Positions 1 to 64,000 of a stretch of DNA of 64,000 nt are shown here, piece after piece. Source of the DNA: Yoonia sp. (GTDB taxonomy: Bacteria; Pseudomonadota; Alphaproteobacteria; Rhodobacterales; Rhodobacteraceae); contig JAGSGF010000013.1 in assembly GCA_023955335.1 (NCBI GenBank), forward strand, positions 1 to 64,000. The letters are read 5' to 3'. A program made the translations under genes and the position numbers. Below the pieces are notes generated by a model, which was given only the letters and a program-made list of their open reading frames with translations, did no database searches and was not told where the DNA came from. Within the stretch, counting starts at the first letter, position 1, and every line of letters starts with the position of its first letter.

Positions 1-254
1 ATGTCTGATTTGTTATTGGGTTGCCCATACAGTTTCTCTGCTAAGGCTTTAGTCGCCTCAAAGCGTTCAGTCTCCGCAACCCAGCGTCTTTGAGCGACCG
101 CACTGTTGTTTGTATCTAGAGATTGTTTCCATTCTGTCATCAATTCTCCCTGTATCGTTCTGGGAAAATGAACTTGGAGCTTTTTGGGAACTCTCCGCCT
201 GTACTCAAAATAGCCTTTAGGAGACTCGAAAAGATAACTAAGTTTGGGGGCCAT
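1..254 (-). CDS. Tyrosine-type site-specific integrase, N-terminal part (runs off the left edge)
   Basis: An open frame of 84 codons reads leftward from ATG at 254 and leaves the window without a stop. A TAA lies directly upstream of that ATG in frame, so this is the first possible start. Residues 15-27 contain the basic stretch FEYRRRVPKKL and residues 42-58 contain WKQSLDT followed by AVAQRRW. Both resemble the N-terminal region (DUF6538 type) of phage-like tyrosine integrases in Rhodobacterales. The catalytic domain is outside the window. The gene begins about 100 bp from the 3' end of tRNA-Asn, the usual place for an integrase whose element uses the tRNA end as attachment site. The family call rests on recognising the motif and could not be searched. 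Confidence 0.72.
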   Translation of the reverse strand, partial: MAPKLSYLFESPKGYFEYRRRVPKKLQVHFPRTIQGELMTEWKQSLDTNNSAVAQRRWVAETERFEATKALAEKLYGQPNNKSD

Positions 255-264
255 TTACAAAACC

Positions 265-298
265 TGTGTACCGAATGTGTACCGAGTTTGTGTACCGA
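265..298. repeat. Three direct copies of TGTGTACCGA in the integrase leader
   Basis: Exact copies of TGTGTACCGA lie at 265-274, 276-285 and 289-298, just upstream of the integrase start and between it and the tRNA. Their position fits integrase arm-type or regulator-binding sites. That role is inferred; the repeats themselves are directly visible. Confidence 0.6.
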
Positions 299-350
299 GT
301 TGCCAAAAAATTCAACAAATAAGGTATTATAAGGAGTTTTTTGGATAAAA

Positions 351-425
351 TGGCTCCGGCGGTAGGGGTCGAACCTACGACAAATTGATTAACAGTCAAC
401 TGCTCTACCACTGAGCTACGCCGGA
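351..425 (-). tRNA. tRNA-Asn (anticodon GTT) with encoded CCA
   Basis: Read on the minus strand from 425, the sequence folds as a tRNA. The acceptor arm TCCGGCG pairs with CGCCGGA, the D-arm contains AGCTCAGTGGTAGAGC, the anticodon arm is GACTGTTAATC with anticodon GTT, and the T-arm contains GGTTCGACCCC. The discriminator base is G at 354 and CCA is encoded at 351-353. The 3' end points toward the integrase gene, so it is a likely attachment site. Confidence 0.97.
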
Positions 426-489
426 ACACTATGGGCGATATAGCAATGCCGATTGGTGGCGTCTAGAGGGTTTTGTACAGTTTAGAGGT

Positions 490-1398
490 TTAATTTTTCG
501 CCGTGAAAATTGCATCGGTTTGAAGGGTGGGATGCGCTGTAATCAGACCCCTTTGCGACAGGTCCACAAGATGCGCGAACACATTGCGTTTGGCGGCGGG
601 CATGAGGGCAGGGTTCACGTCGACATAAACCATATCCGTGATCTGATCTGCCGTTAGCCCAACAGGTGTTAGTGCGTTTAGAATTTGGGCCTCGCGCCCG
701 CGGCGGTGCGCGATGAGCCATGCAATCCGGTGCGCCGGATCAATGATTGGTGCGCCGTGCCCCGGATAAAAAATGTGTGCGTCTATCTGTGCCAGCTTTT
801 CGCAAGACATCATGAAATCGGTCAGATCTCCGTCTGGTGGTGATACCAGTGACGACGCCCACCCCATCACATGATCCCCCGTGAACACCGCATTGCCCCA
901 GATCAAGCTAAGGTGGTTGCCAATATGGCCAGGAGTATGCAGGGCTTTCAGGGTCCATTCGTCAGTTGTGACAGCGTCGCCGGATGCCATGATCACATCG
1001 GGCGCAAAATCCACATCAATGCCTTCGCCGCCACCCGCGAGGCCTTGATCGGCAAGCTGCTGCATCACGGTGCTACGCCCTGCTGCAGCGTGGCCGAAAC
1101 CGTAAACTGGCGCACCAGTCTGCTTTGACAGCCGCCGTGCAAGCGGTGAATGATCAAGATGCGCGTGCGTGACAATGATATGACTGATGTCGCCTGCGCC
1201 CGCCGCTGCATGAATAGCCGCGAGGTGGTCATCGTCGTCGGGGCCGGGGTCAATGACTGCGATTGATGTTTGTCCAAGCAGATAGGTGTTGGTGCCAAGA
1301 TAGGTCATCGGCGACGGGTTGGGTGCCAGAATCAGCCGCAATTCGTCTGTCAGGCGAACGGGTTGCCCCGCGACTGGTGTGAATTCCTGATCTGACAT
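490..1398 (-). CDS. Metallo-beta-lactamase-fold hydrolase (LACTB2-like)
   Basis: The 302-residue protein has the metal-binding motif THAHLDH near residues 97-103, the later ligands HTPGH and TGDH, and a GHG near the end of the fold. The last 60 or so residues resemble the winged-helix tail of LACTB2-type enzymes, which act as hydrolases or ribonucleases. No signal peptide is seen, so it should be cytoplasmic. An AAAGGG ribosome site precedes ATG 1398. It is divergent from the kinase that follows, with about 50 bp between start codons. The true substrate cannot be read from sequence. Confidence 0.85.
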   Translation of the reverse strand: MSDQEFTPVAGQPVRLTDELRLILAPNPSPMTYLGTNTYLLGQTSIAVIDPGPDDDDHLAAIHAAAGAGDISHIIVTHAHLDHSPLARRLSKQTGAPVYGFGHAAAGRSTVMQQLADQGLAGGGEGIDVDFAPDVIMASGDAVTTDEWTLKALHTPGHIGNHLSLIWGNAVFTGDHVMGWASSLVSPPDGDLTDFMMSCEKLAQIDAHIFYPGHGAPIIDPAHRIAWLIAHRRGREAQILNALTPVGLTADQITDMVYVDVNPALMPAAKRNVFAHLVDLSQRGLITAHPTLQTDAIFTAKN

Positions 1399-1446
1399 GA
1401 TGATCGACCCTTTCGCCGGATGGCCCCAAGCGGTAGCCTTGGCCTT

Positions 1447-2766
1447 ATGTTTTGGGCTTGGATCAAAAATTATATGCCACGCGGTCTTTATGGCCGTGCT
1501 GCGCTTATCTTGATCTTACCTGTTCTGACATTGCAATTACTTGTGTCAGTTGTGTTTATTCAACGACACTTTGACGGTGTCACGCGGTCAATGACAAGTG
1601 CAGTCAATATCGAGCTGCGGTTTTTACGTGATACGATCAACGCAGCGCCTGATGCCGAAGCCGCGGCACAGATAGCAAAAAGCACCGGCGCCGCGTTGGA
1701 GATTGTGGCCAGTCTTCGTGCAGACAATGCGCATGCGGTTGACAAAACCCGATTTGTAGACCTGACAGGGGCAATGGTAATCGACACCTTGCGCAGCGGT
1801 GTGCCCGAAGTGGCTGTGGTGTCTCTATCTGACCGAAGTCGCGTGCAGATATGGATGCACACCAAGCACGGACTGACGTACCTGTCATTTCAACGTGACC
1901 GCGTGTCTGCTGCGAACCCGCATCAATTGCTGGTCATTATGGTTGTGATGGGGGCGATTATGACCACCATTGCGTATTTCTTTTTGCGCAACCAATTGCG
2001 TCCCATTAAGCGTTTGGCTGCTGCGGCCGCCGAATACGGCAAAGGGCGGATTAAGCCATTCACCCCTACGGGCGCTGTTGAAGTCCGCGCTGCGGGCATG
2101 GCATTTCTTGATATGCGCAACAAAATTGAACGCCAAACGCACAGCCGCACCATGATGTTATCGGGTGTTAGCCATGATTTGCGGACCCCGCTCACACGGC
2201 TACGCTTGGGCTTATCGATGTTGGACGGTGAGGACACGGAGGCATTAATTCGTGACGTGGACGACATGCAGGACTTGCTCGATGCGTTTCTGGATTTCGC
2301 CCGACATGACGCGCTTGATGGCTTAGAGCCTTGCTTGCCCCGTGCGATTTTGAACGCTGCGGTGTCCGATGCCGCACGTGGGGGGCAATCTGTTGCCTTG
2401 GGGCCGGTATCTGGCCCAGATCAGCAAGTAATGCTACGCCCGATGGCCGTTCGCCGTGCGTTGGATAACTTGATCGGCAATGCATTGCGCTATGGTACAA
2501 AAGCTGAAGTTTGCCTGGATATCACCGACCGGACCGTTCGGTTTACTGTGGAAGACGACGGGCCGGGCATTCCTGCCACCAGCCGAGAGGCCGCGATGAG
2601 CCCGTTTGTCCGCCTTGATCCATCTCGCAATCAAGACAAAGGAACAGGTGTCGGTCTGGGGCTGTCGATTGTCGCTGATATTGCCCGTAATCACGGCGGA
2701 TTGCTGCGTCTTGGGGAAAGTGCCCGACTTGGTGGCCTAAAAGCTGAATTGGTACTGGCGCGGTAA
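1447..2766 (+). CDS. EnvZ-like membrane sensor histidine kinase
   Basis: The protein is about 439 residues long. It has a first membrane helix at residues 15-35, a periplasmic region of about 120 residues, a second helix near 160-180, and a HAMP linker beginning RNQLRPIKRLAAAA. The H-box is GVSHDLRTPLTRLRLGL, the N-box DNLIGNALRYG, and the G-boxes DDGPGIP and GTGVGLGLS. All residues needed for autophosphorylation are present. An in-frame ATG at 1420 would add nine residues; 1447 is preferred because relatives begin near MFxWxKxYMPR. No ribosome site is clear for either. No OmpR-type regulator lies beside it, so its partner must be elsewhere. Its signal is unknown. Confidence 0.88.
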   Translation: MFWAWIKNYMPRGLYGRAALILILPVLTLQLLVSVVFIQRHFDGVTRSMTSAVNIELRFLRDTINAAPDAEAAAQIAKSTGAALEIVASLRADNAHAVDKTRFVDLTGAMVIDTLRSGVPEVAVVSLSDRSRVQIWMHTKHGLTYLSFQRDRVSAANPHQLLVIMVVMGAIMTTIAYFFLRNQLRPIKRLAAAAAEYGKGRIKPFTPTGAVEVRAAGMAFLDMRNKIERQTHSRTMMLSGVSHDLRTPLTRLRLGLSMLDGEDTEALIRDVDDMQDLLDAFLDFARHDALDGLEPCLPRAILNAAVSDAARGGQSVALGPVSGPDQQVMLRPMAVRRALDNLIGNALRYGTKAEVCLDITDRTVRFTVEDDGPGIPATSREAAMSPFVRLDPSRNQDKGTGVGLGLSIVADIARNHGGLLRLGESARLGGLKAELVLAR

Positions 2767-3399
2767 GGCGACCATTTAATATGCAACGAGAATTGAAAAG
2801 AGCTTTAATATAAAGACCAAATGACCGCGGTTCACGCTCACGGGGCTGTCGGCGGCACCGGTCTGCATATAGGAAATGTGCTCACTTAATGGGTCTGTTG
2901 TCCAAAGATGTACATGGCCGCTTGTTGCTGCATCGGGCTGGTTAAGACGCCATTATCTGACAATGATCCACGTTATTTTGGCGATTGGCCGGGGTTTGGT
3001 TATTACAAGATGCTGCGGTATTATTTGTAGCGGGCGCCCCAAGTATCATTGACGAAGGGCCAGATTGCTCAGCGACCTATCTGAACGTTGATGATTTAAC
3101 TTTGTGGTTGCGACCTCGGGGGCAAGCACGCAGCGTGATCGCATGGGGCAAAACCGGGCGCGAACGCGAACTTTGCACCGTGATCCAGACCTGCGACGCC
3201 GTGGGCCTGACCAAACAACACCGCTCGCCAAATCGATCTCTTTGATTACCCGGAAGGGCCCGACATGCCGGACTTAATCATCGATGCAAAGCAAACAATT
3301 GCAGACAAGGCGACACTCACCTGCCGCGCCTCCATGCAAACGACGTCAAAGCCTGTTGATTGCAAACCAAAGTTCGGATCGTGACTGAATGCACCGGCT
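2767..3399. other. Gene-poor stretch with scraps that look like decayed coding sequence
   Basis: No intact gene is seen here. Three successive plus-strand pieces in different frames look protein-like in codon choice. One at about 2960-3030 contains DPRYFGDWPGFGYYKMLRYY and then hits a stop. One at about 3010-3245 contains RSVIAWGKTGRERELC. One at about 3236-3380 contains DLFDYPEGPDMPDLIIDA. Together they could be one frameshifted gene, but I do not recognise a family. The rest shows no clear promoter, repeat or RNA. Confidence 0.35.
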
Positions 3400-3597
3400 T
3401 CAAACCAACGCGTTCGACGCGGGCTCAAATGCTTCGACGCAGTCGGCAATGTCCTCGACTTCGCACGGGCGCTCTCGTTCAAGATGAACCGAGCCTTTGC
3501 TCTCGACAATGCCCAGCGCACATGACCTAGGTGTAGGGTCGGCCCAATTACGCATGCTTTCCGGCGATACCCGAAAGAACGGGTGCCAGCGGCACAT
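3400..3597 (-). CDS. Possible small hypothetical protein (65 residues)
   Basis: This frame starts two bases after the stop of the ankyrin gene, with GGA at a workable distance before ATG 3597, so translational coupling is possible. The product has four cysteines, no membrane helix and no signal peptide, and belongs to no family I recognise. Codon choice is like that of neighbouring genes. A competing frame on the same strand (3246-3521) looks less likely because it has no ribosome site. It could still be a chance frame in the decayed stretch. Confidence 0.35.
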   Translation of the reverse strand: MCRWHPFFRVSPESMRNWADPTPRSCALGIVESKGSVHLERERPCEVEDIADCVEAFEPASNALV

Positions 3598-3599
3598 GA

Positions 3600-4265
3600 C
3601 TATTCCAGCAAAGACACGATTTCGGAGTACCCGCGCGCCTTTGCATGTTGAAGCGGACTAACACCGTCGCGGTCTTCGATGGTTTGATCTGCCCCCCCGT
3701 CTACAAGGACCTGAACGGTTTTGACTTGGTCGCGGCCACCATCCCCCAAGACCACGGCTTCCATCAAGGCCGTCCAGCCCAGATTGTTGACGTGATCAAG
3801 CGGTGCGCCACCCGCCACCAGACGTGCCACGACCTCGTGGTGCCCGAGATGGGCCGCCGCGATCAAGGCAGTGCCGTCATAGACGCTCGTGATCAACGTG
3901 GGGCTATTGCCCAGCGTCATGGCAAGAGACACCAATTCAGGATCGTCGGCGACGGCTGCAATTGTCAGGACATCATAGAGCCGGTTTTCCAAAGCGTTCA
4001 TGTCAACGCCGACTTCAGCGAGCGCCACAATGACCTCATTATGCGACGCGAATGCCGCGACGTGGGCCGGTGTGCGGCCCGCACCATCGCGCGCGTTCGG
4101 GTCTGCACCTTGGACAATCAACTCTTTGATCTCATCTACGCGCCCTTCATGAGCGGCGAGATGAAGGCCACTATAGGATGCTATCTCAGTCGCTGACGGA
4201 GCTGTTTGCGCATGTGCAACGCCTGTCAGTGCAAGAACACTGGCAACGATCAAGGGACGTATCAT
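3600..4265 (-). CDS. Exported ankyrin-repeat protein
   Basis: The 221-residue product begins with a signal peptide ending VAHA-Q near residue 19, so it should be periplasmic. About five ankyrin repeats follow, with recognisable cores such as GLHLAAHEGRVDEIKELI, RTPAHVAAFASHNEVIVAL and GWTALMEAVVLG. Ankyrin repeats are protein-binding scaffolds; small periplasmic ones occur next to oxidative-stress enzymes in some proteobacteria. It is the fourth gene of a leftward operon with a two-component pair and a GlcG-like protein, 56 bp after the latter. The partner protein is unknown. Confidence 0.86.
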   Translation of the reverse strand: MIRPLIVASVLALTGVAHAQTAPSATEIASYSGLHLAAHEGRVDEIKELIVQGADPNARDGAGRTPAHVAAFASHNEVIVALAEVGVDMNALENRLYDVLTIAAVADDPELVSLAMTLGNSPTLITSVYDGTALIAAAHLGHHEVVARLVAGGAPLDHVNNLGWTALMEAVVLGDGGRDQVKTVQVLVDGGADQTIEDRDGVSPLQHAKARGYSEIVSLLE

Positions 4266-4321
4266 CTTGTCATCCTTTCATGGAAGCGGCCCGCCCCGTT
4301 TGGGACGGACCAATTTGAAGG

Positions 4322-4804
4322 TTACTCTGCACCGATGGCATCAAGGCCGGCGCGGCCACAGGTCTCGTCGATTGCACCTGAGGGCGCACCTCCGACACCG
4401 ATACCACCGACCAGCGCGCCACCAATGCGAATTGGCAGACCGCCGGCCTGGATAACCAAACGGCTGTCCATATCGCGCAGCCCGTCATTTTCCGGGTTCG
4501 CGCCGATGAAACCCGCCAGCCCAGCGGTGTCGCGCCCCATGCTGGCAGAGGTGAACGCCTTGCCCGTGCTGGACCCGATTGTGTGTGGGCCTGCGTTGTC
4601 GGCACGCAGGTGAACCTTGGTTTCACCGCTGCGCGCGACAATTGCGACGCTAACATTGTAACCTTCGGTGGCGCATGCTTCTACTGCGGCTTGCGCGGCT
4701 GTCACGGCCATATTCAAGGGCAGGTAAGGTGCGGTTGGCAGGTCCTGCGCCACTGCTGCGACTGGTGTCAGAAGGGCTGCGGCGAGAGCAATTTTACGGA
4801 TCAT
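4322..4804 (-). CDS. Secreted GlcG/HbpS-like (heme-binding type) protein
   Basis: The 160-residue protein has a signal peptide ending AAVAQ (residues 1-20). A GlcG/HbpS (DUF336) domain follows, with typical features: NVSVAIVARSGETKVHLRAD, GKAFTSASM, and the Gly-rich PIRIGGALVGGIGVGGA near the end. HbpS of Streptomyces is an extracellular heme-binding member that modulates a sensor kinase (SenS/SenR). Here the gene lies about 100 bp downstream of a LuxR-type response regulator and its kinase, on the same strand. A heme or redox-sensing accessory role is inferred from that parallel. Confidence 0.85.
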   Translation of the reverse strand: MIRKIALAAALLTPVAAVAQDLPTAPYLPLNMAVTAAQAAVEACATEGYNVSVAIVARSGETKVHLRADNAGPHTIGSSTGKAFTSASMGRDTAGLAGFIGANPENDGLRDMDSRLVIQAGGLPIRIGGALVGGIGVGGAPSGAIDETCGRAGLDAIGAE

Positions 4805-4902
4805 GTGAGGCTTCCTTTTGTTAAGTTGATGTCCCCTTTCTAGATCCCTCTGTCACAGTCTGATATTCGTAGTCATCGCAAAAGTTTAGGTAGTTGTACG
4901 GA

Positions 4903-5505
4903 TCAGCCCTGTGCGTCCAACCAGTAGCGCGTCAGCTCCGCCGCAGATGACGTGCCTGCCTTGGCCGCAATCGCTGCGCGGTGACTCTCCACTGTGCGCG
5001 GGGACAGCCCAAGCGCCTCGGCAATCTGTTTGGTGGTCAGGCCTTTGGCGATCATGCTCAGCACTTCGCGCTCGCGTGAAGACAAATACCCCACCAAAGC
5101 GACCGCGTCCGCCCGTTCCGCCGAAATCTGCTCTTGGCTTTCAAGCGCGGCGTGACCCTTCTGGATGGCATCAATCAGATCGTGTTCATCGACCGGCTTG
5201 CTCAGGAAATCGATCGCGCCATTGCGAAAGGCGCGACGGCAGGCCGCGATATCGCCATGGCCGCTGATGATAACAGTCGGCCAATCAATGCCTTGTGCGA
5301 CAAGCTTTTCCTGAAGTTTGAGGCCGGAAATCGCGGGCATCCGGATGTCGAGGATCAGACACCCCGGCGCAAGACCAGCCGCTTGGCTCAGAAAAACCTC
5401 TGGCGAGGCAAAACTGCGCACCGACAGGCCCACCGTTTCGAGCAATAGCGACAATGCCTCCCGCACGGCTTTGTCATCATCCACCAGATAAACATGATTA
5501 CTCAT
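4903..5505 (-). CDS. FixJ/NarL-family two-component response regulator
   Basis: The product is 200 residues. The receiver domain (1-120) has the acidic pair DDD at 9-11, the phosphoacceptor aspartate in CLILDIRMP and the conserved lysine in FLSKPVD. The C-terminal LuxR-type helix-turn-helix reads SSREREVLSMIAKGLTTKQIA then LGLSPRTVESHR. Its ATG overlaps the kinase stop as ATGA, so the two are co-translated. It should be the DNA-binding output of the upstream kinase. Targets may include its own operon and the GlcG-ankyrin genes. Confidence 0.92.
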   Translation of the reverse strand: MSNHVYLVDDDKAVREALSLLLETVGLSVRSFASPEVFLSQAAGLAPGCLILDIRMPAISGLKLQEKLVAQGIDWPTVIISGHGDIAACRRAFRNGAIDFLSKPVDEHDLIDAIQKGHAALESQEQISAERADAVALVGYLSSREREVLSMIAKGLTTKQIAEALGLSPRTVESHRAAIAAKAGTSSAAELTRYWLDAQG

Positions 5506-6996
5506 GGCTGCTTACCCTGTGTAGCGCGTGGGAATGACACGCGAAATGTGGTCTGCTTTGCATCAGGCAAAAGCACGATATCTCCGTCCATTTCTTCGAC
5601 CAGACGGTGGCACAATGAGAGCCCTAGTCCGGTGCCATTTGGTTTTCCGGTAACAAAAGGCTCAAAAACCCGGGGTTTCAATGCGTCGGGGACGCCGGGC
5701 CCCGTGTCACAAATATCGAGGATCGCTCGCGCGTCATGCAGGTGGGTTGTGACAGTCACTCTTGCTTTGTCTGACGCCTCAAGCGCATTGCGCATCAGGT
5801 TGAAGATGATCTGCTCCAGCGCCACGGGGTCGGCGTTGACGGTTACGGGATCATCGGCAAGCACCAAAGTCACGTCCGCAGCTTTGTCCTGAGCCTCTTG
5901 CGCCAGCAGCCGCTGCACATTTTGCGCGGCCTCGTTGAGGGAGCAGGTTGGCTTGCGTCCGGTTTGGTTTGCTCCATCTACGGAGACGGTCAAGGATATC
6001 GGCCGCCCGCTGCGCCTGTGATACGGTGTCGTCCAAAATGGGTCCCAACCGGTCCACGTCGCCGCGTCGCGCCAGATGCCGACCGGCTTGCGCCTGACTG
6101 AGAATAGCGGTCAAAGGCTGCGCCAGTTCATGGGCCATACCGCTGGCCATTTCGCCCATCGCGTTGACCCGCGAGGCATGCGCAAGCCTTGTTTCCTGAG
6201 CGCTCAAAGCTGAGATGCGCTCAGCCTCTTGTCTGCGTTTCCGTTGTCTGATCAAGACGGCACCGACCGCAAAAAGCGCGGTGACCAAAGCCACCACCAA
6301 GGCAACCGTTCTGGCCGGAAGCAGATCCGCGCGTGCAATCCTCAGAGCGGTTTCCAGGATCAACGGCTGTGACTGGCTGCCAAGCTGCTTGGCCAAAACG
6401 ACGTCGGACGCCAACACGCCCCCCGTCAGGATGTCTCCTTGAGGCGTGACCAGACGGCGCGCTGCTGACGCCCGTTGCCAAAAAGGATCGTCGGTCGCTA
6501 TCAAGGCGGTGGCACTGATGACCAAGGCAAGGCTGTGTTCTGCGGCATCGGAGTTTGGCGAGCGTTTTACCAGCACATAATGATCGGGCTGCGCGGGCAT
6601 TTGCCGGATTTGCAATTCACCGGATGACTGTTGGGCCAACCGGCGCATAAGCACCGCATCTTGCGCGCTGAGGTTCGCCGCACTGCTGATCCCCTTCTGG
6701 TCGGGATCGAACGGGACGACATGAACCGATGAAATGCGGGGATAAAACCGTATAATCGTCGCCGCAACGTCCAAAAACAAGTCCGTTCGTTGCCCCCCTC
6801 CGGCCACGAAAATCGCTGACAAGGATGTGAGGTGCGCGTCGTGCTGATCCGCGCGTTGAGACGCCAACCGATGCAAAATGGCGCTCTGGCTTGCCAACTC
6901 GTTTACAAGGCTTTGCCTTTCAAACAGCGCTGTTGCGCCAACCGCAAGGCCCAGGGTCACCGCCCATGCCATACTGATGCGTATAAGCTTATCCAT
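5502..6996 (-). pseudogene. Sensor histidine kinase split by a frameshift
   Basis: The first frame runs from ATG 6996, which has AAGGAG upstream, and gives two membrane helices, a periplasmic sensor region and the phosphoacceptor box MASGMAHELAQPLTAIL. It goes out of frame near 5925-5960, after RRWSKPNRTQA. The rest of the kinase continues in another frame to 5502: N-box FNLMRNALEAS, then DICDTGPGVP and GTGLGLSLCHRLVEE. Every domain is present once the frames are joined, so a single indel explains the break. It may be a real recent mutation, a sequencing error or, less likely, programmed frameshifting. The kinase resembles DctB/FixL-type enzymes and precedes its regulator directly. Confidence 0.85.
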
Positions 6997-7052
6997 GTTT
7001 GAGCGCTCCTTGATCATCTGGCTTCATCGCAGATGAGTCCCAAATCGCCAAT

Positions 7053-7066
7053 CCGTATTTCTACGG
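7053..7066. promoter_or_regulatory. Perfect inverted repeat CCGTA-TTTC-TACGG upstream of the kinase
   Basis: The 5-4-5 inverted repeat lies about 57 bp upstream of the kinase start. LuxR-type response regulators bind short inverted repeats of this size, so it is a candidate operator for autoregulation. This is inference from position and symmetry only. Confidence 0.35.
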
Positions 7067-7331
7067 TACCTCCACGTTCAGATGTGAAAGCATCAGAAGG
7101 ATGTCTCGAACTGCCATCAAGGAAACGACAGTGTAGAGCAGCAGTCGTGCGCAGCGCAGCATCTGGAGATTGGGCTCTTGGCTGCCGTTAACAGCCCCCA
7201 CAGCTTAACCGGATCAAGCACTACAATGCTTCGGTTTGCATGGCCCAAAGCCGACCGTCGGCGAGACCGTGGATGCTATAGCGCTGCTTGCCGATATTGG
7301 ACTGGTCACGTTTGCAGCATTTTGATACTTG
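7067..7331. other. Intergenic stretch without a supported gene
   Basis: Between the kinase promoter area and the end of the aldehyde dehydrogenase gene I see no frame with a ribosome site, family signature or coding-like codon pattern. The short frames present appear to be chance. Confidence 0.6.
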
Positions 7332-7366
7332 GACCGGCAAGACTGCGCTGCGCACTCCTGCCGGTC
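7332..7366 (-). terminator. Hairpin at the end of the leftward catabolic operon
   Basis: GACCGGCA (7332-7339) pairs perfectly with TGCCGGTC (7359-7366), and the loop contains further partial pairing. It sits 33 bp after the aldehyde dehydrogenase stop. No clear T-run follows on the minus strand, so it may be a transcript-stabilising hairpin rather than an intrinsic terminator. Confidence 0.4.
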
Positions 7367-7399
7367 TAAGGGGTTTTGTAAATCAGCGAGACCGCCGGA

Positions 7400-8830
7400 T
7401 TACCAACTGGCTGAGATATATTGGGTTTCCATGAATTCTAGCATACCTTCGTGACCACCTTCGCGACCCAGACCTGATTGTTTGGTGCCACCAAACGGTG
7501 CGGCGGGATCTGACACAAGTCCGCGGTTCAATCCCACCATGCCATAATCAAGTCGTTCGCACACCTGCATGGCACGTTTCATATCTTGGGAAAACACATA
7601 GGCCACTAGTCCGTATTCGGTGTCATTGGCGCGGCGAATAACGTCGTCTTGATCTGTGAATGTCTGGATCGCGGCAACTGGGCCAAAGATTTCGTCAGCG
7701 ACGCAATCTGCTGTCTCGGGCACGTTTGAAAGGACCGTTGGTGGATAAAAATACCCGATCCCGTTTGGTGCAGTTCCACCCAATTCGACTTTGGCCCCTT
7801 TGGCCACAGCATCGTTGACGAAGGCTGCGACTTTGTCGCGTGTGTCTGCATTCACCAGCGGGCCTACGTCGACAGAAGGATCGGTCCCGTCGCCCATTTT
7901 CAACGCGCCCATTGCGGCGCTGAATTTGGATGTGAACGCTTCTGCCACGTCTGCGTGAACATAGATGCGGTTTGCCGCGGTGCAGGCCTCGCCCAGATTA
8001 CGCATCTTGGCGAGCATCGCCCCTTCGACCGCCACATCCAGATCAGCGTCTTCAAACACGATCAATGGCGCGTTGCCGCCCAATTCCATCGCGGGTTTCA
8101 GCACCCGATCGGCAGCGGACTTAAGAAGCTTACGGCCGACAGCCGTTGACCCCGTAAAGCTGACGACGCGCACGCGCGGATCGTGCAACATATGGTCGAC
8201 CAGAGCACCGGTGCGCCGCGATGGCAGCACGTTGACGAGGCCCTTAGGCACGCCTGCTTCCTCAAGAAGAGGCATAAGCGCAAGCATCGTCAATGGTGTT
8301 TCGGACGCGGGCTTGATGATGACAGCGCAACCAGCGGCCAGCGCCGGTGCGATTTTTCGTGTACCCATAGCCGCCGGATAATTCCACGGCGTGATCAAGA
8401 CGCCAATGCCTGCTGGTTTATGTTGCACAATGATCCGTGCGCCAGAGGCCGGCGCATGTGTGATCATTCCGTCCGCACGCACAGCTTCCTCTGCGAACCA
8501 GCGGAAAAACTCGGCGGCATATGTAGCCTCACCCATTGCGTCAGCCCGGCCCTTGCCGTTCTCCAATGTAATCAGATGCGCAAATTCCGGCAGGCGGGCT
8601 GTCATCAGCTCCCAGGCTTTGCGCAATACTTCTGATCTGTGGCGCGGCGTTTGTGCCGACCATAACGCCATGGCCGCCTCGGCGGCATCAAGTGCCGCAT
8701 CGGCGTCTGTAATCTCGGCAGAGGCCACGGATGTTAGGACTTCTTCTGTTGCAGGGTTGGTCACATCAAAGCGAACCTTGTCCGCACCTTCGACCCATGC
8801 GCCGTTAATATAAAGGTTGGTATATTCCAT
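7400..8830 (-). CDS. NAD(P)-dependent aldehyde dehydrogenase (succinate-semialdehyde dehydrogenase type)
   Basis: Starting at ATG 8830, which has AGGA nine bases upstream, the product is 476 residues. It shows the family landmarks LITPWNYPAAMGTRKIAPAL, the NAD loop SFTGSTAVGRK, the catalytic glutamate in MELGGNAPLIVF and the catalytic cysteine in GEACTAANR. Longer upstream frames lack family similarity. It is the last gene of the leftward operon, 10 bp after the E2 gene. Sequence is closest to the GabD-like branch, but the aldehyde is set by the pathway. If the E1-E2 enzyme is of acetoin type, acetaldehyde would be a natural substrate. Confidence 0.88.
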   Translation of the reverse strand: MEYTNLYINGAWVEGADKVRFDVTNPATEEVLTSVASAEITDADAALDAAEAAMALWSAQTPRHRSEVLRKAWELMTARLPEFAHLITLENGKGRADAMGEATYAAEFFRWFAEEAVRADGMITHAPASGARIIVQHKPAGIGVLITPWNYPAAMGTRKIAPALAAGCAVIIKPASETPLTMLALMPLLEEAGVPKGLVNVLPSRRTGALVDHMLHDPRVRVVSFTGSTAVGRKLLKSAADRVLKPAMELGGNAPLIVFEDADLDVAVEGAMLAKMRNLGEACTAANRIYVHADVAEAFTSKFSAAMGALKMGDGTDPSVDVGPLVNADTRDKVAAFVNDAVAKGAKVELGGTAPNGIGYFYPPTVLSNVPETADCVADEIFGPVAAIQTFTDQDDVIRRANDTEYGLVAYVFSQDMKRAMQVCERLDYGMVGLNRGLVSDPAAPFGGTKQSGLGREGGHEGMLEFMETQYISASW

Positions 8831-8840
8831 GTAGATTTTC

Positions 8841-9812
8841 CTAAACAAGGTGATGAAGCGGATCGGCCAAACGCCGTGCAAGGCCCGACACAAAGGCGAT
8901 GCCCTGCGCGTCGTCCATATGCTCGCTGCTGAATTCAAATGTGATAAGATAGCTGTCACCATCACTGCCAAGGCTTAGCGTCGGGAGTGCTGTGTCGCCC
9001 AGCCGCAACGATGTAAGAAAGCTATCGCTGAGATCATGCAGGACGAATGTCGCATCCTCGTCAGTCTCGGAGACTGGCGCTGACAAACGTGTGAAATCAG
9101 GATTGCGCAAAAAGATGTCCGTGCCGTCAGGATCAGCCACTTGTACGACAACTGTCGGCGTTTCTGTGGCAGCGCGAAATGCACCGGATGCGAAACTGGC
9201 GAACATGGCGGACGTCGTTACGGTGATCGCACCATCAGCCTGCATCCATTCCATAAAGTCGCGCGATCCTGATCGCTGGCAGCGCGCCATGATCTGCTTG
9301 GTTGCGGCCATAACAACAGTTTGGCCCGCCGCCGCAGGCATTTCGCGAAGCGTTGCAAGGTCGGACACATGATACGGCATAGGCGCGCCAGTTGCGGCGA
9401 GTTGACCAAGATCGAGGCCTTCTTGTGCGGCCAAACGGCGGGCTTTGGGCGAGGCTAGAATACGGCCACCCGTTGTAACTGCGTCTGGTGCCGGAGCAGT
9501 GGGTGTCGGCGCCGCTACAACTTCGGTCACTGCTTGGGCAACCGGGGGTGGGGCAGGCGCCGCTACCGGATTTTCTGCGGTGGCGCTAATGACGGCGATG
9601 ACCTGCCCAACGGGTACATCTTCGCCATCTGACGCGCTCACTTGGGTCAAAAACCCATCAGCTTGCGCCTCGACCTCCATCACGGATTTGTCGGTTTCTA
9701 CCTCGAACAACACGTCGCCTGTAGAAATCGCATCACCGGGTGCCTTCATCCATTGCACAAGCTTGCCGGTATCTTGGGCCATTCCCAATGCGGGCATAAT
9801 GACATCAGCCAT
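8841..9812 (-). CDS. Dihydrolipoyl acyltransferase (E2)-like protein with a degenerate catalytic domain
   Basis: The product is 323 residues. Residues 1-78 form a lipoyl domain with the lipoylated lysine in VETDKSVMEVEA. An Ala/Pro-rich linker follows, then a short E1/E3-binding domain (ILASPKARRLAAQEGLDLGQL, about 112-135). The C-terminal part is only about 170 residues and lacks the canonical HxxxDG active-site motif; the matching place reads EHMDDAQG. It overlaps the E1beta gene by 8 bp. It should carry acyl groups from the neighbouring E1, but its own transferase activity is doubtful. No E3 gene lies in the cluster. Confidence 0.82.
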   Translation of the reverse strand: MADVIMPALGMAQDTGKLVQWMKAPGDAISTGDVLFEVETDKSVMEVEAQADGFLTQVSASDGEDVPVGQVIAVISATAENPVAAPAPPPVAQAVTEVVAAPTPTAPAPDAVTTGGRILASPKARRLAAQEGLDLGQLAATGAPMPYHVSDLATLREMPAAAGQTVVMAATKQIMARCQRSGSRDFMEWMQADGAITVTTSAMFASFASGAFRAATETPTVVVQVADPDGTDIFLRNPDFTRLSAPVSETDEDATFVLHDLSDSFLTSLRLGDTALPTLSLGSDGDSYLITFEFSSEHMDDAQGIAFVSGLARRLADPLHHLV

Positions 9813-10797
9813 TGAACATCTCTCCTGCCATCAGTTTGCGCGCATTAGCAGCAACACCTTCGGGGGTTGGGACCGTAATGTCTTCGAGCGCCGGCGAGAA
9901 CGGGATCGGAACGTCCATTGCACCCATGCGGATGACCGGCCCATCAAGATGATAGAACGATTCCTCCATCAAGCGAGACGCGATTTCCGAGGTCACGCCA
10001 AACGATTGGTGACCTTCGTCAATGACAATACAGCGGCTGGTTTTGCGCACCGAAGCATTGATCGTGTCCATATCAAGCGGGACAATTGTGCGCGGGTCGA
10101 TGACTTCTGCGCTGATCCCCTCGGCGGCCAATATCTCGGCAGCCTTCTCGGCGACTTGGACCATTGATGAGGTCCCAACAAGAGTGATGTCTGACCCTTC
10201 ACGTTTCACATTCGCGACGCCGAACGGGATTAACAGTTCGCCCTCGGGCACGTCTGCTTTGTCCTGATACATCAGCTTATCTTCAAAGATGACCACGGGA
10301 TTGTTGTCGCGTATCGCGGTCTTGAGCAGCCCCTTGGCCTCAAATGCAGAAGACGGCATCGCAATTTTCAGGCCGGGGATGTGGGCGACAATTGCATGCA
10401 AAGACTGGCTATGCTGAGCAGCGGAGCGGCGGGTGGCGCCCATATTGGTGCGCAACACCAACGGCACGTTCAGCTTACCGCCAGACATATAGTGGGTCTT
10501 GGCAGCCTGATTGCACAGCTGGTCCATGATCAAGAATATGAAGTCCCCAAACATCAGATCAACAATGGGGCGTGACCCTGTCATGGCGGCACCGACGGCG
10601 ATCCCCATAAAGCCCGGCTCGGCGATTGGCGTGTCGATGACGCGGTCAGTTCCGAACTCTTCAACCAAGCCGGACGTGATCTTGAAGGGTGTACCGGCCT
10701 CGGCCACATCTTCACCGATCAGGAAAATCGTCTCGTCGCGCCGCATTTCTTCGGCGATGGCTTCGTTTACGGCGGTGGATAAAGTTATCTGTCGCAT
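9805..10797 (-). CDS. 2-oxoacid/acetoin dehydrogenase E1 component, beta subunit
   Basis: The 330-residue protein matches the transketolase-like beta subunits of AcoB/PdhB type. It opens with LSTAVNEAIAEEM, then has FLIGEDVAEAGTPFKIT, the core GATRRSAAQHSQSLHA and the C-terminal VIDEGHQSFGVTSEIA. It forms the thiamine-diphosphate E1 heterotetramer with the product of the upstream gene, whose stop overlaps this start by one base. The complex decarboxylates a 2-oxo acid or cleaves acetoin and hands the acyl group to lipoyl-E2. The substrate is not decided by sequence. Confidence 0.92.
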   Translation of the reverse strand: MRQITLSTAVNEAIAEEMRRDETIFLIGEDVAEAGTPFKITSGLVEEFGTDRVIDTPIAEPGFMGIAVGAAMTGSRPIVDLMFGDFIFLIMDQLCNQAAKTHYMSGGKLNVPLVLRTNMGATRRSAAQHSQSLHAIVAHIPGLKIAMPSSAFEAKGLLKTAIRDNNPVVIFEDKLMYQDKADVPEGELLIPFGVANVKREGSDITLVGTSSMVQVAEKAAEILAAEGISAEVIDPRTIVPLDMDTINASVRKTSRCIVIDEGHQSFGVTSEIASRLMEESFYHLDGPVIRMGAMDVPIPFSPALEDITVPTPEGVAANARKLMAGEMFNG

Positions 10798-11780
10798 TAT
10801 GGTGTCTCCGCAAAGACGTGCATGTCGACTTCGCTTACATCTGGGTATTTCGCATCAAGCGCATAGGCCACGGCGGACGCGGCATCTGTTTTGATCTCGG
10901 TTTGAATGGTGTCCAATTCCGCCTGATCGACGATGCCTTCAGCAGTCAGCCACTTGGCAAAGTTGGTGATCGGATCACGGTTTGTGTGCCATTCCTTTTC
11001 CTCGTCCTTTGGACGGTAATATTCGCGGTTAATGTCGCCGACGTGGTGGCCGTGATAGCGGTAAGTTTCCAACTCAATAAAGAATGGACCCTCACCTTTG
11101 CGGCAGCGCGCGACAAGCGTCTGGGCAAGGTCATTCACCGCTAAAACGTCCTGACCATCGACCTTGAACGCCTCTATGCCGAACGCCTCGGCACGGCCTA
11201 CGATAGAGCCTGCCGCAATCTCGTCGGTGCGCGTGTACTCGGAATAACCATTGTTTTCGCAGGCATAAATCACGGGCAAAGACCAGAGCGCGGCCATGTT
11301 CATGACCTCGTACAACAGACCTTGGGCTGTTGCCCCGTCGCCAAAGAAGCACACAGTAACATCATCACGGCCAAGGCGCTTGGCGGACAATGCCGACCCT
11401 GTCGCGATCCCCATGGAGCCGCCGACAATCGCGTTGGCACCAAGGTTACCATTGGATTGATCCGCGATATGCATAGAGCCGCCCTTGCCACGGCAATATC
11501 CTTCTTCTTTGCCCAAAAGTTCACAAAACATCTGCTTGAAATCAGCGCCTTTGGCGACACAGTGACCATGGCCACGATGGGTTGATGTGATCTTGTCTGT
11601 GACCTTCAGCGCCTCGCATATCCCTACCGCGACGGCCTCTTCACCGGAATACATGTGGGTCAGGCCCGGCATCTTGGCGGACAGGTAAAGCTGGTTTGCC
11701 TGATCCTCAAAACTGCGGATGCGCACCATTTGTCGGTACATTCGTAGGTAGTCTTCGGTATTGGTTTTGGCGTCTGTCAT
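10797..11780 (-). CDS. 2-oxoacid/acetoin dehydrogenase E1 component, alpha subunit
   Basis: The 327-residue product has the thiamine-diphosphate motif GDGATAQG ending in ENNGYSEY, the HRGHGHCVAKG segment and YRYHGHHVGD, as in AcoA-type alpha subunits. ATG 11780 has GGA eight bases upstream; a TTG four codons earlier would add four residues. The gene is followed without a gap by the beta subunit. Acetoin dehydrogenases, pyruvate dehydrogenases and branched-chain enzymes share this fold. The short length and the absence of E3 suit the acetoin type, but this is a family-level call. Confidence 0.92.
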   Translation of the reverse strand: MTDAKTNTEDYLRMYRQMVRIRSFEDQANQLYLSAKMPGLTHMYSGEEAVAVGICEALKVTDKITSTHRGHGHCVAKGADFKQMFCELLGKEEGYCRGKGGSMHIADQSNGNLGANAIVGGSMGIATGSALSAKRLGRDDVTVCFFGDGATAQGLLYEVMNMAALWSLPVIYACENNGYSEYTRTDEIAAGSIVGRAEAFGIEAFKVDGQDVLAVNDLAQTLVARCRKGEGPFFIELETYRYHGHHVGDINREYYRPKDEEKEWHTNRDPITNFAKWLTAEGIVDQAELDTIQTEIKTDAASAVAYALDAKYPDVSEVDMHVFAETP

Positions 11781-11840
11781 GGAAATATCCAAAAATGGGT
11801 GCGCGTTTCAGCGATGGGCCGAAACGCGCAGTACAAGAAG

Positions 11841-13151
11841 TTAATAGCGGTTTGCGATGGGCAGCTCTTCTGCCGGGAATAGGCTGATGACTTCACAGCC
11901 TGTTTCAGTCACGACGACCTCTTCCTCGATCCGTGCGGCGGAATAACCGTCGGTGGCGGGGCAATAGGTTTCCAGCGCAAAGACCATGCCGGTCTTGATC
12001 TCCATCGGGTGATCCATCGACACAGCGCGGCTGATAATGGGGCGTTCGTGTAATGCCAGACCAAGACCATGACCGAATTGCAGGCCAAAGGCTTGATCTT
12101 CGTTCGCGAATCCAAGTTCCTGTGCCGTTGGCCAAACCGCTGCCACCTTGTCGGTGGATACGCCCGGTTTGATCATGGCGATGGATGCATCGATCCATTC
12201 GCGCGCCTTGGTGTAAGCATCGGTTTGCGACGGGGTCGCGCGGCCGACGTTAAACGTGCGGTAGTAACAGGTGCGATACCCTTGGTAAGATTGCAGAATA
12301 TCAAAGAATGCTTGATCCCCAGGCCGGATAAGGCGGTCGGTAAAGTTGTGGGGATGCGGGTTGCAACGTTCGCCAGAAATCGCGTTAATCGCCTCGACGT
12401 CATCGGACCCCATTTCGTAGAGCATCTTGTTGGACAGCGCGACAATGTCATTCTCGCGGATGCCCGGTTTTAGCTCTTCGTAGATCATGTGGTAGACGCC
12501 ATCGACCATCGCTGCAGCTTGGGTCAAAAGCTGGATCTCATCGGTATTTTTGATCTCACGTGCGGCCAGCATGATCTGTTGGCCATCGACCACGTTAAGG
12601 CCTTCTTCTTGCAGCGCGTGGAACATCGCGGTTTCAGCGTAATCTACACCAACAGGCATGTCGGCCATGCCAGCATCGCGGATCAATCCGGCGATCTGTT
12701 TGGCATACTTCTGCATCAAACCGAATTCCGGTGGAATCGTTCCGCGCATACCGACAACACCTGCAAGGCAGTGGCTGGGCTCAAGCCAGTCGGAATGGCG
12801 CTTGTGGTGCTCTGCGGCTGATCCGAAATCCCAAACGTAGGGGCTGTCGTCACCTGTCAGCAGACAGAAACGGCACATCTTGTCGCGTTCCCATTCGCCG
12901 ATCTTGGTGGCCGAGACGTAGCGGATGTTGTTCACATCGAACAACAACAGCGTGCCCGCGTTCGAGTTTTGCAGCGACTGGCGCGTGCGCGCAAGGCGAT
13001 ATCGACGCAACCGATCATGGTTTACCCGGTTTTCAAAATCAACAGACATGTGGCCATGGGCTGGCAGCTTGTCGCGCCATTCCCAGTTGGGCTCAAGATC
13101 CATCGGGGTAAGCAGGTTCGGCATAAGGGCATTGCCCGGACGTTCTGACAT
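11841..13151 (-). CDS. M24-fold (creatinase/prolidase/DddP-like) enzyme with one altered metal ligand
   Basis: The 436-residue protein has the N-terminal creatinase-like domain and a C-terminal pita-bread domain. The ligand regions read FFDILQ...GYRTCYYRTF, FGHGLGLALHERP, MVFALETYCP and ARIEEEVVV. Compared with prolidase (D..GY.SD.TRT), the first Asp, the His and both Glu are kept, but the second Asp is replaced by Cys. Creatinase also lost its metal site, and DddP shows that this fold can act as a lyase, so a non-peptidase role is likely. AAGGAG precedes ATG 13151. Its position between an SDR and E1 suggests a step on the imported compound. Confidence 0.82.
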   Translation of the reverse strand: MSERPGNALMPNLLTPMDLEPNWEWRDKLPAHGHMSVDFENRVNHDRLRRYRLARTRQSLQNSNAGTLLLFDVNNIRYVSATKIGEWERDKMCRFCLLTGDDSPYVWDFGSAAEHHKRHSDWLEPSHCLAGVVGMRGTIPPEFGLMQKYAKQIAGLIRDAGMADMPVGVDYAETAMFHALQEEGLNVVDGQQIMLAAREIKNTDEIQLLTQAAAMVDGVYHMIYEELKPGIRENDIVALSNKMLYEMGSDDVEAINAISGERCNPHPHNFTDRLIRPGDQAFFDILQSYQGYRTCYYRTFNVGRATPSQTDAYTKAREWIDASIAMIKPGVSTDKVAAVWPTAQELGFANEDQAFGLQFGHGLGLALHERPIISRAVSMDHPMEIKTGMVFALETYCPATDGYSAARIEEEVVVTETGCEVISLFPAEELPIANRY

Positions 13152-13211
13152 GGAAGTCTCCTTAGAGGCGCATGGCCCCGTTTGATTGGTCGGTTTAAAA
13201 GGGGTGGCCTG

Positions 13212-14021
13212 TTACTGGATGCACCAGCCGCCATCGATGTGGATCATCTGGCCGGTCATGTAATCGCTGTCATCAGACGCAAGGAAGGACGCGGTGCCGA
13301 TGATGTCTTTGGGATAAGACACGCGTTTGATCTGCAGCGCATCGCGTACGATATCGTCGTAGGCTTGGCCTTCTTTTTCTTTGAAGCCGATATCAACAAG
13401 GTCTTTGTCCAGCTGCTCCCAAAGCGGTGTCACAACAACGCCGGGCGCGTAGCCATTCACAGTGATATTGTGCTCTGCCAGACCAAGGGCACCACAATGC
13501 GTCAGCGCCAAACAACCATATTTCGATGTGCAATAGACTGTCACATCGATCAACGGTTTGCGGGACGCGATGGAGCCCACATTGATTAACTTGTAGGGGT
13601 GATCTTCCATCGGACCTTGGGCAATCATCTGGCGGGCTGTTTCCTGCATGCCCAACCACATCGCCTTGGTGTTGACGTTCATGATCATGTCCCAGTTGTC
13701 TTCATCAATATCCATGAAGAAGCGGGGTTTATTCAGGCCTGCATTGAACAAGCCCACGTTGATCGAGCCAAACGCCTCAACCGTGGCCGCAACGGCCGCA
13801 GCATTGTCTTCACGCTTGGTGACATCCATTTTTACCGCAATCGCACGGCCATTGCCTGCGGCGTTGATCCGGTCGGCAACAACTTGCGCCTGATCCAGAT
13901 CCAAATCACCGACACACACATTGCCGCCTTGGGATGCAAAGCTTTCTGCGTTCGATTCTCCCATGCCACGTGCGGCACCTGTGATCAGAATATTTTTACC
14001 TTTAAGGCGATTGGGGTCCAT
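13212..14021 (-). CDS. Short-chain dehydrogenase/reductase (SDR), first of two in the locus
   Basis: The 269-residue enzyme has the cofactor motif TGAARGMG, the NAG element FNAGLNKP, the active-site serine in NVGSIASRK, the YCTSK motif (Y and K four apart) and the C-terminal SDYMTGQMIHIDGG. GGGAGGA precedes ATG 14021. It oxidises or reduces an alcohol or ketone with NAD(P). It resembles the SDR in the divergent operon, including the APGVV...W.E.D segment, so the two may act on related or consecutive substrates. Sequence features are of the acetoin reductase/sorbitol dehydrogenase kind. Confidence 0.9.
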   Translation of the reverse strand: MDPNRLKGKNILITGAARGMGESNAESFASQGGNVCVGDLDLDQAQVVADRINAAGNGRAIAVKMDVTKREDNAAAVAATVEAFGSINVGLFNAGLNKPRFFMDIDEDNWDMIMNVNTKAMWLGMQETARQMIAQGPMEDHPYKLINVGSIASRKPLIDVTVYCTSKYGCLALTHCGALGLAEHNITVNGYAPGVVVTPLWEQLDKDLVDIGFKEKEGQAYDDIVRDALQIKRVSYPKDIIGTASFLASDDSDYMTGQMIHIDGGWCIQ

Positions 14022-14032
14022 GGTGTCCTCCC

Positions 14033-15838
14033 TTAGGATCCGTATTTCAGTATAATTTCAGCACGCTCTTGCGCCTTACGCAGGGCGTCGCGCGGCGATA
14101 TGATCCCGCGCAGCATGTCGTGCATTTCTTGGCCGCAAATCGAGATGATGTCCGAGATTTGCGGGATTGGCGGGCGTGGCCAAAATTGCAGCTCGTCACG
14201 CCATGACATGCCGTCAACGGCCTCGAAAATCGTTGAAAGGCTGCGCACTTCTGGGTCCGCTCCGACCGAATAACGCGGACTGGTGCGGCTGCCACTTTGC
14301 ACATAGAGCTTTTGCGCCTCGGGTGACGTAAACGCGATCAACGCCTCGGCTGCGGCAGCGCGCCGTTCTTCTGGCAGGTTCGCAGGGATGCCCAGAACGT
14401 AGCCGCCAACAGGTGCAATTTGCGCGCCTGAGGTGCCAGCAGGGTGGGGCAAGTATCCAGTTTGTCCATGCGCAGGCGAGCTGTCGTCAAGTTCGAAATA
14501 CGGGGCCAGCAGCGTATAGCCATAGGCCATCGCAACCTTACCTGCGGCGTAGGGGCGGACGCGTTCATACCACGACATCGACAGAATGTCGGGCGGGGAA
14601 AACGCCAGCAAGGCCTTTAAATATTCAGCCGCTTCTAACGCTGCGGGCGTATCGATCGTGGGCACAAGATCACGACGGTTTGCGACATCCGCATCAAAAC
14701 CGCCAGCAATTGCATCGAGGTTCAAAACGGGCTGGCCGCAAGCGGCACACGCCATCATAAACTCGTGCCCAAGTGCTGTACCACGGGCGGCATTCCACGC
14801 AATGCCATAGCGACCACGACGCGGATCGTGCAAAATTTTCGCTGCACTTAAAACTTCTTGGGTCGTGCGAGGAGGCTCGATTCCAGCCTCGGCAAACCAG
14901 TCTTTACGATAAAACAACAGTTCTGGTGTCGTTTGGCTTGGCACGCCGTAAGGCCTGCCGCCCCAATGTGCGCCCTGCCAGCCCGCAGTATGAAAATCGC
15001 TTGGGTCAAGGCGGTCGGTATCCAGAACGCCGTCAAGTGGCAGCAAGATGTTCTTTTCCGCAAATTCGCCGATCCACGGCAGATCAACTGCAATAATGTC
15101 ATAGCGGCTTGCCTTGCGTTCCGCGTTACGCAGTATTTCTTCATGTAGCCGATCGATTGAAAACGCGCGTTGGTTGATTTTGACGCCAACGACTTGTTCA
15201 AATTGGCGTTTAAGGTTTTCCATAACCATAAAAGTCGGGTCGCCATGCACCAAAATCCGCAGCCCGCCTGGCAGCGCAAGTGGCTCTGATAAAACCTGCG
15301 GTGGCTTGATAGAGTGGGCGGCCATATACGAGCCGCCGAAATAGTAATCGCCACCGGATGCAGCGCCAAGATGCTGCCCTGCCAAGCGCACAATCCGTTC
15401 GGCAAAGCGGCCCCAGCTATCAAGAAGAGCAGCACTTGGGTGTAGGGAAAACGTTTTACCTGATTTGGTGCGCGGGCGTTGTTCGATCAATCCGGCGGCA
15501 ACCATGTCTTCCATCTTGCGCCGTCCTGTCGCGTAAGGCACTTCGGACGCGGCGATCAGCGTAGACGCGGTGACGACCCGTCCGTCGGTATGACTGCGGA
15601 TCAAAAAGATGGTCATGTTGAGAAACGGATTGGGGGCTGACGGCACCAATGCGGACTCAAGTTCGCTGTTAAATGCCTGTAAAAAGTTCAGGACGTCCAC
15701 ATCGCTCGCACGCGCATCGGGCTGATCGACCGTTTCTTGCGCGTCGGCGGTGGTGGATTTTTGAATGTCCTGCATCAGCACAGATGATTGCCCGTCTCTT
15801 GTTGAAGTGGTTTTCTGGCCGTCTCGAGAATCGCTCAT
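14033..15838 (-). CDS. Hybrid transcription regulator: winged helix fused to a cytosolic MalE-like binding domain
   Basis: From ATG 15838 (GGGAG upstream) the product is 601 residues with no signal peptide, lipobox or membrane helix. Residues about 65-145 look like a MarR/GntR-type winged helix: NMTIFLIRSHTDGRVVTASTLIA, then RRKMEDMVAAGLIEQRPRTKSGKTF with a basic wing. Residues about 180-600 match family 1 extracellular solute-binding proteins, with RILVHGDPTFMVMENLKRQFE, YDIIAVDLPWIGEFAE, GRPYGVPSQTTPELLFYRKDWF and VGGYVLGIP. Without export signals the binding domain should sense a ligand in the cytoplasm. It is the first gene of the leftward operon and divergent from the transporter operon, so it probably controls both. 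Confidence 0.82.
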   Translation of the reverse strand: MSDSRDGQKTTSTRDGQSSVLMQDIQKSTTADAQETVDQPDARASDVDVLNFLQAFNSELESALVPSAPNPFLNMTIFLIRSHTDGRVVTASTLIAASEVPYATGRRKMEDMVAAGLIEQRPRTKSGKTFSLHPSAALLDSWGRFAERIVRLAGQHLGAASGGDYYFGGSYMAAHSIKPPQVLSEPLALPGGLRILVHGDPTFMVMENLKRQFEQVVGVKINQRAFSIDRLHEEILRNAERKASRYDIIAVDLPWIGEFAEKNILLPLDGVLDTDRLDPSDFHTAGWQGAHWGGRPYGVPSQTTPELLFYRKDWFAEAGIEPPRTTQEVLSAAKILHDPRRGRYGIAWNAARGTALGHEFMMACAACGQPVLNLDAIAGGFDADVANRRDLVPTIDTPAALEAAEYLKALLAFSPPDILSMSWYERVRPYAAGKVAMAYGYTLLAPYFELDDSSPAHGQTGYLPHPAGTSGAQIAPVGGYVLGIPANLPEERRAAAAEALIAFTSPEAQKLYVQSGSRTSPRYSVGADPEVRSLSTIFEAVDGMSWRDELQFWPRPPIPQISDIISICGQEMHDMLRGIISPRDALRKAQERAEIILKYGS

Positions 15839-16053
15839 CACGGTCTCCCTGTGTAAAATGTCCAAATTGCTTAGGGGAGAGTATGGGCAAGAAGTCCAAA
15901 ATGAATAACATTAAGTTCAGATTGGATATTTTTGCAGGAGTTGTTTGTGATATCTTTGTTGAAGATCAGCGCACCATCAGATGGGGACATGTCGCTAAGG
16001 GAGTGCGGCGGTTTCCTGTCAAATAAGTTCAGTTCAATGGGAGGAAACCGATA
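15839..16053. promoter_or_regulatory. Divergent control region of the catabolic locus, with two pairs of short direct repeats
   Basis: This 215-bp gap separates the regulator and the transporter operon. GTCCAAA occurs at 15860-15866 and 15894-15900, 34 bp apart. TAAGTTCAG occurs at 15912-15920 and 16024-16032. Both promoters must lie here, and the repeats are candidate operators, though short repeats can arise by chance. A GGAGG site precedes the binding-protein start. Confidence 0.55.
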
Positions 16054-17019
16054 ATGAACATGACCCTTAAAACCCTGATTTCAGGTACAACTGCTGCTCT
16101 TGCGCTTGCAGCTGGTGGCGCTGCTTTCGCTGAAGGCACGATCAAAATTGGCATCACGCAGAACAACGTGGGCGTCGACAGCTACCAGACAACTTATGAA
16201 AAATCTTTCATCGCAGCGGCTGAAGCTAACGCAGACGTCGAAGCTGTCGTGCTTGACGCTGGTGGCGACGTTGCCCGCCAAATTGCCCAAGTGCAGGATT
16301 TGATCCAGCAAGAAGTCGACGCGATCATCATTTGGCCAACCAACGGTGAAGCCGTGATCCCTGCGGTCCGCGAAGCCTTTAAGGCTGGCATTCCTGTCAT
16401 TGCGACAAACTCGAACATCGCCGAAGCTGGTTTCGATTTTATCGCTTCGTTCTCTGGTCCAGACAACATCACACAAGGCTCTCGCTCTGCTGAGATCATG
16501 TGCACCAAGTTCACCGACATGGGCATTGAAAACGAAGCCCGCGTTGTGCAGATTTCCGGACAACCCGGCTACACCACGGCGATTGAGCGTCAAAAAGGCT
16601 TTGACGATCGTCTGCCAGAAGTATGCCCCGGTGTGACACTTGTCGAGACACAGCCAGGCGACTGGAACCGCGAAAAGTCCCAGACCGTGATGGAAGCGTT
16701 CTTGGTGAAGTATGACGACATCGACGGCGTCTACGCTGGCGATGACAACATGGGCGTTGGCGCATTGAACGCAGCAAAAGCGGCGGGTCGTGAAGGTATC
16801 ATCTTTGTTGGTGCAACAAACTTTGCCGTTGGCTACGAAGCAATGGAACGCGGCGAGTACTGGGGCTCAATCTACCAGTCTCCAGTCGACGATGCCGAGG
16901 CAGCTTTGAAAACTGCGCTTGATATTTTGGCGGGTGAAGAGGTTCCATTCTTGAACTACTTCGACACACCAAAAATCACTCAAGACAACCAAGGCGAGTA
17001 CACAAAGCCGGTCTTCTAA
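16054..17019 (+). CDS. Periplasmic sugar-type ABC substrate-binding protein (RbsB-like, CUT2)
   Basis: The 321-residue protein has a signal peptide ending GAAFAE near residue 27. A class 1 periplasmic-binding fold follows, with KIGITQNNVGVDSYQTTYEKSF, ARQIAQVQDLIQQEVDAIIIWP and DGVYAGDDNMGVGALNAAKAAG. Such proteins bind pentoses, hexoses, polyols or autoinducer-2. It is the first gene of the rightward operon, with a strong ribosome site (GGGAGG). A stable hairpin follows, which usually keeps binding-protein mRNA more abundant than that of the permeases. The ligand is unknown; it presumably feeds both SDRs. Confidence 0.93.
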   Translation: MNMTLKTLISGTTAALALAAGGAAFAEGTIKIGITQNNVGVDSYQTTYEKSFIAAAEANADVEAVVLDAGGDVARQIAQVQDLIQQEVDAIIIWPTNGEAVIPAVREAFKAGIPVIATNSNIAEAGFDFIASFSGPDNITQGSRSAEIMCTKFTDMGIENEARVVQISGQPGYTTAIERQKGFDDRLPEVCPGVTLVETQPGDWNREKSQTVMEAFLVKYDDIDGVYAGDDNMGVGALNAAKAAGREGIIFVGATNFAVGYEAMERGEYWGSIYQSPVDDAEAALKTALDILAGEEVPFLNYFDTPKITQDNQGEYTKPVF

Positions 17020-17033
17020 ACTCTCCCGGTGGG

Positions 17034-17063
17034 GGGCGGACCGTTATGGTCCGCCCGTCATTT
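17034..17063 (+). terminator. Intercistronic hairpin after the binding-protein gene
   Basis: GGGCGGACC (17034-17042), loop GTTAT and GGTCCGCCC (17048-17056) form a perfect 9-bp stem, followed by a short T-run (ATTTTT). It lies between the binding protein and the SDR, so it probably attenuates or stabilises the operon mRNA rather than ending it completely. Confidence 0.75.
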
Positions 17064-17088
17064 TTCGATCAATTTGGGGGAGCGCGTC

Positions 17089-17886
17089 ATGGGACGACTA
17101 ACAGGACGGTCATGCATCGTCACAGGTGCGGCACAAGGTATTGGCCGCGCAATCGGAGAAGACTTGTTGGCCAATGGCGCTGACGTGTGTTTCGCCGACA
17201 TTAATTCAGATAAAATTACCGACGTCGTGGCCGCCAACAAAGAGCGGGCCGCACAGGGTGGTGGGAAAGTGATCGGCTGCGGGGTGGATGTCACCAACCG
17301 CGATCAGGTCCGCGCAATGATTGAAACGACAGTCGCTGCCTTTGGCAAGCTTGACGTCAAATTCAACAATGCCGGCGTGAACAAGCCTATGAATTTCCTG
17401 GATGTGACCGAGGAAAACTGGAATTTCATTATGGGTATCAATGGTCTTGGTGTTTTGATTGGATGTCAGGAGGCCGCACAGCAAATGATTGCACAAGGCA
17501 CTGGCGGCAAAATCATCAACACCGCATCGATTGCCAGCCGTCAGGGGTATGACAACGTCGCTCCCTACTGCGCGTCAAAGTTTGCGGTTGTCTCGCTCAC
17601 ACAATCGGCAGCCCGTGATTTGGCCAAGCACAACATCACCGTCACAGGTTTTGCGCCTGGCGTGGTGGAAACCGAGATGTGGGAAGAGGTTGACCGCAAC
17701 CTGATGGATATCGGCGCATCCCAGCGCCCCGGTCAGGCCATGGAAGAATTCTCTTCCGAAATTTTGAGGGGCCGCGTTGCCCAGCCGCGTGATATTACTG
17801 GAACGACGACGTATCTGGCGTCTGCCGACAGTGACTACATGACGGGGCAGATTGTGATGATTGATGGAGGAATGACACTTGTCTGA
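17089..17886 (+). CDS. Short-chain dehydrogenase/reductase (SDR), second of the locus
   Basis: Starting at ATG 17089 (GGGGGAG upstream) the enzyme is 265 residues. It has TGAAQGIG, FNNAGVNKP, the serine in NTASIASRQ, the YCASK catalytic pair, the APGVVETEMWEEVD loop and SDYMTGQIVMIDGG. The pattern is that of acetoin reductase/2,3-butanediol or polyol dehydrogenases. Its location inside an importer operon suggests that it performs the first oxidation of the imported compound. It overlaps the permease start by 8 bp. Confidence 0.9.
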   Translation: MGRLTGRSCIVTGAAQGIGRAIGEDLLANGADVCFADINSDKITDVVAANKERAAQGGGKVIGCGVDVTNRDQVRAMIETTVAAFGKLDVKFNNAGVNKPMNFLDVTEENWNFIMGINGLGVLIGCQEAAQQMIAQGTGGKIINTASIASRQGYDNVAPYCASKFAVVSLTQSAARDLAKHNITVTGFAPGVVETEMWEEVDRNLMDIGASQRPGQAMEEFSSEILRGRVAQPRDITGTTTYLASADSDYMTGQIVMIDGGMTLV

Positions 17887-18877
17887 TTTAACAGCCTCTG
17901 GGGATGGCGCGGATCGTCGCAAGGCGATTGTAAACCTGCTGGCCCGCAACGGAATTTTAATTGCGTTCGCAGCCTTCATGATCGGCTTTACGCTGGCAAA
18001 CGAACGCTTCCTCAGCTTTGATAACGTGCTGGGCGTGGTGCGGTCATCCGCGATCCTTGGGGTCATCGCATTAGGCGTCACATTTGTTGTGATTAGCGGG
18101 AATTTGGATCTTTCGGTCGGGTCGATGATGTCGTTCTCGACCATTGTTATGCTTGATTTACATGACAAGTTAGGGCCCGCGCTTGCGATCCCCGTGATGT
18201 TTGCAATGACGATGGCCTTAGGGGCGTTGATCGGTTTCCTTGTTGGGTATCTCAAGCTTAACTCACTCATTGTCACCTTGGGGATGCTGTCGGCAATCCA
18301 TGGCCTTACGCTGACCTATTCAGGCGGCAAAAACATGGACATCGCCGACAAAGAAGGCACATGGTTTTCTGTTTTTGGCCAAGGTGCGGTGTTCGGTATT
18401 CCGGTGCCCGTTGTCATCTTTTTCGGGCTGGCTGCAGTCCTTTCGCTACTACTGGCGCGTACCGCATTCGGCCGTAAAGTTTATGCGGTTGGCGGGAACG
18501 GCGTGGCGGCAACCTTTTCGGGAATACCGCGCGCACGGGTCGTTTTCTTTACATATCTGATTTCGTCGTTCTGCGTGGCCATGGCCGGACTGCTGCAAGC
18601 GAGCAGATCTCTCGGCAGCCAAAACACCGTGGGTCAAGGGCTAGAACTTGATGTGCTGGCCGCGGTGATCCTTGGCGGCGCATCGTTGCTGGGCGGATCT
18701 GGTACTGTGTTCAAGACAGTGATTGGCGTGCTGATCCTTGGGTTCATCACAAACGGGCTGTTGCTCGTCGGGCTGCAATTTTACGTTCAATACGTTGTGA
18801 CATGGGTGATTATTATCCTCGCCGTCTGGCTGGATGTTGCAGCAAAACGCGGCCGTCTTTGGTCACCAATTGCGTAA
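17879..18877 (+). CDS. Sugar-type ABC transporter permease (RbsC-like), first
   Basis: The 332-residue membrane protein has about nine hydrophobic helices and the family signatures LGVTFVVISGNLDLSVGSMMS and AAVILGGASLLGGSGTV. The start is TTG 17879 with GGAGG eight bases upstream, inside the end of the SDR gene. With the next gene it forms a heterodimeric channel, while many CUT2 systems use one permease twice. It moves the ligand delivered by the periplasmic protein encoded at 16054. Confidence 0.92.
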   Translation: MSDLTASGDGADRRKAIVNLLARNGILIAFAAFMIGFTLANERFLSFDNVLGVVRSSAILGVIALGVTFVVISGNLDLSVGSMMSFSTIVMLDLHDKLGPALAIPVMFAMTMALGALIGFLVGYLKLNSLIVTLGMLSAIHGLTLTYSGGKNMDIADKEGTWFSVFGQGAVFGIPVPVVIFFGLAAVLSLLLARTAFGRKVYAVGGNGVAATFSGIPRARVVFFTYLISSFCVAMAGLLQASRSLGSQNTVGQGLELDVLAAVILGGASLLGGSGTVFKTVIGVLILGFITNGLLLVGLQFYVQYVVTWVIIILAVWLDVAAKRGRLWSPIA

Positions 18878-18887
18878 GGGAATGGGT

Positions 18888-19889
18888 ATGAACAACGAAA
18901 CACTCAAGTCATTCATAGGAAAAGGAGCAATCTGGGGCTTCATCATCCTTGAATTGATCTTTTTCTCAGTCGCAGGTGAATTCTTCTCGCTCTCTGACAA
19001 GGCGTTCATGGATTGGGACAACATGCTACTGCTGTTTAAGCAGTCGGCGCCCATTGGCATCATTGCTTTGGGCATGACGATTATCATGATCAACGGCAAC
19101 ATTGACCTATCGGTTGGTGCAACCTTTGCGCTGTGTGCGGTCGTGATGCTGGACAGTATGACATGGGAAGTTTTTGCGGGCTTGGGCGATTGGGTAATCC
19201 CTGTTGCATGGGCGCTTGCTTTGATCACAGGCATGGTCTTGGGGTTGATCAACGGATTGATCGTTTGGAAGACGGGTGTTGATGCGTTCATCGTGACACT
19301 GGGCTCGATGCTTGGCTTTCGCGGCTTGGTATTCATGTACAATGGCGAGAACCCGACCTCGCACCTGAATTGGACGTTGGTCGATATGGCAGAGGCCAGC
19401 GTTTTGGGTATTGAAACCCCCACGATAATCTTTGTTGTTTGCACCATCATCATATGGCTGTTGATGACCCGCACTGTGCATGGTCGAAACGCCTATGCGG
19501 TTGGCAACAACCGTGAGGCTGCGGTGAATGCAGGTATTCGCGTGGGTCCGCATATGGTCTGGAACTTTGTGCTGATCGGGTTCTTGGCGGCGCTGTCATC
19601 GGTTGTATTCTATTCATCCAGCGGGTCTGTGAACCCCAATGACGGCACGCTCTACGAGCTTTGGGTCATCACGGCTGTGGTGCTTGGCGGGACCAAGCTG
19701 ACAGGTGGCAGTGGCTCGGTCATTTCCACATTCGGCGGCGTCCTCGCAATCCAATTGCTACGCAAGGGATTAGGCCACATCGGCGCAGACACGGCTATGG
19801 TTAACCTTGTGATTGGCTTGATCCTGATTGCGGTCTTGTTCCTAGATCAACAGTTGAACCGCAAAGGCAAAGAGGAGTTGAAAGTATGA
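18888..19889 (+). CDS. Sugar-type ABC transporter permease (RbsC-like), second
   Basis: The 333-residue protein has the same architecture as the preceding permease, with LGMTIIMINGNIDLSVGATFA and TAVVLGGTKLTGGSGSV. Of two nearby ATGs, 18888 is better spaced from the ribosome site. An aromatic-rich loop (SLSDKAFMDWDNML) follows the first helix. It overlaps the ATPase gene as ATGAG. The pair of permeases suggests a heterodimer. Confidence 0.92.
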   Translation: MNNETLKSFIGKGAIWGFIILELIFFSVAGEFFSLSDKAFMDWDNMLLLFKQSAPIGIIALGMTIIMINGNIDLSVGATFALCAVVMLDSMTWEVFAGLGDWVIPVAWALALITGMVLGLINGLIVWKTGVDAFIVTLGSMLGFRGLVFMYNGENPTSHLNWTLVDMAEASVLGIETPTIIFVVCTIIIWLLMTRTVHGRNAYAVGNNREAAVNAGIRVGPHMVWNFVLIGFLAALSSVVFYSSSGSVNPNDGTLYELWVITAVVLGGTKLTGGSGSVISTFGGVLAIQLLRKGLGHIGADTAMVNLVIGLILIAVLFLDQQLNRKGKEELKV

Positions 19890-21391
19890 GTATCCCGGCG
19901 CTTCGCCTAAAAGATATTGTCAAAACCTTTCCCGGTGTACGAGCGCTTGACGGCGTTTCTTTTGAAGTTCTGCCCGGTGAGGTCCATGCACTGCTCGGCG
20001 AAAACGGCGCCGGAAAGTCGACCCTGATGAAGGTGTTGGGCGGTATCTATCAGCCCAATGAGGGCCAGATTTTTATCGAGGAACAGCCAGCCAAAATGGC
20101 GTCTCCGTTAGACGCCAAGTCAAAAGGCGTGGTATTTATTCACCAAGAACTTAGTCTCGCAGACGAGCTGACCGTGGCGGAGAACATCTATCTGGGTGAG
20201 TTGCCGCGCAAGAGCTTCGGGCGCGTGGATTGGACGACGCTGTATGAAAAATCAGACGCAATTCTGAAGCGGTTGAACTGTGGTTTTACACCGCAAACCC
20301 GCGTCGGCAGCTTGTCGATTGCCAACAAGCAGATGGTCGAAATCGCCCGCGCACTGACCGTCGAGGCAAAGGCCGTTATCTTTGATGAGCCGACCGCGTC
20401 GCTGACAGACGCCGAAAAAGTTGTGCTATTCGACATTATCAATGACCTGCGTGCCCGCGGCGTTGGCGTTGCCTACATCTCGCACCGGATGGATGAAATC
20501 TTCACAATCTCGGACCGAATTTCGGTGTTGCGTGACGGGTCTTACCGCGGATCGTTGATCACTGCGGATACAAACGAGGATGAGGTCACACAACTGATGA
20601 TCGGGCGCAGCCTTGACCTGACCCACGCCATCGTCCCCAATACATTGGGTGAAGTCGCGCTGAGTGTCGAAAATCTGTCATGTGGGTCTTTGTTCCAAGA
20701 TGTCAGCTTTCAAGTGCGGGCGGGCGAGGTTGTGGGGTTCTACGGTCTTGTCGGTGCGGGCCGAACGGAGATCGCGGAAACCCTATTTGGATTGCGCACT
20801 GCGACAGCCGGCCAGATCAAAATTTCGGGCCAGACGGTCAAGATAAACTCGCCCACTGATGCCATATCCCACGGGATTTCGTTGGTCCCGGAGGATCGCA
20901 AGGAACAGGGGCTGGTTCTTGGTATGAACTGCCGCGACAATATGACTTTGCCGCAAGTTGGTGCCTTGACCAGTGGCCCATTTGTGTCGAGCGGCCAAGA
21001 GGTTGCAATCTTTGACACCTACCATGAAAAGCTCGAGATCAAGACGCCAAGCTGGAAACAGCAAGCGGGCAATCTGTCTGGCGGCAATCAGCAAAAAATC
21101 GTCATTGGCAAATGGTTGTCGATGGCACCGAAGGTGCTGATTGTGGACGAGCCAACGCGCGGGATCGATGTCGGGTCCAAATCTGAGATCCACAACCTCA
21201 TCCGCGATCTGGCGTCGCAGGGGTATGCGATCATCGTCATCAGCTCGGAAATGCCGGAAGTGCTCCGTGTATCTGACCGTGTCATTGCCATGTTCCACGG
21301 CAAGATTATGCGCGAGTTTAGCGCCGAAGAAGTGACCGAAGACAATCTCGTGCAGGCAATCTCTGGCATTGGTCCCGACAAGGTCGCGTGA
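19886..21391 (+). CDS. Sugar ABC transporter ATPase with two ATP-binding cassettes (RbsA/MglA-like)
   Basis: The 501-residue protein has two tandem cassettes. The first has Walker A GENGAGKST, a signature reduced to LSIANKQMVEIARAL and Walker B KAVIFDEPTASL. The second has a degenerate Walker A (GLVGAGRTE), signature LSGGNQQKIVIGKWL and Walker B KVLIVDEPTRGID. This asymmetry is normal for CUT2 ATPases. It powers the importer formed with the two permeases and is translationally coupled to them. Confidence 0.95.
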   Translation: MSIPALRLKDIVKTFPGVRALDGVSFEVLPGEVHALLGENGAGKSTLMKVLGGIYQPNEGQIFIEEQPAKMASPLDAKSKGVVFIHQELSLADELTVAENIYLGELPRKSFGRVDWTTLYEKSDAILKRLNCGFTPQTRVGSLSIANKQMVEIARALTVEAKAVIFDEPTASLTDAEKVVLFDIINDLRARGVGVAYISHRMDEIFTISDRISVLRDGSYRGSLITADTNEDEVTQLMIGRSLDLTHAIVPNTLGEVALSVENLSCGSLFQDVSFQVRAGEVVGFYGLVGAGRTEIAETLFGLRTATAGQIKISGQTVKINSPTDAISHGISLVPEDRKEQGLVLGMNCRDNMTLPQVGALTSGPFVSSGQEVAIFDTYHEKLEIKTPSWKQQAGNLSGGNQQKIVIGKWLSMAPKVLIVDEPTRGIDVGSKSEIHNLIRDLASQGYAIIVISSEMPEVLRVSDRVIAMFHGKIMREFSAEEVTEDNLVQAISGIGPDKVA

Positions 21392-22260
21392 TGCGCATCG
21401 GCTTTGCGGGTCTTGGCCGGATGGGGCAGCATATGGCCCGCAATATTGCTGCTGCGGGGTATGATTTGGTTGTCTGGAACCGCACAGCTGACGTGGCTGA
21501 ACGCATCGCGTCAGAACTTAACTGCGCTGTTGCCGCCACACCTTGTGCGTTGGCCGGATGCACCGATGTCGTCGTCACAATGCTCGCCGATGATAGCGCA
21601 TCCGAGGCTGTCCACCTTGGCTCCGAGGGGCTATTCTTCGGGCGAGGGGCAACCACCTACATCGAGATGGGGACCATGAGCCCATCCCATATAACTGACT
21701 TAATCGGCGCAGCTCCCGCGGGCATTGGGATCATCGATGCGCCAGTGTCTGGCGCGACGCAAGCGGCCAGCGATGCGCAGTTACTGATAATGGCTGGTTG
21801 CACCGATGCAGATGCAGCCCCGCTATTGCCCCTTTGGGGTGCGATGGGACGGCAGGTCATCTGCTTGGACACCGCAGGCGCGGGCGCTGTGATGAAGCTG
21901 GCCGTCAACACGATGATCCACGGGATCAATCAAACACTTTCAGAGGCGATGACATTGGCAGAAGCAACGGGCATTGCACCTGACCGCGCATTCGACGTGA
22001 TCGAAGCCTCCGCCGCATGCGCCCCGATGCTAAAATACCGGCGGCCTATCTATTTGGACGAGGCTGACCATGACGTGACTTTCACCGTGGCATTGGCCCA
22101 AAAGGACATGCGCGCAGCGGTTGATCTGGCACAGAGCAGAGGGGTAGCGATGCCTCAAGCTGATGTCACGCTGGAAGTGTTATCCAACGCCATGATGGAC
22201 GGATTTGCACAGCGTGATATGGCGGCAATCCTCAACTACATGCGAAAGGCGAATACATGA
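21391..22260 (+). CDS. Beta-hydroxyacid dehydrogenase (3-hydroxyisobutyrate/tartronate-semialdehyde reductase family)
   Basis: The 289-residue protein begins with the NAD(P) motif GFAGLGRMGQHMARNI. It has the substrate-binding element DAPVSGATQAA and the catalytic lysine in GAVMKLAVNTMIHG. The start ATG overlaps the ATPase stop as TGATG. Family members interconvert hydroxyacids and semialdehydes. In this operon it could process a later intermediate after C-C cleavage or an aldehyde shared with the ALDH encoded at 7400. The exact substrate is not predictable. Confidence 0.9.
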   Translation: MRIGFAGLGRMGQHMARNIAAAGYDLVVWNRTADVAERIASELNCAVAATPCALAGCTDVVVTMLADDSASEAVHLGSEGLFFGRGATTYIEMGTMSPSHITDLIGAAPAGIGIIDAPVSGATQAASDAQLLIMAGCTDADAAPLLPLWGAMGRQVICLDTAGAGAVMKLAVNTMIHGINQTLSEAMTLAEATGIAPDRAFDVIEASAACAPMLKYRRPIYLDEADHDVTFTVALAQKDMRAAVDLAQSRGVAMPQADVTLEVLSNAMMDGFAQRDMAAILNYMRKANT

Positions 22261-22958
22261 AAAAAGCAATACTCTTTGCTGGTGGCTGGGAAGGCCACGA
22301 CCCCGGCGCATTTGCCGATTGGTGTGCGGAATTGTTGCGCGCGGAGGGCTTTGTCGTTGATGTCTATGACACGCTATCGCCTCTTGCCGATCCCGATGGC
22401 TTGGCAGACGTCGATTTGATCGTGCCGATCTGGTCGTCTGCACGATCTGGCCATAAGATCGAGCTCGGCAATATGACAAAGCCGGAAGAAGACGGCCTGA
22501 TCAAATTGATTGCCGCCGGATGCGGAATTGGTGGGTGGCACGGTCATATGGGGGATGCGTTTCGCGACCGTCCGAACTATCACTTTTTGATTGGTGGCCA
22601 ATTTGTGGCCCATCCTCCGGGCTGGCCTGATAACCCGATCCCGTCAGATGATTTCATTGATTATGACGTGACAATTACATCGCCAAGACATGAAATTGTA
22701 TCGGGCATCGACAGTTTCAGGATACTGTCAGAGCAGTATTACATGCTGGTTGACCCTTCGAATGACGTGCTGGCGACGACGACGTTTTCAGGCGACCATC
22801 TGTGGTGGATCGCCGGGGCTGAAATTCCTGTTGTTTGGACCCGCCGCTGGGATAAGGGGCGCGTATTCTATTGTTCAATCGGCCACACTCTGGATGATCT
22901 CAAGGTTCCGCAAGTGACACAGATCGTCAAACGTGGTCTGCTATGGGCTGCTAGGTAA
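22257..22958 (+). CDS. ThuA-like domain protein
   Basis: The 233-residue cytoplasmic protein has the glutamine-amidotransferase-like fold of ThuA, with KKAILFAGGWEGHDP at the start and GCGIGGWHGHMGDAF in the middle. It ends with RVFYCSIGHTLDDLKVPQV, which carries the conserved GH. ThuA proteins occur in sugar and disaccharide uptake operons, and some act on 3-keto sugars. That fits an operon with dehydrogenases that would make a keto compound. ATGA overlap couples it to the previous gene. Confidence 0.88.
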   Translation: MKKAILFAGGWEGHDPGAFADWCAELLRAEGFVVDVYDTLSPLADPDGLADVDLIVPIWSSARSGHKIELGNMTKPEEDGLIKLIAAGCGIGGWHGHMGDAFRDRPNYHFLIGGQFVAHPPGWPDNPIPSDDFIDYDVTITSPRHEIVSGIDSFRILSEQYYMLVDPSNDVLATTTFSGDHLWWIAGAEIPVVWTRRWDKGRVFYCSIGHTLDDLKVPQVTQIVKRGLLWAAR

Positions 22959-22967
22959 GGATTTCAG

Positions 22968-23255
22968 ATGAGTGAATTAACAATTGTTGCCGCCATCACG
23001 GTGGACCCCGCAAAGATCCCTCTTCTTCGTCCGTTGTTTGACGCGCTTATTGTCGCGACGCGGGCCGAGGCGGGCTGTATCCGCTATGACCTGCATCACG
23101 ACAATCAAGACCCGTCGCAGTTTCTATTCTATGAGACATGGGAAAGCCGGGACTTGTGGCAGGACCACATGGAGGTCACGCATGTTAAGACGTTCCAAAA
23201 GGCTGCAGCCGATTTAATCGTGTCGGTGACCCTGTCCGAGATGACACGGATTTAA
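22968..23255 (+). CDS. Small ABM-domain protein (antibiotic biosynthesis monooxygenase/LsrG-like)
   Basis: The 95-residue protein is a single dimeric alpha-beta-barrel domain with VDPAKIPLLRPLFDAL, EAGCIRYDLHHD, FLFYETWESRDLWQDH and a C-terminal helix. Family members are cofactor-free monooxygenases, isomerases such as LsrG, or small catabolic helpers. As the last gene of the importer operon it may isomerise or detoxify an intermediate. A weak hairpin follows. Confidence 0.85.
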   Translation: MSELTIVAAITVDPAKIPLLRPLFDALIVATRAEAGCIRYDLHHDNQDPSQFLFYETWESRDLWQDHMEVTHVKTFQKAAADLIVSVTLSEMTRI

Positions 23256-23268
23256 AGAGCAGTATGAC

Positions 23269-23286
23269 AACAGATGTTCTGTTTTT
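23269..23286 (+). terminator. Weak hairpin terminator after the importer operon
   Basis: AACAGA, loop TGT and TCTGTT (23269-23283) form a 6-bp stem running into T residues just after the ABM gene. The stem is short and A/T-rich, so the call is tentative. Confidence 0.4.
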
Positions 23287-23639
23287 CCAGACACACGAAT
23301 AGTCTCTGAGGCCGATCTGCCCCCCGATGCTCCCTTATTCATAACGAGAGTTTGCGGGTTTGGATTTCATATTCACCGCTATCTGTCTGGGCAAGCGCAT
23401 CGTGCGCCGAGCCTTCAAATTTCTCAAGCGCGCGACATACTTCTGCGGGTGTTTGGTTGCTCCATTGGAAGGGTGAGCAAACTCTACATTGAAACCAGGG
23501 AAGTTTCGGGGAGCAGATCATAGGGACTACATATAAATAAAGTCTACTTTGAGTAGTTTTAATATGCGGACGCATCTGGAATCCAAATATTGAACGATGG
23601 CCCCAATGCATGGATCTAAAGCAATAAATCTCATCTAAA
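23287..23639. other. Gap beside tRNA-Ser with a possible gene remnant
   Basis: A minus-strand open stretch at about 23342-23560 reads through TPAEVCRALEKFEGSAHDA and ends SGEYEIQTRKLSL. It has coding-like codons but no start of its own: its open frame extends back through the tRNA. It could be the tail of a decayed gene beside the tRNA 3' end. I do not recognise it, and nothing else is evident here. Confidence 0.3.
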
Positions 23640-23729
23640 TGGCGGAGACGCAGGGATTCGAACCCTGGGAACGCTTGCACGCTCAACGGTTTTCGAGACC
23701 GCCCCGTTCGACCACTCCGGCACGTCTCC
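23640..23729 (-). tRNA. tRNA-Ser (anticodon CGA) with encoded CCA
   Basis: Read on the minus strand from 23729, the acceptor GGAGACG pairs with CGTCTCC. The anticodon arm GGTCTCGAAAACC carries CGA, a long class II variable arm follows (GAGCGTGCAAGCGTTC region), and the T-arm is GGTTCGAATCC. CCA is encoded at 23640-23642. The long variable arm and the anticodon identify serine. Confidence 0.97.
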
Positions 23730-23875
23730 GCATTTGATGGCCGTCGTTTAGTCGTCGCATTGTGCGGGCGCAAGAGCTTATCGGGGAGGGGATGACAATT
23801 GCGTCACCCAGTCTTGGCAAATGATCAAGTCACACATAGGTTTTGGTCACCCGGATTTTTATTCAAGGACCCATT

Positions 23876-24706
23876 ATGATCCACCATACAATTGCAATCG
23901 CTTCTATTGTCGCGTCTAGCTGTATTGCCATGCCGGCCGTTGCCCAGGACGCGGAAGCAGACCTGCTTTTTGAGGCATTGGGGCTGCCGGATATCATCGA
24001 CATCATGCGCGAAGAGGGTGTGGCATATGGCGCACAGATTGGAACGGATCTGTTTCCCAATCAAGTGACGCCCGCGTGGTCAGCCACGGTCGAAACTATC
24101 TATGACGCCGAAGCGATGCATGCATCGGTGAAAGCCGCGTTTATCCATGCGCTAGATGATCAGGACGTCACCCCGATGGTCGCGTTCTTTACCTCCGATT
24201 TGGGCGAAACACTGGTGTCCCTCGAGGTTGGTGCACGGCGTGCCTTGTTGGATGATGCCGTGGGCCAAGCAAGCAAGGACGCCGCGACGCGTGCCAGGAA
24301 TGACAATTCCGAGCGGTTCCAGTTGGTCGATGCGTTTGTTCAGGCCAACGACCTGATTGAAACCAATGTCGTTGGCGCAATGAATTCAAATGTGGCATTT
24401 TATTCGGGCCTGATGGCCGGTGGTGCCTTTGACGAGGCTTTGACCCAAGACCAGATTCTGAATGATGTTTGGGATCAGGAGGCGGATATTCGCGCCAATA
24501 CGTCCGAATGGGTCTATGGGTTTTTACTGCTGGCGTATGATCCTGTCAGCGCGGAAGCTTTGGAATCATACACCGAATTTTCGGCAAGCGACACTGGTGC
24601 TGTCCTGAACGGGGCGTTATTCGCTGCCTTTGACGACATGTTTGACGCGATTAGCTTTGCCCTTGGCCGCGAGGCTGCGCGGGTGATGGGCGGACAAGAC
24701 CTATAA
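23876..24706 (+). CDS. Exported DUF2059-type protein
   Basis: Starting at ATG 23876 (AAGGA upstream) the product is 276 residues with a signal peptide ending PAVAQD near residue 24. The mature part is helical and acidic. It contains DVTPMVAFFTSDLGETLVSLEVGARRALLD, the pattern of DUF2059 proteins, whose function is unknown. It is probably periplasmic. Its end overlaps the convergent Hint gene by 6 bp. Confidence 0.75.
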   Translation: MIHHTIAIASIVASSCIAMPAVAQDAEADLLFEALGLPDIIDIMREEGVAYGAQIGTDLFPNQVTPAWSATVETIYDAEAMHASVKAAFIHALDDQDVTPMVAFFTSDLGETLVSLEVGARRALLDDAVGQASKDAATRARNDNSERFQLVDAFVQANDLIETNVVGAMNSNVAFYSGLMAGGAFDEALTQDQILNDVWDQEADIRANTSEWVYGFLLLAYDPVSAEALESYTEFSASDTGAVLNGALFAAFDDMFDAISFALGREAARVMGGQDL

Positions 24707-25708
24707 CGTCGCGCCGATCACGATCCCTTCGTAACCGCGCCCTTCGGCACGTGCGAGGGATGGCTCCTTCGTTCCGCTGCGCAGTTCGGGGAAGACAGCC
24801 AGAATTTCACGCGCCTGATCGGTGGTCAGTGTTTTGATCGCTTGATCGCCTGCATAAGTGCTTTCTGATGGGCAGTCGTTTGCCCAAATCACTTCGTGAT
24901 AGTCGAACATGATATACACATAATTGACAAGCCCGCCTTCGATCCGGCGCACGTTACGATCGTTGATCAACAGTTTCGCGCTGATCAGCATCTCATCGTC
25001 GCCACAGACCAGTTCTGCCAACGCACCAGAAATAAGCATGCGGTGGTTGGGCGAGACCAGTAGTCGGGCAGAGCAGCCCAAGGTACCTTCTTCGAATGCG
25101 ATCGGCGCCATATCACCAATCGCTGGAATGGTGCGCGCACCGACCCAGCGGACCGTTTGCAGGCCATGGTCGCGCGTCATGACGCGGTCGCCTGCGACGA
25201 TGTCCTCAATCGGGCGTTCACCAAGGGCCGTTTTAATCAGCGACCCTGCAGTAAAGCAGGCAAACTCGCTGTAAGGAGCGGGCCTCCCGCCGATATTGCT
25301 GTCGTCGGTAAAGACATAGGTCAGTCCGGGGACCATTGGGCTGTTTGTGATAAACGCCGTGGTGTTATTGGAGCCGTTGTTTCCCGCGCCGATTGTGATC
25401 GCATATCCTTCGAAACCAGTGTCGTCAGTTAAGCGGTAGCTGATCAGGATGCGTGTGCCTGCGGCGTATGTTACACCATCGAGGGTCACGGCGTTCGAAA
25501 GTACCTGAGTTGAATAGCCAACATCGTTGAAATCCGCATCCTTGTCAGTCACGTCGACCTGACGGGCCGTCGCCCCAGTCTTCAGCGCGATGTTGAAGGG
25601 CGGGGTGCCTTGCGCACGCGCTTCTTGTGCGTCAGGCGGCGCGATTAAGCGCCCTGACGTGTCAAAGTCACTGAGTTGGTAAACATATTGCAATGCATAG
25701 TCAGACAT
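24701..25708 (-). CDS. Hint (hedgehog/intein)-domain protein
   Basis: The 335-residue protein has an N-terminal beta-rich part of about 150 residues, then a Hint domain. That domain starts CFTAGSLIKTALGERPIEDIVAGDRVMT and continues to VSPNHRMLI, with the typical catalytic Cys and the His of the block B-like region. A C-terminal 60-residue tail follows the fold, so self-cleavage at the Cys is conceivable. Single-copy Hint proteins are common in Roseobacters, often secreted, but no signal peptide is seen here. Function is unknown. Confidence 0.85.
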   Translation of the reverse strand: MSDYALQYVYQLSDFDTSGRLIAPPDAQEARAQGTPPFNIALKTGATARQVDVTDKDADFNDVGYSTQVLSNAVTLDGVTYAAGTRILISYRLTDDTGFEGYAITIGAGNNGSNNTTAFITNSPMVPGLTYVFTDDSNIGGRPAPYSEFACFTAGSLIKTALGERPIEDIVAGDRVMTRDHGLQTVRWVGARTIPAIGDMAPIAFEEGTLGCSARLLVSPNHRMLISGALAELVCGDDEMLISAKLLINDRNVRRIEGGLVNYVYIMFDYHEVIWANDCPSESTYAGDQAIKTLTTDQAREILAVFPELRSGTKEPSLARAEGRGYEGIVIGATL

Positions 25709-25830
25709 CGGGCGTCATCCTTTTGGCGGTCTTCTCGTTACGCCAAAGGAATGACTTGGCTAAAGGGCGAAACTTGGACGTGTTCCCACCCATTTCGGGG
25801 CATTTTGCGTACAATCTGCCTTAATCTGCC

Positions 25831-26181
25831 TTATTGGTTCCCATAAACCATCAATGCGGTGACTAACGCACCTGGATTTGCAGCATATAGTCCAAGATCT
25901 GATTGGAGCTGGATAATCCTTGCCGATCTGTCGCTGTCTGGAATGCGGGCGGTATCCATGGCTTGGATCAGAATTGGGCCAGTGCCCGCATTGATCTGAT
26001 CAATCAGGGCAGGGTGGTTTGATTTCACCAAAACCTCGACGGGACCTCGCCTGTCATCAGACATCAGGTTTTGCGCCAAAGTGGCAATGCCGTTGAAGGG
26101 CCGCAAAAGCGGATTGCCTACGTCATTGGCCTCGTTGGTGCATCCGGTTAAAAGAACCAGACAGGAAAGGGCGATGCGCAT
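25831..26181 (-). CDS. Small putative lipoprotein
   Basis: From ATG 26181 (AAGG upstream) the product is 116 residues. It has a lipoprotein signal MRIALSCLVLLTGC, with the lipobox cysteine at residue 14. The mature part has no recognised domain. Longer frames upstream are less likely because they bury the signal peptide. It lies alone between the Hint gene and rplU. Confidence 0.7.
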   Translation of the reverse strand: MRIALSCLVLLTGCTNEANDVGNPLLRPFNGIATLAQNLMSDDRRGPVEVLVKSNHPALIDQINAGTGPILIQAMDTARIPDSDRSARIIQLQSDLGLYAANPGALVTALMVYGNQ

Positions 26182-26203
26182 GTTTTGACCTTTGTCTTTG
26201 TGC

Positions 26204-26231
26204 TTGACTTGAACCCAGTATGGACTGATAA
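26204..26231 (+). promoter_or_regulatory. Candidate sigma-70 promoter of rplU-rpmA
   Basis: TTGACT (26204-26209), a 16-bp spacer and TGATAA (26226-26231) give a plausible -35/-10 pair. The rplU leader would then be about 120 nt. Confidence 0.4.
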
Positions 26232-26311
26232 GCCGCCATCCGAGCAAGTGACTTGTTTGGTGCTATGCGAAATTACGCCCAATAGGGCGCGCCGTCCAAA
26301 GGTACAAAACG

Positions 26312-26325
26312 CCTGTATATACAGG
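26312..26325. promoter_or_regulatory. 14-bp perfect palindrome CCTGTATATACAGG in the rplU leader
   Basis: The palindrome is exact and lies 35 bp before the rplU start. It could be an operator or, if transcribed, part of a leader structure. Only the symmetry is seen directly. Confidence 0.45.
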
Positions 26326-26360
26326 GGCCTCCATGACGCGGGACATTAAAGGAAAGACAT

Positions 26361-27080
26361 ATGTTTGCGGTTCTCAAAACCGGCGGCAAGCAGTACAAAG
26401 TTGCCTCAGGCGACGTATTGCGTGTTGAAAAGCTGGACGCTTCTGCCGGCGAAACTATCCAATTCAACGAAGTATTGATGGTAAATAACACTGTTGGCGC
26501 GCCTTTCGTGGCAGACGCTGGCGTGCAAGCCGAAGTGATCGACCAGATCAAAGGTGAAAAGACCATCAACTTCGTTAAGCGTCGCCGGAAGCACTCTTCC
26601 GCACGTAAAAAGGGCCACCGTCAGCAACTGACGCTTGTCCGGATCGGCGATATCCTAGAATCAGGCGCTGATAAGTCCGGTGTTAAAGCTGCAATGGGCG
26701 GCGCTGGCGTTTCTTATGCAGTCGCACTTGGCGCACCAACATCGTTGAAGGCAGCAGCCGCAGCTGCACGTGCTTCCCAGCCAAAAGCTGAGAAGAAAAC
26801 TGCAGCACCTAAGGCAGCCGCGCCAAACGCTGAAAAGCCAGCTAAGGCCGCACCAAAGGCGAAAGCAGCAGCGTCTACCGATGCCGACGATCTGACACGC
26901 ATCAGCGGTGTTGGTCCGGTTATCGTGAAAAAGCTTCACGCACTGGATGTGACATCATTCGCGCAAATCGCAGCATGGACGCCAGAAGATGTGGCTGACA
27001 TGGACGAGAAATTGTCTTTCAAAGGCCGCATCGACCGTGACGACTGGTTGGTTCAGGCTGCTGAATTCGCTAAAGGTTAA
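26361..27080 (+). CDS. rplU: 50S ribosomal protein L21 with a C-terminal helix-hairpin-helix extension
   Basis: Residues 1-103 are a normal L21 ([17 protein letters not shown] at the start; [21 protein letters not shown] near the end). About 70 residues rich in Ala, Lys and Pro follow. The last 60 residues form a helix-hairpin-helix-like domain ([20 protein letters not shown]). Total length is 239 residues, more than twice a normal L21. The extension is a Rhodobacterales feature as far as I know. Its role, perhaps RNA or DNA contact outside the ribosome body, is not known. The gene is followed by rpmA after 11 bp. Confidence 0.96.
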
Positions 27081-27091
27081 GGAGAGACACC

Positions 27092-27361
27092 ATGGCACAT
27101 AAAAAAGCAGGCGGTTCATCCCGTAACGGTCGTGACTCAGCTGGACGCCGTCTTGGCGTTAAGAAATTTGGTGGCGAATCTGTCATCCCAGGCAACATCA
27201 TCATGCGCCAACGTGGCACGAAGATGTGGCCGGGTGCGAACGTTGGCATGGGCAAGGATCATACGATCTTTGCAACTGTTGTTGGCAACGTCCAATTCCA
27301 CAAAGGCCTGAAAGGCCGCACCTTTATTTCGGTTCTTCCAGTGGCGGAGGCCGCTGAATAA
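27092..27361 (+). CDS. rpmA: 50S ribosomal protein L27
   Basis: The 89-residue protein starts [16 protein letters not shown], a hallmark of L27, and continues with [11 protein letters not shown] and [11 protein letters not shown]. It lies near the peptidyl-transferase centre of the 50S subunit. GGAGAG precedes the start. It is co-transcribed with rplU and followed by a strong terminator. Confidence 0.98.
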
Positions 27362-27388
27362 ACCGAACCTAAGGTAACACATAATTTA

Positions 27389-27417
27389 GGGGATCGGTGC
27401 AAACCGATCCCCTTTTT
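27389..27417 (+). terminator. Strong intrinsic terminator after rpmA
   Basis: GGGGATCGGT, loop GCAA and ACCGATCCCC (27389-27412) form a perfect 10-bp stem with a tetraloop, followed by TTTTT. Confidence 0.95.
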
Positions 27418-27475
27418 CGTTTTGGTCCCACAGCGATATTTGTTGGGTTAGCGATTTTTTCGAGGAGGAAAATGC

Positions 27476-28018
27476 ATGTTACATGACTCATTGAACACCC
27501 AATTGACCATTCCCGCGGACCGCTTTGTTATGCGCCCGATCCAGAAATCCGATTCCGGTCTCATTGAGATGTATGCATCCGACGTTCGTGTCGCCCGTGG
27601 CAGCCGCGCCATGCCGCATCCGATGCCACCCGGCGCTGTTGAGGCGATGATCGCCCGTGCAAATTCACCTGACCGTGCGGAAGACGTATGGGTCATGGAT
27701 GGATCGGCCAAAGGTCACGCCGAAGCGATTGGTGTCATCAGCTTGAACCGCATGGACCGCGATCAATCCGAGGTGTTTTTCTGGGTCGCACCCGCGTTCT
27801 GGAACACTGGCTTTGCGTCAGAAGCGGTGCGCACCATGATTGCGGCCAATCCACACGCAGCAAAGAGGTTCTTTGCCGAGATGTTCCAAGACAACCCGGG
27901 GTCAGCGCGTGTATTGACCAACTGCGGGTTCGACTATCTTGGCGATGCAGAAGCGTTTTCCGTTGCCCGCGGCGCGACAGTACCCACATGGACATACACT
28001 CTTAAGACCGGCCTGTGA
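27476..28018 (+). CDS. GNAT-family N-acetyltransferase (RimJ/RimL-like)
   Basis: The 180-residue protein shows the GNAT order of elements: an N-terminal FVMRPIQKSDSGLIEMYAS, a central sheet GVISLNRMDRDQSEVFFWVAPAFW, then GFASEAVRTMI and SARVLTNCGFDYLGDA. AGGAGGA precedes ATG 27476. Such enzymes acetylate N-termini, amino groups or small molecules using acetyl-CoA. The substrate is unknown. It sits between ribosomal genes and obgE, as in many alphaproteobacteria. Confidence 0.85.
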   Translation: MLHDSLNTQLTIPADRFVMRPIQKSDSGLIEMYASDVRVARGSRAMPHPMPPGAVEAMIARANSPDRAEDVWVMDGSAKGHAEAIGVISLNRMDRDQSEVFFWVAPAFWNTGFASEAVRTMIAANPHAAKRFFAEMFQDNPGSARVLTNCGFDYLGDAEAFSVARGATVPTWTYTLKTGL

Positions 28019-28107
28019 CGGTTTCCGTCCGACCAGCCAAGCGCAGCTTGAGAACCGCCGCGCAATAGACTACCCCCTGCGCAAGACAGCCCCGAAAGGC
28101 CACTACG

Positions 28108-29160
28108 ATGAAGTTTCTTGATTTTGCGAAGGTTTATATCCGCTCTGGTGCGGGTGGTGCGGGCTGTATTTCGTTCCGGCGGGAAAAGTTTATCGAATAT
28201 GGCGGCCCAGATGGTGGTGATGGCGGCGCTGGCGGCTCTGTGGTTGTCGAGGTCGTCGACGGCCTGAACACCCTGATCGATTTCCGCTATCAACAGCATT
28301 TCTTTGCGCAAAATGGCCAGCACGGCATGGGCAGTCAATGCACGGGCCGCGACGGCATCGATAAGGTGCTGCTTGTGCCTGTCGGTACCGAAATTCTGGA
28401 CGAGGACCAAGAGACGGTTATCGCCGACATGACCGAGGTCGGCCAGCGCGTTGTAATTGCCAAAGGTGGCAACGGTGGGTGGGGTAACCTGCATTTCAAA
28501 TCTGCGACAAACCAAGCCCCACGTCGGGCCAATCCGGGTCAAGAAGCGGTCGAGCGTACAATTTGGCTGCGGCTCAAGCTGATTGCCGATGTTGGGCTGC
28601 TGGGCATGCCCAATGCGGGGAAATCCACGTTCCTTGCGGCCACGTCGAACGCCCGTCCAAAGGTTGCTGATTATCCGTTTACGACCCTTGTGCCAAACTT
28701 GGGTGTTGTTGGGATTGATAACGTTGAATTTGTTGTGGCTGACATTCCTGGCTTGATTGCTGGTGCAAGCGAAGGCCGCGGTCTGGGGGATTTGTTCCTT
28801 GCGCACGTCGAACGCTGTGCGGTCTTGTTGCATCTTGTTGATGGCGCATCCGGTGATCCGGTTGAGGACTACAAGACGATCATTCGCGAACTCGAGGCAT
28901 ATGGCGGCGATTTGGCCGACAAGCCGCGTGTCACTGTCTTAAACAAGATCGACGCGCTTGATGATGAAGAGCGTACATTCATCAAAGAAGAGTTAGAGGC
29001 CGCCACCGGCACCCCTGTGATGCTGATGTCGGGTGTGAGCCGTGAAGGCGTGCCCGACGTGTTGCGTGCATTGCGCGCCGAAATTGACGACAACCGCTTG
29101 CGCCACCGCGTAGCGGAGGAGGCGGAGCTGGATCAGGAGGACGCCCCTTGGCAGCCTTAA
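28108..29160 (+). CDS. obgE: GTPase ObgE/CgtA
   Basis: The 350-residue protein has the glycine-rich Obg domain ([29 protein letters not shown]). A GTPase domain follows with G1 GMPNAGKST, switch I region ADYPFTTL, G3 [16 protein letters not shown] and NKID. It acts in 50S assembly and stress control. Its end overlaps proB by 13 bp. Confidence 0.97.
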
Positions 29161-30254
29161 AAGACGCAAAACGACTGGTTGTTAAGATAGGATCAGCCCT
29201 TTTGGTTGACTCTGAGACGGGCGCATTGCGCCGCGATTGGCTCGCGTCATTGGCCGAGGATGTGGCTGAAATTCGTGGCCGTGGCACTGATGTAATCTTG
29301 GTGTCATCGGGGTCCATCGCGCTGGGGCGGGTTGTCTTAGGCTTGCCTGCAACGACATTGCCGCTGGAACAATCCCAAGCTGCTGCCGCTGTTGGTCAAA
29401 TTCAACTGGCCCGCGCCTATGAAGAGGTGCTCGCGCCGCATGGCATAACCACCGCTCAGATTCTTGTGACGTTAGAGGACTCTGCTGATCGCCGGCGGTA
29501 TTTGAACAGCCGTGCCACGATGCAAACGCTTTTATCGCTTGGCGTCACGCCCATCGTGAACGAAAATGATACCATTGCCACCGACGAAATCCGTTTTGGT
29601 GATAACGACAGATTAGCCGCCCAAGTCGCAGTGACAATTGGGGCCGATCAGTTGGTTTTATTGTCCGATGTGGACGGGCTTTATACGGCGAACCCCAACT
29701 TGCACAGTGACGCGCAACATATTGAAATTGTTAAACGTATCACCAAAGACATAGACGATATGGCCGGTGAATCTGCCTCTGTTATGTCCAAAGGTGGCAT
29801 GAAAACAAAGATTATGGCCGCCAAGATTGCCACAGAGGCAGGGTGCGCCATGGCAATTACATTAGGGTCGCTCCATAACCCCCTAAAATTGTTAAGTAAT
29901 GGTGCTAAGTCTACGTGGTTTACACCCCAAACAGACCCGCAGACAGCCCGTAAGCGCTGGATCGCTACGATGAAGCCTCGCGGCGCTGTGGTTGTGGATG
30001 ACGGTGCCCATCGCGCACTTTTAGCGGGTAAAAGCCTGTTGCCTGCTGGCGTGACTGGGGTTCGCGGTGATTTTGATCGTGGTGATCCAGTTGAGATTTG
30101 CACGCAAACAGGTGAAACGATCGCAACTGGCCTTATTCGCTACACGAGCATCGAGACGTCGCAGATTTTGGGCCACCAGTCAGATCAGATTGAACAGGTG
30201 CTTGGGTACAAAGGGCGGGCTGCTTTGATGCACCGCGATGATATGATTTTATGA
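29148..30254 (+). CDS. proB: Glutamate 5-kinase
   Basis: The 368-residue enzyme makes glutamyl 5-phosphate, the first step of proline synthesis. It has [13 protein letters not shown] at the start, [26 protein letters not shown] and a C-terminal PUA domain from about residue 275. The start is TTG 29148 with CAGGAGG upstream, inside the end of obgE. It is coupled to proA. Confidence 0.97.
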
Positions 30255-30262
30255 GGGATATC

Positions 30263-31516
30263 ATGGATATAGCAGACGTAATGCAGACTATTGGCGTAAA
30301 TGCGCGGGCTGCCGCACGTGGGCTTGCAACGGCATCTGCTGCGGCGAAAGAGACGGCATTGCTTGCTGCTGCTGACGCTGTGTGGGCGCAACGCGCTGAT
30401 ATTTTGGCCGCCAACGCTAAGGATTTGGCGTTTGGTGCCGACAAAGGTCTGTCACCGGCGATGATGGACCGGTTGATGCTGGACGAGGCGCGGATACAGG
30501 GCATGGTTGATGGCTTGCGTGCTGTGGCGGCGCAATCAGATCCGATCGGCGAAGTGACGGAAAGCTGGACCCAGCCAACTGGACTGCATATTCGTCGCGT
30601 GCGCACGCCGATTGGTGTGATCGGTGTCATCTATGAAAGCCGTCCGAACGTGACTGCCGACGCTGGTGCGCTTTGCCTGAAATCCGGCAATGCCGTTATT
30701 TTGCGCGGCGGATCAGAGAGTTTCCATTCCAGCACCGCTATTCATGCTTGTCTTGAAATCGGGCTTGTGACGGCCGGCCTGCCCAAACATGCCATCCAAC
30801 TTATTCCGACCCGCGACCGCGCCGCTGTGACTGCGATGCTACAAGCCGTGGACCACATTGATGTGATTGTCCCGCGCGGCGGCAAAGGGCTTGTCGGTTT
30901 GGTCCAAAAAGAGGCCCGCGTGCCGGTATTCGCGCATCTAGAAGGCATTTGTCATGTCTATGTTGATGGTGCGGCTGACTTAGAAAAGGCGCGTCGCGTG
31001 ATTTTGAACGCAAAGACCCGCCGGACGGGCATTTGTGGATCAGCTGAATGTCTGTTGGTTGACCGCGCGTTTTACGATGCACATGGTGATATTCTGATCC
31101 GCGATCTGATTGACGCGGGTGTCGAGGTGCGCGGTGATGCATCCGTTGCGAAAACCGCCGGCACGGTCGCTGCCAGTGCCGATGATTTTGGGCATGAGTT
31201 TCTTGATATGGTCATCGCAGCAAAGGTCGTTGATGGCGTTGATGCCGCGATCGACCATATTCGCAGCTTTGGTAGCAATCATACCGATGCAATTTTGACC
31301 GAAGATGACGCTGTTGCGGATAAATTCTTTCACCAGCTTGATAGTGCCATTTTGATGCGCAATGCGTCGACCCAATTTGCCGATGGTGGTGAATTTGGCA
31401 TGGGTGCGGAGATTGGGATAGCGACAGGCAAATTACATGCCCGCGGACCCGTAGGTGCAGTGCAACTGACAAGCTTTAAGTATCTTGTTGTTGGCGACGG
31501 AACGGTGCGCGCTTAA
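30263..31516 (+). CDS. proA: Gamma-glutamyl phosphate reductase
   Basis: The 417-residue enzyme reduces glutamyl phosphate to the semialdehyde in proline synthesis. It shows [29 protein letters not shown] and the catalytic cysteine in [13 protein letters not shown] 30263 has GAGGG five bases upstream; an ATG at 30251 overlapping the proB stop lacks such a site. Its end overlaps convergent chpT by 4 bp. Confidence 0.97.
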
Positions 31517-32106
31517 AATCGGACCGTTATGCTGTGAGCGTCGTGACTGATGGTCAGCTCGCGCCCCGCGTCTGCTATCACCGATGGGACAAGCGCGAAC
31601 TGAACTTGCGCTGCTTTATGATCAAACTGAACATTTGGGTTTGTCAAACTGTCCCAAAGCACCGTATCGATGACCAAGCGTGGCCCCGAGCCCGTTATTA
31701 CATACTGCTCACCGTCTTTCACGACAAGAATTTCACCGCCAAGTGGCATCGCTGTTTCTAAGCACTGCAGCAATAGAAACGCGATCCGGACCAACTGGCG
31801 TGACTGATCGGCTTCGATTTTCCAGAAATAGGTGAACCGGCCACCTTGGGCAGTTGCTGTCAGGACAGAAATCACCTCTTGGCGACCGATGATGTGGTCT
31901 TTGCTCGCAGCCCCGTACGCGATGCGGAAAAATCTGATTCGGGCATTGGCGTTACGCACACTTTCAGCGATCAAATCGAGCTCGGGGCTGGCGCCCGCAG
32001 GGGCGGACATTGTAAGAAGCTCGACGCCATTGCCGATTGCACCAATTGGGCTGATAAGGTCGTGACAAATACGCGCCCCGATCAATGCCGCGAGGTCGGC
32101 GTTCAT
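31513..32106 (-). CDS. chpT: Histidine phosphotransferase ChpT
   Basis: The 197-residue protein has the phosphoaccepting histidine in [22 protein letters not shown] near residue 15 and a degenerate kinase-like C-terminal domain without ATP motifs. ChpT passes phosphate from CckA to CtrA and CpdR. The ctrA gene itself is in this window at 51602. In Rhodobacterales this relay often controls motility and gene-transfer-agent functions rather than viability. Confidence 0.88.
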
Positions 32107-32140
32107 TGCATGCCTCTAAGCTTAAAAGGAATTTTGAACT

Positions 32141-32332
32141 GTGGATATGACATCAATTTTGGAACCAGGTATGCTGGTGCGCCACCCGACACAAGATGAT
32201 TGGGGCATCGGCCAAGTGCAGTCAAATATCAACGGTAAGGTTACGGTCAATTTTCGTGAAACGGGCAAAGTCGTCGTTGATGGTGCGCGGGTCATGCTGA
32301 TCCTTGTTCAAAGTAGCGACGTAACAACCTAA
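32141..32332 (+). CDS. DUF3553 small protein
   Basis: The 63-residue protein reads ILEPGMLVRHPTQDDWGIGQVQ and then KVTVNFRETGKVVVDG. It is a CarD/KOW-like beta fold seen in DUF3553 and in helicase C-terminal segments. The start is GTG 32141, ten bases after AAGGA, or ATG 32147. It is divergent from chpT with only 34 bp between them. It may bind nucleic acid or polymerase; this is inference from the fold. Confidence 0.82.
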   Translation: MDMTSILEPGMLVRHPTQDDWGIGQVQSNINGKVTVNFRETGKVVVDGARVMLILVQSSDVTT

Positions 32333-32399
32333 GGTAGCGAGCCATCCCTGCCTGTCAATCATAGTTAATGCACGCTCTGCCAAAAGCGTTGCCAAATCG

Positions 32400-32414
32400 T
32401 TAACAGAAACCTAA
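32400..32414. promoter_or_regulatory. CtrA-like box TTAA-N7-CTAA upstream of olsB
   Basis: One base differs from the canonical TTAA-N7-TTAA CtrA site. It lies about 35 bp before the olsB start. Low-information motif; tentative. Confidence 0.25.
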
Positions 32415-32448
32415 AACACGATCGCTTGTGACTTTGAAAAGGACCATG

Positions 32449-33222
32449 ATGCCGTCTGCCAATCCGTCTTTTGTGGTCCGTCAGGCCGCCACGCCTGCAG
32501 ATATCCGTGCTGCCCAGCGATTACGCTATGCCGTGTTTGTGGATGAGCTTGGCGGTGACGGCCCTGATGTTAACCATGAAACCAAGCGGGAATGTGACGC
32601 GTTTGACGACCATGCGACCCATCTACTGCTCGAAGATACGACCCGCCCTGCGGATGATCGCGTTGTGGGTGTTTACCGAACGATGACGACCGATCAGGCA
32701 CGGGCTGCAGGCGGGTTTTATTGTGCGGGTGAATTCGATTTGTCGGTGCTCGTCGGGTCTGGCCGTCGCTTGCTAGAGCTTGGCCGGTCGTGCCTTCACC
32801 CGGATTATCGAGGCGGCACTGCAATGTTGCATCTTTGGGCCGGACTTGCCGATTTTGCGGTTGATCTTGATACTGAGATTTTGTTCGGCGTTGCCTCGTT
32901 TCATGGCACCAACGTGAATGAATTGGCTGAACCGTTGTCCTACCTTGCAGATAAACATCGCGCTGATGACACGATGACTGCGACTGCGAAGGCCCCACAC
33001 GCTGTACCAATGACGATTATTCCCGTGGATCAAATCGACCGCAAAGCTGCGATGCGCGCTACGCCTGCGCTGATAAAGGCGTATCTGCGGCTTGGCGGCG
33101 TTGTCGGGCAGGGTGCCTATGTTGATCATGCGTTTAACACGACTGATATTTGCCTGATCTTGGATACCGCCCAGATGACTGCGCGGGCTGCGGCATTATA
33201 CGGTGCAGGAGACCGCACATGA
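32449..33222 (+). CDS. olsB: Ornithine-acyl carrier protein N-acyltransferase
   Basis: The 257-residue protein matches OlsB: RLRYAVFVDELGGD near the start, then DHATHLLLED, RLLELGRSCLHPDYRGG and LFGVASFHGTN. It adds a 3-hydroxy fatty acid to ornithine, the first step of ornithine-lipid synthesis at the inner membrane. ATG 32449 has AAAAGGA five bases upstream. It overlaps olsA by 4 bp. Ornithine lipids often replace phospholipids under phosphate limitation. Confidence 0.92.
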   Translation: MPSANPSFVVRQAATPADIRAAQRLRYAVFVDELGGDGPDVNHETKRECDAFDDHATHLLLEDTTRPADDRVVGVYRTMTTDQARAAGGFYCAGEFDLSVLVGSGRRLLELGRSCLHPDYRGGTAMLHLWAGLADFAVDLDTEILFGVASFHGTNVNELAEPLSYLADKHRADDTMTATAKAPHAVPMTIIPVDQIDRKAAMRATPALIKAYLRLGGVVGQGAYVDHAFNTTDICLILDTAQMTARAAALYGAGDRT

Positions 33223-34055
33223 CTGATAGCTGGCGCGGCGTACCTGAACCCGATCATATCACGATCACGCCCATGGGCTGGGTGCGTGTTGGTCTGCGCG
33301 GGGTGCCGTTGGCGGTCGTTGTCTTTGGCTGTCTGCTGTTGCTACTGGCGACGCGGTTGATCGAGAGGCCCTTGTTCGGCCTGCGCCGCCCTTGGACGCC
33401 CTATATCACGCAATTTGTATGTCGGTCCGCCTTTTTCATCCTCGGGATCGGTTATACGCGGGTAGGCACGCCTATGCAGGGGGCTGGCGCAGTTGTGGCA
33501 AATCATTCGTCGTGGCTCGATATTTTCGCGCTGAATGCAGCGAAGCGGATCTACTTTGTGTCCAAGGCAGAAGTCGCCGCATGGCCCGGCATTGGTTGGC
33601 TCGCGCGTGCAACGGGCACTGTGTTTATCAAACGTGATCGCCGCGAGGCGTCTTCACAGGTAGAAGTATTCCGCGCACGGTTACATGCTGGACATAAACT
33701 GCTGTTTTTCCCTGAAGGCACCAGCACAGATGGTTTACAGGTCTTGCCGTTTAAGCCGACATTATTTGCTGCATTCTTTGATCCGGCACTGGCAGAAATA
33801 ATGCGTTTACAGTCCGTTACACTGCGATATTCATCCCCGGAGGGCACCGACGCGCGGTTCTATGGCTGGTGGGGTGATATGGATTTCGGGCCACATCTGC
33901 TAGCAACTTTGGCCGCACCAACGCAGGGCAGCGTGACGGTTATTTACCATCCGCCTGTACAATTGTCGGATTACGCAAACCGCAAGGTTTTGGCCAAATC
34001 GCTCGAGGATCAGGTCCGCAGCGGCTTAGCTCATCGCGTTGATCAAAGCCTTTAG
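33219..34055 (+). CDS. olsA: Lyso-ornithine lipid O-acyltransferase
   Basis: The 278-residue protein has a membrane helix near residues 30-50. The acyltransferase motifs are VVANHSSWLDIF (HX4D variant), GTVFIKRDRRE and FPEGTSTDG, typical of PlsC-family OlsA. It completes ornithine lipid by acylating the hydroxyl of the lyso-lipid. It may also act as a lyso-phosphatidate acyltransferase. Its end overlaps the convergent TenI-like gene by 30 bp. Confidence 0.9.
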   Translation: MTDSWRGVPEPDHITITPMGWVRVGLRGVPLAVVVFGCLLLLLATRLIERPLFGLRRPWTPYITQFVCRSAFFILGIGYTRVGTPMQGAGAVVANHSSWLDIFALNAAKRIYFVSKAEVAAWPGIGWLARATGTVFIKRDRREASSQVEVFRARLHAGHKLLFFPEGTSTDGLQVLPFKPTLFAAFFDPALAEIMRLQSVTLRYSSPEGTDARFYGWWGDMDFGPHLLATLAAPTQGSVTVIYHPPVQLSDYANRKVLAKSLEDQVRSGLAHRVDQSL

Positions 34056-34649
34056 TGCAGCAACCGGATCTTCGTTTTTCCAAACCTCGTCTGAAAAGGC
34101 AAAGAAGTCGGTATGCGGCGTCAGTTTCCGGATCAGATCCATGGTCAGCGCGCCTTCGGCAACGACGGGGACCTCAATCATCTGCGACCACCATTCAAAC
34201 AGGTCAATCGGGGCCGTTTCGCCATCGCCCAGAACGCTGGTCCCAACAGGGCCAAAGCTGATATAATCCGCGCTCAACTCGCCAGCAGTCATGCCATCAT
34301 GGGTTGAGTTGCCACAATAGGTGCCAATAATCGCATCGTCGCCCAAATCTTTGCGGGTCTTTTTGATTGACCGCGATCCATCCAATAGGTGCACGCCGTC
34401 AAGCCCAAGCCGTTCGACAAGCTGAATGTGACTTTCGATCACCAAGGCCACGTCACGCGCATGGGTCACTTCGCGCAACGCATCTGCGGTTTTTGCGATG
34501 TGGTCTTCGTCGCGGCTGGCAAGTGACAAGCGCACACACGCAATGTCAGTGCTATCCAGACAGGCAGCAAGCTGATCGGGGAAAGACATCAAGTCGATCT
34601 CATTTGGCGTAATGAGATAAAGCTGCGGCATTTCAAGGGTGTCAGACAT
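34026..34649 (-). CDS. Thiamine phosphate synthase/TenI-like protein
   Basis: The 207-residue TIM-barrel protein has QLYLITPNEIDL at the start, LGLDGVHLLDGSRS, IIGTYCGNSTHDGMTAGELSADYISFGPVG and VVAEGALTMD. The phosphate-binding and THS-like elements are close to ThiE/TenI. However, several ThiE catalytic positions differ, so synthase activity is uncertain. No other thiamine genes are adjacent. Confidence 0.78.
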   Translation of the reverse strand: MSDTLEMPQLYLITPNEIDLMSFPDQLAACLDSTDIACVRLSLASRDEDHIAKTADALREVTHARDVALVIESHIQLVERLGLDGVHLLDGSRSIKKTRKDLGDDAIIGTYCGNSTHDGMTAGELSADYISFGPVGTSVLGDGETAPIDLFEWWSQMIEVPVVAEGALTMDLIRKLTPHTDFFAFSDEVWKNEDPVAALKALINAMS

Positions 34650-34713
34650 AGGGGCAACTTTCGCATAAATTTGATGGCGTTTGCCGCGTTCTAGCGGGGA
34701 TTGGCAGGTTTGG

Positions 34714-34923
34714 CTACTTCGGAGGTAATGATTTTGCGTAATCCGGTGCCATGGATACGATTTTCTTCAGCCCGATGTGATCACTCAGCACGTCTTGGGA
34801 CACGTCAACCATGCCGCCGTCTTTGTGCACACCGCAGACCATATGGCCGTTCAACATAACGCAAAGCCCGCCAAACATCTGCTTTTCCGACATGTTTGGT
34901 GTGTTACCCAACGCCTCTTGCAT
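34714..34923 (-). pseudogene. TfoX N-terminal-domain fragment
   Basis: The 69-residue frame carries MSEKQMFGGLCVMLNGHMVCGVHKDGGMVD, the core of TfoX N-terminal proteins. Family members usually have about 10 more residues in front and 30 behind. Here a stop codon lies directly before the ATG and the end breaks off after YAKSLPPK. I read it as a truncated remnant, although a short functional protein cannot be excluded. Confidence 0.6.
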
Positions 34924-35019
34924 TCATTCCGCATGTCTGCGGGCAAAGGCGATTGTGCTGCTCCTTGCGTCACTATTGCTGTCAGCGTATCACGCGCAAA
35001 ACCAATGAAGGAAGCCTTG

Positions 35020-35763
35020 ATGCCGACAGACCGCGCGCAGCCCACATTCATCCTGATCCGCCCGCAGATGGGCGAAAACATTGGTGCTGCGGCCCGTGCG
35101 ATGTGGAATTTCGGGCTCGACCGGATGCGGATAACGGCCCCACGCGATGGTTGGCCGAACCAAAAAGCCGTGGCAATGGCCAGCGGTGCGGGGCGTTTAT
35201 TGGACGAGGCGCAATTGTTCGAAACGACAGACGATGCGATTTCCGATTGCACCTATGTCTATGCGACCACCGCGCGCGACCGTGATTTGACCAAGCCGGT
35301 CTTGACCCCGGAGGCCGCGATGACCGAAGCCCGTGATCGCATTGCTGCCGGTCAAAAGGTCGCTGTGCTGTTCGGCCCCGAACGCGCAGGCCTCGAGAAC
35401 GAAGATATCGTTCGTGCCAATGCGATCATCTCGGTTCCCGTGAACCCCGAATTTGCATCGCTGAATTTGGGCCAATGCGTATTGCTCACGGCGTATGAAT
35501 TTCAGCGCGCAACCACGGATGTTGTGCCTGAAACCGTCAGCCATGTTGGCGACTGGGCGAGCCAGTCCGAGATGGCAGCCCTTGCGTCCCATTATGAGGA
35601 CCGGCTGGAGACGGCCGGTTTCTTTTACCCGGAACACAAAGGCCCCAGCATGAAGGCCAATCTGCGGAACCTGTGGAGCCGGATGCCGCTAACCCGTGCA
35701 GACGTGCAAATGTTGCATGGAATATTGCGTCAGATGGTCCGTTGGAAAGAACGCGGCGAATAG
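35020..35763 (+). CDS. TrmJ-like RNA 2'-O-methyltransferase (SpoU family)
   Basis: The 247-residue protein has the trefoil-knot (SPOUT) motifs FILIRPQMGENIGAAARAMWNFGL, VLFGPERAGLENEDI and PVNPEFASLNLGQCVLLTAYEF. These match TrmJ, which methylates position 32 of tRNA. ATG 35020 has AAGGA seven bases upstream; longer frames add non-family sequence. It is divergent from the TfoX fragment. Confidence 0.9.
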   Translation: MPTDRAQPTFILIRPQMGENIGAAARAMWNFGLDRMRITAPRDGWPNQKAVAMASGAGRLLDEAQLFETTDDAISDCTYVYATTARDRDLTKPVLTPEAAMTEARDRIAAGQKVAVLFGPERAGLENEDIVRANAIISVPVNPEFASLNLGQCVLLTAYEFQRATTDVVPETVSHVGDWASQSEMAALASHYEDRLETAGFFYPEHKGPSMKANLRNLWSRMPLTRADVQMLHGILRQMVRWKERGE

Positions 35764-35835
35764 AGACACCCTGTCGCGCTTGCCCCTGTCAGCCAGCCGC
35801 CCTAGATTGCGCGTTAAGTAAAAAGGGTTATCCAA

Positions 35836-36975
35836 ATGCCAGATAAAACACGCAGTATTTTCGAAGATGTTGGCGACGTGCAAAAGCAGGTAGCAGCCCC
35901 CGGCGGGATTGACCGTGGCGGGCAGGGCGCCCGTGGTGCTGTGCGTGTCTGGCTTGGGCTGATTTTTGGTCTTGTGGGCCTGATGATTATTATCGGCGGC
36001 ATGACCCGTCTTACCGACAGCGGTTTGTCGATTACCGAATGGGCGCCCTTCGCGGGTGCGATGCCACCCACATCAGAGGCGGTCTGGCTCGAAGAATTCG
36101 ATAAATACAAAGCGATTGATGAATATCAGCTGCAAAACAAAGGCATGTCGCTGGCCGAGTTTAAATCCATCTATTGGTGGGAATGGGGCCACCGTCAGCT
36201 TGGCCGCGTGATCGGGCTTGTCTGGGCCTTGGGCTTTGTCGGGTTCTTAGTGACCCGCAAGATGCCAAGTGGATGGACCGGACGGCTGCTGCTTTTGGGG
36301 GGCTTGGGCGGCCTTCAGGGTGCGATTGGTTGGTGGATGGTGTCGAGCGGCCTGAAAGAAGGCATGACGGATGTCGCGTCTTACCGGTTGGCCACGCACC
36401 TTGGATTGGCCTTTGTCATCTTCGGATTTATCACGTGGTTTGTGATGCAGCTGTCACGCCGCGATGCTGATCTTTTGCAAGATCGCCGGATGGGTGATGC
36501 GGGTCTGACCCGTTTGGCCAGTTGGCTGGTCGTGCTGGCGTTTGTGCAGATTCTCTTTGGGGCCTTGGTGGCTGGTATTGATGCAGGCCGGAACTATCCT
36601 GATTGGCCGTTAATGGCGGGTGGGTTCTTTCCACCTGACCCATTTGGCCTGACCCCGATATGGCGGAATTTCTTTGAAGATGACGGGCTGGTGCAGTTCA
36701 TGCACCGGATGGCCGGCTATGTCTTGTTTGGCTTTGGCGTGCGCGTTTGGGCCCGCGCACGAAAATCTGGTAATGACCGCACACGGTTCGCATTTCATGC
36801 AATGCTGGCGGCGATGGTGGTGCAGGTCGTGCTTGGCATCGCGACGGTCATCTATTCCGCCCCATGGGAGATCGCGATTGTGCACCAATTGGGCGCGGTT
36901 GTGCTTTGGGTGGTGATCCTGCGCGCGCGTTTCCTTGCGCAATACCCGCACTCTCAATCCATTCAAGGAGCTTGA
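35836..36975 (+). CDS. ctaA: Heme A synthase (COX15/CtaA)
   Basis: The 379-residue membrane protein has about eight helices and the conserved histidine regions FKSIYWWEWGHRQLGR, YRLATHLGLAF, FMHRMAGYVLF and VHQLGAVVLW. It converts heme O to heme A for aa3-type cytochrome oxidase. GGMTRLTDSGLSITEW is a family signature. It starts a short rightward pair with the peptidase gene after it, 3 bp downstream. Confidence 0.96.
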   Translation: MPDKTRSIFEDVGDVQKQVAAPGGIDRGGQGARGAVRVWLGLIFGLVGLMIIIGGMTRLTDSGLSITEWAPFAGAMPPTSEAVWLEEFDKYKAIDEYQLQNKGMSLAEFKSIYWWEWGHRQLGRVIGLVWALGFVGFLVTRKMPSGWTGRLLLLGGLGGLQGAIGWWMVSSGLKEGMTDVASYRLATHLGLAFVIFGFITWFVMQLSRRDADLLQDRRMGDAGLTRLASWLVVLAFVQILFGALVAGIDAGRNYPDWPLMAGGFFPPDPFGLTPIWRNFFEDDGLVQFMHRMAGYVLFGFGVRVWARARKSGNDRTRFAFHAMLAAMVVQVVLGIATVIYSAPWEIAIVHQLGAVVLWVVILRARFLAQYPHSQSIQGA

Positions 36976-36978
36976 TCA

Positions 36979-38448
36979 ATGGCCGCATATGATGATCTGA
37001 TCGCGTTTCAGCGCGAGACCGAGGCCCTATCCCAAGTTGCAGGTCGCCTTGGGTGGGACCAAGAAACCATGATGCCTGAAAATGCCGCTCCGCAACGGGC
37101 CGAGGAACATGCCGCAATGGCGAATGTGCTGCATGCACGGCGCATTGATCCGCGTGTTGGCGACTGGTTGGCCAAAGCAGAGGCCGTAGATGACGGGGCC
37201 ACAGCGAATTTGCGCCATATTCAGCGCAGCTATGACCGGACGATGAAAGTACCTGCCACATTGGCTGCAGAGATCGCCAAGACCACGTCGCTGGCACACC
37301 GCGTTTGGGCCAAGTCGCGGTCCGAGGAAGATGTTGCGTCCTATTTACCTGTTTTGGAAAAAGTTGTTGCCCTGCGCAAAGAAGAGGCCGATGCGCTGGC
37401 CGCTGGTGGTGATCGTTACGATGCGTTGCTCCACGACTATGAGCCAGGTGCAACAGGTGCCGAGATTGCCGCGATGTTTGCCGCCTTGCGCCCCGGATTG
37501 GTGGATCTGCGGGCTGCGATTTTGGACAAGCCAAAGCCACGGGCGCTAACAGGCACATTTGACGAGGCCGCACAGCTTGCGCTGTCGACCAAGCTGGCGC
37601 TGACGTTTGGCTATGATCTGACCAAAGGCCGCATCGACAAAGCAGTGCACCCGTTTTCAAGCGGGTCGGGCATTGATGTGCGCATCACAACCCGTACTAA
37701 TCCTGCCGATCCGTTTAACTGTTTCTATTCAACCATTCACGAGGTTGGGCATGCGGCCTACGAGCAGAATATCAATGCCGATTATCTTTTGACCCCATTG
37801 GGCAGCGGTGTGTCGATGGGCGTGCACGAAAGCCAAAGCCGAATTTATGAAAACCAGATCGGGCGCAGTCGTGCGTTTACAGGCTGGCTCTACGGTCAAA
37901 TGCGCGATGCGTTTGGCGATTTTGGGATTGCCAATGAGAATGCGTTTTATGCCTGCGTGAATGCGGTATCCGACGGGTTTATCCGTACAGAGGCTGACGA
38001 GGTGCAGTATAATTTACATGTACTGATGCGCTTTGATCTGGAACGAGCCTTGATTGCAGGTGATCTTGCCGTCGCTGATCTAGAGGCTGCTTGGAATGAC
38101 CGTTTTGCCACCGACTTCGGTTATGGCGTGGACAAGCCATCAAATGGTATCTTGCAAGATGTGCATTGGTCCGAAGGGCTGATGGGGTATTTCCCGACAT
38201 ATAGTTTGGGCAACGTTTATGCGGGCTGTCTCAACACCGCGTTGCGCCGCGATGTCCCCAATTTGGATGCGGATTTGGCGCGGGGTGACACGACGCGTGC
38301 GACCACTTGGTTACGTGAGAATGTTCAGACCCATGGTGGGCTATATGAGCCACGTGATGTGATTACGCGTGCCGCTGGTGCGGCTCCGACAGAGGCGCCG
38401 TTGCTTGCGTATCTGACTGAAAAGTTTAGCGATATTTATCAGCTTTAG
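36979..38448 (+). CDS. M32-family metallocarboxypeptidase
   Basis: The 489-residue protein has the zinc motif HEVGHAAYEQ (HExxH) near residue 254, followed by GVHESQSRIYENQIGRS, whose glutamate is the third ligand. These are the signatures of thermostable carboxypeptidase 1. It removes C-terminal residues in the cytoplasm. The MxWDQETMMP start region is also typical. Confidence 0.95.
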   Translation: MAAYDDLIAFQRETEALSQVAGRLGWDQETMMPENAAPQRAEEHAAMANVLHARRIDPRVGDWLAKAEAVDDGATANLRHIQRSYDRTMKVPATLAAEIAKTTSLAHRVWAKSRSEEDVASYLPVLEKVVALRKEEADALAAGGDRYDALLHDYEPGATGAEIAAMFAALRPGLVDLRAAILDKPKPRALTGTFDEAAQLALSTKLALTFGYDLTKGRIDKAVHPFSSGSGIDVRITTRTNPADPFNCFYSTIHEVGHAAYEQNINADYLLTPLGSGVSMGVHESQSRIYENQIGRSRAFTGWLYGQMRDAFGDFGIANENAFYACVNAVSDGFIRTEADEVQYNLHVLMRFDLERALIAGDLAVADLEAAWNDRFATDFGYGVDKPSNGILQDVHWSEGLMGYFPTYSLGNVYAGCLNTALRRDVPNLDADLARGDTTRATTWLRENVQTHGGLYEPRDVITRAAGAAPTEAPLLAYLTEKFSDIYQL

Positions 38449-38449
38449 G

Positions 38450-39232
38450 TCAGGTCCAGTCTGGATCGCGCTTTTCTAGAAACGCGTTGATCCCTTCGTT
38501 CGTGTCGGCGTTCGCCATATTATTGACCATAACTTGGCCGGTGAAATCGTAGGCATCAGCCGTCGTCATCGGTGCTTGGGTGTAGAATGCCGATTTGCCA
38601 GTTGTTACGGCGCTGGCGAGCTTACCTGCGATCGTTTGGGCAAGGGCAAGGGTTTCGGCTGCAAGATCAGCGGCTGGAACCGCGCGGTTGATCAGTCCAA
38701 GTGATTTCGCCTCTGATGCAGGAATGAACCGGCCCGTTGTGAGCATCTCAAACGCCGCCTTGCGCCCTATGTTGCGCGTCAACGCGACCATGGGGGTGGA
38801 ACAGAACAAGCCGATGTTCACGCCATTGACGCCAAATCTGGTGTCCGCGTCTGCGACTGCCAGATCACATGTCGCAACCAATTGGCAGCCTGCCGCAGTC
38901 GCGATACCGTGGACTTGCGCGATAACAGGTTGAGGCAACGATTGAATGCGCGCCATCATCGCGGCGCATCTGTCAAACAGGTCTTTGAAATCGGCAGCGC
39001 CACCATCGGGTGCATCTCGTTTGGCTTGCATTTCTTTTAGGTCATGACCCGCACAGAAGGCCTTGCCTGCGCCAGCAATGATGACTGCTTTGACCGTCGG
39101 GTCCTGTGCGATGTCGTCCAACACCGCGTGTAGGGCCGCGATCATCGCGTCGCTAAGTGCATTCAAACGGGCAGGGACGTTAAGTGTGATCCGGCATACG
39201 CCGTCCAGGTTTTCGCGCGTGATCAATTCCAT
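38450..39232 (-). CDS. Enoyl-CoA hydratase/isomerase family protein
   Basis: The 260-residue crotonase-fold protein has LNVPARLNALSDAMIAAL, the oxyanion-hole segment GAGKAFCAGHDLKEMQA and VHGIATAAGCQLVATCDLAVA. The usual catalytic glutamates of true hydratases are replaced: the segment reads TAAGCQLVATCDL. The reaction is therefore uncertain; it may be an isomerase or a hydrolase-like member. It is convergent with the M32 gene. Confidence 0.85.
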   Translation of the reverse strand: MELITRENLDGVCRITLNVPARLNALSDAMIAALHAVLDDIAQDPTVKAVIIAGAGKAFCAGHDLKEMQAKRDAPDGGAADFKDLFDRCAAMMARIQSLPQPVIAQVHGIATAAGCQLVATCDLAVADADTRFGVNGVNIGLFCSTPMVALTRNIGRKAAFEMLTTGRFIPASEAKSLGLINRAVPAADLAAETLALAQTIAGKLASAVTTGKSAFYTQAPMTTADAYDFTGQVMVNNMANADTNEGINAFLEKRDPDWT

Positions 39233-39293
39233 GGTCTTGCCCTTTGCTCTGTGTTGAGCGCAGGTTAGCCAAAGACATCACAGGAGGAAAGCC

Positions 39294-39713
39294 GTGGATA
39301 TCAAAATGGATGTGGACGCATTGCAGGCGTTTCTGATCGAGGTTTTCCCGCAAGTACATGCAGATTTCCAAGTTTTGGAGGTCACGCCAACGGGTATCCG
39401 CGTGAAACTGGTAACGGCGGATCGGCATTTGCGCCCCGGTGGCACTGTATCTGGGCCCACGATGTTCGCGCTTGCGGATGTGGGCATGTACTTGGCGATT
39501 CTCAGCCGGATCGGACCCGAAGCCTTGGCTGTGACAACCAGTTGCAGCATCGATTTCATGCGCAAACCTGCAGCAGGAGTGGATCTGATCTGTGAGGCTG
39601 TTCTGCATAAACTGGGACGCGTTCTGGCGGTTGGGGATTGCCTGATCTATAGCCAAGGCATGGCTGCGCCAGTTGCGCGGGCGTCTTTGACGTATTCAAT
39701 ACCTCCAAAATAA
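39294..39713 (+). CDS. PaaI-family hot-dog thioesterase
   Basis: The 139-residue protein has the hot-dog fold signature RPGGTVSGPTMFALADVGMYLAIL followed by CSIDFMRKPAAG. The start is GTG 39294 with AGGAGG upstream. It probably hydrolyses an acyl-CoA. It is divergent from the enoyl-CoA hydratase-like gene and may act in the same fatty or aromatic acid metabolism. Confidence 0.87.
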   Translation: MDIKMDVDALQAFLIEVFPQVHADFQVLEVTPTGIRVKLVTADRHLRPGGTVSGPTMFALADVGMYLAILSRIGPEALAVTTSCSIDFMRKPAAGVDLICEAVLHKLGRVLAVGDCLIYSQGMAAPVARASLTYSIPPK

Positions 39714-39778
39714 TGGGGTAAAATAATACCTAATTTGCAAGTGTTTGATTTTGAATGATTTTTATGAAAAAAGTGCGC

Positions 39779-39806
39779 TTGACCCGTCACGTGGCGCCTT
39801 TATAAG
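39779..39806 (+). promoter_or_regulatory. Sigma-70 promoter of rplM-rpsI
   Basis: TTGACC (39779-39784), a 16-bp spacer and TATAAG (39801-39806) precede rplM by about 50 bp. The pair is close to consensus and fits a highly expressed operon. Confidence 0.6.
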
Positions 39807-39857
39807 CCTCCTATCGAACACTCGGGTCGCTTATGGCCCCTTAAGAATTGGTGATTT

Positions 39858-40319
39858 ATGAAAACCTTCTCCGCTACTCCTGGAGATATCGACAAGAAAT
39901 GGTTCATTATTGATGCTGAAGGCATTGTTTTGGGTCGTCTTGCTTCGGTTATCGCAATGCGCTTGCGCGGCAAGCACAAGCCAACCTTCACGCCGTCCAT
40001 GGATATGGGCGACAATATTATCGTAATCAACTGTGAGAAAATCCAGATGACCGGTAACAAGCGTGATGAAAAATATTACTGGCATACTGGCCATCCCGGT
40101 GGGATCAAGGAAAAGACGAAAGCCGATATCCTTGAAGGCAAGCACCCAGAGCGTATCATCATGAAAGCCGTTCAGCGTATGCTGCCCGGTGGCAAGTTGT
40201 CCCGCCAGCAAATGACGCACCTGCGCGTTTTCCCGGGCACTGAGCACGGTATGGAAGCTCAAAAGCCTGAAGTTCTGGATGTTGCATCCATGAACCCTAA
40301 GAACACGAGGACTTCATAA
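39858..40319 (+). CDS. rplM: 50S ribosomal protein L13
   Basis: The 153-residue protein has [35 protein letters not shown] and [13 protein letters not shown], diagnostic of L13. It binds 23S rRNA early in assembly. Its stop overlaps the rpsI start by one base, giving coupled expression as in most bacteria. Confidence 0.98.
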
Positions 40320-40816
40320 TGGTCGATCAAGTGAACTCTCTTGAAGAGCTGGGCCAAGTTGCAGAAGGCGTAGATGCGCCTGTTGCTGTTGACGCGCCTG
40401 TCATCACCCGCGAGTCTGTTAAGGACGCACTGGGTCGTTCTTACGCAACTGGTAAGCGTAAAGATGCGGTTGCACGCGTTTGGATTAAGCCGGGTTCCGG
40501 TAAAGTCACCGTAAACGGTCAAGAAATGAAGGTGTACTTTGCACGTCCAGTTCTGCAGATGATCCTTGCGCAGCCGTTCTCGGTTGCTGGTGTTACTGGT
40601 CAGTTCGACGTTGTCGCAACTGTCAAAGGCGGCGGTCTGTCCGGTCAAGCTGGTGCGGTTAAGCACGGCGTGTCCAAAGCACTGCAGTTGTTTGACCCAA
40701 CATTGCGTCCCTCGCTGAAAGCCGCTGGCTTCCTGACACGCGACAGCCGTGTTGTTGAGCGTAAGAAATACGGTAAAGCAAAAGCCCGTAAGAGCTTCCA
40801 GTTCTCCAAGCGTTAA
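40319..40816 (+). CDS. rpsI: 30S ribosomal protein S9
   Basis: The 165-residue protein has about 38 extra N-terminal residues rich in Val, Glu and Asp. The S9 core follows ([20 protein letters not shown]) with the C-terminal tail [11 protein letters not shown] that reaches the P-site tRNA. The N-terminal extension is common in alphaproteobacteria. Confidence 0.98.
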
Positions 40817-40841
40817 GCTTTGGTTGCATGGAATAGGAGAC

Positions 40842-40868
40842 GGGCGGCCCAATCGGGTCGCCCTTTTT
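40842..40868 (+). terminator. Intrinsic terminator after rpsI
   Basis: GGGCGGCCC, loop AATC and GGGTCGCCC form a 9-bp stem with one G-T pair, followed by TTTTT. Confidence 0.92.
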
Positions 40869-40892
40869 CGTTTTAAGACAAAGGATTATGAC

Positions 40893-41504
40893 GTGTACTT
40901 ACCGAAAGACTTTAAGAAGACAGACATGTCGGCTGTGTCGGCCCTTATTGAAGCGGCGCCCTTGGCGACCCTTGTGACGCATACTGCGCATGGATTGCGC
41001 GCGGATCATATTCCTGTGATGATGATCAAGGACATGTTGATCGGTCATATTGCTTTGGCGAATGATCTGCACCAAATTCTTGACGCAAACCAAGATGTCT
41101 TAGCGGTTTTTAGCGGTGAAAACGCCTATATCTCGCCCAATTGGTATCCAAGCAAGGCAGACACCCATGCCGTCGTGCCAACGTGGAACTATGAGGTGGT
41201 GCATGTGCATGGTCGGATCTCGTTCAGTCATGACCGCAAGTCAAAATTGGCCGTTGTCGGGCTGCTCACTAAAGTGTTGGAGACCCGCACAAACGGAGAT
41301 GCCGCATGGCGTATGGCTGACATGCCTGCTGATTTCATGGAAGAAAAACTAAACGGTATCGTCGCCTTTGACATTCACCCAACACGCATTTTGGGGAAAT
41401 CAAAGCTAAGCCAGAACAAGTCTGATGCAGATCGGCTTGGCGCGGCGCAGGCTTTGGAGCCGTCTTTGATTGCCGCGCAGATGAAGACGTCGCCGCAGAC
41501 TTAG
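40893..41504 (+). CDS. PaiB-like FMN-binding negative regulator
   Basis: From GTG 40893 (AAGGA seven bases upstream) the 203-residue protein starts MYLPKDFKK. It has ATLVTHTAHGLRADHIPVM, GHIALANDLHQI, YISPNWYPSK and VPTWNYEVVHVHG, all typical of the PaiB/flavin-reductase-like split-barrel family. PaiB of Bacillus affects protease and sporulation gene expression; the molecular function here is unknown. Confidence 0.88.
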   Translation: MYLPKDFKKTDMSAVSALIEAAPLATLVTHTAHGLRADHIPVMMIKDMLIGHIALANDLHQILDANQDVLAVFSGENAYISPNWYPSKADTHAVVPTWNYEVVHVHGRISFSHDRKSKLAVVGLLTKVLETRTNGDAAWRMADMPADFMEEKLNGIVAFDIHPTRILGKSKLSQNKSDADRLGAAQALEPSLIAAQMKTSPQT

Positions 41505-41548
41505 AATTGCCGCTTGCACTTTCCCCCTGCGCAGTGAAAATCAAACAT

Positions 41549-42421
41549 ATGTGGGCAAAGCTAACAGCAACAGAGGCACGTCGCGGGTTGCTGATGATCA
41601 GCCCGCCGTTGATCTATGTGTTGATCATGCTGGCATTCCCTATTGGCGCGATTGTGTTGTTCAGTTTCTGGACCCAAGATTTCATGACCTTGGACACGAC
41701 GTTCACGCTGCAAAACTACCGCGAGATTTGGGCGCAACCGATCTTTGGCGCACTTCTAAAACGGTCATTATTTGTATCTGGCTGCGTGACCGCAGTGACC
41801 GTTATTCTTGCGTTTCCAGTGGCTTACTTCGTGTCTTTTCATGTAAAACCATCACGGAAATCACTTTGGTTATTCCTGATCACCATCCCGTTTTGGACCA
41901 GCTACCTGATCCGCGTGTTCTTGTGGAAAGTCATCTTAGGCTACAACGGCGTTGTGAACAGCGGCTTGGTGGGAATAGGTGTCATCGACGAGCCGCTGAC
42001 ATTCATCTTGTATAACGTCAACGCGGTCATCATCACATTGGCCCACGCATTTGCGCCGTTTGCCATTCTTCCGATATTTGTCGCCTTGGAAAAGATCGAC
42101 CGCTCGTTGTTGGAAGCATCACAAGACCTTGGTGAAAGTAAATTCAGCACATTTTTCCGCGTCACGCTTCCCTTGGCCATGCCGGGTGTTGTTGCTGCGG
42201 TTTTGATCGTCTTCATTCCTACAATCGGCGACTACGTAACGCCGGAATTGATGGGCGGAGCAGGAGGTAAGCTGGTCGCGAACATGATCCAAACCCAGTT
42301 TCTGGCGCTGAATAACGCGCCCCTCGGGGCTGCACTTGCGATTGTTGCCATGCTGTGTGTGACCGCGATCAGCCTGATGTTTGTCGCCCTCAACCGCCGC
42401 TGGTTGCGAGGCAGATCATGA
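41549..42421 (+). CDS. Polyamine-type ABC transporter permease (PotB-like)
   Basis: The roughly 290-residue protein has six hydrophobic segments and the EAA-like loop LLEASQDLGESKFSTFFRVTLPLAMPGV near residue 190. Start choice is uncertain: ATG 41549 opens MWAKLTATEARRG, while a GTG at 41534 is also possible and neither has a clear ribosome site. With the next two genes it forms a spermidine/putrescine-type importer. No binding-protein gene is adjacent. Confidence 0.88.
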   Translation: MWAKLTATEARRGLLMISPPLIYVLIMLAFPIGAIVLFSFWTQDFMTLDTTFTLQNYREIWAQPIFGALLKRSLFVSGCVTAVTVILAFPVAYFVSFHVKPSRKSLWLFLITIPFWTSYLIRVFLWKVILGYNGVVNSGLVGIGVIDEPLTFILYNVNAVIITLAHAFAPFAILPIFVALEKIDRSLLEASQDLGESKFSTFFRVTLPLAMPGVVAAVLIVFIPTIGDYVTPELMGGAGGKLVANMIQTQFLALNNAPLGAALAIVAMLCVTAISLMFVALNRRWLRGRS

Positions 42422-43218
42422 CGTTGCGCGTCTATGCCATCGCCTATTTGATATTTCTGTATGCGCCCATCGTGCTGCTGCCGGTTTTTGCGTTCAATGA
42501 CGCGACGATCATTGCGTTCCCGCTTTCTGGTTTCACGACAGACTGGTTTTCGCAGCTATTGACCACCCAAGCCTTGCACAGGTCGGTTCAAAACTCGTTG
42601 TATATCGCGTGTATCACTGCGGTGTTGTCCACAATCCTCGGCGTGTGTGCTGCACGGGCAGGGGCGATGTATAACTTTCCGATGAAGCGCAGTATCATTG
42701 GACTCGTTATGATCCCGCTGGTCCTGCCAGAGATTATCGTAGCGGTTTCACTTTTGGTTGTTGCCATACAAATCCTTGATATGGGGCTGTCCAATTGGAC
42801 CGTCATCGCGGCCCATGTGTTGATCTGCACTCCGTTTTCAATTGCGATCCTGAACGGCGCATTCCAAAACCTTGATCCATCCATGGAAGAGGCCGCGATG
42901 GACCTTGGCGAAAGCCGTTGGTCGGCCTTCCGGCTGGTGACGTTACCGCTCGTCATGCCGGGGATCGTTTCGTCGATGTTGATCGCCTTCACGATCAGCC
43001 TTGATGAATTCATCATCGCGTTTTTCCTGACCGGTGCAAACCCCACAATGCCTGTGTATATTTGGGGGCTTTTACGGTTTCCGGCATCGTTGCCTGTCGT
43101 CATGGCCTTGGGCACGATCCTTGTCAGCATGTCGATTGTGTTGCTGACGATCGCTGAAATTCTACGCAGACGCGGCATGGCTCGTGTTGGCGTCAAAGAC
43201 AAAGGTGGCTTCTTATGA
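42418..43218 (+). CDS. Polyamine-type ABC transporter permease (PotC-like)
   Basis: The 266-residue protein has an N-terminal YLIFLYAPIVLLPVFAF and the coupling loop SMEEAAMDLGESRWSAFRLVTLP, then DEFIIAFFLTG, as in PotC/PotI. ATG 42418 overlaps the stop of the first permease. It pairs with the PotB-like protein in the membrane. Confidence 0.92.
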   Translation: MTLRVYAIAYLIFLYAPIVLLPVFAFNDATIIAFPLSGFTTDWFSQLLTTQALHRSVQNSLYIACITAVLSTILGVCAARAGAMYNFPMKRSIIGLVMIPLVLPEIIVAVSLLVVAIQILDMGLSNWTVIAAHVLICTPFSIAILNGAFQNLDPSMEEAAMDLGESRWSAFRLVTLPLVMPGIVSSMLIAFTISLDEFIIAFFLTGANPTMPVYIWGLLRFPASLPVVMALGTILVSMSIVLLTIAEILRRRGMARVGVKDKGGFL

Positions 43219-44291
43219 CCAGCCTCATTTCCCTTTCTGGTGTGAATAAATATTTTGGCGATTATCACGCATTGCGCGATATCAATCTGACAATAAACCA
43301 AGGCGAGTTTTTCTCTTTGCTGGGGCCATCGGGCTGCGGTAAAACGACGTTGCTGCGCACGATCGCAGGGTTTGAAGGCGTATCCAGCGGCGTTGTCATG
43401 ATCAGTGACCGCGACGTGGCGGGGGTGCCAGCAAACCAACGCCCGACAAATATGGTGTTCCAATCTTATGCGATTTTCCCACATCTGACGGTTGCCGAAA
43501 ACGTGGCCTTTGGTCTGCGCAAACGGCCTGATATTGATAAGTCCACTGCTGTTGATGCGGCCTTGGATATGGTTGGGTTGACAGGCTTTGGCCACCGCTC
43601 CGCGCATGAACTGTCTGGCGGCCAACGGCAGCGGGTTGCCCTTGCACGTGCCCTCATCTTGAAACCCAAGGTGTTACTGCTCGACGAGCCTCTTTCTGCG
43701 CTTGATAAAAAAATGCGTGAACAAATGCAGGTCGAACTGATGCAGCTTCAGCGGCATGTGGGTATCACGTTCATCCTTGTCACCCACGATCAAGAAGAGG
43801 CGTTGGTCATGTCGGACCGGATTGCGGTCATGTTTGACGGTGAGATCGGGCAGATGGACGATCCAGAGACGTTATATCGCCGCCCCAACAGCCGACGTGT
43901 CGCCGAATTCATTGGTAAAATGAACTTTATGGACGCCCGCGTGACCCGCTCTGCCGCCCAAATTGATGTTGATGTTGATGGGCTAGGTGCATGTACCATA
44001 GATGCGGAACAAGCCCCTGTTGGCATTGATGTTGGTTTGGCCAAGGTCGGCATCCGCCCCGAAACGCTTGCGATCCTGTTTGACGGTGAAACAACCGTGC
44101 GTGAAACAATCAGCGGCGTTGTGGACGAGGTCGTCTATTACGGTGACATGACCTATTATGACGTGCGCATTGACGGGGTAGATACCCCCCTGAACATCGC
44201 CATGAAGAACCTGATTGGCAGGCCGGTGCTTGATGTCGGAGAGCCCACAACAGTCGTGTGGGATGCACGATCACTGGTTTTATTGCCGTAG
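43215..44291 (+). CDS. Polyamine-type ABC transporter ATPase (PotA-like)
   Basis: The 358-residue protein has Walker A GPSGCGKTT, Q-loop FQSYAIFPHLTV, signature LSGGQRQRVALARAL, Walker B LLLDEPLSAL and switch His VTHDQEEAL. A C-terminal TOBE domain (about 280-355) follows. It drives the importer with the two upstream permeases. Compounds could be polyamines or related amines; the missing binding protein leaves this open. Confidence 0.93.
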   Translation: MTSLISLSGVNKYFGDYHALRDINLTINQGEFFSLLGPSGCGKTTLLRTIAGFEGVSSGVVMISDRDVAGVPANQRPTNMVFQSYAIFPHLTVAENVAFGLRKRPDIDKSTAVDAALDMVGLTGFGHRSAHELSGGQRQRVALARALILKPKVLLLDEPLSALDKKMREQMQVELMQLQRHVGITFILVTHDQEEALVMSDRIAVMFDGEIGQMDDPETLYRRPNSRRVAEFIGKMNFMDARVTRSAAQIDVDVDGLGACTIDAEQAPVGIDVGLAKVGIRPETLAILFDGETTVRETISGVVDEVVYYGDMTYYDVRIDGVDTPLNIAMKNLIGRPVLDVGEPTTVVWDARSLVLLP

Positions 44292-44312
44292 GATGGGTTT
44301 TAACCCATCGCG

Positions 44313-44825
44313 CTAGAACGGAAATGCCACCCGCAAGGCAATCGTCTCAAGTCCTGGGTTAAAATCTTGTGTGTCTGCATTAGACCGGTGGTCGTACGAC
44401 GCAAGCAACGTTATGCCATTATCAAACGCAAAGCCCGCGCCCAAGGATGACCGAAACTGCAGTGATCCACCAATCTCAGGGCCATCACCCAGCGCGAAAT
44501 ATCCGGGCATCAGGGACGCTTCGACAAAAAATGGACCGTTGATCAGGGACTGTGTCGTCCACTTTGGACCCGCCCCGACCCAAACATCGCCAAGGTCTGT
44601 AATCGATGCCCCGATCGTTGGTTGGAACGGGCCGTATGAGGTCCCAAAATCATATCCAACGTAAATTTCGTCACCGATAATATCTTCTTGAAATTCAACC
44701 TTTGCCGCCTGAAATGACAGACGTGATATGGCATCGCTTTGGGCCAAACACCCCGTTGGGCAATCGGTCAGTGCCATATCGGTCAGGCTTGCGATCAGAA
44801 ATATTGCTGCCAGTGTGCCGTCCAT
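44313..44825 (-). CDS. Outer-membrane acyloxyacyl hydrolase (PagL-like lipid A deacylase)
   Basis: The 170-residue protein has a hydrophobic N-terminus, then alternating beta-strands ending in aromatic ALRVAFPF, as in small outer-membrane barrels. DHRSNADTQDFNPGLE holds a His, a Ser two residues later and a Glu fourteen residues after the His. That is exactly the spacing of the PagL catalytic triad (His126, Ser128, Glu140). It probably removes the 3-O acyl chain of lipid A. The export signal ends near CPTGCLA. Confidence 0.82.
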   Translation of the reverse strand: MDGTLAAIFLIASLTDMALTDCPTGCLAQSDAISRLSFQAAKVEFQEDIIGDEIYVGYDFGTSYGPFQPTIGASITDLGDVWVGAGPKWTTQSLINGPFFVEASLMPGYFALGDGPEIGGSLQFRSSLGAGFAFDNGITLLASYDHRSNADTQDFNPGLETIALRVAFPF

Positions 44826-44836
44826 TTTGGTGTCTC

Positions 44837-45454
44837 CTAGCTGTCGGGGGCAACGAGGCCCAGTCCGCGTAAATAAATGCCGATGCCCGTTTCCAAAAGG
44901 TCTTCTGGTGGAAACGGCGATTTGGTGCCGGGGCTGCCGCGTGCAAACAACTCGACGACGCCGTGGCTCATCGCCCAGATATGTGCTGAAAACATCTGTG
45001 GCGGTGGTCGCATATGTTCGGGAATGTGCTGGCTAAGGGCAACAGCTGCCGTTTCAAGAACCCCCATTGCGCGGGTCGCAGCGGCGTTCAATTCGGGGGT
45101 TCGTTGAATGGAAATCCCGCTTTCAAACATCGCCACATAATGTCCCGGGTATTTGCGCGCAAACGCAAGATAGGCGCGTCCTGTGGCCTCGAACGCCGCC
45201 AAATCAGACGGTTGTCCGCCTGCGTAGGCTTGCTCCATCAAGTCCGCGAAAATTGCGTAGCCTTGCAACGCGGCTTCTGCAATCAAGTCCTCGCGCCCTT
45301 CAAAGTGGCGGTAAACAGCAGCTGGCGTAACACCAGCTTCGCGCGCGGCTTCTGACAGGCTAAAGCCCGTCGGGCCCTTCTTTTCGATTAAGAACAGGCA
45401 GCCAGCGACCAATGTTTGGCGCAGGTTTCCGTGATGATACCCGCGTTTAACCAT
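44837..45454 (-). CDS. TetR/AcrR-family transcription regulator
   Basis: From ATG 45454 the 205-residue protein begins VKRGYHHGNLRQTLVA. Its helix-turn-helix FSLSEAAREAGVTPAAVYRHF is near residues 35-55, and its C-terminal ligand domain is of the WHG type. It overlaps ppk2 by 8 bp on the same strand, so the two are co-transcribed. It may control ppk2 or the adjacent outer-membrane gene. Confidence 0.9.
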   Translation of the reverse strand: MVKRGYHHGNLRQTLVAGCLFLIEKKGPTGFSLSEAAREAGVTPAAVYRHFEGREDLIAEAALQGYAIFADLMEQAYAGGQPSDLAAFEATGRAYLAFARKYPGHYVAMFESGISIQRTPELNAAATRAMGVLETAAVALSQHIPEHMRPPPQMFSAHIWAMSHGVVELFARGSPGTKSPFPPEDLLETGIGIYLRGLGLVAPDS

Positions 45455-46316
45455 GCAAAAGATCAGGTCCGCCAACGACCAGCGGGTCGATGCTCTCAAG
45501 GCTTTTGTCGTCGCGGCCCGTATAGTCCAAGGTCGTCAGGACTGACCGAATTGCATTCAAACGCGCCCGCCGTTTGTCATCAGATCGTACGATAGTCCAC
45601 GGGGCGGCGTCTGTATGGGTGCGTCTGATCGTCTCGTCAATTGCCTTGGTATAGGCCTCCCAGCGGTTCAACCCTTCGACATCGATCCACGACAGTTTCC
45701 ACTGCTTTAGCGGATCAGCCTCGCGGTCCAGGAACCGTTTCAATTGCGTGGCTTGCCCAACGTTCAGCCAAATTTTGAACAGTTTGATACCTTCATCCAC
45801 AAGCATATTTTCAAAGGTATTTACCTGCCCAAACCATTTTTCGCGGGCCTCGGGTGTGCAGAATTCGAACACATGTTCTACAACGCCGCGGTTGTACCAG
45901 CTGCGATCAAACAGAACGATTTCGCCTGCCGATGGCATATGATCGATGTAGCGTTGAAAATACCATTGGCCTGCTTCCACATCTGACGGTTTCGACAGCG
46001 CCACCACACGCGCATGACGCGGGTTCAGGTTTTCACGGAACCGCGAAATGGTGCCACCTTTGCCAGCCGCATCACGGCCCTCAAACACGACAACAATCCG
46101 TTCACCCGTTGCCCGCGCCCAAGCCTGAAGCCGGACCAGTTCGATCTGCAACGCAGCGAGTTCATCCTCGTAGGCGTTGCGGTTCATCCGTTTTACATAA
46201 GGATAATCAGGGTTCAGGATTTGGTTCTTTTTCGCGCCGTTGATCGCAAGGCGCACCGCGTTGGGTGCGCTGTCGGCGAAAAAGCGGCTAATACCGCCAT
46301 CAAATGGCAAATCCAT
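45447..46316 (-). CDS. ppk2: Polyphosphate kinase 2
   Basis: The 289-residue protein has Walker A FEGRDAAGKGGTI, the lid-region RHARVVALSKPSDVEAGQWYFQRY, and Walker B LFDRSWYNRGVVEHV. This is the class I PPK2 pattern. The enzyme moves phosphate between polyphosphate and nucleoside diphosphates. It is transcribed together with the TetR gene. Confidence 0.95.
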   Translation of the reverse strand: MDLPFDGGISRFFADSAPNAVRLAINGAKKNQILNPDYPYVKRMNRNAYEDELAALQIELVRLQAWARATGERIVVVFEGRDAAGKGGTISRFRENLNPRHARVVALSKPSDVEAGQWYFQRYIDHMPSAGEIVLFDRSWYNRGVVEHVFEFCTPEAREKWFGQVNTFENMLVDEGIKLFKIWLNVGQATQLKRFLDREADPLKQWKLSWIDVEGLNRWEAYTKAIDETIRRTHTDAAPWTIVRSDDKRRARLNAIRSVLTTLDYTGRDDKSLESIDPLVVGGPDLLHG

Positions 46317-46363
46317 CGGGTTTATCCTTGGCCTGTTTTACTTAGTATGGGCAATGGCGCGCC

Positions 46364-47365
46364 CTAGTGCAATCCAGCGCGAGCTGCGGCACGTGCAATC
46401 GCATCAACAGTTTCCAATGGTGCGACATGGTGTGGCATGTGACCAACACCTTCCAATTCGCGGACCCTTACCGAGAGGACGATTTTCACGATCTCGCGGG
46501 CGTGAATATCGATGGGAACAGTCGCGTCAGCGGTGCCGTGCAGGATTTCAATCGGCAAGGTCAGCTCTGGATAGCGCGCCGTGAGCGCGACCACATATGG
46601 ATAAAGCTTGTTCACCTGCCGCACATTGGCACGGAAACTATCTGGCCTGAGCGTTAGCCGTGCACCGACGTGTTGTGTATATCCAGCAGGGGCTGGTTGC
46701 GGCGCAAAAACGCCGTCGATGGCCATTTCAATCTGGCTGTCGGACGCAACGCTTGAGATCAGAGGAATGACAAAGGCCCCACCAAGCGCGCTGCCATTGA
46801 TGGTATAATAGCGTCCCAAATCACCGGGCCACGGCATGGCAACGCCAGCAAAGGACGTGATCGCCCGCGCATTATGCGGCGCATCTTCGTCCAATCCAGC
46901 AACAGCCCACGCGATGGCAACTGTCCCGCCAAAGCTATGACCTGCAACGATCGGGTCTGTGATCCCCAATTTACCGGCGGCCTCGCGGAGCATCCTGGCT
47001 TGGGCTTGCGGGCTGTCGCCGATCGTCGCAAATGCACCTGTCGGGATGCCCGGCACGCGGTCTGTATACCCCAAGCCAGGGCGGTCAAATGCCGTGACGG
47101 TGTAGGTGTCTGTTAGGCGCTCGAGTAGCCCATCAAATGTCCAATCGCGCAAGTTCCCACCGGCGCCGTGCAACAAAATCAGCTCTGGCCCGGATCCTTT
47201 GCGGATGTAGTGAACCTTGCCGCCAGTTACGTCGACAAATTGGCCGACGGGCGGATATGCCTTTTCCGTTTTGGCCACGCGTTGCGCGGAATTGCAGCCC
47301 GTCAGGGTCGCAACAGCCCCAAGTGTCAGCGCTGCATAAGCAAGTACTTTATGCGCCACCGTCAT
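46364..47365 (-). CDS. Lipoprotein alpha/beta-hydrolase
   Basis: The 333-residue protein has a lipoprotein signal with LTGC at residues 21-24. The hydrolase fold follows: HGAGGNLRDW oxyanion loop, nucleophile elbow AGHSFGG, the acid in HGTADATVP and the base in VGHMPHH. It should act at the periplasmic side of a membrane on an ester or similar bond. It follows metA with one base between, but no functional tie is evident. Confidence 0.87.
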   Translation of the reverse strand: MTVAHKVLAYAALTLGAVATLTGCNSAQRVAKTEKAYPPVGQFVDVTGGKVHYIRKGSGPELILLHGAGGNLRDWTFDGLLERLTDTYTVTAFDRPGLGYTDRVPGIPTGAFATIGDSPQAQARMLREAAGKLGITDPIVAGHSFGGTVAIAWAVAGLDEDAPHNARAITSFAGVAMPWPGDLGRYYTINGSALGGAFVIPLISSVASDSQIEMAIDGVFAPQPAPAGYTQHVGARLTLRPDSFRANVRQVNKLYPYVVALTARYPELTLPIEILHGTADATVPIDIHAREIVKIVLSVRVRELEGVGHMPHHVAPLETVDAIARAAARAGLH

Positions 47366-48283
47366 TTAAGTACCGATGTCATTGAGGTCATACGTCGTTG
47401 TTTGGTAAATCTGGTTGATCCAGTTCCCATAAAGAAGATGCGCGTGGCTACGCCACTTATTCATCGGCGGCTTGCTTGGGTCATCGTCTGGATAGTAATT
47501 CTGAGGGACATTGATTTCGGTGCCCTCTGCAATATCGCGATCATATTCTTGCTTGAGCGTGCCGCTGTCATATTCAAAATGGTTAAAGATATACAGCGCG
47601 CGGTGCTCTGCATCCTCAACCAAACAAGGGCCGGACGTGTCGCTAGTGATCAACGTCTTTAGGCCATCTGCCGCAGCGATGTCATTTTCACGCATTTCGG
47701 TCCAACGGCTTACGGGGATCACGCAGTCGTCAGAGAACCCGCGCAAGAACGGCGAGGATGCGTCCGTCACGCGGTGTCTATAGCAGCCGAACACTTTGGC
47801 GTCGGTAAGGTGCTTGGGCACCCCGTGGAAGTGGTTGATCATCGCCATGCCCCCCCAGCACACGCCAAATGTGGAATGTACGTTTGTCTGGGTCCACTCA
47901 AAAACCTGGGTGATTTCATCCCAATAGGTCACATCGTTGAAATCCAAATGCTCAATCGGCGCGCCTGTAATGATAAGCCCGTCAAATTTCTGATCGCGAA
48001 CCTCGCTGAATGGCACATAGAATTCTTCCATATGCTCGGCAGCTGTGTTTTTCGTCTGATGTTCGGACATCCGGATCAGCGTCAGTTCGATCTGCAGCGG
48101 GGTCGCGCCGATAAGACGCGCAAACTGGTTCTCGGTCTGGATTTTCTTGGGCATCAGGTTCAGCAAAGCGATCCGCAAAGGGCGAATGTCTTGGCGGGCG
48201 GCTGCATCTTCATCAAGCACCATGACACCTTCGTTCCGAAGAACGTCAAAGGCGGGCAGGGCGGATGGCAGTTTGATCGGCAT
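47366..48283 (-). CDS. metA: Homoserine O-acyltransferase, probably acetyltransferase (MetAA)
   Basis: The 305-residue protein has the MetA signatures [14 protein letters not shown], the catalytic Cys in [13 protein letters not shown] and the later catalytic His in FNHFEYD. It activates homoserine for methionine synthesis. In the specificity loop [17 protein letters not shown] a Glu stands where succinyl-specific enzymes have Gly. That residue was shown to favour acetyl-CoA, so O-acetylhomoserine is the likely product. No SAM-II riboswitch is seen in the short upstream gap. Confidence 0.92.
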
Positions 48284-48322
48284 GTGATTGGTCCTTACGG
48301 GCAGGGGGCTCAGATAGGCGGC

Positions 48323-49186
48323 TTAGCTGCGCATCTCAAGGGCTTCAGCGACCATGCGCTCGAACCCTTCGGAATCTTTGACCTGTGCCACGACATCCAT
48401 CGGGATTGTAAGGCCCCAGCGATCTGCCATCGCCTTATAGCGCGGCTGACGGTGCGCCAGCGCTTTTGCAAACGCCCAGCGGATGAAATCGTTAGGGTTC
48501 ACCTTGTCAGGAGCCACGTTAAATTCAGCCAGATAGGCGGTCCAAGTGTTGAGCAGGAATACGGGATCGTAGGACATCGGCTTCGGCTCGCGGTCAAACC
48601 GGCGGACCAGCTCTGCAGTGTGATCGTCAGACCCTTCGATCCAGATCATCAGCGTTTTGGACGCAAGATCTGTCATCAGCGGATCGTTCGGATCATCCAC
48701 ATCAACCCATTCACAAATCGACCCACCGGTATCGCAGATGAAATGCGGATACTGATAAAGCGCGTATGATCGGTCGATAAAGTGACCCGTATCATAAAGT
48801 GCTGCAATCTCGGCCTGCTGGAACTGGTCTTGGCGGCGGGTATATTCATCCCAGTCCAAGCCAGCCTCAGTCGGATCACCCGGTTTGCCAAGGTAAGACG
48901 ACATCGGCTTGAGATCATCAAAAGAGATGTTGGACCCGATATAGATGCTGTCTGAGCGCAAAAGATCACGCAGGAACGGGACCTTCATCGCCTCACGCTT
49001 GGCATTATCCGCAATCAGCTCGCCCATGTAGCGCGTGCCAATGCGGTAATCGATGGAATAATGAAACCAATCACCCTGCGCACGCAGCATGTTGGACAGA
49101 TAAGTTTTCCCCAAGCCAGACATCGCGAACAAAAGAACACGTTTATGCGGGGCGTTGCGCCAGTCAGAAGCAGTTTTGTAAATCAT
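48323..49186 (-). CDS. P-loop ATPase of unknown role
   Basis: From ATG 49186 the 287-residue protein has an early Walker A, FAMSGLGKTYLS, and then YSIDYRIGTRYMGEL. It continues with acidic, charged sequence without other known domains. The family seems conserved in Rhodobacteraceae, with no known function. It lies just upstream of metA, 39 bp apart on the same strand. It may bind a nucleotide and regulate or assist another process; this is not determined. Confidence 0.7.
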   Translation of the reverse strand: MIYKTASDWRNAPHKRVLLFAMSGLGKTYLSNMLRAQGDWFHYSIDYRIGTRYMGELIADNAKREAMKVPFLRDLLRSDSIYIGSNISFDDLKPMSSYLGKPGDPTEAGLDWDEYTRRQDQFQQAEIAALYDTGHFIDRSYALYQYPHFICDTGGSICEWVDVDDPNDPLMTDLASKTLMIWIEGSDDHTAELVRRFDREPKPMSYDPVFLLNTWTAYLAEFNVAPDKVNPNDFIRWAFAKALAHRQPRYKAMADRWGLTIPMDVVAQVKDSEGFERMVAEALEMRS

Positions 49187-49405
49187 GAGCGTAGGGGTAA
49201 TGGTGTGGAGGCAAGTTGGCCAGAGTATTTCGGTCAATCAGGTATCACACCTGCGCTCGCTGTCTGCTTGGGGCCATTGCTGGCGTTTTTCTACGCCCCC
49301 GCAGTTGCGCCACACGCTCATCCAAAATGATCTATATCAACATGCCCGCAAAGATCCGGACTAAATTAAGAATCATATGTATCTGAACATCGGAGGAGAG
49401 CGATA

Positions 49406-49834
49406 ATGCAAAGAATTATTTCAGCAATTTTATTGTCTGTGGGCTTCGTTGGCTCAGCGGGTGCCGTTCATGCGCAAGGCATGACACTTGGCGAGTTTGA
49501 ATATCGGAACAGTTGTGTCGCATGCCACGGTGTTTCGGGCAAAGGCGACGGACCTGTTACCGACTTTTTGTCCGGTGCGGCCCCACTGGACCTGACTGTC
49601 CTGCAGAAAAACAACGGGTCCGTTTTCCCTGTGACTGCGGTCTATAAAATGATCGATGGCAGCGAAGTCGCAACTGCCCATGGCACACGAGACATGCCCA
49701 TTTGGGGTGATCGTTTACGCGAACGGACCGCCGAAGATAATGATTTCCCTTTTTCCGCCGCTGAGACGGAGGAATATGTTGGAACCCGCATTCTAGCGCT
49801 TATCGAATATCTGGCGAGCATACAGACCCAATAG
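49406..49834 (+). CDS. Exported c-type cytochrome (class I)
   Basis: The 142-residue protein has a signal peptide ending VHAQG near residue 24, one heme site CVACHG and a later axial methionine in RDMPIWGDRL. GGAGGAGAG precedes the start. It carries electrons in the periplasm. Its partner oxidase or dehydrogenase is not adjacent. Confidence 0.9.
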   Translation: MQRIISAILLSVGFVGSAGAVHAQGMTLGEFEYRNSCVACHGVSGKGDGPVTDFLSGAAPLDLTVLQKNNGSVFPVTAVYKMIDGSEVATAHGTRDMPIWGDRLRERTAEDNDFPFSAAETEEYVGTRILALIEYLASIQTQ

Positions 49835-49844
49835 AGTGATCTCA

Positions 49845-49882
49845 CGATAAGCGCGTCGCGCGGCAGCGCTTATCGATTTGAT
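49845..49882. terminator. Bidirectional hairpin between the cytochrome gene and mnmA
   Basis: CGATAAGCGC (49845-49854) and GCGCTTATCG (49866-49875) form a perfect 10-bp stem with an 11-base loop, between two convergent genes. T-runs are weak on both sides. Confidence 0.65.
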
Positions 49883-49960
49883 CCTTAAATTGGGTTGGAA
49901 ATAGGTCAGACACCAAAGGCTGCTTTGAACGCATCACCGCCAATCAACCAATAACCGTAT

Positions 49961-51100
49961 CTAGTAGCCACGCCATATCCAGCCGCCGCCCAGCACACGG
50001 CTGCTATCGGGGTCGTAGAACACGCAGGCTTGCCCCGGTGACACGCCTTCTTCGGCGACCAACAACTCAACCTCGGCTTCGGTATCCGAAATCGGGCGTA
50101 AGATCGCCTCAATCGGCGGCTTCGTTGACCGGACTTTGACCGCAATCTGACGCGTCCCGCCATCCATAAGCCCGCCAGCACCAATCCAGTTGATCTCGCG
50201 CAGCGGCACCATACGCGTGGCGAGCATCGTCTTTGGCCCGACAATAACGTGCCGTTTATCGACATCCAAGCGGACAACATACAGCGGATCAGCAAGCCCG
50301 CCGATGCCAAGCCCGCGCCGTTGCCCGATGGTGTAGTGGATCACTCCGCGGTGTTGCGCAAGCACGTTGCCATCCACATCCACAATATCACCAGGCTCGG
50401 CTGCACCGGGGCGCAGTTTTTCGATCACAGCGGCATAGTTGCCGTCAGGGACAAAGCAAATGTCTTGGCTGTCAGGCTTATCCGCCACGCTCAGCCCGTA
50501 TTTCTGGGCCAATGCACGGGTTTCATCCTTGGATTTCAGATGGCCAAGCGGGAAACGCAAATAATCCAACTGCTCTTGCTTGGTTGAGAACAGGAAATAG
50601 CTTTGGTCTTTGGTCGGGTCAGCGGCTGAATGTAGCTCTGCACCTTCGTCACCCATCATGCGCTGAATATAGTGACCAGTGGCCATGCAATCGGCATCCA
50701 GATCTTTGGCTGTCTCCAACAGGTCCTTGAACTTCACCCGCTCGTTGCAGCGAATGCACGGCACAGGGGTCGCACCCGCCAAATAGCTGTCGGCAAATTC
50801 GTCCATGACTGCTTCGCGGAACGTGTTTTCATAGTCGAGCACATAATGTGGAAAGCCCATTTCCTCGGCCACACGGCGCGCATCGTGAATATCACGGCCC
50901 GCACAGCAGGCACCCTTTTTGGCCAACGCAGCACCATGATCATAAAGCTGCAAAGTGACCCCGACCACATCATAGCCTTCTTCGGCCAATTGTGCGGCCA
51001 CAACAGAACTGTCGACACCGCCAGACATGGCCACGACAACCCGGGTCTCGGAGGGCGGTTTGGCGAACCCAAGTGAGTTCAATTCTGTGTCCAGTGGCAT
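49961..51100 (-). CDS. mnmA: tRNA-specific 2-thiouridylase MnmA
   Basis: From ATG 51100 the protein is 379 residues. It has the PP-loop [17 protein letters not shown], the first catalytic cysteine in [11 protein letters not shown] and the second in GQACVFYDP, together with TGHY and DQSYFLF. It thiolates U34 of tRNA for Lys, Glu and Gln. A longer upstream frame lacks family similarity. It is divergent from sciP. Confidence 0.96.
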
Positions 51101-51233
51101 GACTATTTGTCCGATCATGAAAGCTTTGTACAAAATATAGGAAAATCTGAAGCATGAACAAGGCCACGCTACACCGATCATTAAGCCCTTTTGGGCCATA
51201 TCCGTATCGTGAAAACCTGAAAAGGGGTGAAAT

Positions 51234-51512
51234 GTGTTTTTAAAGAAAATCGATGGGCCACGGTCGGTCACGTTGCCAGATGGGTCAATTATGACACGTG
51301 CGGACCTTCCGCCGCCTGAAACGCGGCGCTGGGTGGCATCACGCAAGGCGACGGTAGTGCGCGCCGTCTTATCGGGCCTGATATCGCGCGAATCTGCCCA
51401 ATCAACTTATGCGCTATCAGATGACGAGTATATGGAGTGGGAACAGGCGATTATGCAACACGGTGAAGACGCATTAAAAGCGACGGCACTAAAACATTAT
51501 AGACAATCCTAG
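51234..51512 (+). CDS. sciP: CtrA inhibitor SciP (DUF1153)
   Basis: The 92-residue protein begins with GTG 51234 (AAGGGG upstream) and has [37 protein letters not shown] helix-turn-helix follows ([18 protein letters not shown]), as in SciP. SciP blocks CtrA-dependent transcription in Caulobacter. It lies 89 bp upstream of ctrA on the same strand, a usual Rhodobacterales arrangement. Confidence 0.93.
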
Positions 51513-51549
51513 GTTGAGATGCAAAGTTGTTTGTACCGTTAGGGTCCGA

Positions 51550-51557
51550 TTAACCAT
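51550..51557 (+). promoter_or_regulatory. CtrA half-site TTAACCAT in the ctrA promoter
   Basis: The 8-mer lies 45 bp before the ctrA start. TTAACCAT is a well-known CtrA half-site, so autoregulation is likely. Confidence 0.55.
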
Positions 51558-51601
51558 TCGGCGTCTACAGTGACTTGATCGTATAAGAGCGGAGAACCTG
51601 A

Positions 51602-56635
<5,034 letters not shown>

Positions 56636-56652
56636 AGTTTTTGTTCACTTTT

Positions 56653-56667
56653 GTTCTTATTTAGTTC
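56653..56667 (+). promoter_or_regulatory. LexA-type SOS box GTTC-N7-GTTC
   Basis: GTTC at 56653-56656 and 56664-56667 are exactly seven bases apart, the alphaproteobacterial LexA direct repeat. Another GTTC lies at 56643 and an inverted GAAC at 56691. The box lies between recG and a 40-codon gene on the same strand. Confidence 0.7.
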
Positions 56668-56678
56668 TTTACATAACG

Positions 56679-56686
56679 TTAACCAT
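56679..56686 (+). promoter_or_regulatory. CtrA half-site TTAACCAT beside the LexA box
   Basis: The same 8-mer found in front of ctrA lies 12 bp after the LexA-type box and about 50 bp before the small membrane-protein gene, hinting at joint SOS and cell-cycle control. Confidence 0.4.
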
Positions 56687-56736
56687 ATGAGAACAAAGGG
56701 GCAACAAAGAGAAACAAACACTGAGGGAGCAACAAA

Positions 56737-56859
56737 ATGGCCAAAGACATCAAAACCGCGATCGTCCGTTCAAGCGACACGATTATTGCTGATGCCATTG
56801 GCGCTGCCGCCTTGCTTGTGATGCTTTATGTCGGTTTGTCCCTGCCTGGGATGGTCTGA
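56737..56859 (+). CDS. SOS-linked single-pass small membrane protein (40 residues)
   Basis: ATG 56737 has GGGAG seven bases upstream. The product begins MAKDIKTAIVRSSDTIIADA and then has one hydrophobic segment (IGAAALLVMLYVGLSLPGMV), so it should span the inner membrane once with a cytoplasmic N-terminus. A LexA-type box and a CtrA half-site lie in front and a strong terminator behind, so it is its own transcription unit. Caulobacter SidA is a similarly tiny SOS-induced membrane protein that blocks division through FtsW. A comparable role is inferred from regulation and topology only. Confidence 0.72.
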   Translation: MAKDIKTAIVRSSDTIIADAIGAAALLVMLYVGLSLPGMV

Positions 56860-57003
56860 CCTGCCTCGCGATAACAGCGTCCGGTCCGTCACATTGCCTT
56901 GTCCCACCTATGCAATTTGATGACCTGCCTGTCCCATCCATAAGTCGGGGATTTGCCTCTCCCCTTTTGGACTACTGGATCGGATGCTAAAATCGCAAAC
57001 CTC

Positions 57004-57042
57004 ACCGCCGCCATCCTGTCCCGGATGTGCGGCGGTTTTTTT
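57004..57042 (+). terminator. Intrinsic terminator after the small membrane-protein gene
   Basis: ACCGCCGC (57004-57011) pairs with GCGGCGGT (57029-57036), with extra pairs ATCC/GGAT in the loop, followed by seven T. It also abuts the end of the convergent scaffold gene. Confidence 0.9.
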
Positions 57043-57490
57043 ATGCGCAGTCGGCTTGTGCGGATGCAATCGCATCGAGCGTGGCATCAAATGCAAGCAT
57101 AATGGACGCATGGCGATTTTTATACTCAGACGCTGGACGCAACACTTCGAGCCCATCAAAAGGGGCCATAGGGACCGGCCCGTCATCTTTCAGCATCGCC
57201 AACATCTGATCACGTCCCGTTTGGACGTCTTTGGGTGTCAAACCCACGATAACAGCCCCGACAACCGACGCTGCCGCCTGCCCAAGCGCGCAGGCTTTGA
57301 CGTCTTGGCCATAATCGCTGATGACGCCATCCGACAATGCCACATCAACGGTGACAGTGGATCCGCAAAGCGGCGCGCGCTTCTTGGCCGTGGCTGTTGG
57401 ATTTGCCAGACGGTCCGTACGTGGCATCTCGGCTGCAAGCGCAAGAATGCGTTGCGAATAAAGCTTCATCAAATCGTTCTCTGCTGACAC
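57041..57490 (-). CDS. IscU/NifU-like iron-sulfur scaffold protein
   Basis: The 149-residue protein has scaffold cysteines in APLCGSTV and [11 protein letters not shown]. The third conserved cysteine region reads RHASIMLAF, with Ala in place of Cys. Members of this branch are annotated as Fe-S assembly scaffolds, but the missing ligand makes a complete cluster site doubtful. It is divergent from hisI. Confidence 0.82.
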
Positions 57491-57559
57491 CGTGTTTGCC
57501 CTTTCATGACGTTCGCTTTAGATAGTCCGCAAGCTATCATTTGCAAAGGTATTCCGCTG

Positions 57560-57925
57560 ATGTCCTTCGATCCTCAGACACTTAAATACAACGAAGCAGG
57601 GCTCATCCCCGCAATTGCACAGGATGTCGACACTGGCGAAGTGCTTATGATGGCATGGATGAACGCGACCAGTGTACAGCAAACGTTGGACACCGGTGAT
57701 GTGACGTATTGGTCGCGGTCCCGCCAAGAGTTTTGGGTCAAGGGTGCCACGTCTGGGAATACGCAAAAACTTGCGGCCTTTCGGCTAGATTGTGATCGCG
57801 ATTGCCTGCTTGTCACCGTCCGCCAAATCGGTCCTGCTTGTCACACCGGACGGCGGACCTGTTTCTATACCGAAGTCCAAGATGGAACCGAAATTATACT
57901 TCAGGAAGCCCCACCAACTGCCTGA
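57560..57925 (+). CDS. hisI: Phosphoribosyl-AMP cyclohydrolase
   Basis: The 121-residue enzyme has [41 protein letters not shown] and [13 protein letters not shown], with the zinc cysteines in the last two. It opens the purine ring in histidine synthesis. ATG 57560 is in line with relatives. Its end overlaps convergent gluQ by 32 bp. Confidence 0.96.
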
Positions 57926-58697
57926 TATCATTGGGCGTTGCACCTTCAGCGCGATACTTTAACAAAGCGCGTGCATCGTCCCGTTTGGCCAGTCTCTTGC
58001 CATTTTCGTCTCGGATCAATTTATGGTGGTGGTACGTGGGGGTTGGCAATCCCAGCAGCTTTTGCAGCAAGATGTGGACGGGCGTTGCATCCTCAAGATC
58101 TTTGCCGCGCACAACGTCTGTTACGCCTTGGGCGGCATCGTCGATGACCACTGATAGGTGATATGACGTGCCCATATCGCGCCGCGAAATCACAATGTCA
58201 CCGGCTGTTTGCACTAACTCCGGAGATACTCTCGCTCGCCCACAGGCTTTGGTCATATCCAGACGCAATGCCGCAGTGGTGGGGATAGGGCCACTTCGCG
58301 CAGCCCGCTCCCTGCATGTTCCCGGATAAACAATGCCGTCCGGTCCAATCAATGGCGCATTTTCTTGTGGTGCGCTTGCTGCGGTCAAAATGTCCTTCCG
58401 CTGACATAAGCAAGGGTATATAAGTTCTTGTTTCCATAGCTTTTTTAGCGCGTCTTGATACGCGACCTTTCGATCAGATTGCCTCATCACTGGATTGGGC
58501 CAATGCAACCCAAGCCAGTTCAGATCGTCGTATATCTGGTCTTCCCACTGCGGTCGCGCGCGGGTTTGATCGATGTCTTCGATCCGTAATAAGAACGTCC
58601 CGTTTTGCGCCACAGCCATGTCATGCGCCAGCATCGCCGAATAGGCGTGCCCCAGATGAAGCGGGCCAGTTGGCGATGGGGCAAAGCGCGTTATCAT
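57894..58697 (-). CDS. gluQ: Glutamyl-Q tRNA(Asp) synthetase
   Basis: The 267-residue protein is a glutamyl-tRNA synthetase without the anticodon domain. It has [18 protein letters not shown], a zinc site CLCQ...CRER and KRLAKRDDA in place of KMSKS. It attaches glutamate to queuosine in tRNA(Asp). ATG 58697 overlaps the trmFO stop by 4 bp. Confidence 0.94.
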
Positions 58698-60037
58698 GCC
58701 TGTGGGGCGAGCCAATCTTGCCAATCGATCTTGGCGCGGTCCGTATAGCCTTTGTAGCGATCCTTGCGGCCCCGACGACCAGATTTCATACCGTCAAGCG
58801 GGGGGAACAGCCCGAAGTTTACGTTCATCGGTTGGAATGTCTTTGCAGCAGCGCCACCGGTGATGTGCGATACCAGCGCACCCATCGCCGTGGTTTCGGG
58901 GACCGCAGCAACAGTTTCACCGCGCATTTCCGCAACTGCTAGTTTTCCGGCAAGCAAGCCCATAGCGGCACTTTCAACGTAACCTTCAACGCCAGTGATC
59001 TGGCCTGCAAACCGGATATTCGGTTTTGTTTTCAAACGCATTTCATGATCAAGTAACGTCGGCGAGTTGATAAAGCTATTGCGGTGAATTCCACCAAGCC
59101 GCGCAAATTCAGCATCTTCGAGCGCAGGAATAGTTTTGAAAACAGCCTTTTGCGCGCCGTACTTCATCTTAGTTTGGAACCCGACGATATTATAAAGCGT
59201 CCCCAAAGCATTGTCGCGGCGAAGTTGTACCACGGCGTAGGCTTTGTTTTGGGGATCGTGCTGGTTGGTCAAACCCACTGGCTTCATCGGTCCAAAGCGC
59301 AGGGTTTCACGGCCGCGTTCTGCCATGACTTCGATCGGGAGGCAGCCGTCAAAATAGCCTGCTGTCTCGCCATCTTTGAAGTCAGCCTTTTCGGCGTCCA
59401 GCAAGGCGTCGATAAAGGCCTCGTATTGGTCTTTGTTCATTGGGCAGTTGAGGTATGCGGTTTGCTCTTCTTCTGTCTCGCCTTTGTCATAGCGTGACTG
59501 CATCCATGCGATATCCATATTGATGCTATCATGATAAACAATGGGCGCAATTGCGTCAAAAAATGCGAGTGCCTCGACCCCAGTTTCTGCAGCGATTGCT
59601 TCAGCTAGCCCACCAGATGTCAGTGGGCCTGTGGCGATAATCCACTGACCCGTCTCAGGCAGAGATGTGATTTCTTCGTATGAAATCGATATGTTAGGGT
59701 GCGCAGTTAATGCAGCTGTGACGCTTTGCGCAAACGGGTCACGGTCGACAGCCAATGCACCTCCTGCTGGAATGCGGTGCTTTTCGGCTGTGGCCATAAT
59801 CAGGCCGTTAGCCGCCCGCATTTCCCAGTGCAAAAGCCCTACGGCATTTTGTTCGTCATCGTCCGATCTAAACGAATTGGAACATACCATTTCCCCAAGA
59901 AATTCAGTACGATGCGCGAAGGTCTTTACCTTAGGCCGCATCTCGTGAATGACGACTTTGACGCCTGCGTTGGCGGCTTGCCAAGCGGCTTCTGAACCGG
60001 CCATACCGCCGCCGATGATGTTAAGAATATCTGTCAT
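58694..60037 (-). CDS. trmFO: Methylenetetrahydrofolate-tRNA (uracil-54) methyltransferase TrmFO
   Basis: The 447-residue flavoprotein opens [18 protein letters not shown] (FAD site), followed by VIHEMRPK and [21 protein letters not shown]. The folate- and tRNA-binding part has FGPMKPVGL and the C-terminal [18 protein letters not shown]-like segment. It makes m5U54 in the T-loop of tRNAs. ATG 60037 gives the family start. Confidence 0.96.
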
Positions 60038-60052
60038 GTGACCCGTTTTATG

Positions 60053-60080
60053 TAAAATGGCGGGGCCTGAAAACCCCGCC
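60053..60080 (-). terminator. Hairpin terminator after gyrA
   Basis: On the minus strand GGCGGGG, an 8-base loop and CCCCGCC form a perfect 7-bp GC stem, followed by ATTTTAC. It lies 30 bp after the gyrA stop. Confidence 0.75.
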
Positions 60081-60109
60081 AATTGTCGCGTATAAATGCT
60101 GAAAGCCGA

Positions 60110-62866
60110 TTATTCGACGATTTCGGCATCCTCAATATCGTCGCCTTCGCCTTCGCCTTGATCTGCGATCCAAGCAACCGACACGACGACTTCTTTTTTG
60201 GCTGTGTCAAATACCTTCACACCACCAGCGCCACGAGACCGGAAACTGATCCCCTCAATGGGGACGCGGATGGATTGACCAGTGGACGTCACAAGCATGA
60301 TCTGATCCGACAGCTCCACAGGGAACGAAGTAACAAGCGCGCCACCGCGCATCGCCTTGTCCATTGCCGCCACACCCATGCCGCCGCGACCGCGCACAGG
60401 ATAGTCGTGAGACGACGACAGCTTACCAGACCCTTGTTCCGTGATCGTAAGGATCAAGTTTTCTGTGGCTGACATTTCCGCGTAACGTTCCGGGCTGATC
60501 TTACCTGGCGCGACGTCTTCATCGTCATTTTCCGCCTCATCTGTCAGACCTGCCATCGCGCGGCGCATCTTAAGGTACGCGGCGCGTTCTTCGGCCTCTG
60601 CCTTAAAGTGGCGGATGATCGACATGGAGACAACTTTGTCGTCGCCTTGCAGTCTGATCCCGCGCACACCAACCGAGTTACGGCTATTAAACACGCGTAC
60701 GTCAGTCGCAGGGAAGCGGATGGCACGACCAGAGTTGGTCACCAGCATCACATCGTCATCGTTCGACGCGATACGTGCGTTGATCAGTGTATAATCGGCA
60801 GTATCGCCTTCAAACTTCATCGCAATTTTACCATTGCGCATCACATTTGTGAAATCAGACAGTTTGTTCCGGCGGACCGTACCAGCAGAGGTGGCAAAGA
60901 CGACTTGCAGATCGTCCCATTCGGCCTCGTCGCGGTCCACAGGCATGATCGCTGCAATTGACACACCGGGCGGGATTGGCAGAATGTTGACGATTGCCTT
61001 ACCCTTGGCCGTCCGAGACCCAAGCGGCAGGCGCCATGTCTTAAGCTTGTAAACCATCCCATCTGTTGTGAAAAACAGCAACTGGGTATGTGTGTTGGCG
61101 ACAAAAAGGGTGGTGACCACGTCCTCTTCTTTGGTTGCCATTGATGACAAGCCTTTGCCACCGCGCCGCTGTGCGCGGAAGTCAGCAAGCGCTGTGCGTT
61201 TGATGTAGCCGCCGGATGTGACAGTGACGACCATGTCTTCTTTTTCGATCAGGTCTTCGTCTTCCATGTCGCCGGACCAATCAACGATCTCGGTGCGACG
61301 TGGCACCGCAAATTGATCACGGACTTCTTTCAACTCATCACGGATGATTTGCATGATCCGGTCACGCGACCCCAGAATTTCAAGGTATTCGCGGATTTTA
61401 CCCGCAAGGTCCCGAAGCTCGTCGGTGACATCTTTAACCCCGATCTGGGTCAGACGTTGCAAGCGCAATTCAAGGATCGCACGGGCCTGCGTTTCGGACA
61501 GGTTATAGGTCCCATCTTCGTTGGCCGTATGGGTCGGATCGTCGATCAACGCGATGTACTCAAGGATATCTTGCGCCGGCCAAGGCCGCGTCATCAGTTT
61601 TTCACGTGCCTCAGTCGCGTCAACGGACTGGCGGATCGTGGCCACGATTTCGTCGATGTTTGTAACCGCAACTGCAAGACCGCACAGAATATGCGAGCGT
61701 TCGCGCGCCTTGCGCAGCTCAAACGCGGTGCGCCGCGCAACCACATCTTCGCGGAAATCCACGAAGTTGGTCAGGAACGCGCGCAGCGTTAGCTGTTCGG
61801 GGCGGCCACCGTTGAGCGCCAGCATGTTACAGCCGAAATAGGTCTGCATTGGCGTGAAACGGAACAGCTGGTTGAGCACAACCTCTGCTGTTGCGTCTCG
61901 CTTAAGCTCAATAACCACCCGCACGCCGTTGCGGTCGGATTCGTCTTGTACGTGGCTGATGCCTTCGATCTTTTTGTCGCGGGCGGCTTCTGCAATCCGG
62001 TTGATCATTGACGATTTGTTCACCTGATACGGGATTTCATCGATGATGATGGCATAGCGGTCTTTGCGGATTTCTTCGATGCGGGTTTTACACCGCACAA
62101 TGACGGAACCGCGCCCTTCGATATAGGCTTTGCGTGCGCCAGCGCGGCCCAGAATAAGCCCGCCAGTCGGGAAATCGGGAGCCGGAATATATTCGATCAA
62201 ATCCTCGGACGACATGTCAGGGCTGTCAATGAGCGCAAGCGTCGCGTCGATGACTTCACCAAGGTTATGGGGCGGGATGTTCGTCGCCATGCCAACCGCA
62301 ATGCCGCCGGCACCATTGACCAGCATGTTGGGATAACGCGCAGGCAGAACGGATGGTTCGCGTTCTTTGCCGTCATAGTTATCCATGAAATCGACGGTGT
62401 CTTTAAGCAGATCGTCGGTCAGGAATTTGGCGATCTTTTGCAGTCGCGATTCTGTGTAGCGCATTGCCGCCGCACCGTCGCCGTCCATCGAGCCAAAGTT
62501 ACCTTGACCGTCGATCAACGGCACTGACATTGAGAAGCCTTGCGCCATACGCACCAAGGCCTCGTAGATCGCGCTGTCGCCGTGCGGATGGTAGGAGCCC
62601 ATCACGTCACCGACGGATTTCGCCGACTTCCGGTAGGATTTATCGGCGGTGATACCCTTTTCGAACATCGAGTAAATGATGCGCCGATGAACAGGTTTTA
62701 GACCGTCGCGCAGGTCGGGAATTGCGCGTGAAACGATGACGGACATCGCGTAATCGAGGTAGCTGGTTTTCAGCTCGTGTTCGATTGTGACAGACGGGCC
62801 GTCATAAACGTACTTCCCATCTGGTATTTCGTCATTGTTTTCAGGTGTTTCCGGCGTATCGTTCAC
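60110..62866 (-). CDS. gyrA: DNA gyrase subunit A
   Basis: The 918-residue protein has the breakage-reunion domain with the active tyrosine in [10 protein letters not shown], the quinolone region [19 protein letters not shown], and C-terminal beta-pinwheel repeats including the GyrA box QRRGGKG. The Ser83-equivalent is present and the Asp87-equivalent is Glu, a natural variant. The acidic tail is normal. It lies alone on the minus strand. Confidence 0.98.
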
Positions 62867-62953
62867 GTTGTTGCCCTGCTTGGTCTATTGCCCACATTTC
62901 GTAGGAATAAACCTAGCAGACACAAGGGGTGGCATCAACGCAAAACGGTCATT

Positions 62954-63997
62954 TTAGCCCTTTGCCCGCTGCAACATGCCAAACAAATCGCGTGGATCAT
63001 CGGGGTCTGCGATCATGTCGAGGTCATCAAAGAACGGCGTGCCTTTGATTGCGTTATGAACATAGCGCAGCGCGCTGAAATCTTCGATCGCAAAACCGAC
63101 CCCGTCGAACAGCGTGACTTCGCCAGCTGATTGACGCCCTTTGGCTTTTCCTGTGATGACTTCCCACAGCTCGACAACCGGATGATCAGGGTCCATTTGC
63201 TGGATTTCGCCTTCAATGCGCGTTTGCGGCGGGTATTCCACAAAAACGGTAGACCGAGCGACGATATCGCGGTGCAATTCGGTTTTGCCAGGGCAGTCAC
63301 CGCCAATGGCGTTGATGTGCACCCCTGCGCCGACCATGTTGTCAGTCAGGATGGTTTGCATGTCCTTGTCGGCTGTTGCTGTGGTGATGATATCCGCGCC
63401 TTCAATGGCCTCTTGGGGTGACTTGCATGGCGTGACGTCAAGGCCGTGACCCGCCAGATTGGCCATGCATTTGGCCGTTGCCGCAGGGTCGGTGTCATAA
63501 AGCCGGATGTGCGTGATCCCGTTGACTGCCTTTTGCGCAAGGCATTGGAATTCGGACTGCGCGCCGTTCCCGATCATCGCCATTGTGGTGGCGTTTGGTG
63601 CAGCAAGGTGTTTTGTGGCGACAGCAGACATGGCAGCCGTCCGCAGGGCGGTCAGAACTGTCATTTCCGACAACATGACCGGATAGCCAGAGTAAACATC
63701 AGCCAGCAGACCAAAGGCAGTGACCGTTTGCAGGCCCTCGGCCATATTCTTTGGATGACCGTTCACATATTTGAAACCATAAAACTCTCCGTCAGACGTT
63801 GGCATCAGTTCGATCACGCCAACATCGGAATGCGACCCAAGGCGCGGGGTTTTGTCGAACATTTCCCAGCGGGCAAAGTCGGCTTCAATTTCAGTAGCGA
63901 CATCTTTGAGGAAGGTCTCAAGGCCGATGCTGTGCACAAGTTTCATCATGTTCGCAACGGATACAAACGGCACCATTGCAAGTTTTGAGGGGTTCAT
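62954..63997 (-). CDS. Ornithine cyclodeaminase
   Basis: The 347-residue protein matches ornithine cyclodeaminase/mu-crystallin: GVIELMPTSDGEFYGFKYVNGHP, VTALRTAAMSAVATKHLA, an NAD site AMIGNGAQSEFQ and GGDCPGKTEL. It converts ornithine to proline and ammonia. Together with proBA it gives a second route to proline. The start at 63997 is only three bases from the window edge, so a few upstream codons could be missing. Confidence 0.94.
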   Translation of the reverse strand: MNPSKLAMVPFVSVANMMKLVHSIGLETFLKDVATEIEADFARWEMFDKTPRLGSHSDVGVIELMPTSDGEFYGFKYVNGHPKNMAEGLQTVTAFGLLADVYSGYPVMLSEMTVLTALRTAAMSAVATKHLAAPNATTMAMIGNGAQSEFQCLAQKAVNGITHIRLYDTDPAATAKCMANLAGHGLDVTPCKSPQEAIEGADIITTATADKDMQTILTDNMVGAGVHINAIGGDCPGKTELHRDIVARSTVFVEYPPQTRIEGEIQQMDPDHPVVELWEVITGKAKGRQSAGEVTLFDGVGFAIEDFSALRYVHNAIKGTPFFDDLDMIADPDDPRDLFGMLQRAKG

Positions 63998-64000
63998 ATT

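Follow-up and report, generated by a model that had tools for sequence, protein, structure and literature searches.

On the 3' side of recG in Yoonia sp. lies a compact genetic unit in which an operator array, a coding frame, a structured 3' untranslated region (UTR), and an intrinsic terminator are linked; these elements and their linkage are apparent from the sequence. That they constitute an autonomous LexA-repressed transcription unit, with one transcript of about 350 nt yielding two products that would jointly delay division, is in our judgment an evenly poised proposition. The unit appears to combine, behind a single SOS operator, a protein family and a structured RNA that are both undescribed and each of a known kind, namely, SOS micro-proteins and 3'-UTR small RNAs (sRNAs). 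Rhodobacteraceae are an abundant family, and division arrest after DNA damage in most alphaproteobacteria outside Caulobacter is, to our knowledge, an open question; the unit is a widespread candidate for this function in a large bacterial family. Our literature search found no paper naming the gene or the RNA, an earlier description in supplements or subscription papers being possible, and the network paper on D. shibae (PMC6473078) makes no mention of the unit in its available passages and is without recG in its main text. The window is the whole stretch of 64,000 nt that was analyzed, and the positions of the features within it are collected in Table 1.

Table 1. Features of the unit and its upstream neighbor, with positions in the window
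Feature	Position	Strand	Basis
Presumed recG, upstream neighbor, open frame of 696 aa	54545..56635	+	Open reading frame; used as query in relatives
Operator 1, three GTTC half-sites (56643, 56653, 56664), including LexA-type box 56653-56667	56643..56667	+	Box in 59/59 loci
TTTACA immediately 3' of the box, possible -35 element	56668..56673	+	Each position 76-98% identical, 59 loci
GTTAACC, CtrA half-site	56678..56684	+	TTAACC in 16/59 loci
Operator 2, inverted GAAC-N7-CAAC, degenerate LexA box on the opposite strand	56691..56705	-	Positions from sequence
Shine-Dalgarno GAGGGAG	56723..56729	+	Read from sequence; ends seven bases before ATG
40-codon gene (ATG at 56737, stop ending at 56859), predicted single-helix membrane-type protein	56737..56859	+	Coding test, profile, AlphaFold2
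Structured 3' UTR, candidate sRNA	56860..57041	+	Folding z-score, compensatory changes, model R1
P1 outer stem, 5' strand (partner 56977-56987)	56877..56887	+	7/10 pairs changed on both sides
P2 hairpin, loop CUUGUCCCACC	56892..56916	+	Stem around UGUCCC
Linker GACCUGCCUGUCCC	56922..56935	+	CTGCCTG in 48/55 UTRs
P3 hairpin GGGG-AUUUGCCUCU-CCCC	56947..56964	+	Structure on alignment A3
Intrinsic terminator, loop UGUCCC	57004..57041	+	Hairpin prediction

Control region

A LexA-type direct repeat had been reported upstream of the small gene in the initial annotation, and it is there: three GTTC half-sites (56643-56646, 56653-56656, and 56664-56667) stand in a row, the last two forming GTTC-N7-GTTC, which is the alphaproteobacterial LexA box. 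The pattern per se is not rare: the window has 2 occurrences where 2.1 would be expected, and the 3.03-Mb genome has 58, as against 163 of the reversed pattern. The motif itself is weak, and it is its conservation in relatives that makes the box significant beyond chance. In all 59 loci of relatives it starts 72 to 106 nt 5' of the ATG, it recurs in all 37 named loci, and each of 20 divergent loci, from which 0.5 to 0.9 kb was fetched, holds at least one copy. A box lying entirely within -120 to -60 was found in 41 of the 59 loci and in none of 10,473 random 60-nt segments drawn from other parts of these loci. Best-scoring matches make up the 59 main loci, a choice that favors conservation; the 20 weaker loci and the recG ends of 20 profile-negative genomes were included as a counterweight. 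The full array, GTTC(N6)GTTC(N7)GTTC, is kept in 54 of the 59 loci and in 35 of the 37 named ones, and the inverted GAAC-N7-CAAC was found in 58 of 59 upstream regions. When anchored on the box, the consensus of the region over the 59 loci reads TGTTCnCAAAT-GTTCTCAAAAAGTTC-TTTACA-n4-GTTAA-nnATATGAGAACAAAGnnGCAACA; no -10 element matching TTTACA could be assigned on inspection by eye.

The same genome provides positive controls. Its lexA gene (TIGR00498 match at C59:147460-148143) has the box just upstream, at 148179-148193, and the same box precedes by about 50 nt the gene that we take to be recA. Given these controls and the conservation of the box, LexA (SOS) control of the small gene is very likely, in agreement with the operator originally proposed. 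The accompanying suggestion of CtrA control did not survive as a conserved feature, since TTAACC is present in 16 of 59 upstream regions, TTAACCAT in 9, and TTAA-N7-TTAA in only 1; the looser CtrA-type TTTA-N7-TTAA was seen in 33 of the 59. An upstream mini-frame at ATGAGAACAAAG was considered as a conserved element and dropped, the frame not being kept as judged by eye.

Further boxes in this genome deserve mention. Two overlapping GTTC-N7-GTTC boxes (C60:15632-15657) lie in the 3' end of what is presumably an imuA-like gene, just 5' of a presumptive imuB. The box GTTCCTAGTTTGTTC (C61:27054-27068) is followed by an uncharacterized frame of about 90 residues starting MPNVDENAPKTHYICQTYLEKKGAQ, and a near-identical box, GTTCTTATTTTGTTC (C62:8269-8283), is situated near a gene for what we assume to be a radical-SAM-like protein, a possible further SOS gene.

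The small membrane-type protein

The 40-codon frame and good ribosome site described in the initial annotation are both present. In all 1,540 pairwise comparisons among 56 coding sequences, pN was below pS (median pN/pS of 0.39 for pairs with pS above 0.1), and the third codon position is the least conserved; on these two grounds the 40-residue frame is coding and under purifying selection. Among the close relatives L010, L012, L013, and L014, pS ranged from 0.26 to 0.53 and pN from 0.05 to 0.09. Residues R11, T15, D19, G22, L34, and P37 are invariant in an alignment of 39 members. AlphaFold2 predicted helices at residues 2 to 11 and 13 to 39 with a mean pLDDT of 87, and hydropathy averages 2.23 over 19 residues; the longer helix and its hydropathy bear out the single membrane helix that had been claimed, and the product is in all probability a membrane protein with a single helix. 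The lysines and arginine within the first 12 residues suggest an N-inside orientation. No model in Pfam or NCBIfam matches the protein of the window, and the gene is present as a single copy in its own genome.

The 3' untranslated region

The 186 nt after the stop codon have a predicted folding energy of -71.2 kcal/mol, against -46.3 +/- 4.1 for shuffled sequences (z = -6.1). Covariation was assessed on alignment A3, which comprises 30 of 56 reference sequences: 29 from the genus, with L036 left out, and L039 from another genus. Over the whole structure, 96.8% of cells are paired and 13 pairs show changes on both sides, compared with 38 to 44% of cells and 3 to 8 such pairs when the partners are slid as a control; none of 500 shuffles reached any of five structure measures, figures to be read with the knowledge that the structure was derived from the same sequences, which favors it, and that relatedness inflates the shuffle result. 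The double changes fall on seven pairs in P1 (with up to 14 at a single pair among the 30 sequences), four in the terminator, and two in P2; the four pairs of P3 show none.

Sequence conservation within the RNA was examined in a set of 55 UTRs, from which L023, L053, and L055, with no standard terminator end, and L045, shortened to 57 nt, had been dropped. UGUCCC occurs 1.51 times per UTR, against 0.15 in shuffles, and its DNA form TGTCCC is present in 52 of the 55; the corresponding frequencies are 1.16 and 0.04 for CUGCCUG and 1.04 and 0.01 for CCUGUCCC. A P2 stem of at least 6 bp encloses UGUCCC in 42 of the 55 UTRs, against 30% with shuffled flanks, and one of at least 5 bp does so in 48, against 58%, which is moderately above shuffles. 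The sequence of the stem itself varies among genera (CATTGC/GCAATG, CATCGC/GCGATG, CAGATC/GATCTG, and GCGTATC/GATACGT).

On the wider family alignment A4 (29 of the 56 references), RNAalifold recovered the terminator alone, so that outside the genus P1 rests on the covariance model. This model, R1, was built on 30 loci and matched all 29 held-out loci on the strand of the gene and behind the frame, with rough E-values of 1.4e-23 to 1.2e-5, as well as all 37 named loci. Across the family, it was found in 99 of 149 genera (90 at E <= 1e-4 and 9 above 1e-4) and was not found in the remaining 50; weak matches need care, as a lone terminator hairpin reaches E 0.0013. The RNA directly adjoins the frame in 62 of the 64 genomes compared, these being drawn from the 99 as having both RNA and frame, with the weakest matches left out; in the other two, the RNA overlaps the frame by 42 nt in one and lies elsewhere in the other. 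We conclude with high confidence that the 3' UTR is a conserved structured RNA.

The strong terminator of the initial annotation proved to be a real hairpin, but its position is 57004-57041, separated from the stop codon by 144 nt and beyond the segment first assigned to the gene; a terminator-like hairpin within 350 nt of the stop is found in 58 of 59 loci. A scan of positions 56400 to 57200 against Rfam, up to E 1, gave nothing at the gathering cutoff, the sole match being a minus-strand hit to mir-153 that scored 21.6 bits where the cutoff is 54. StsR of Rhodobacter sphaeroides, a species that belongs to the same family, Rhodobacteraceae, was considered and set aside as a different RNA, of 72 nt and controlled by RpoHI/HII. 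Folding back of the 3' UTR as a block to translation was likewise rejected, since of the folds predicted for 59 loci a single one pairs the ribosome site with this region.

Distribution and synteny

A search with the single protein sequence retrieved the gene from all 36 genomes of the genus (E < 1e-9) and from 195 of 294 genera within Rhodobacteraceae (E <= 0.01), and none below E 0.1 in 24 genomes of other families. With a profile of 39 members, the coverage rose to 342 of 393 genera of Rhodobacteraceae (E <= 0.01). Named loci that carry the gene, some of which are genomes already counted in the other sets, include Yoonia, Loktanella, Cognatiyoonia, Roseisalinus, Marivivens, and Salipiger, and the nearest named matches are mostly Loktanella or Yoonia. 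Among approximately 380 genomes outside the family, weak profile matches (E 0.001 to 0.05) came from 22, which is the chance level. Eight of these 22 (L090, L092, L095, L096, L099, L101, L102, and L104) were examined and fall, at about profile positions 3 to 33, on the first helix of what we take to be MacB-like ABC permeases; two further matches cover the same profile span, in proteins that were left unread. Kinship with MacB-like proteins was rejected in favor of convergence, 22 matches at E <= 0.05 being the chance expectation for this number of genomes.

The position of the gene behind recG, our identification of which is by recognition, holds generally: recG is found just 5' on the same strand in 58 of 59 loci, with 92 to 173 nt between its aligned end and the small gene in 57 of them and 423 nt, from a partial match, in one. 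The conservation in relatives on which the initial annotation had made its proposal depend is seen for the frame in 342 of 393 genera and for the box in 59 of 59 loci. The exception to synteny is L054, in which a presumed purC-like gene lies upstream and the box and frame are retained, together with a match to R1 at E 1.2e-5. As L054 keeps box, frame, and RNA without recG, the unit stands alone; in this locus, the three have traveled together beside the purC-like gene.

Of the 51 family genomes that were negative with the profile, 20 were sampled and yielded 15 true recG ends; in 8, a small hydrophobic frame comes after an exact box, 3 have such a frame without an exact box, and 4 have neither. 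R1 matched below E 0.01 in 4 of these 15. The three loci with divergent small hydrophobic frames after recG and without exact GTTC-N7-GTTC are L185, L194, and L196, of which L185 nevertheless matches the RNA model at E 8.5e-6. For comparison, we took the recG ends of 28 loci from other alphaproteobacterial families, chosen as the best among the 106 outside genomes in which recG was matched; the box was present within 450 nt in none of the 25 that could be read (L203, L208, and L222 being unreadable), and R1 found nothing up to E 1 in any of the 28. Two Rhodobacteraceae loci included in that set both have the box. A phage or plasmid origin was considered and set aside: no phage match was obtained, matches to PHROGs were at chance level (best E 0.04), and plasmid records yielded a single match, in a 1.58-Mb plasmid of Pseudorhodobacter turbinis. 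Overall, the unit has the appearance of a trait at the level of the family Rhodobacteraceae.

ftsZ as a candidate target

The ftsZ gene was chosen as the one prior candidate, from the precedent of Klebsiella DinR, and its loci were fetched from 30 genomes of the genus; 26 of these could be paired with the RNA (all except G016, G020, G027, and G029). Leaders for comparison were produced by a script that took frames of at least 110 codons with a Shine-Dalgarno-like motif; they are not curated calls, and some have wrong starts. In the genome of the window (306 leaders from 364 kb), ftsZ heads the list for predicted pairing with the P2 loop (-20.5, against a median of -7.7) and also for pairing with the linker (-24.7); it comes third with the terminator loop and 27th with P3. 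Its rank for the P2 loop is 1 of 168 in G032, 1 of 150 in G005, 7 of 152 in G018, and 16 of 159 in G002, and when the best of the four segments is taken, the ranks across the five genomes are 1, 3, 1, 18, and 34; the P3 segment of G032 was taken from the P2 region, and the P3 rank there is void. In 100 trials each for the window's genome, G032, and G005, the observed rank was attained by 0, 3, and 1 shuffled P2 loops, respectively, and by 1, 11, and 4 shuffled linkers. A test with 56 leaders also placed ftsZ ahead of all window leaders for both the P2 loop and the linker. The first ftsZ test, which relied on long duplexes and was too crude, had put 8 of 26 genomes in the best tenth.

The predicted contacts can be located in the leader. 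CUUGUCCCACC would pair with GGUGGGACGGG, about 36 nt 5' of the ftsZ ATG, which by eye coincides with the loop of the leader hairpin GCCCG-GUGGGA-CGGGC, an arrangement like that of a kissing complex. Contiguous pairs between the P2 loop and ftsZ number 9 to 12 in 12 of the 26 genomes and at most 6 in 13, the script having picked a wrong stretch in G030; the match to ftsZ does not hold generally. The ribosome site of ftsZ, which reads ACAGGCGG or AUAGGCGG in the leaders inspected, is complementary to the linker sequence CUGCCUGU; for this pairing the median p is 0.045 over 26 genomes that are not independent of one another, yet it ranks 15th of 306 in the larger set. We regard ftsZ as a good lead and not as a result, and its status as a target of the RNA is tentative and, on these predictions, rather unlikely.

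The leaders themselves share several traits. In the 30 genomes of the genus, a hairpin-like GCCCG-N6-CGGGC is seen about 25 to 40 nt before the start, its loop being of two main types, GUGGGA and CGGGCA or similar, and the ribosome site is ACAGGCGGA or a close variant. The ftsZ gene of the window's genome lies on the minus strand of contig C16, near position 16056.

Proposed function and alternative explanations

We suggest that RecA on single-stranded DNA would trigger LexA cleavage, lifting repression and permitting synthesis of the single transcript of about 350 nt. The micro-protein would then enter the inner membrane with its N terminus inside and may damp the late divisome in a SidA-like manner, and the 3' UTR, whole or cleaved, would serve as an sRNA, its C-rich loops pairing with mRNAs in the vicinity of the ribosome site; the leading candidate mRNA for this RNA arm is ftsZ. 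Acting together, the two arms would delay division during repair. That the RNA acts in trans is a finely balanced supposition; that the protein inhibits division is possible by analogy, with the balance tilting slightly against it. The most specific form of the proposal, in which the protein stalls the assembled divisome and the sRNA shuts off new FtsZ through the UGUCCCAC loop kissing the ftsZ leader hairpin, together with CUGCCUGU at the ftsZ Shine-Dalgarno sequence, is decidedly speculative.

An explanation that dispenses with the RNA arm, and that we hold to be unlikely, is that a SidA-like protein alone acts, as a block on the divisome, with the 3' UTR serving just to stabilize and terminate the mRNA. 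It accords with a single-helix membrane-type protein encoded behind a LexA-type operator and with the example of SidA, a 29-aa SOS-induced inner-membrane inhibitor that acts on FtsW (PMC4211646); however, a stability element need not retain loop and linker sequences, and TGTCCC and CTGCCTG persist in 52 and 48 of the 55 UTRs, respectively. Joint delay of division by protein and RNA must also be weighed against a distinctly unlikely alternative in which the SOS membrane protein has a job other than in division, for example, modulation of an envelope transporter, DNA uptake, or release of gene transfer agents; alphaproteobacterial SOS single-helix proteins of this size include a division inhibitor (PMC4211646), which speaks against such a job. 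The alternative gains from the fact that no division target emerges from the present data and from the eight weak outside matches that fall on the first helix of MacB-like proteins, the total of such matches being at about the chance level. A further alternative, and a very unlikely one, is an SOS-induced toxin or dormancy peptide that, like TisB, acts on the membrane, with RNA structure limiting its translation. A tiny hydrophobic helix, an SOS operator, and a heavily structured mRNA would suit it. However, toxins of this kind are usually patchy in distribution, and the gene is present in one copy in its own genome and syntenic across much of the family; pairing of its ribosome site with the 3' UTR is seen in 1 of the 59 folds; and no antisense RNA gene was noticed, the search for RNAs being the Rfam scan of 56400 to 57200 with its single subthreshold match.

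Comparison with known systems

The operator carries the exact motif of the alphaproteobacterial LexA box, which is also found at lexA and recA of this genome, and differs from the plain box in being extended to three half-sites with an inverted GAAC-N7-CAAC. For SidA, we know of no conserved structured 3' UTR. As described for Caulobacter crescentus, SidA is a 29-aa inner-membrane protein that is SOS induced and inhibits division via FtsW (PMC4211646). The present protein resembles it in being tiny, alphaproteobacterial, and, by prediction from the sequence, located in the membrane and under SOS control, and it differs in length, with 40 residues against 29 (PMC4211646); the likeness may concern a possible mode of action and not kinship.

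A second precedent is provided by the small-protein gene ccaF1 of R. sphaeroides, the 3' UTR of whose mRNA yields the regulatory RNAs CcsR1-4 (PMC8625941). The present candidate sRNA would share with these RNAs an origin in the 3' UTR of a small-protein mRNA, whereas ccaF1-CcsR1-4 is described as induced by oxidative stress (PMC8625941). The ccaF1-CcsR case shows that in such bacteria sRNAs can be released from the 3' UTR of a small-protein mRNA (PMC8625941).

The third precedent is DinR of Klebsiella pneumoniae, which is reported to be cut from the 3' UTR of the LexA-controlled dinI mRNA and to repress ftsZ by pairing at its ribosome site (PMC10907235). The layout of that system recurs here, with a structured 3'-UTR RNA on an mRNA that is, as judged from its sequence, LexA controlled and that ends in an intrinsic terminator. 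In both, a short mRNA under LexA control, which is predicted here, has an sRNA or candidate sRNA within its 3' UTR, and ftsZ is a candidate target in the present case; in contrast, the dinI product is described as a modulator of the RecA filament and not as a membrane protein (PMC10907235). The ftsZ-pairing stretch of DinR is described as Klebsiella specific, whereas the present RNA is family-wide, and the two are likened by description (PMC10907235). If the two-armed checkpoint is correct, it would amount to a fusion, in a single gene, of the strategies of SidA and DinR across much of one bacterial family.
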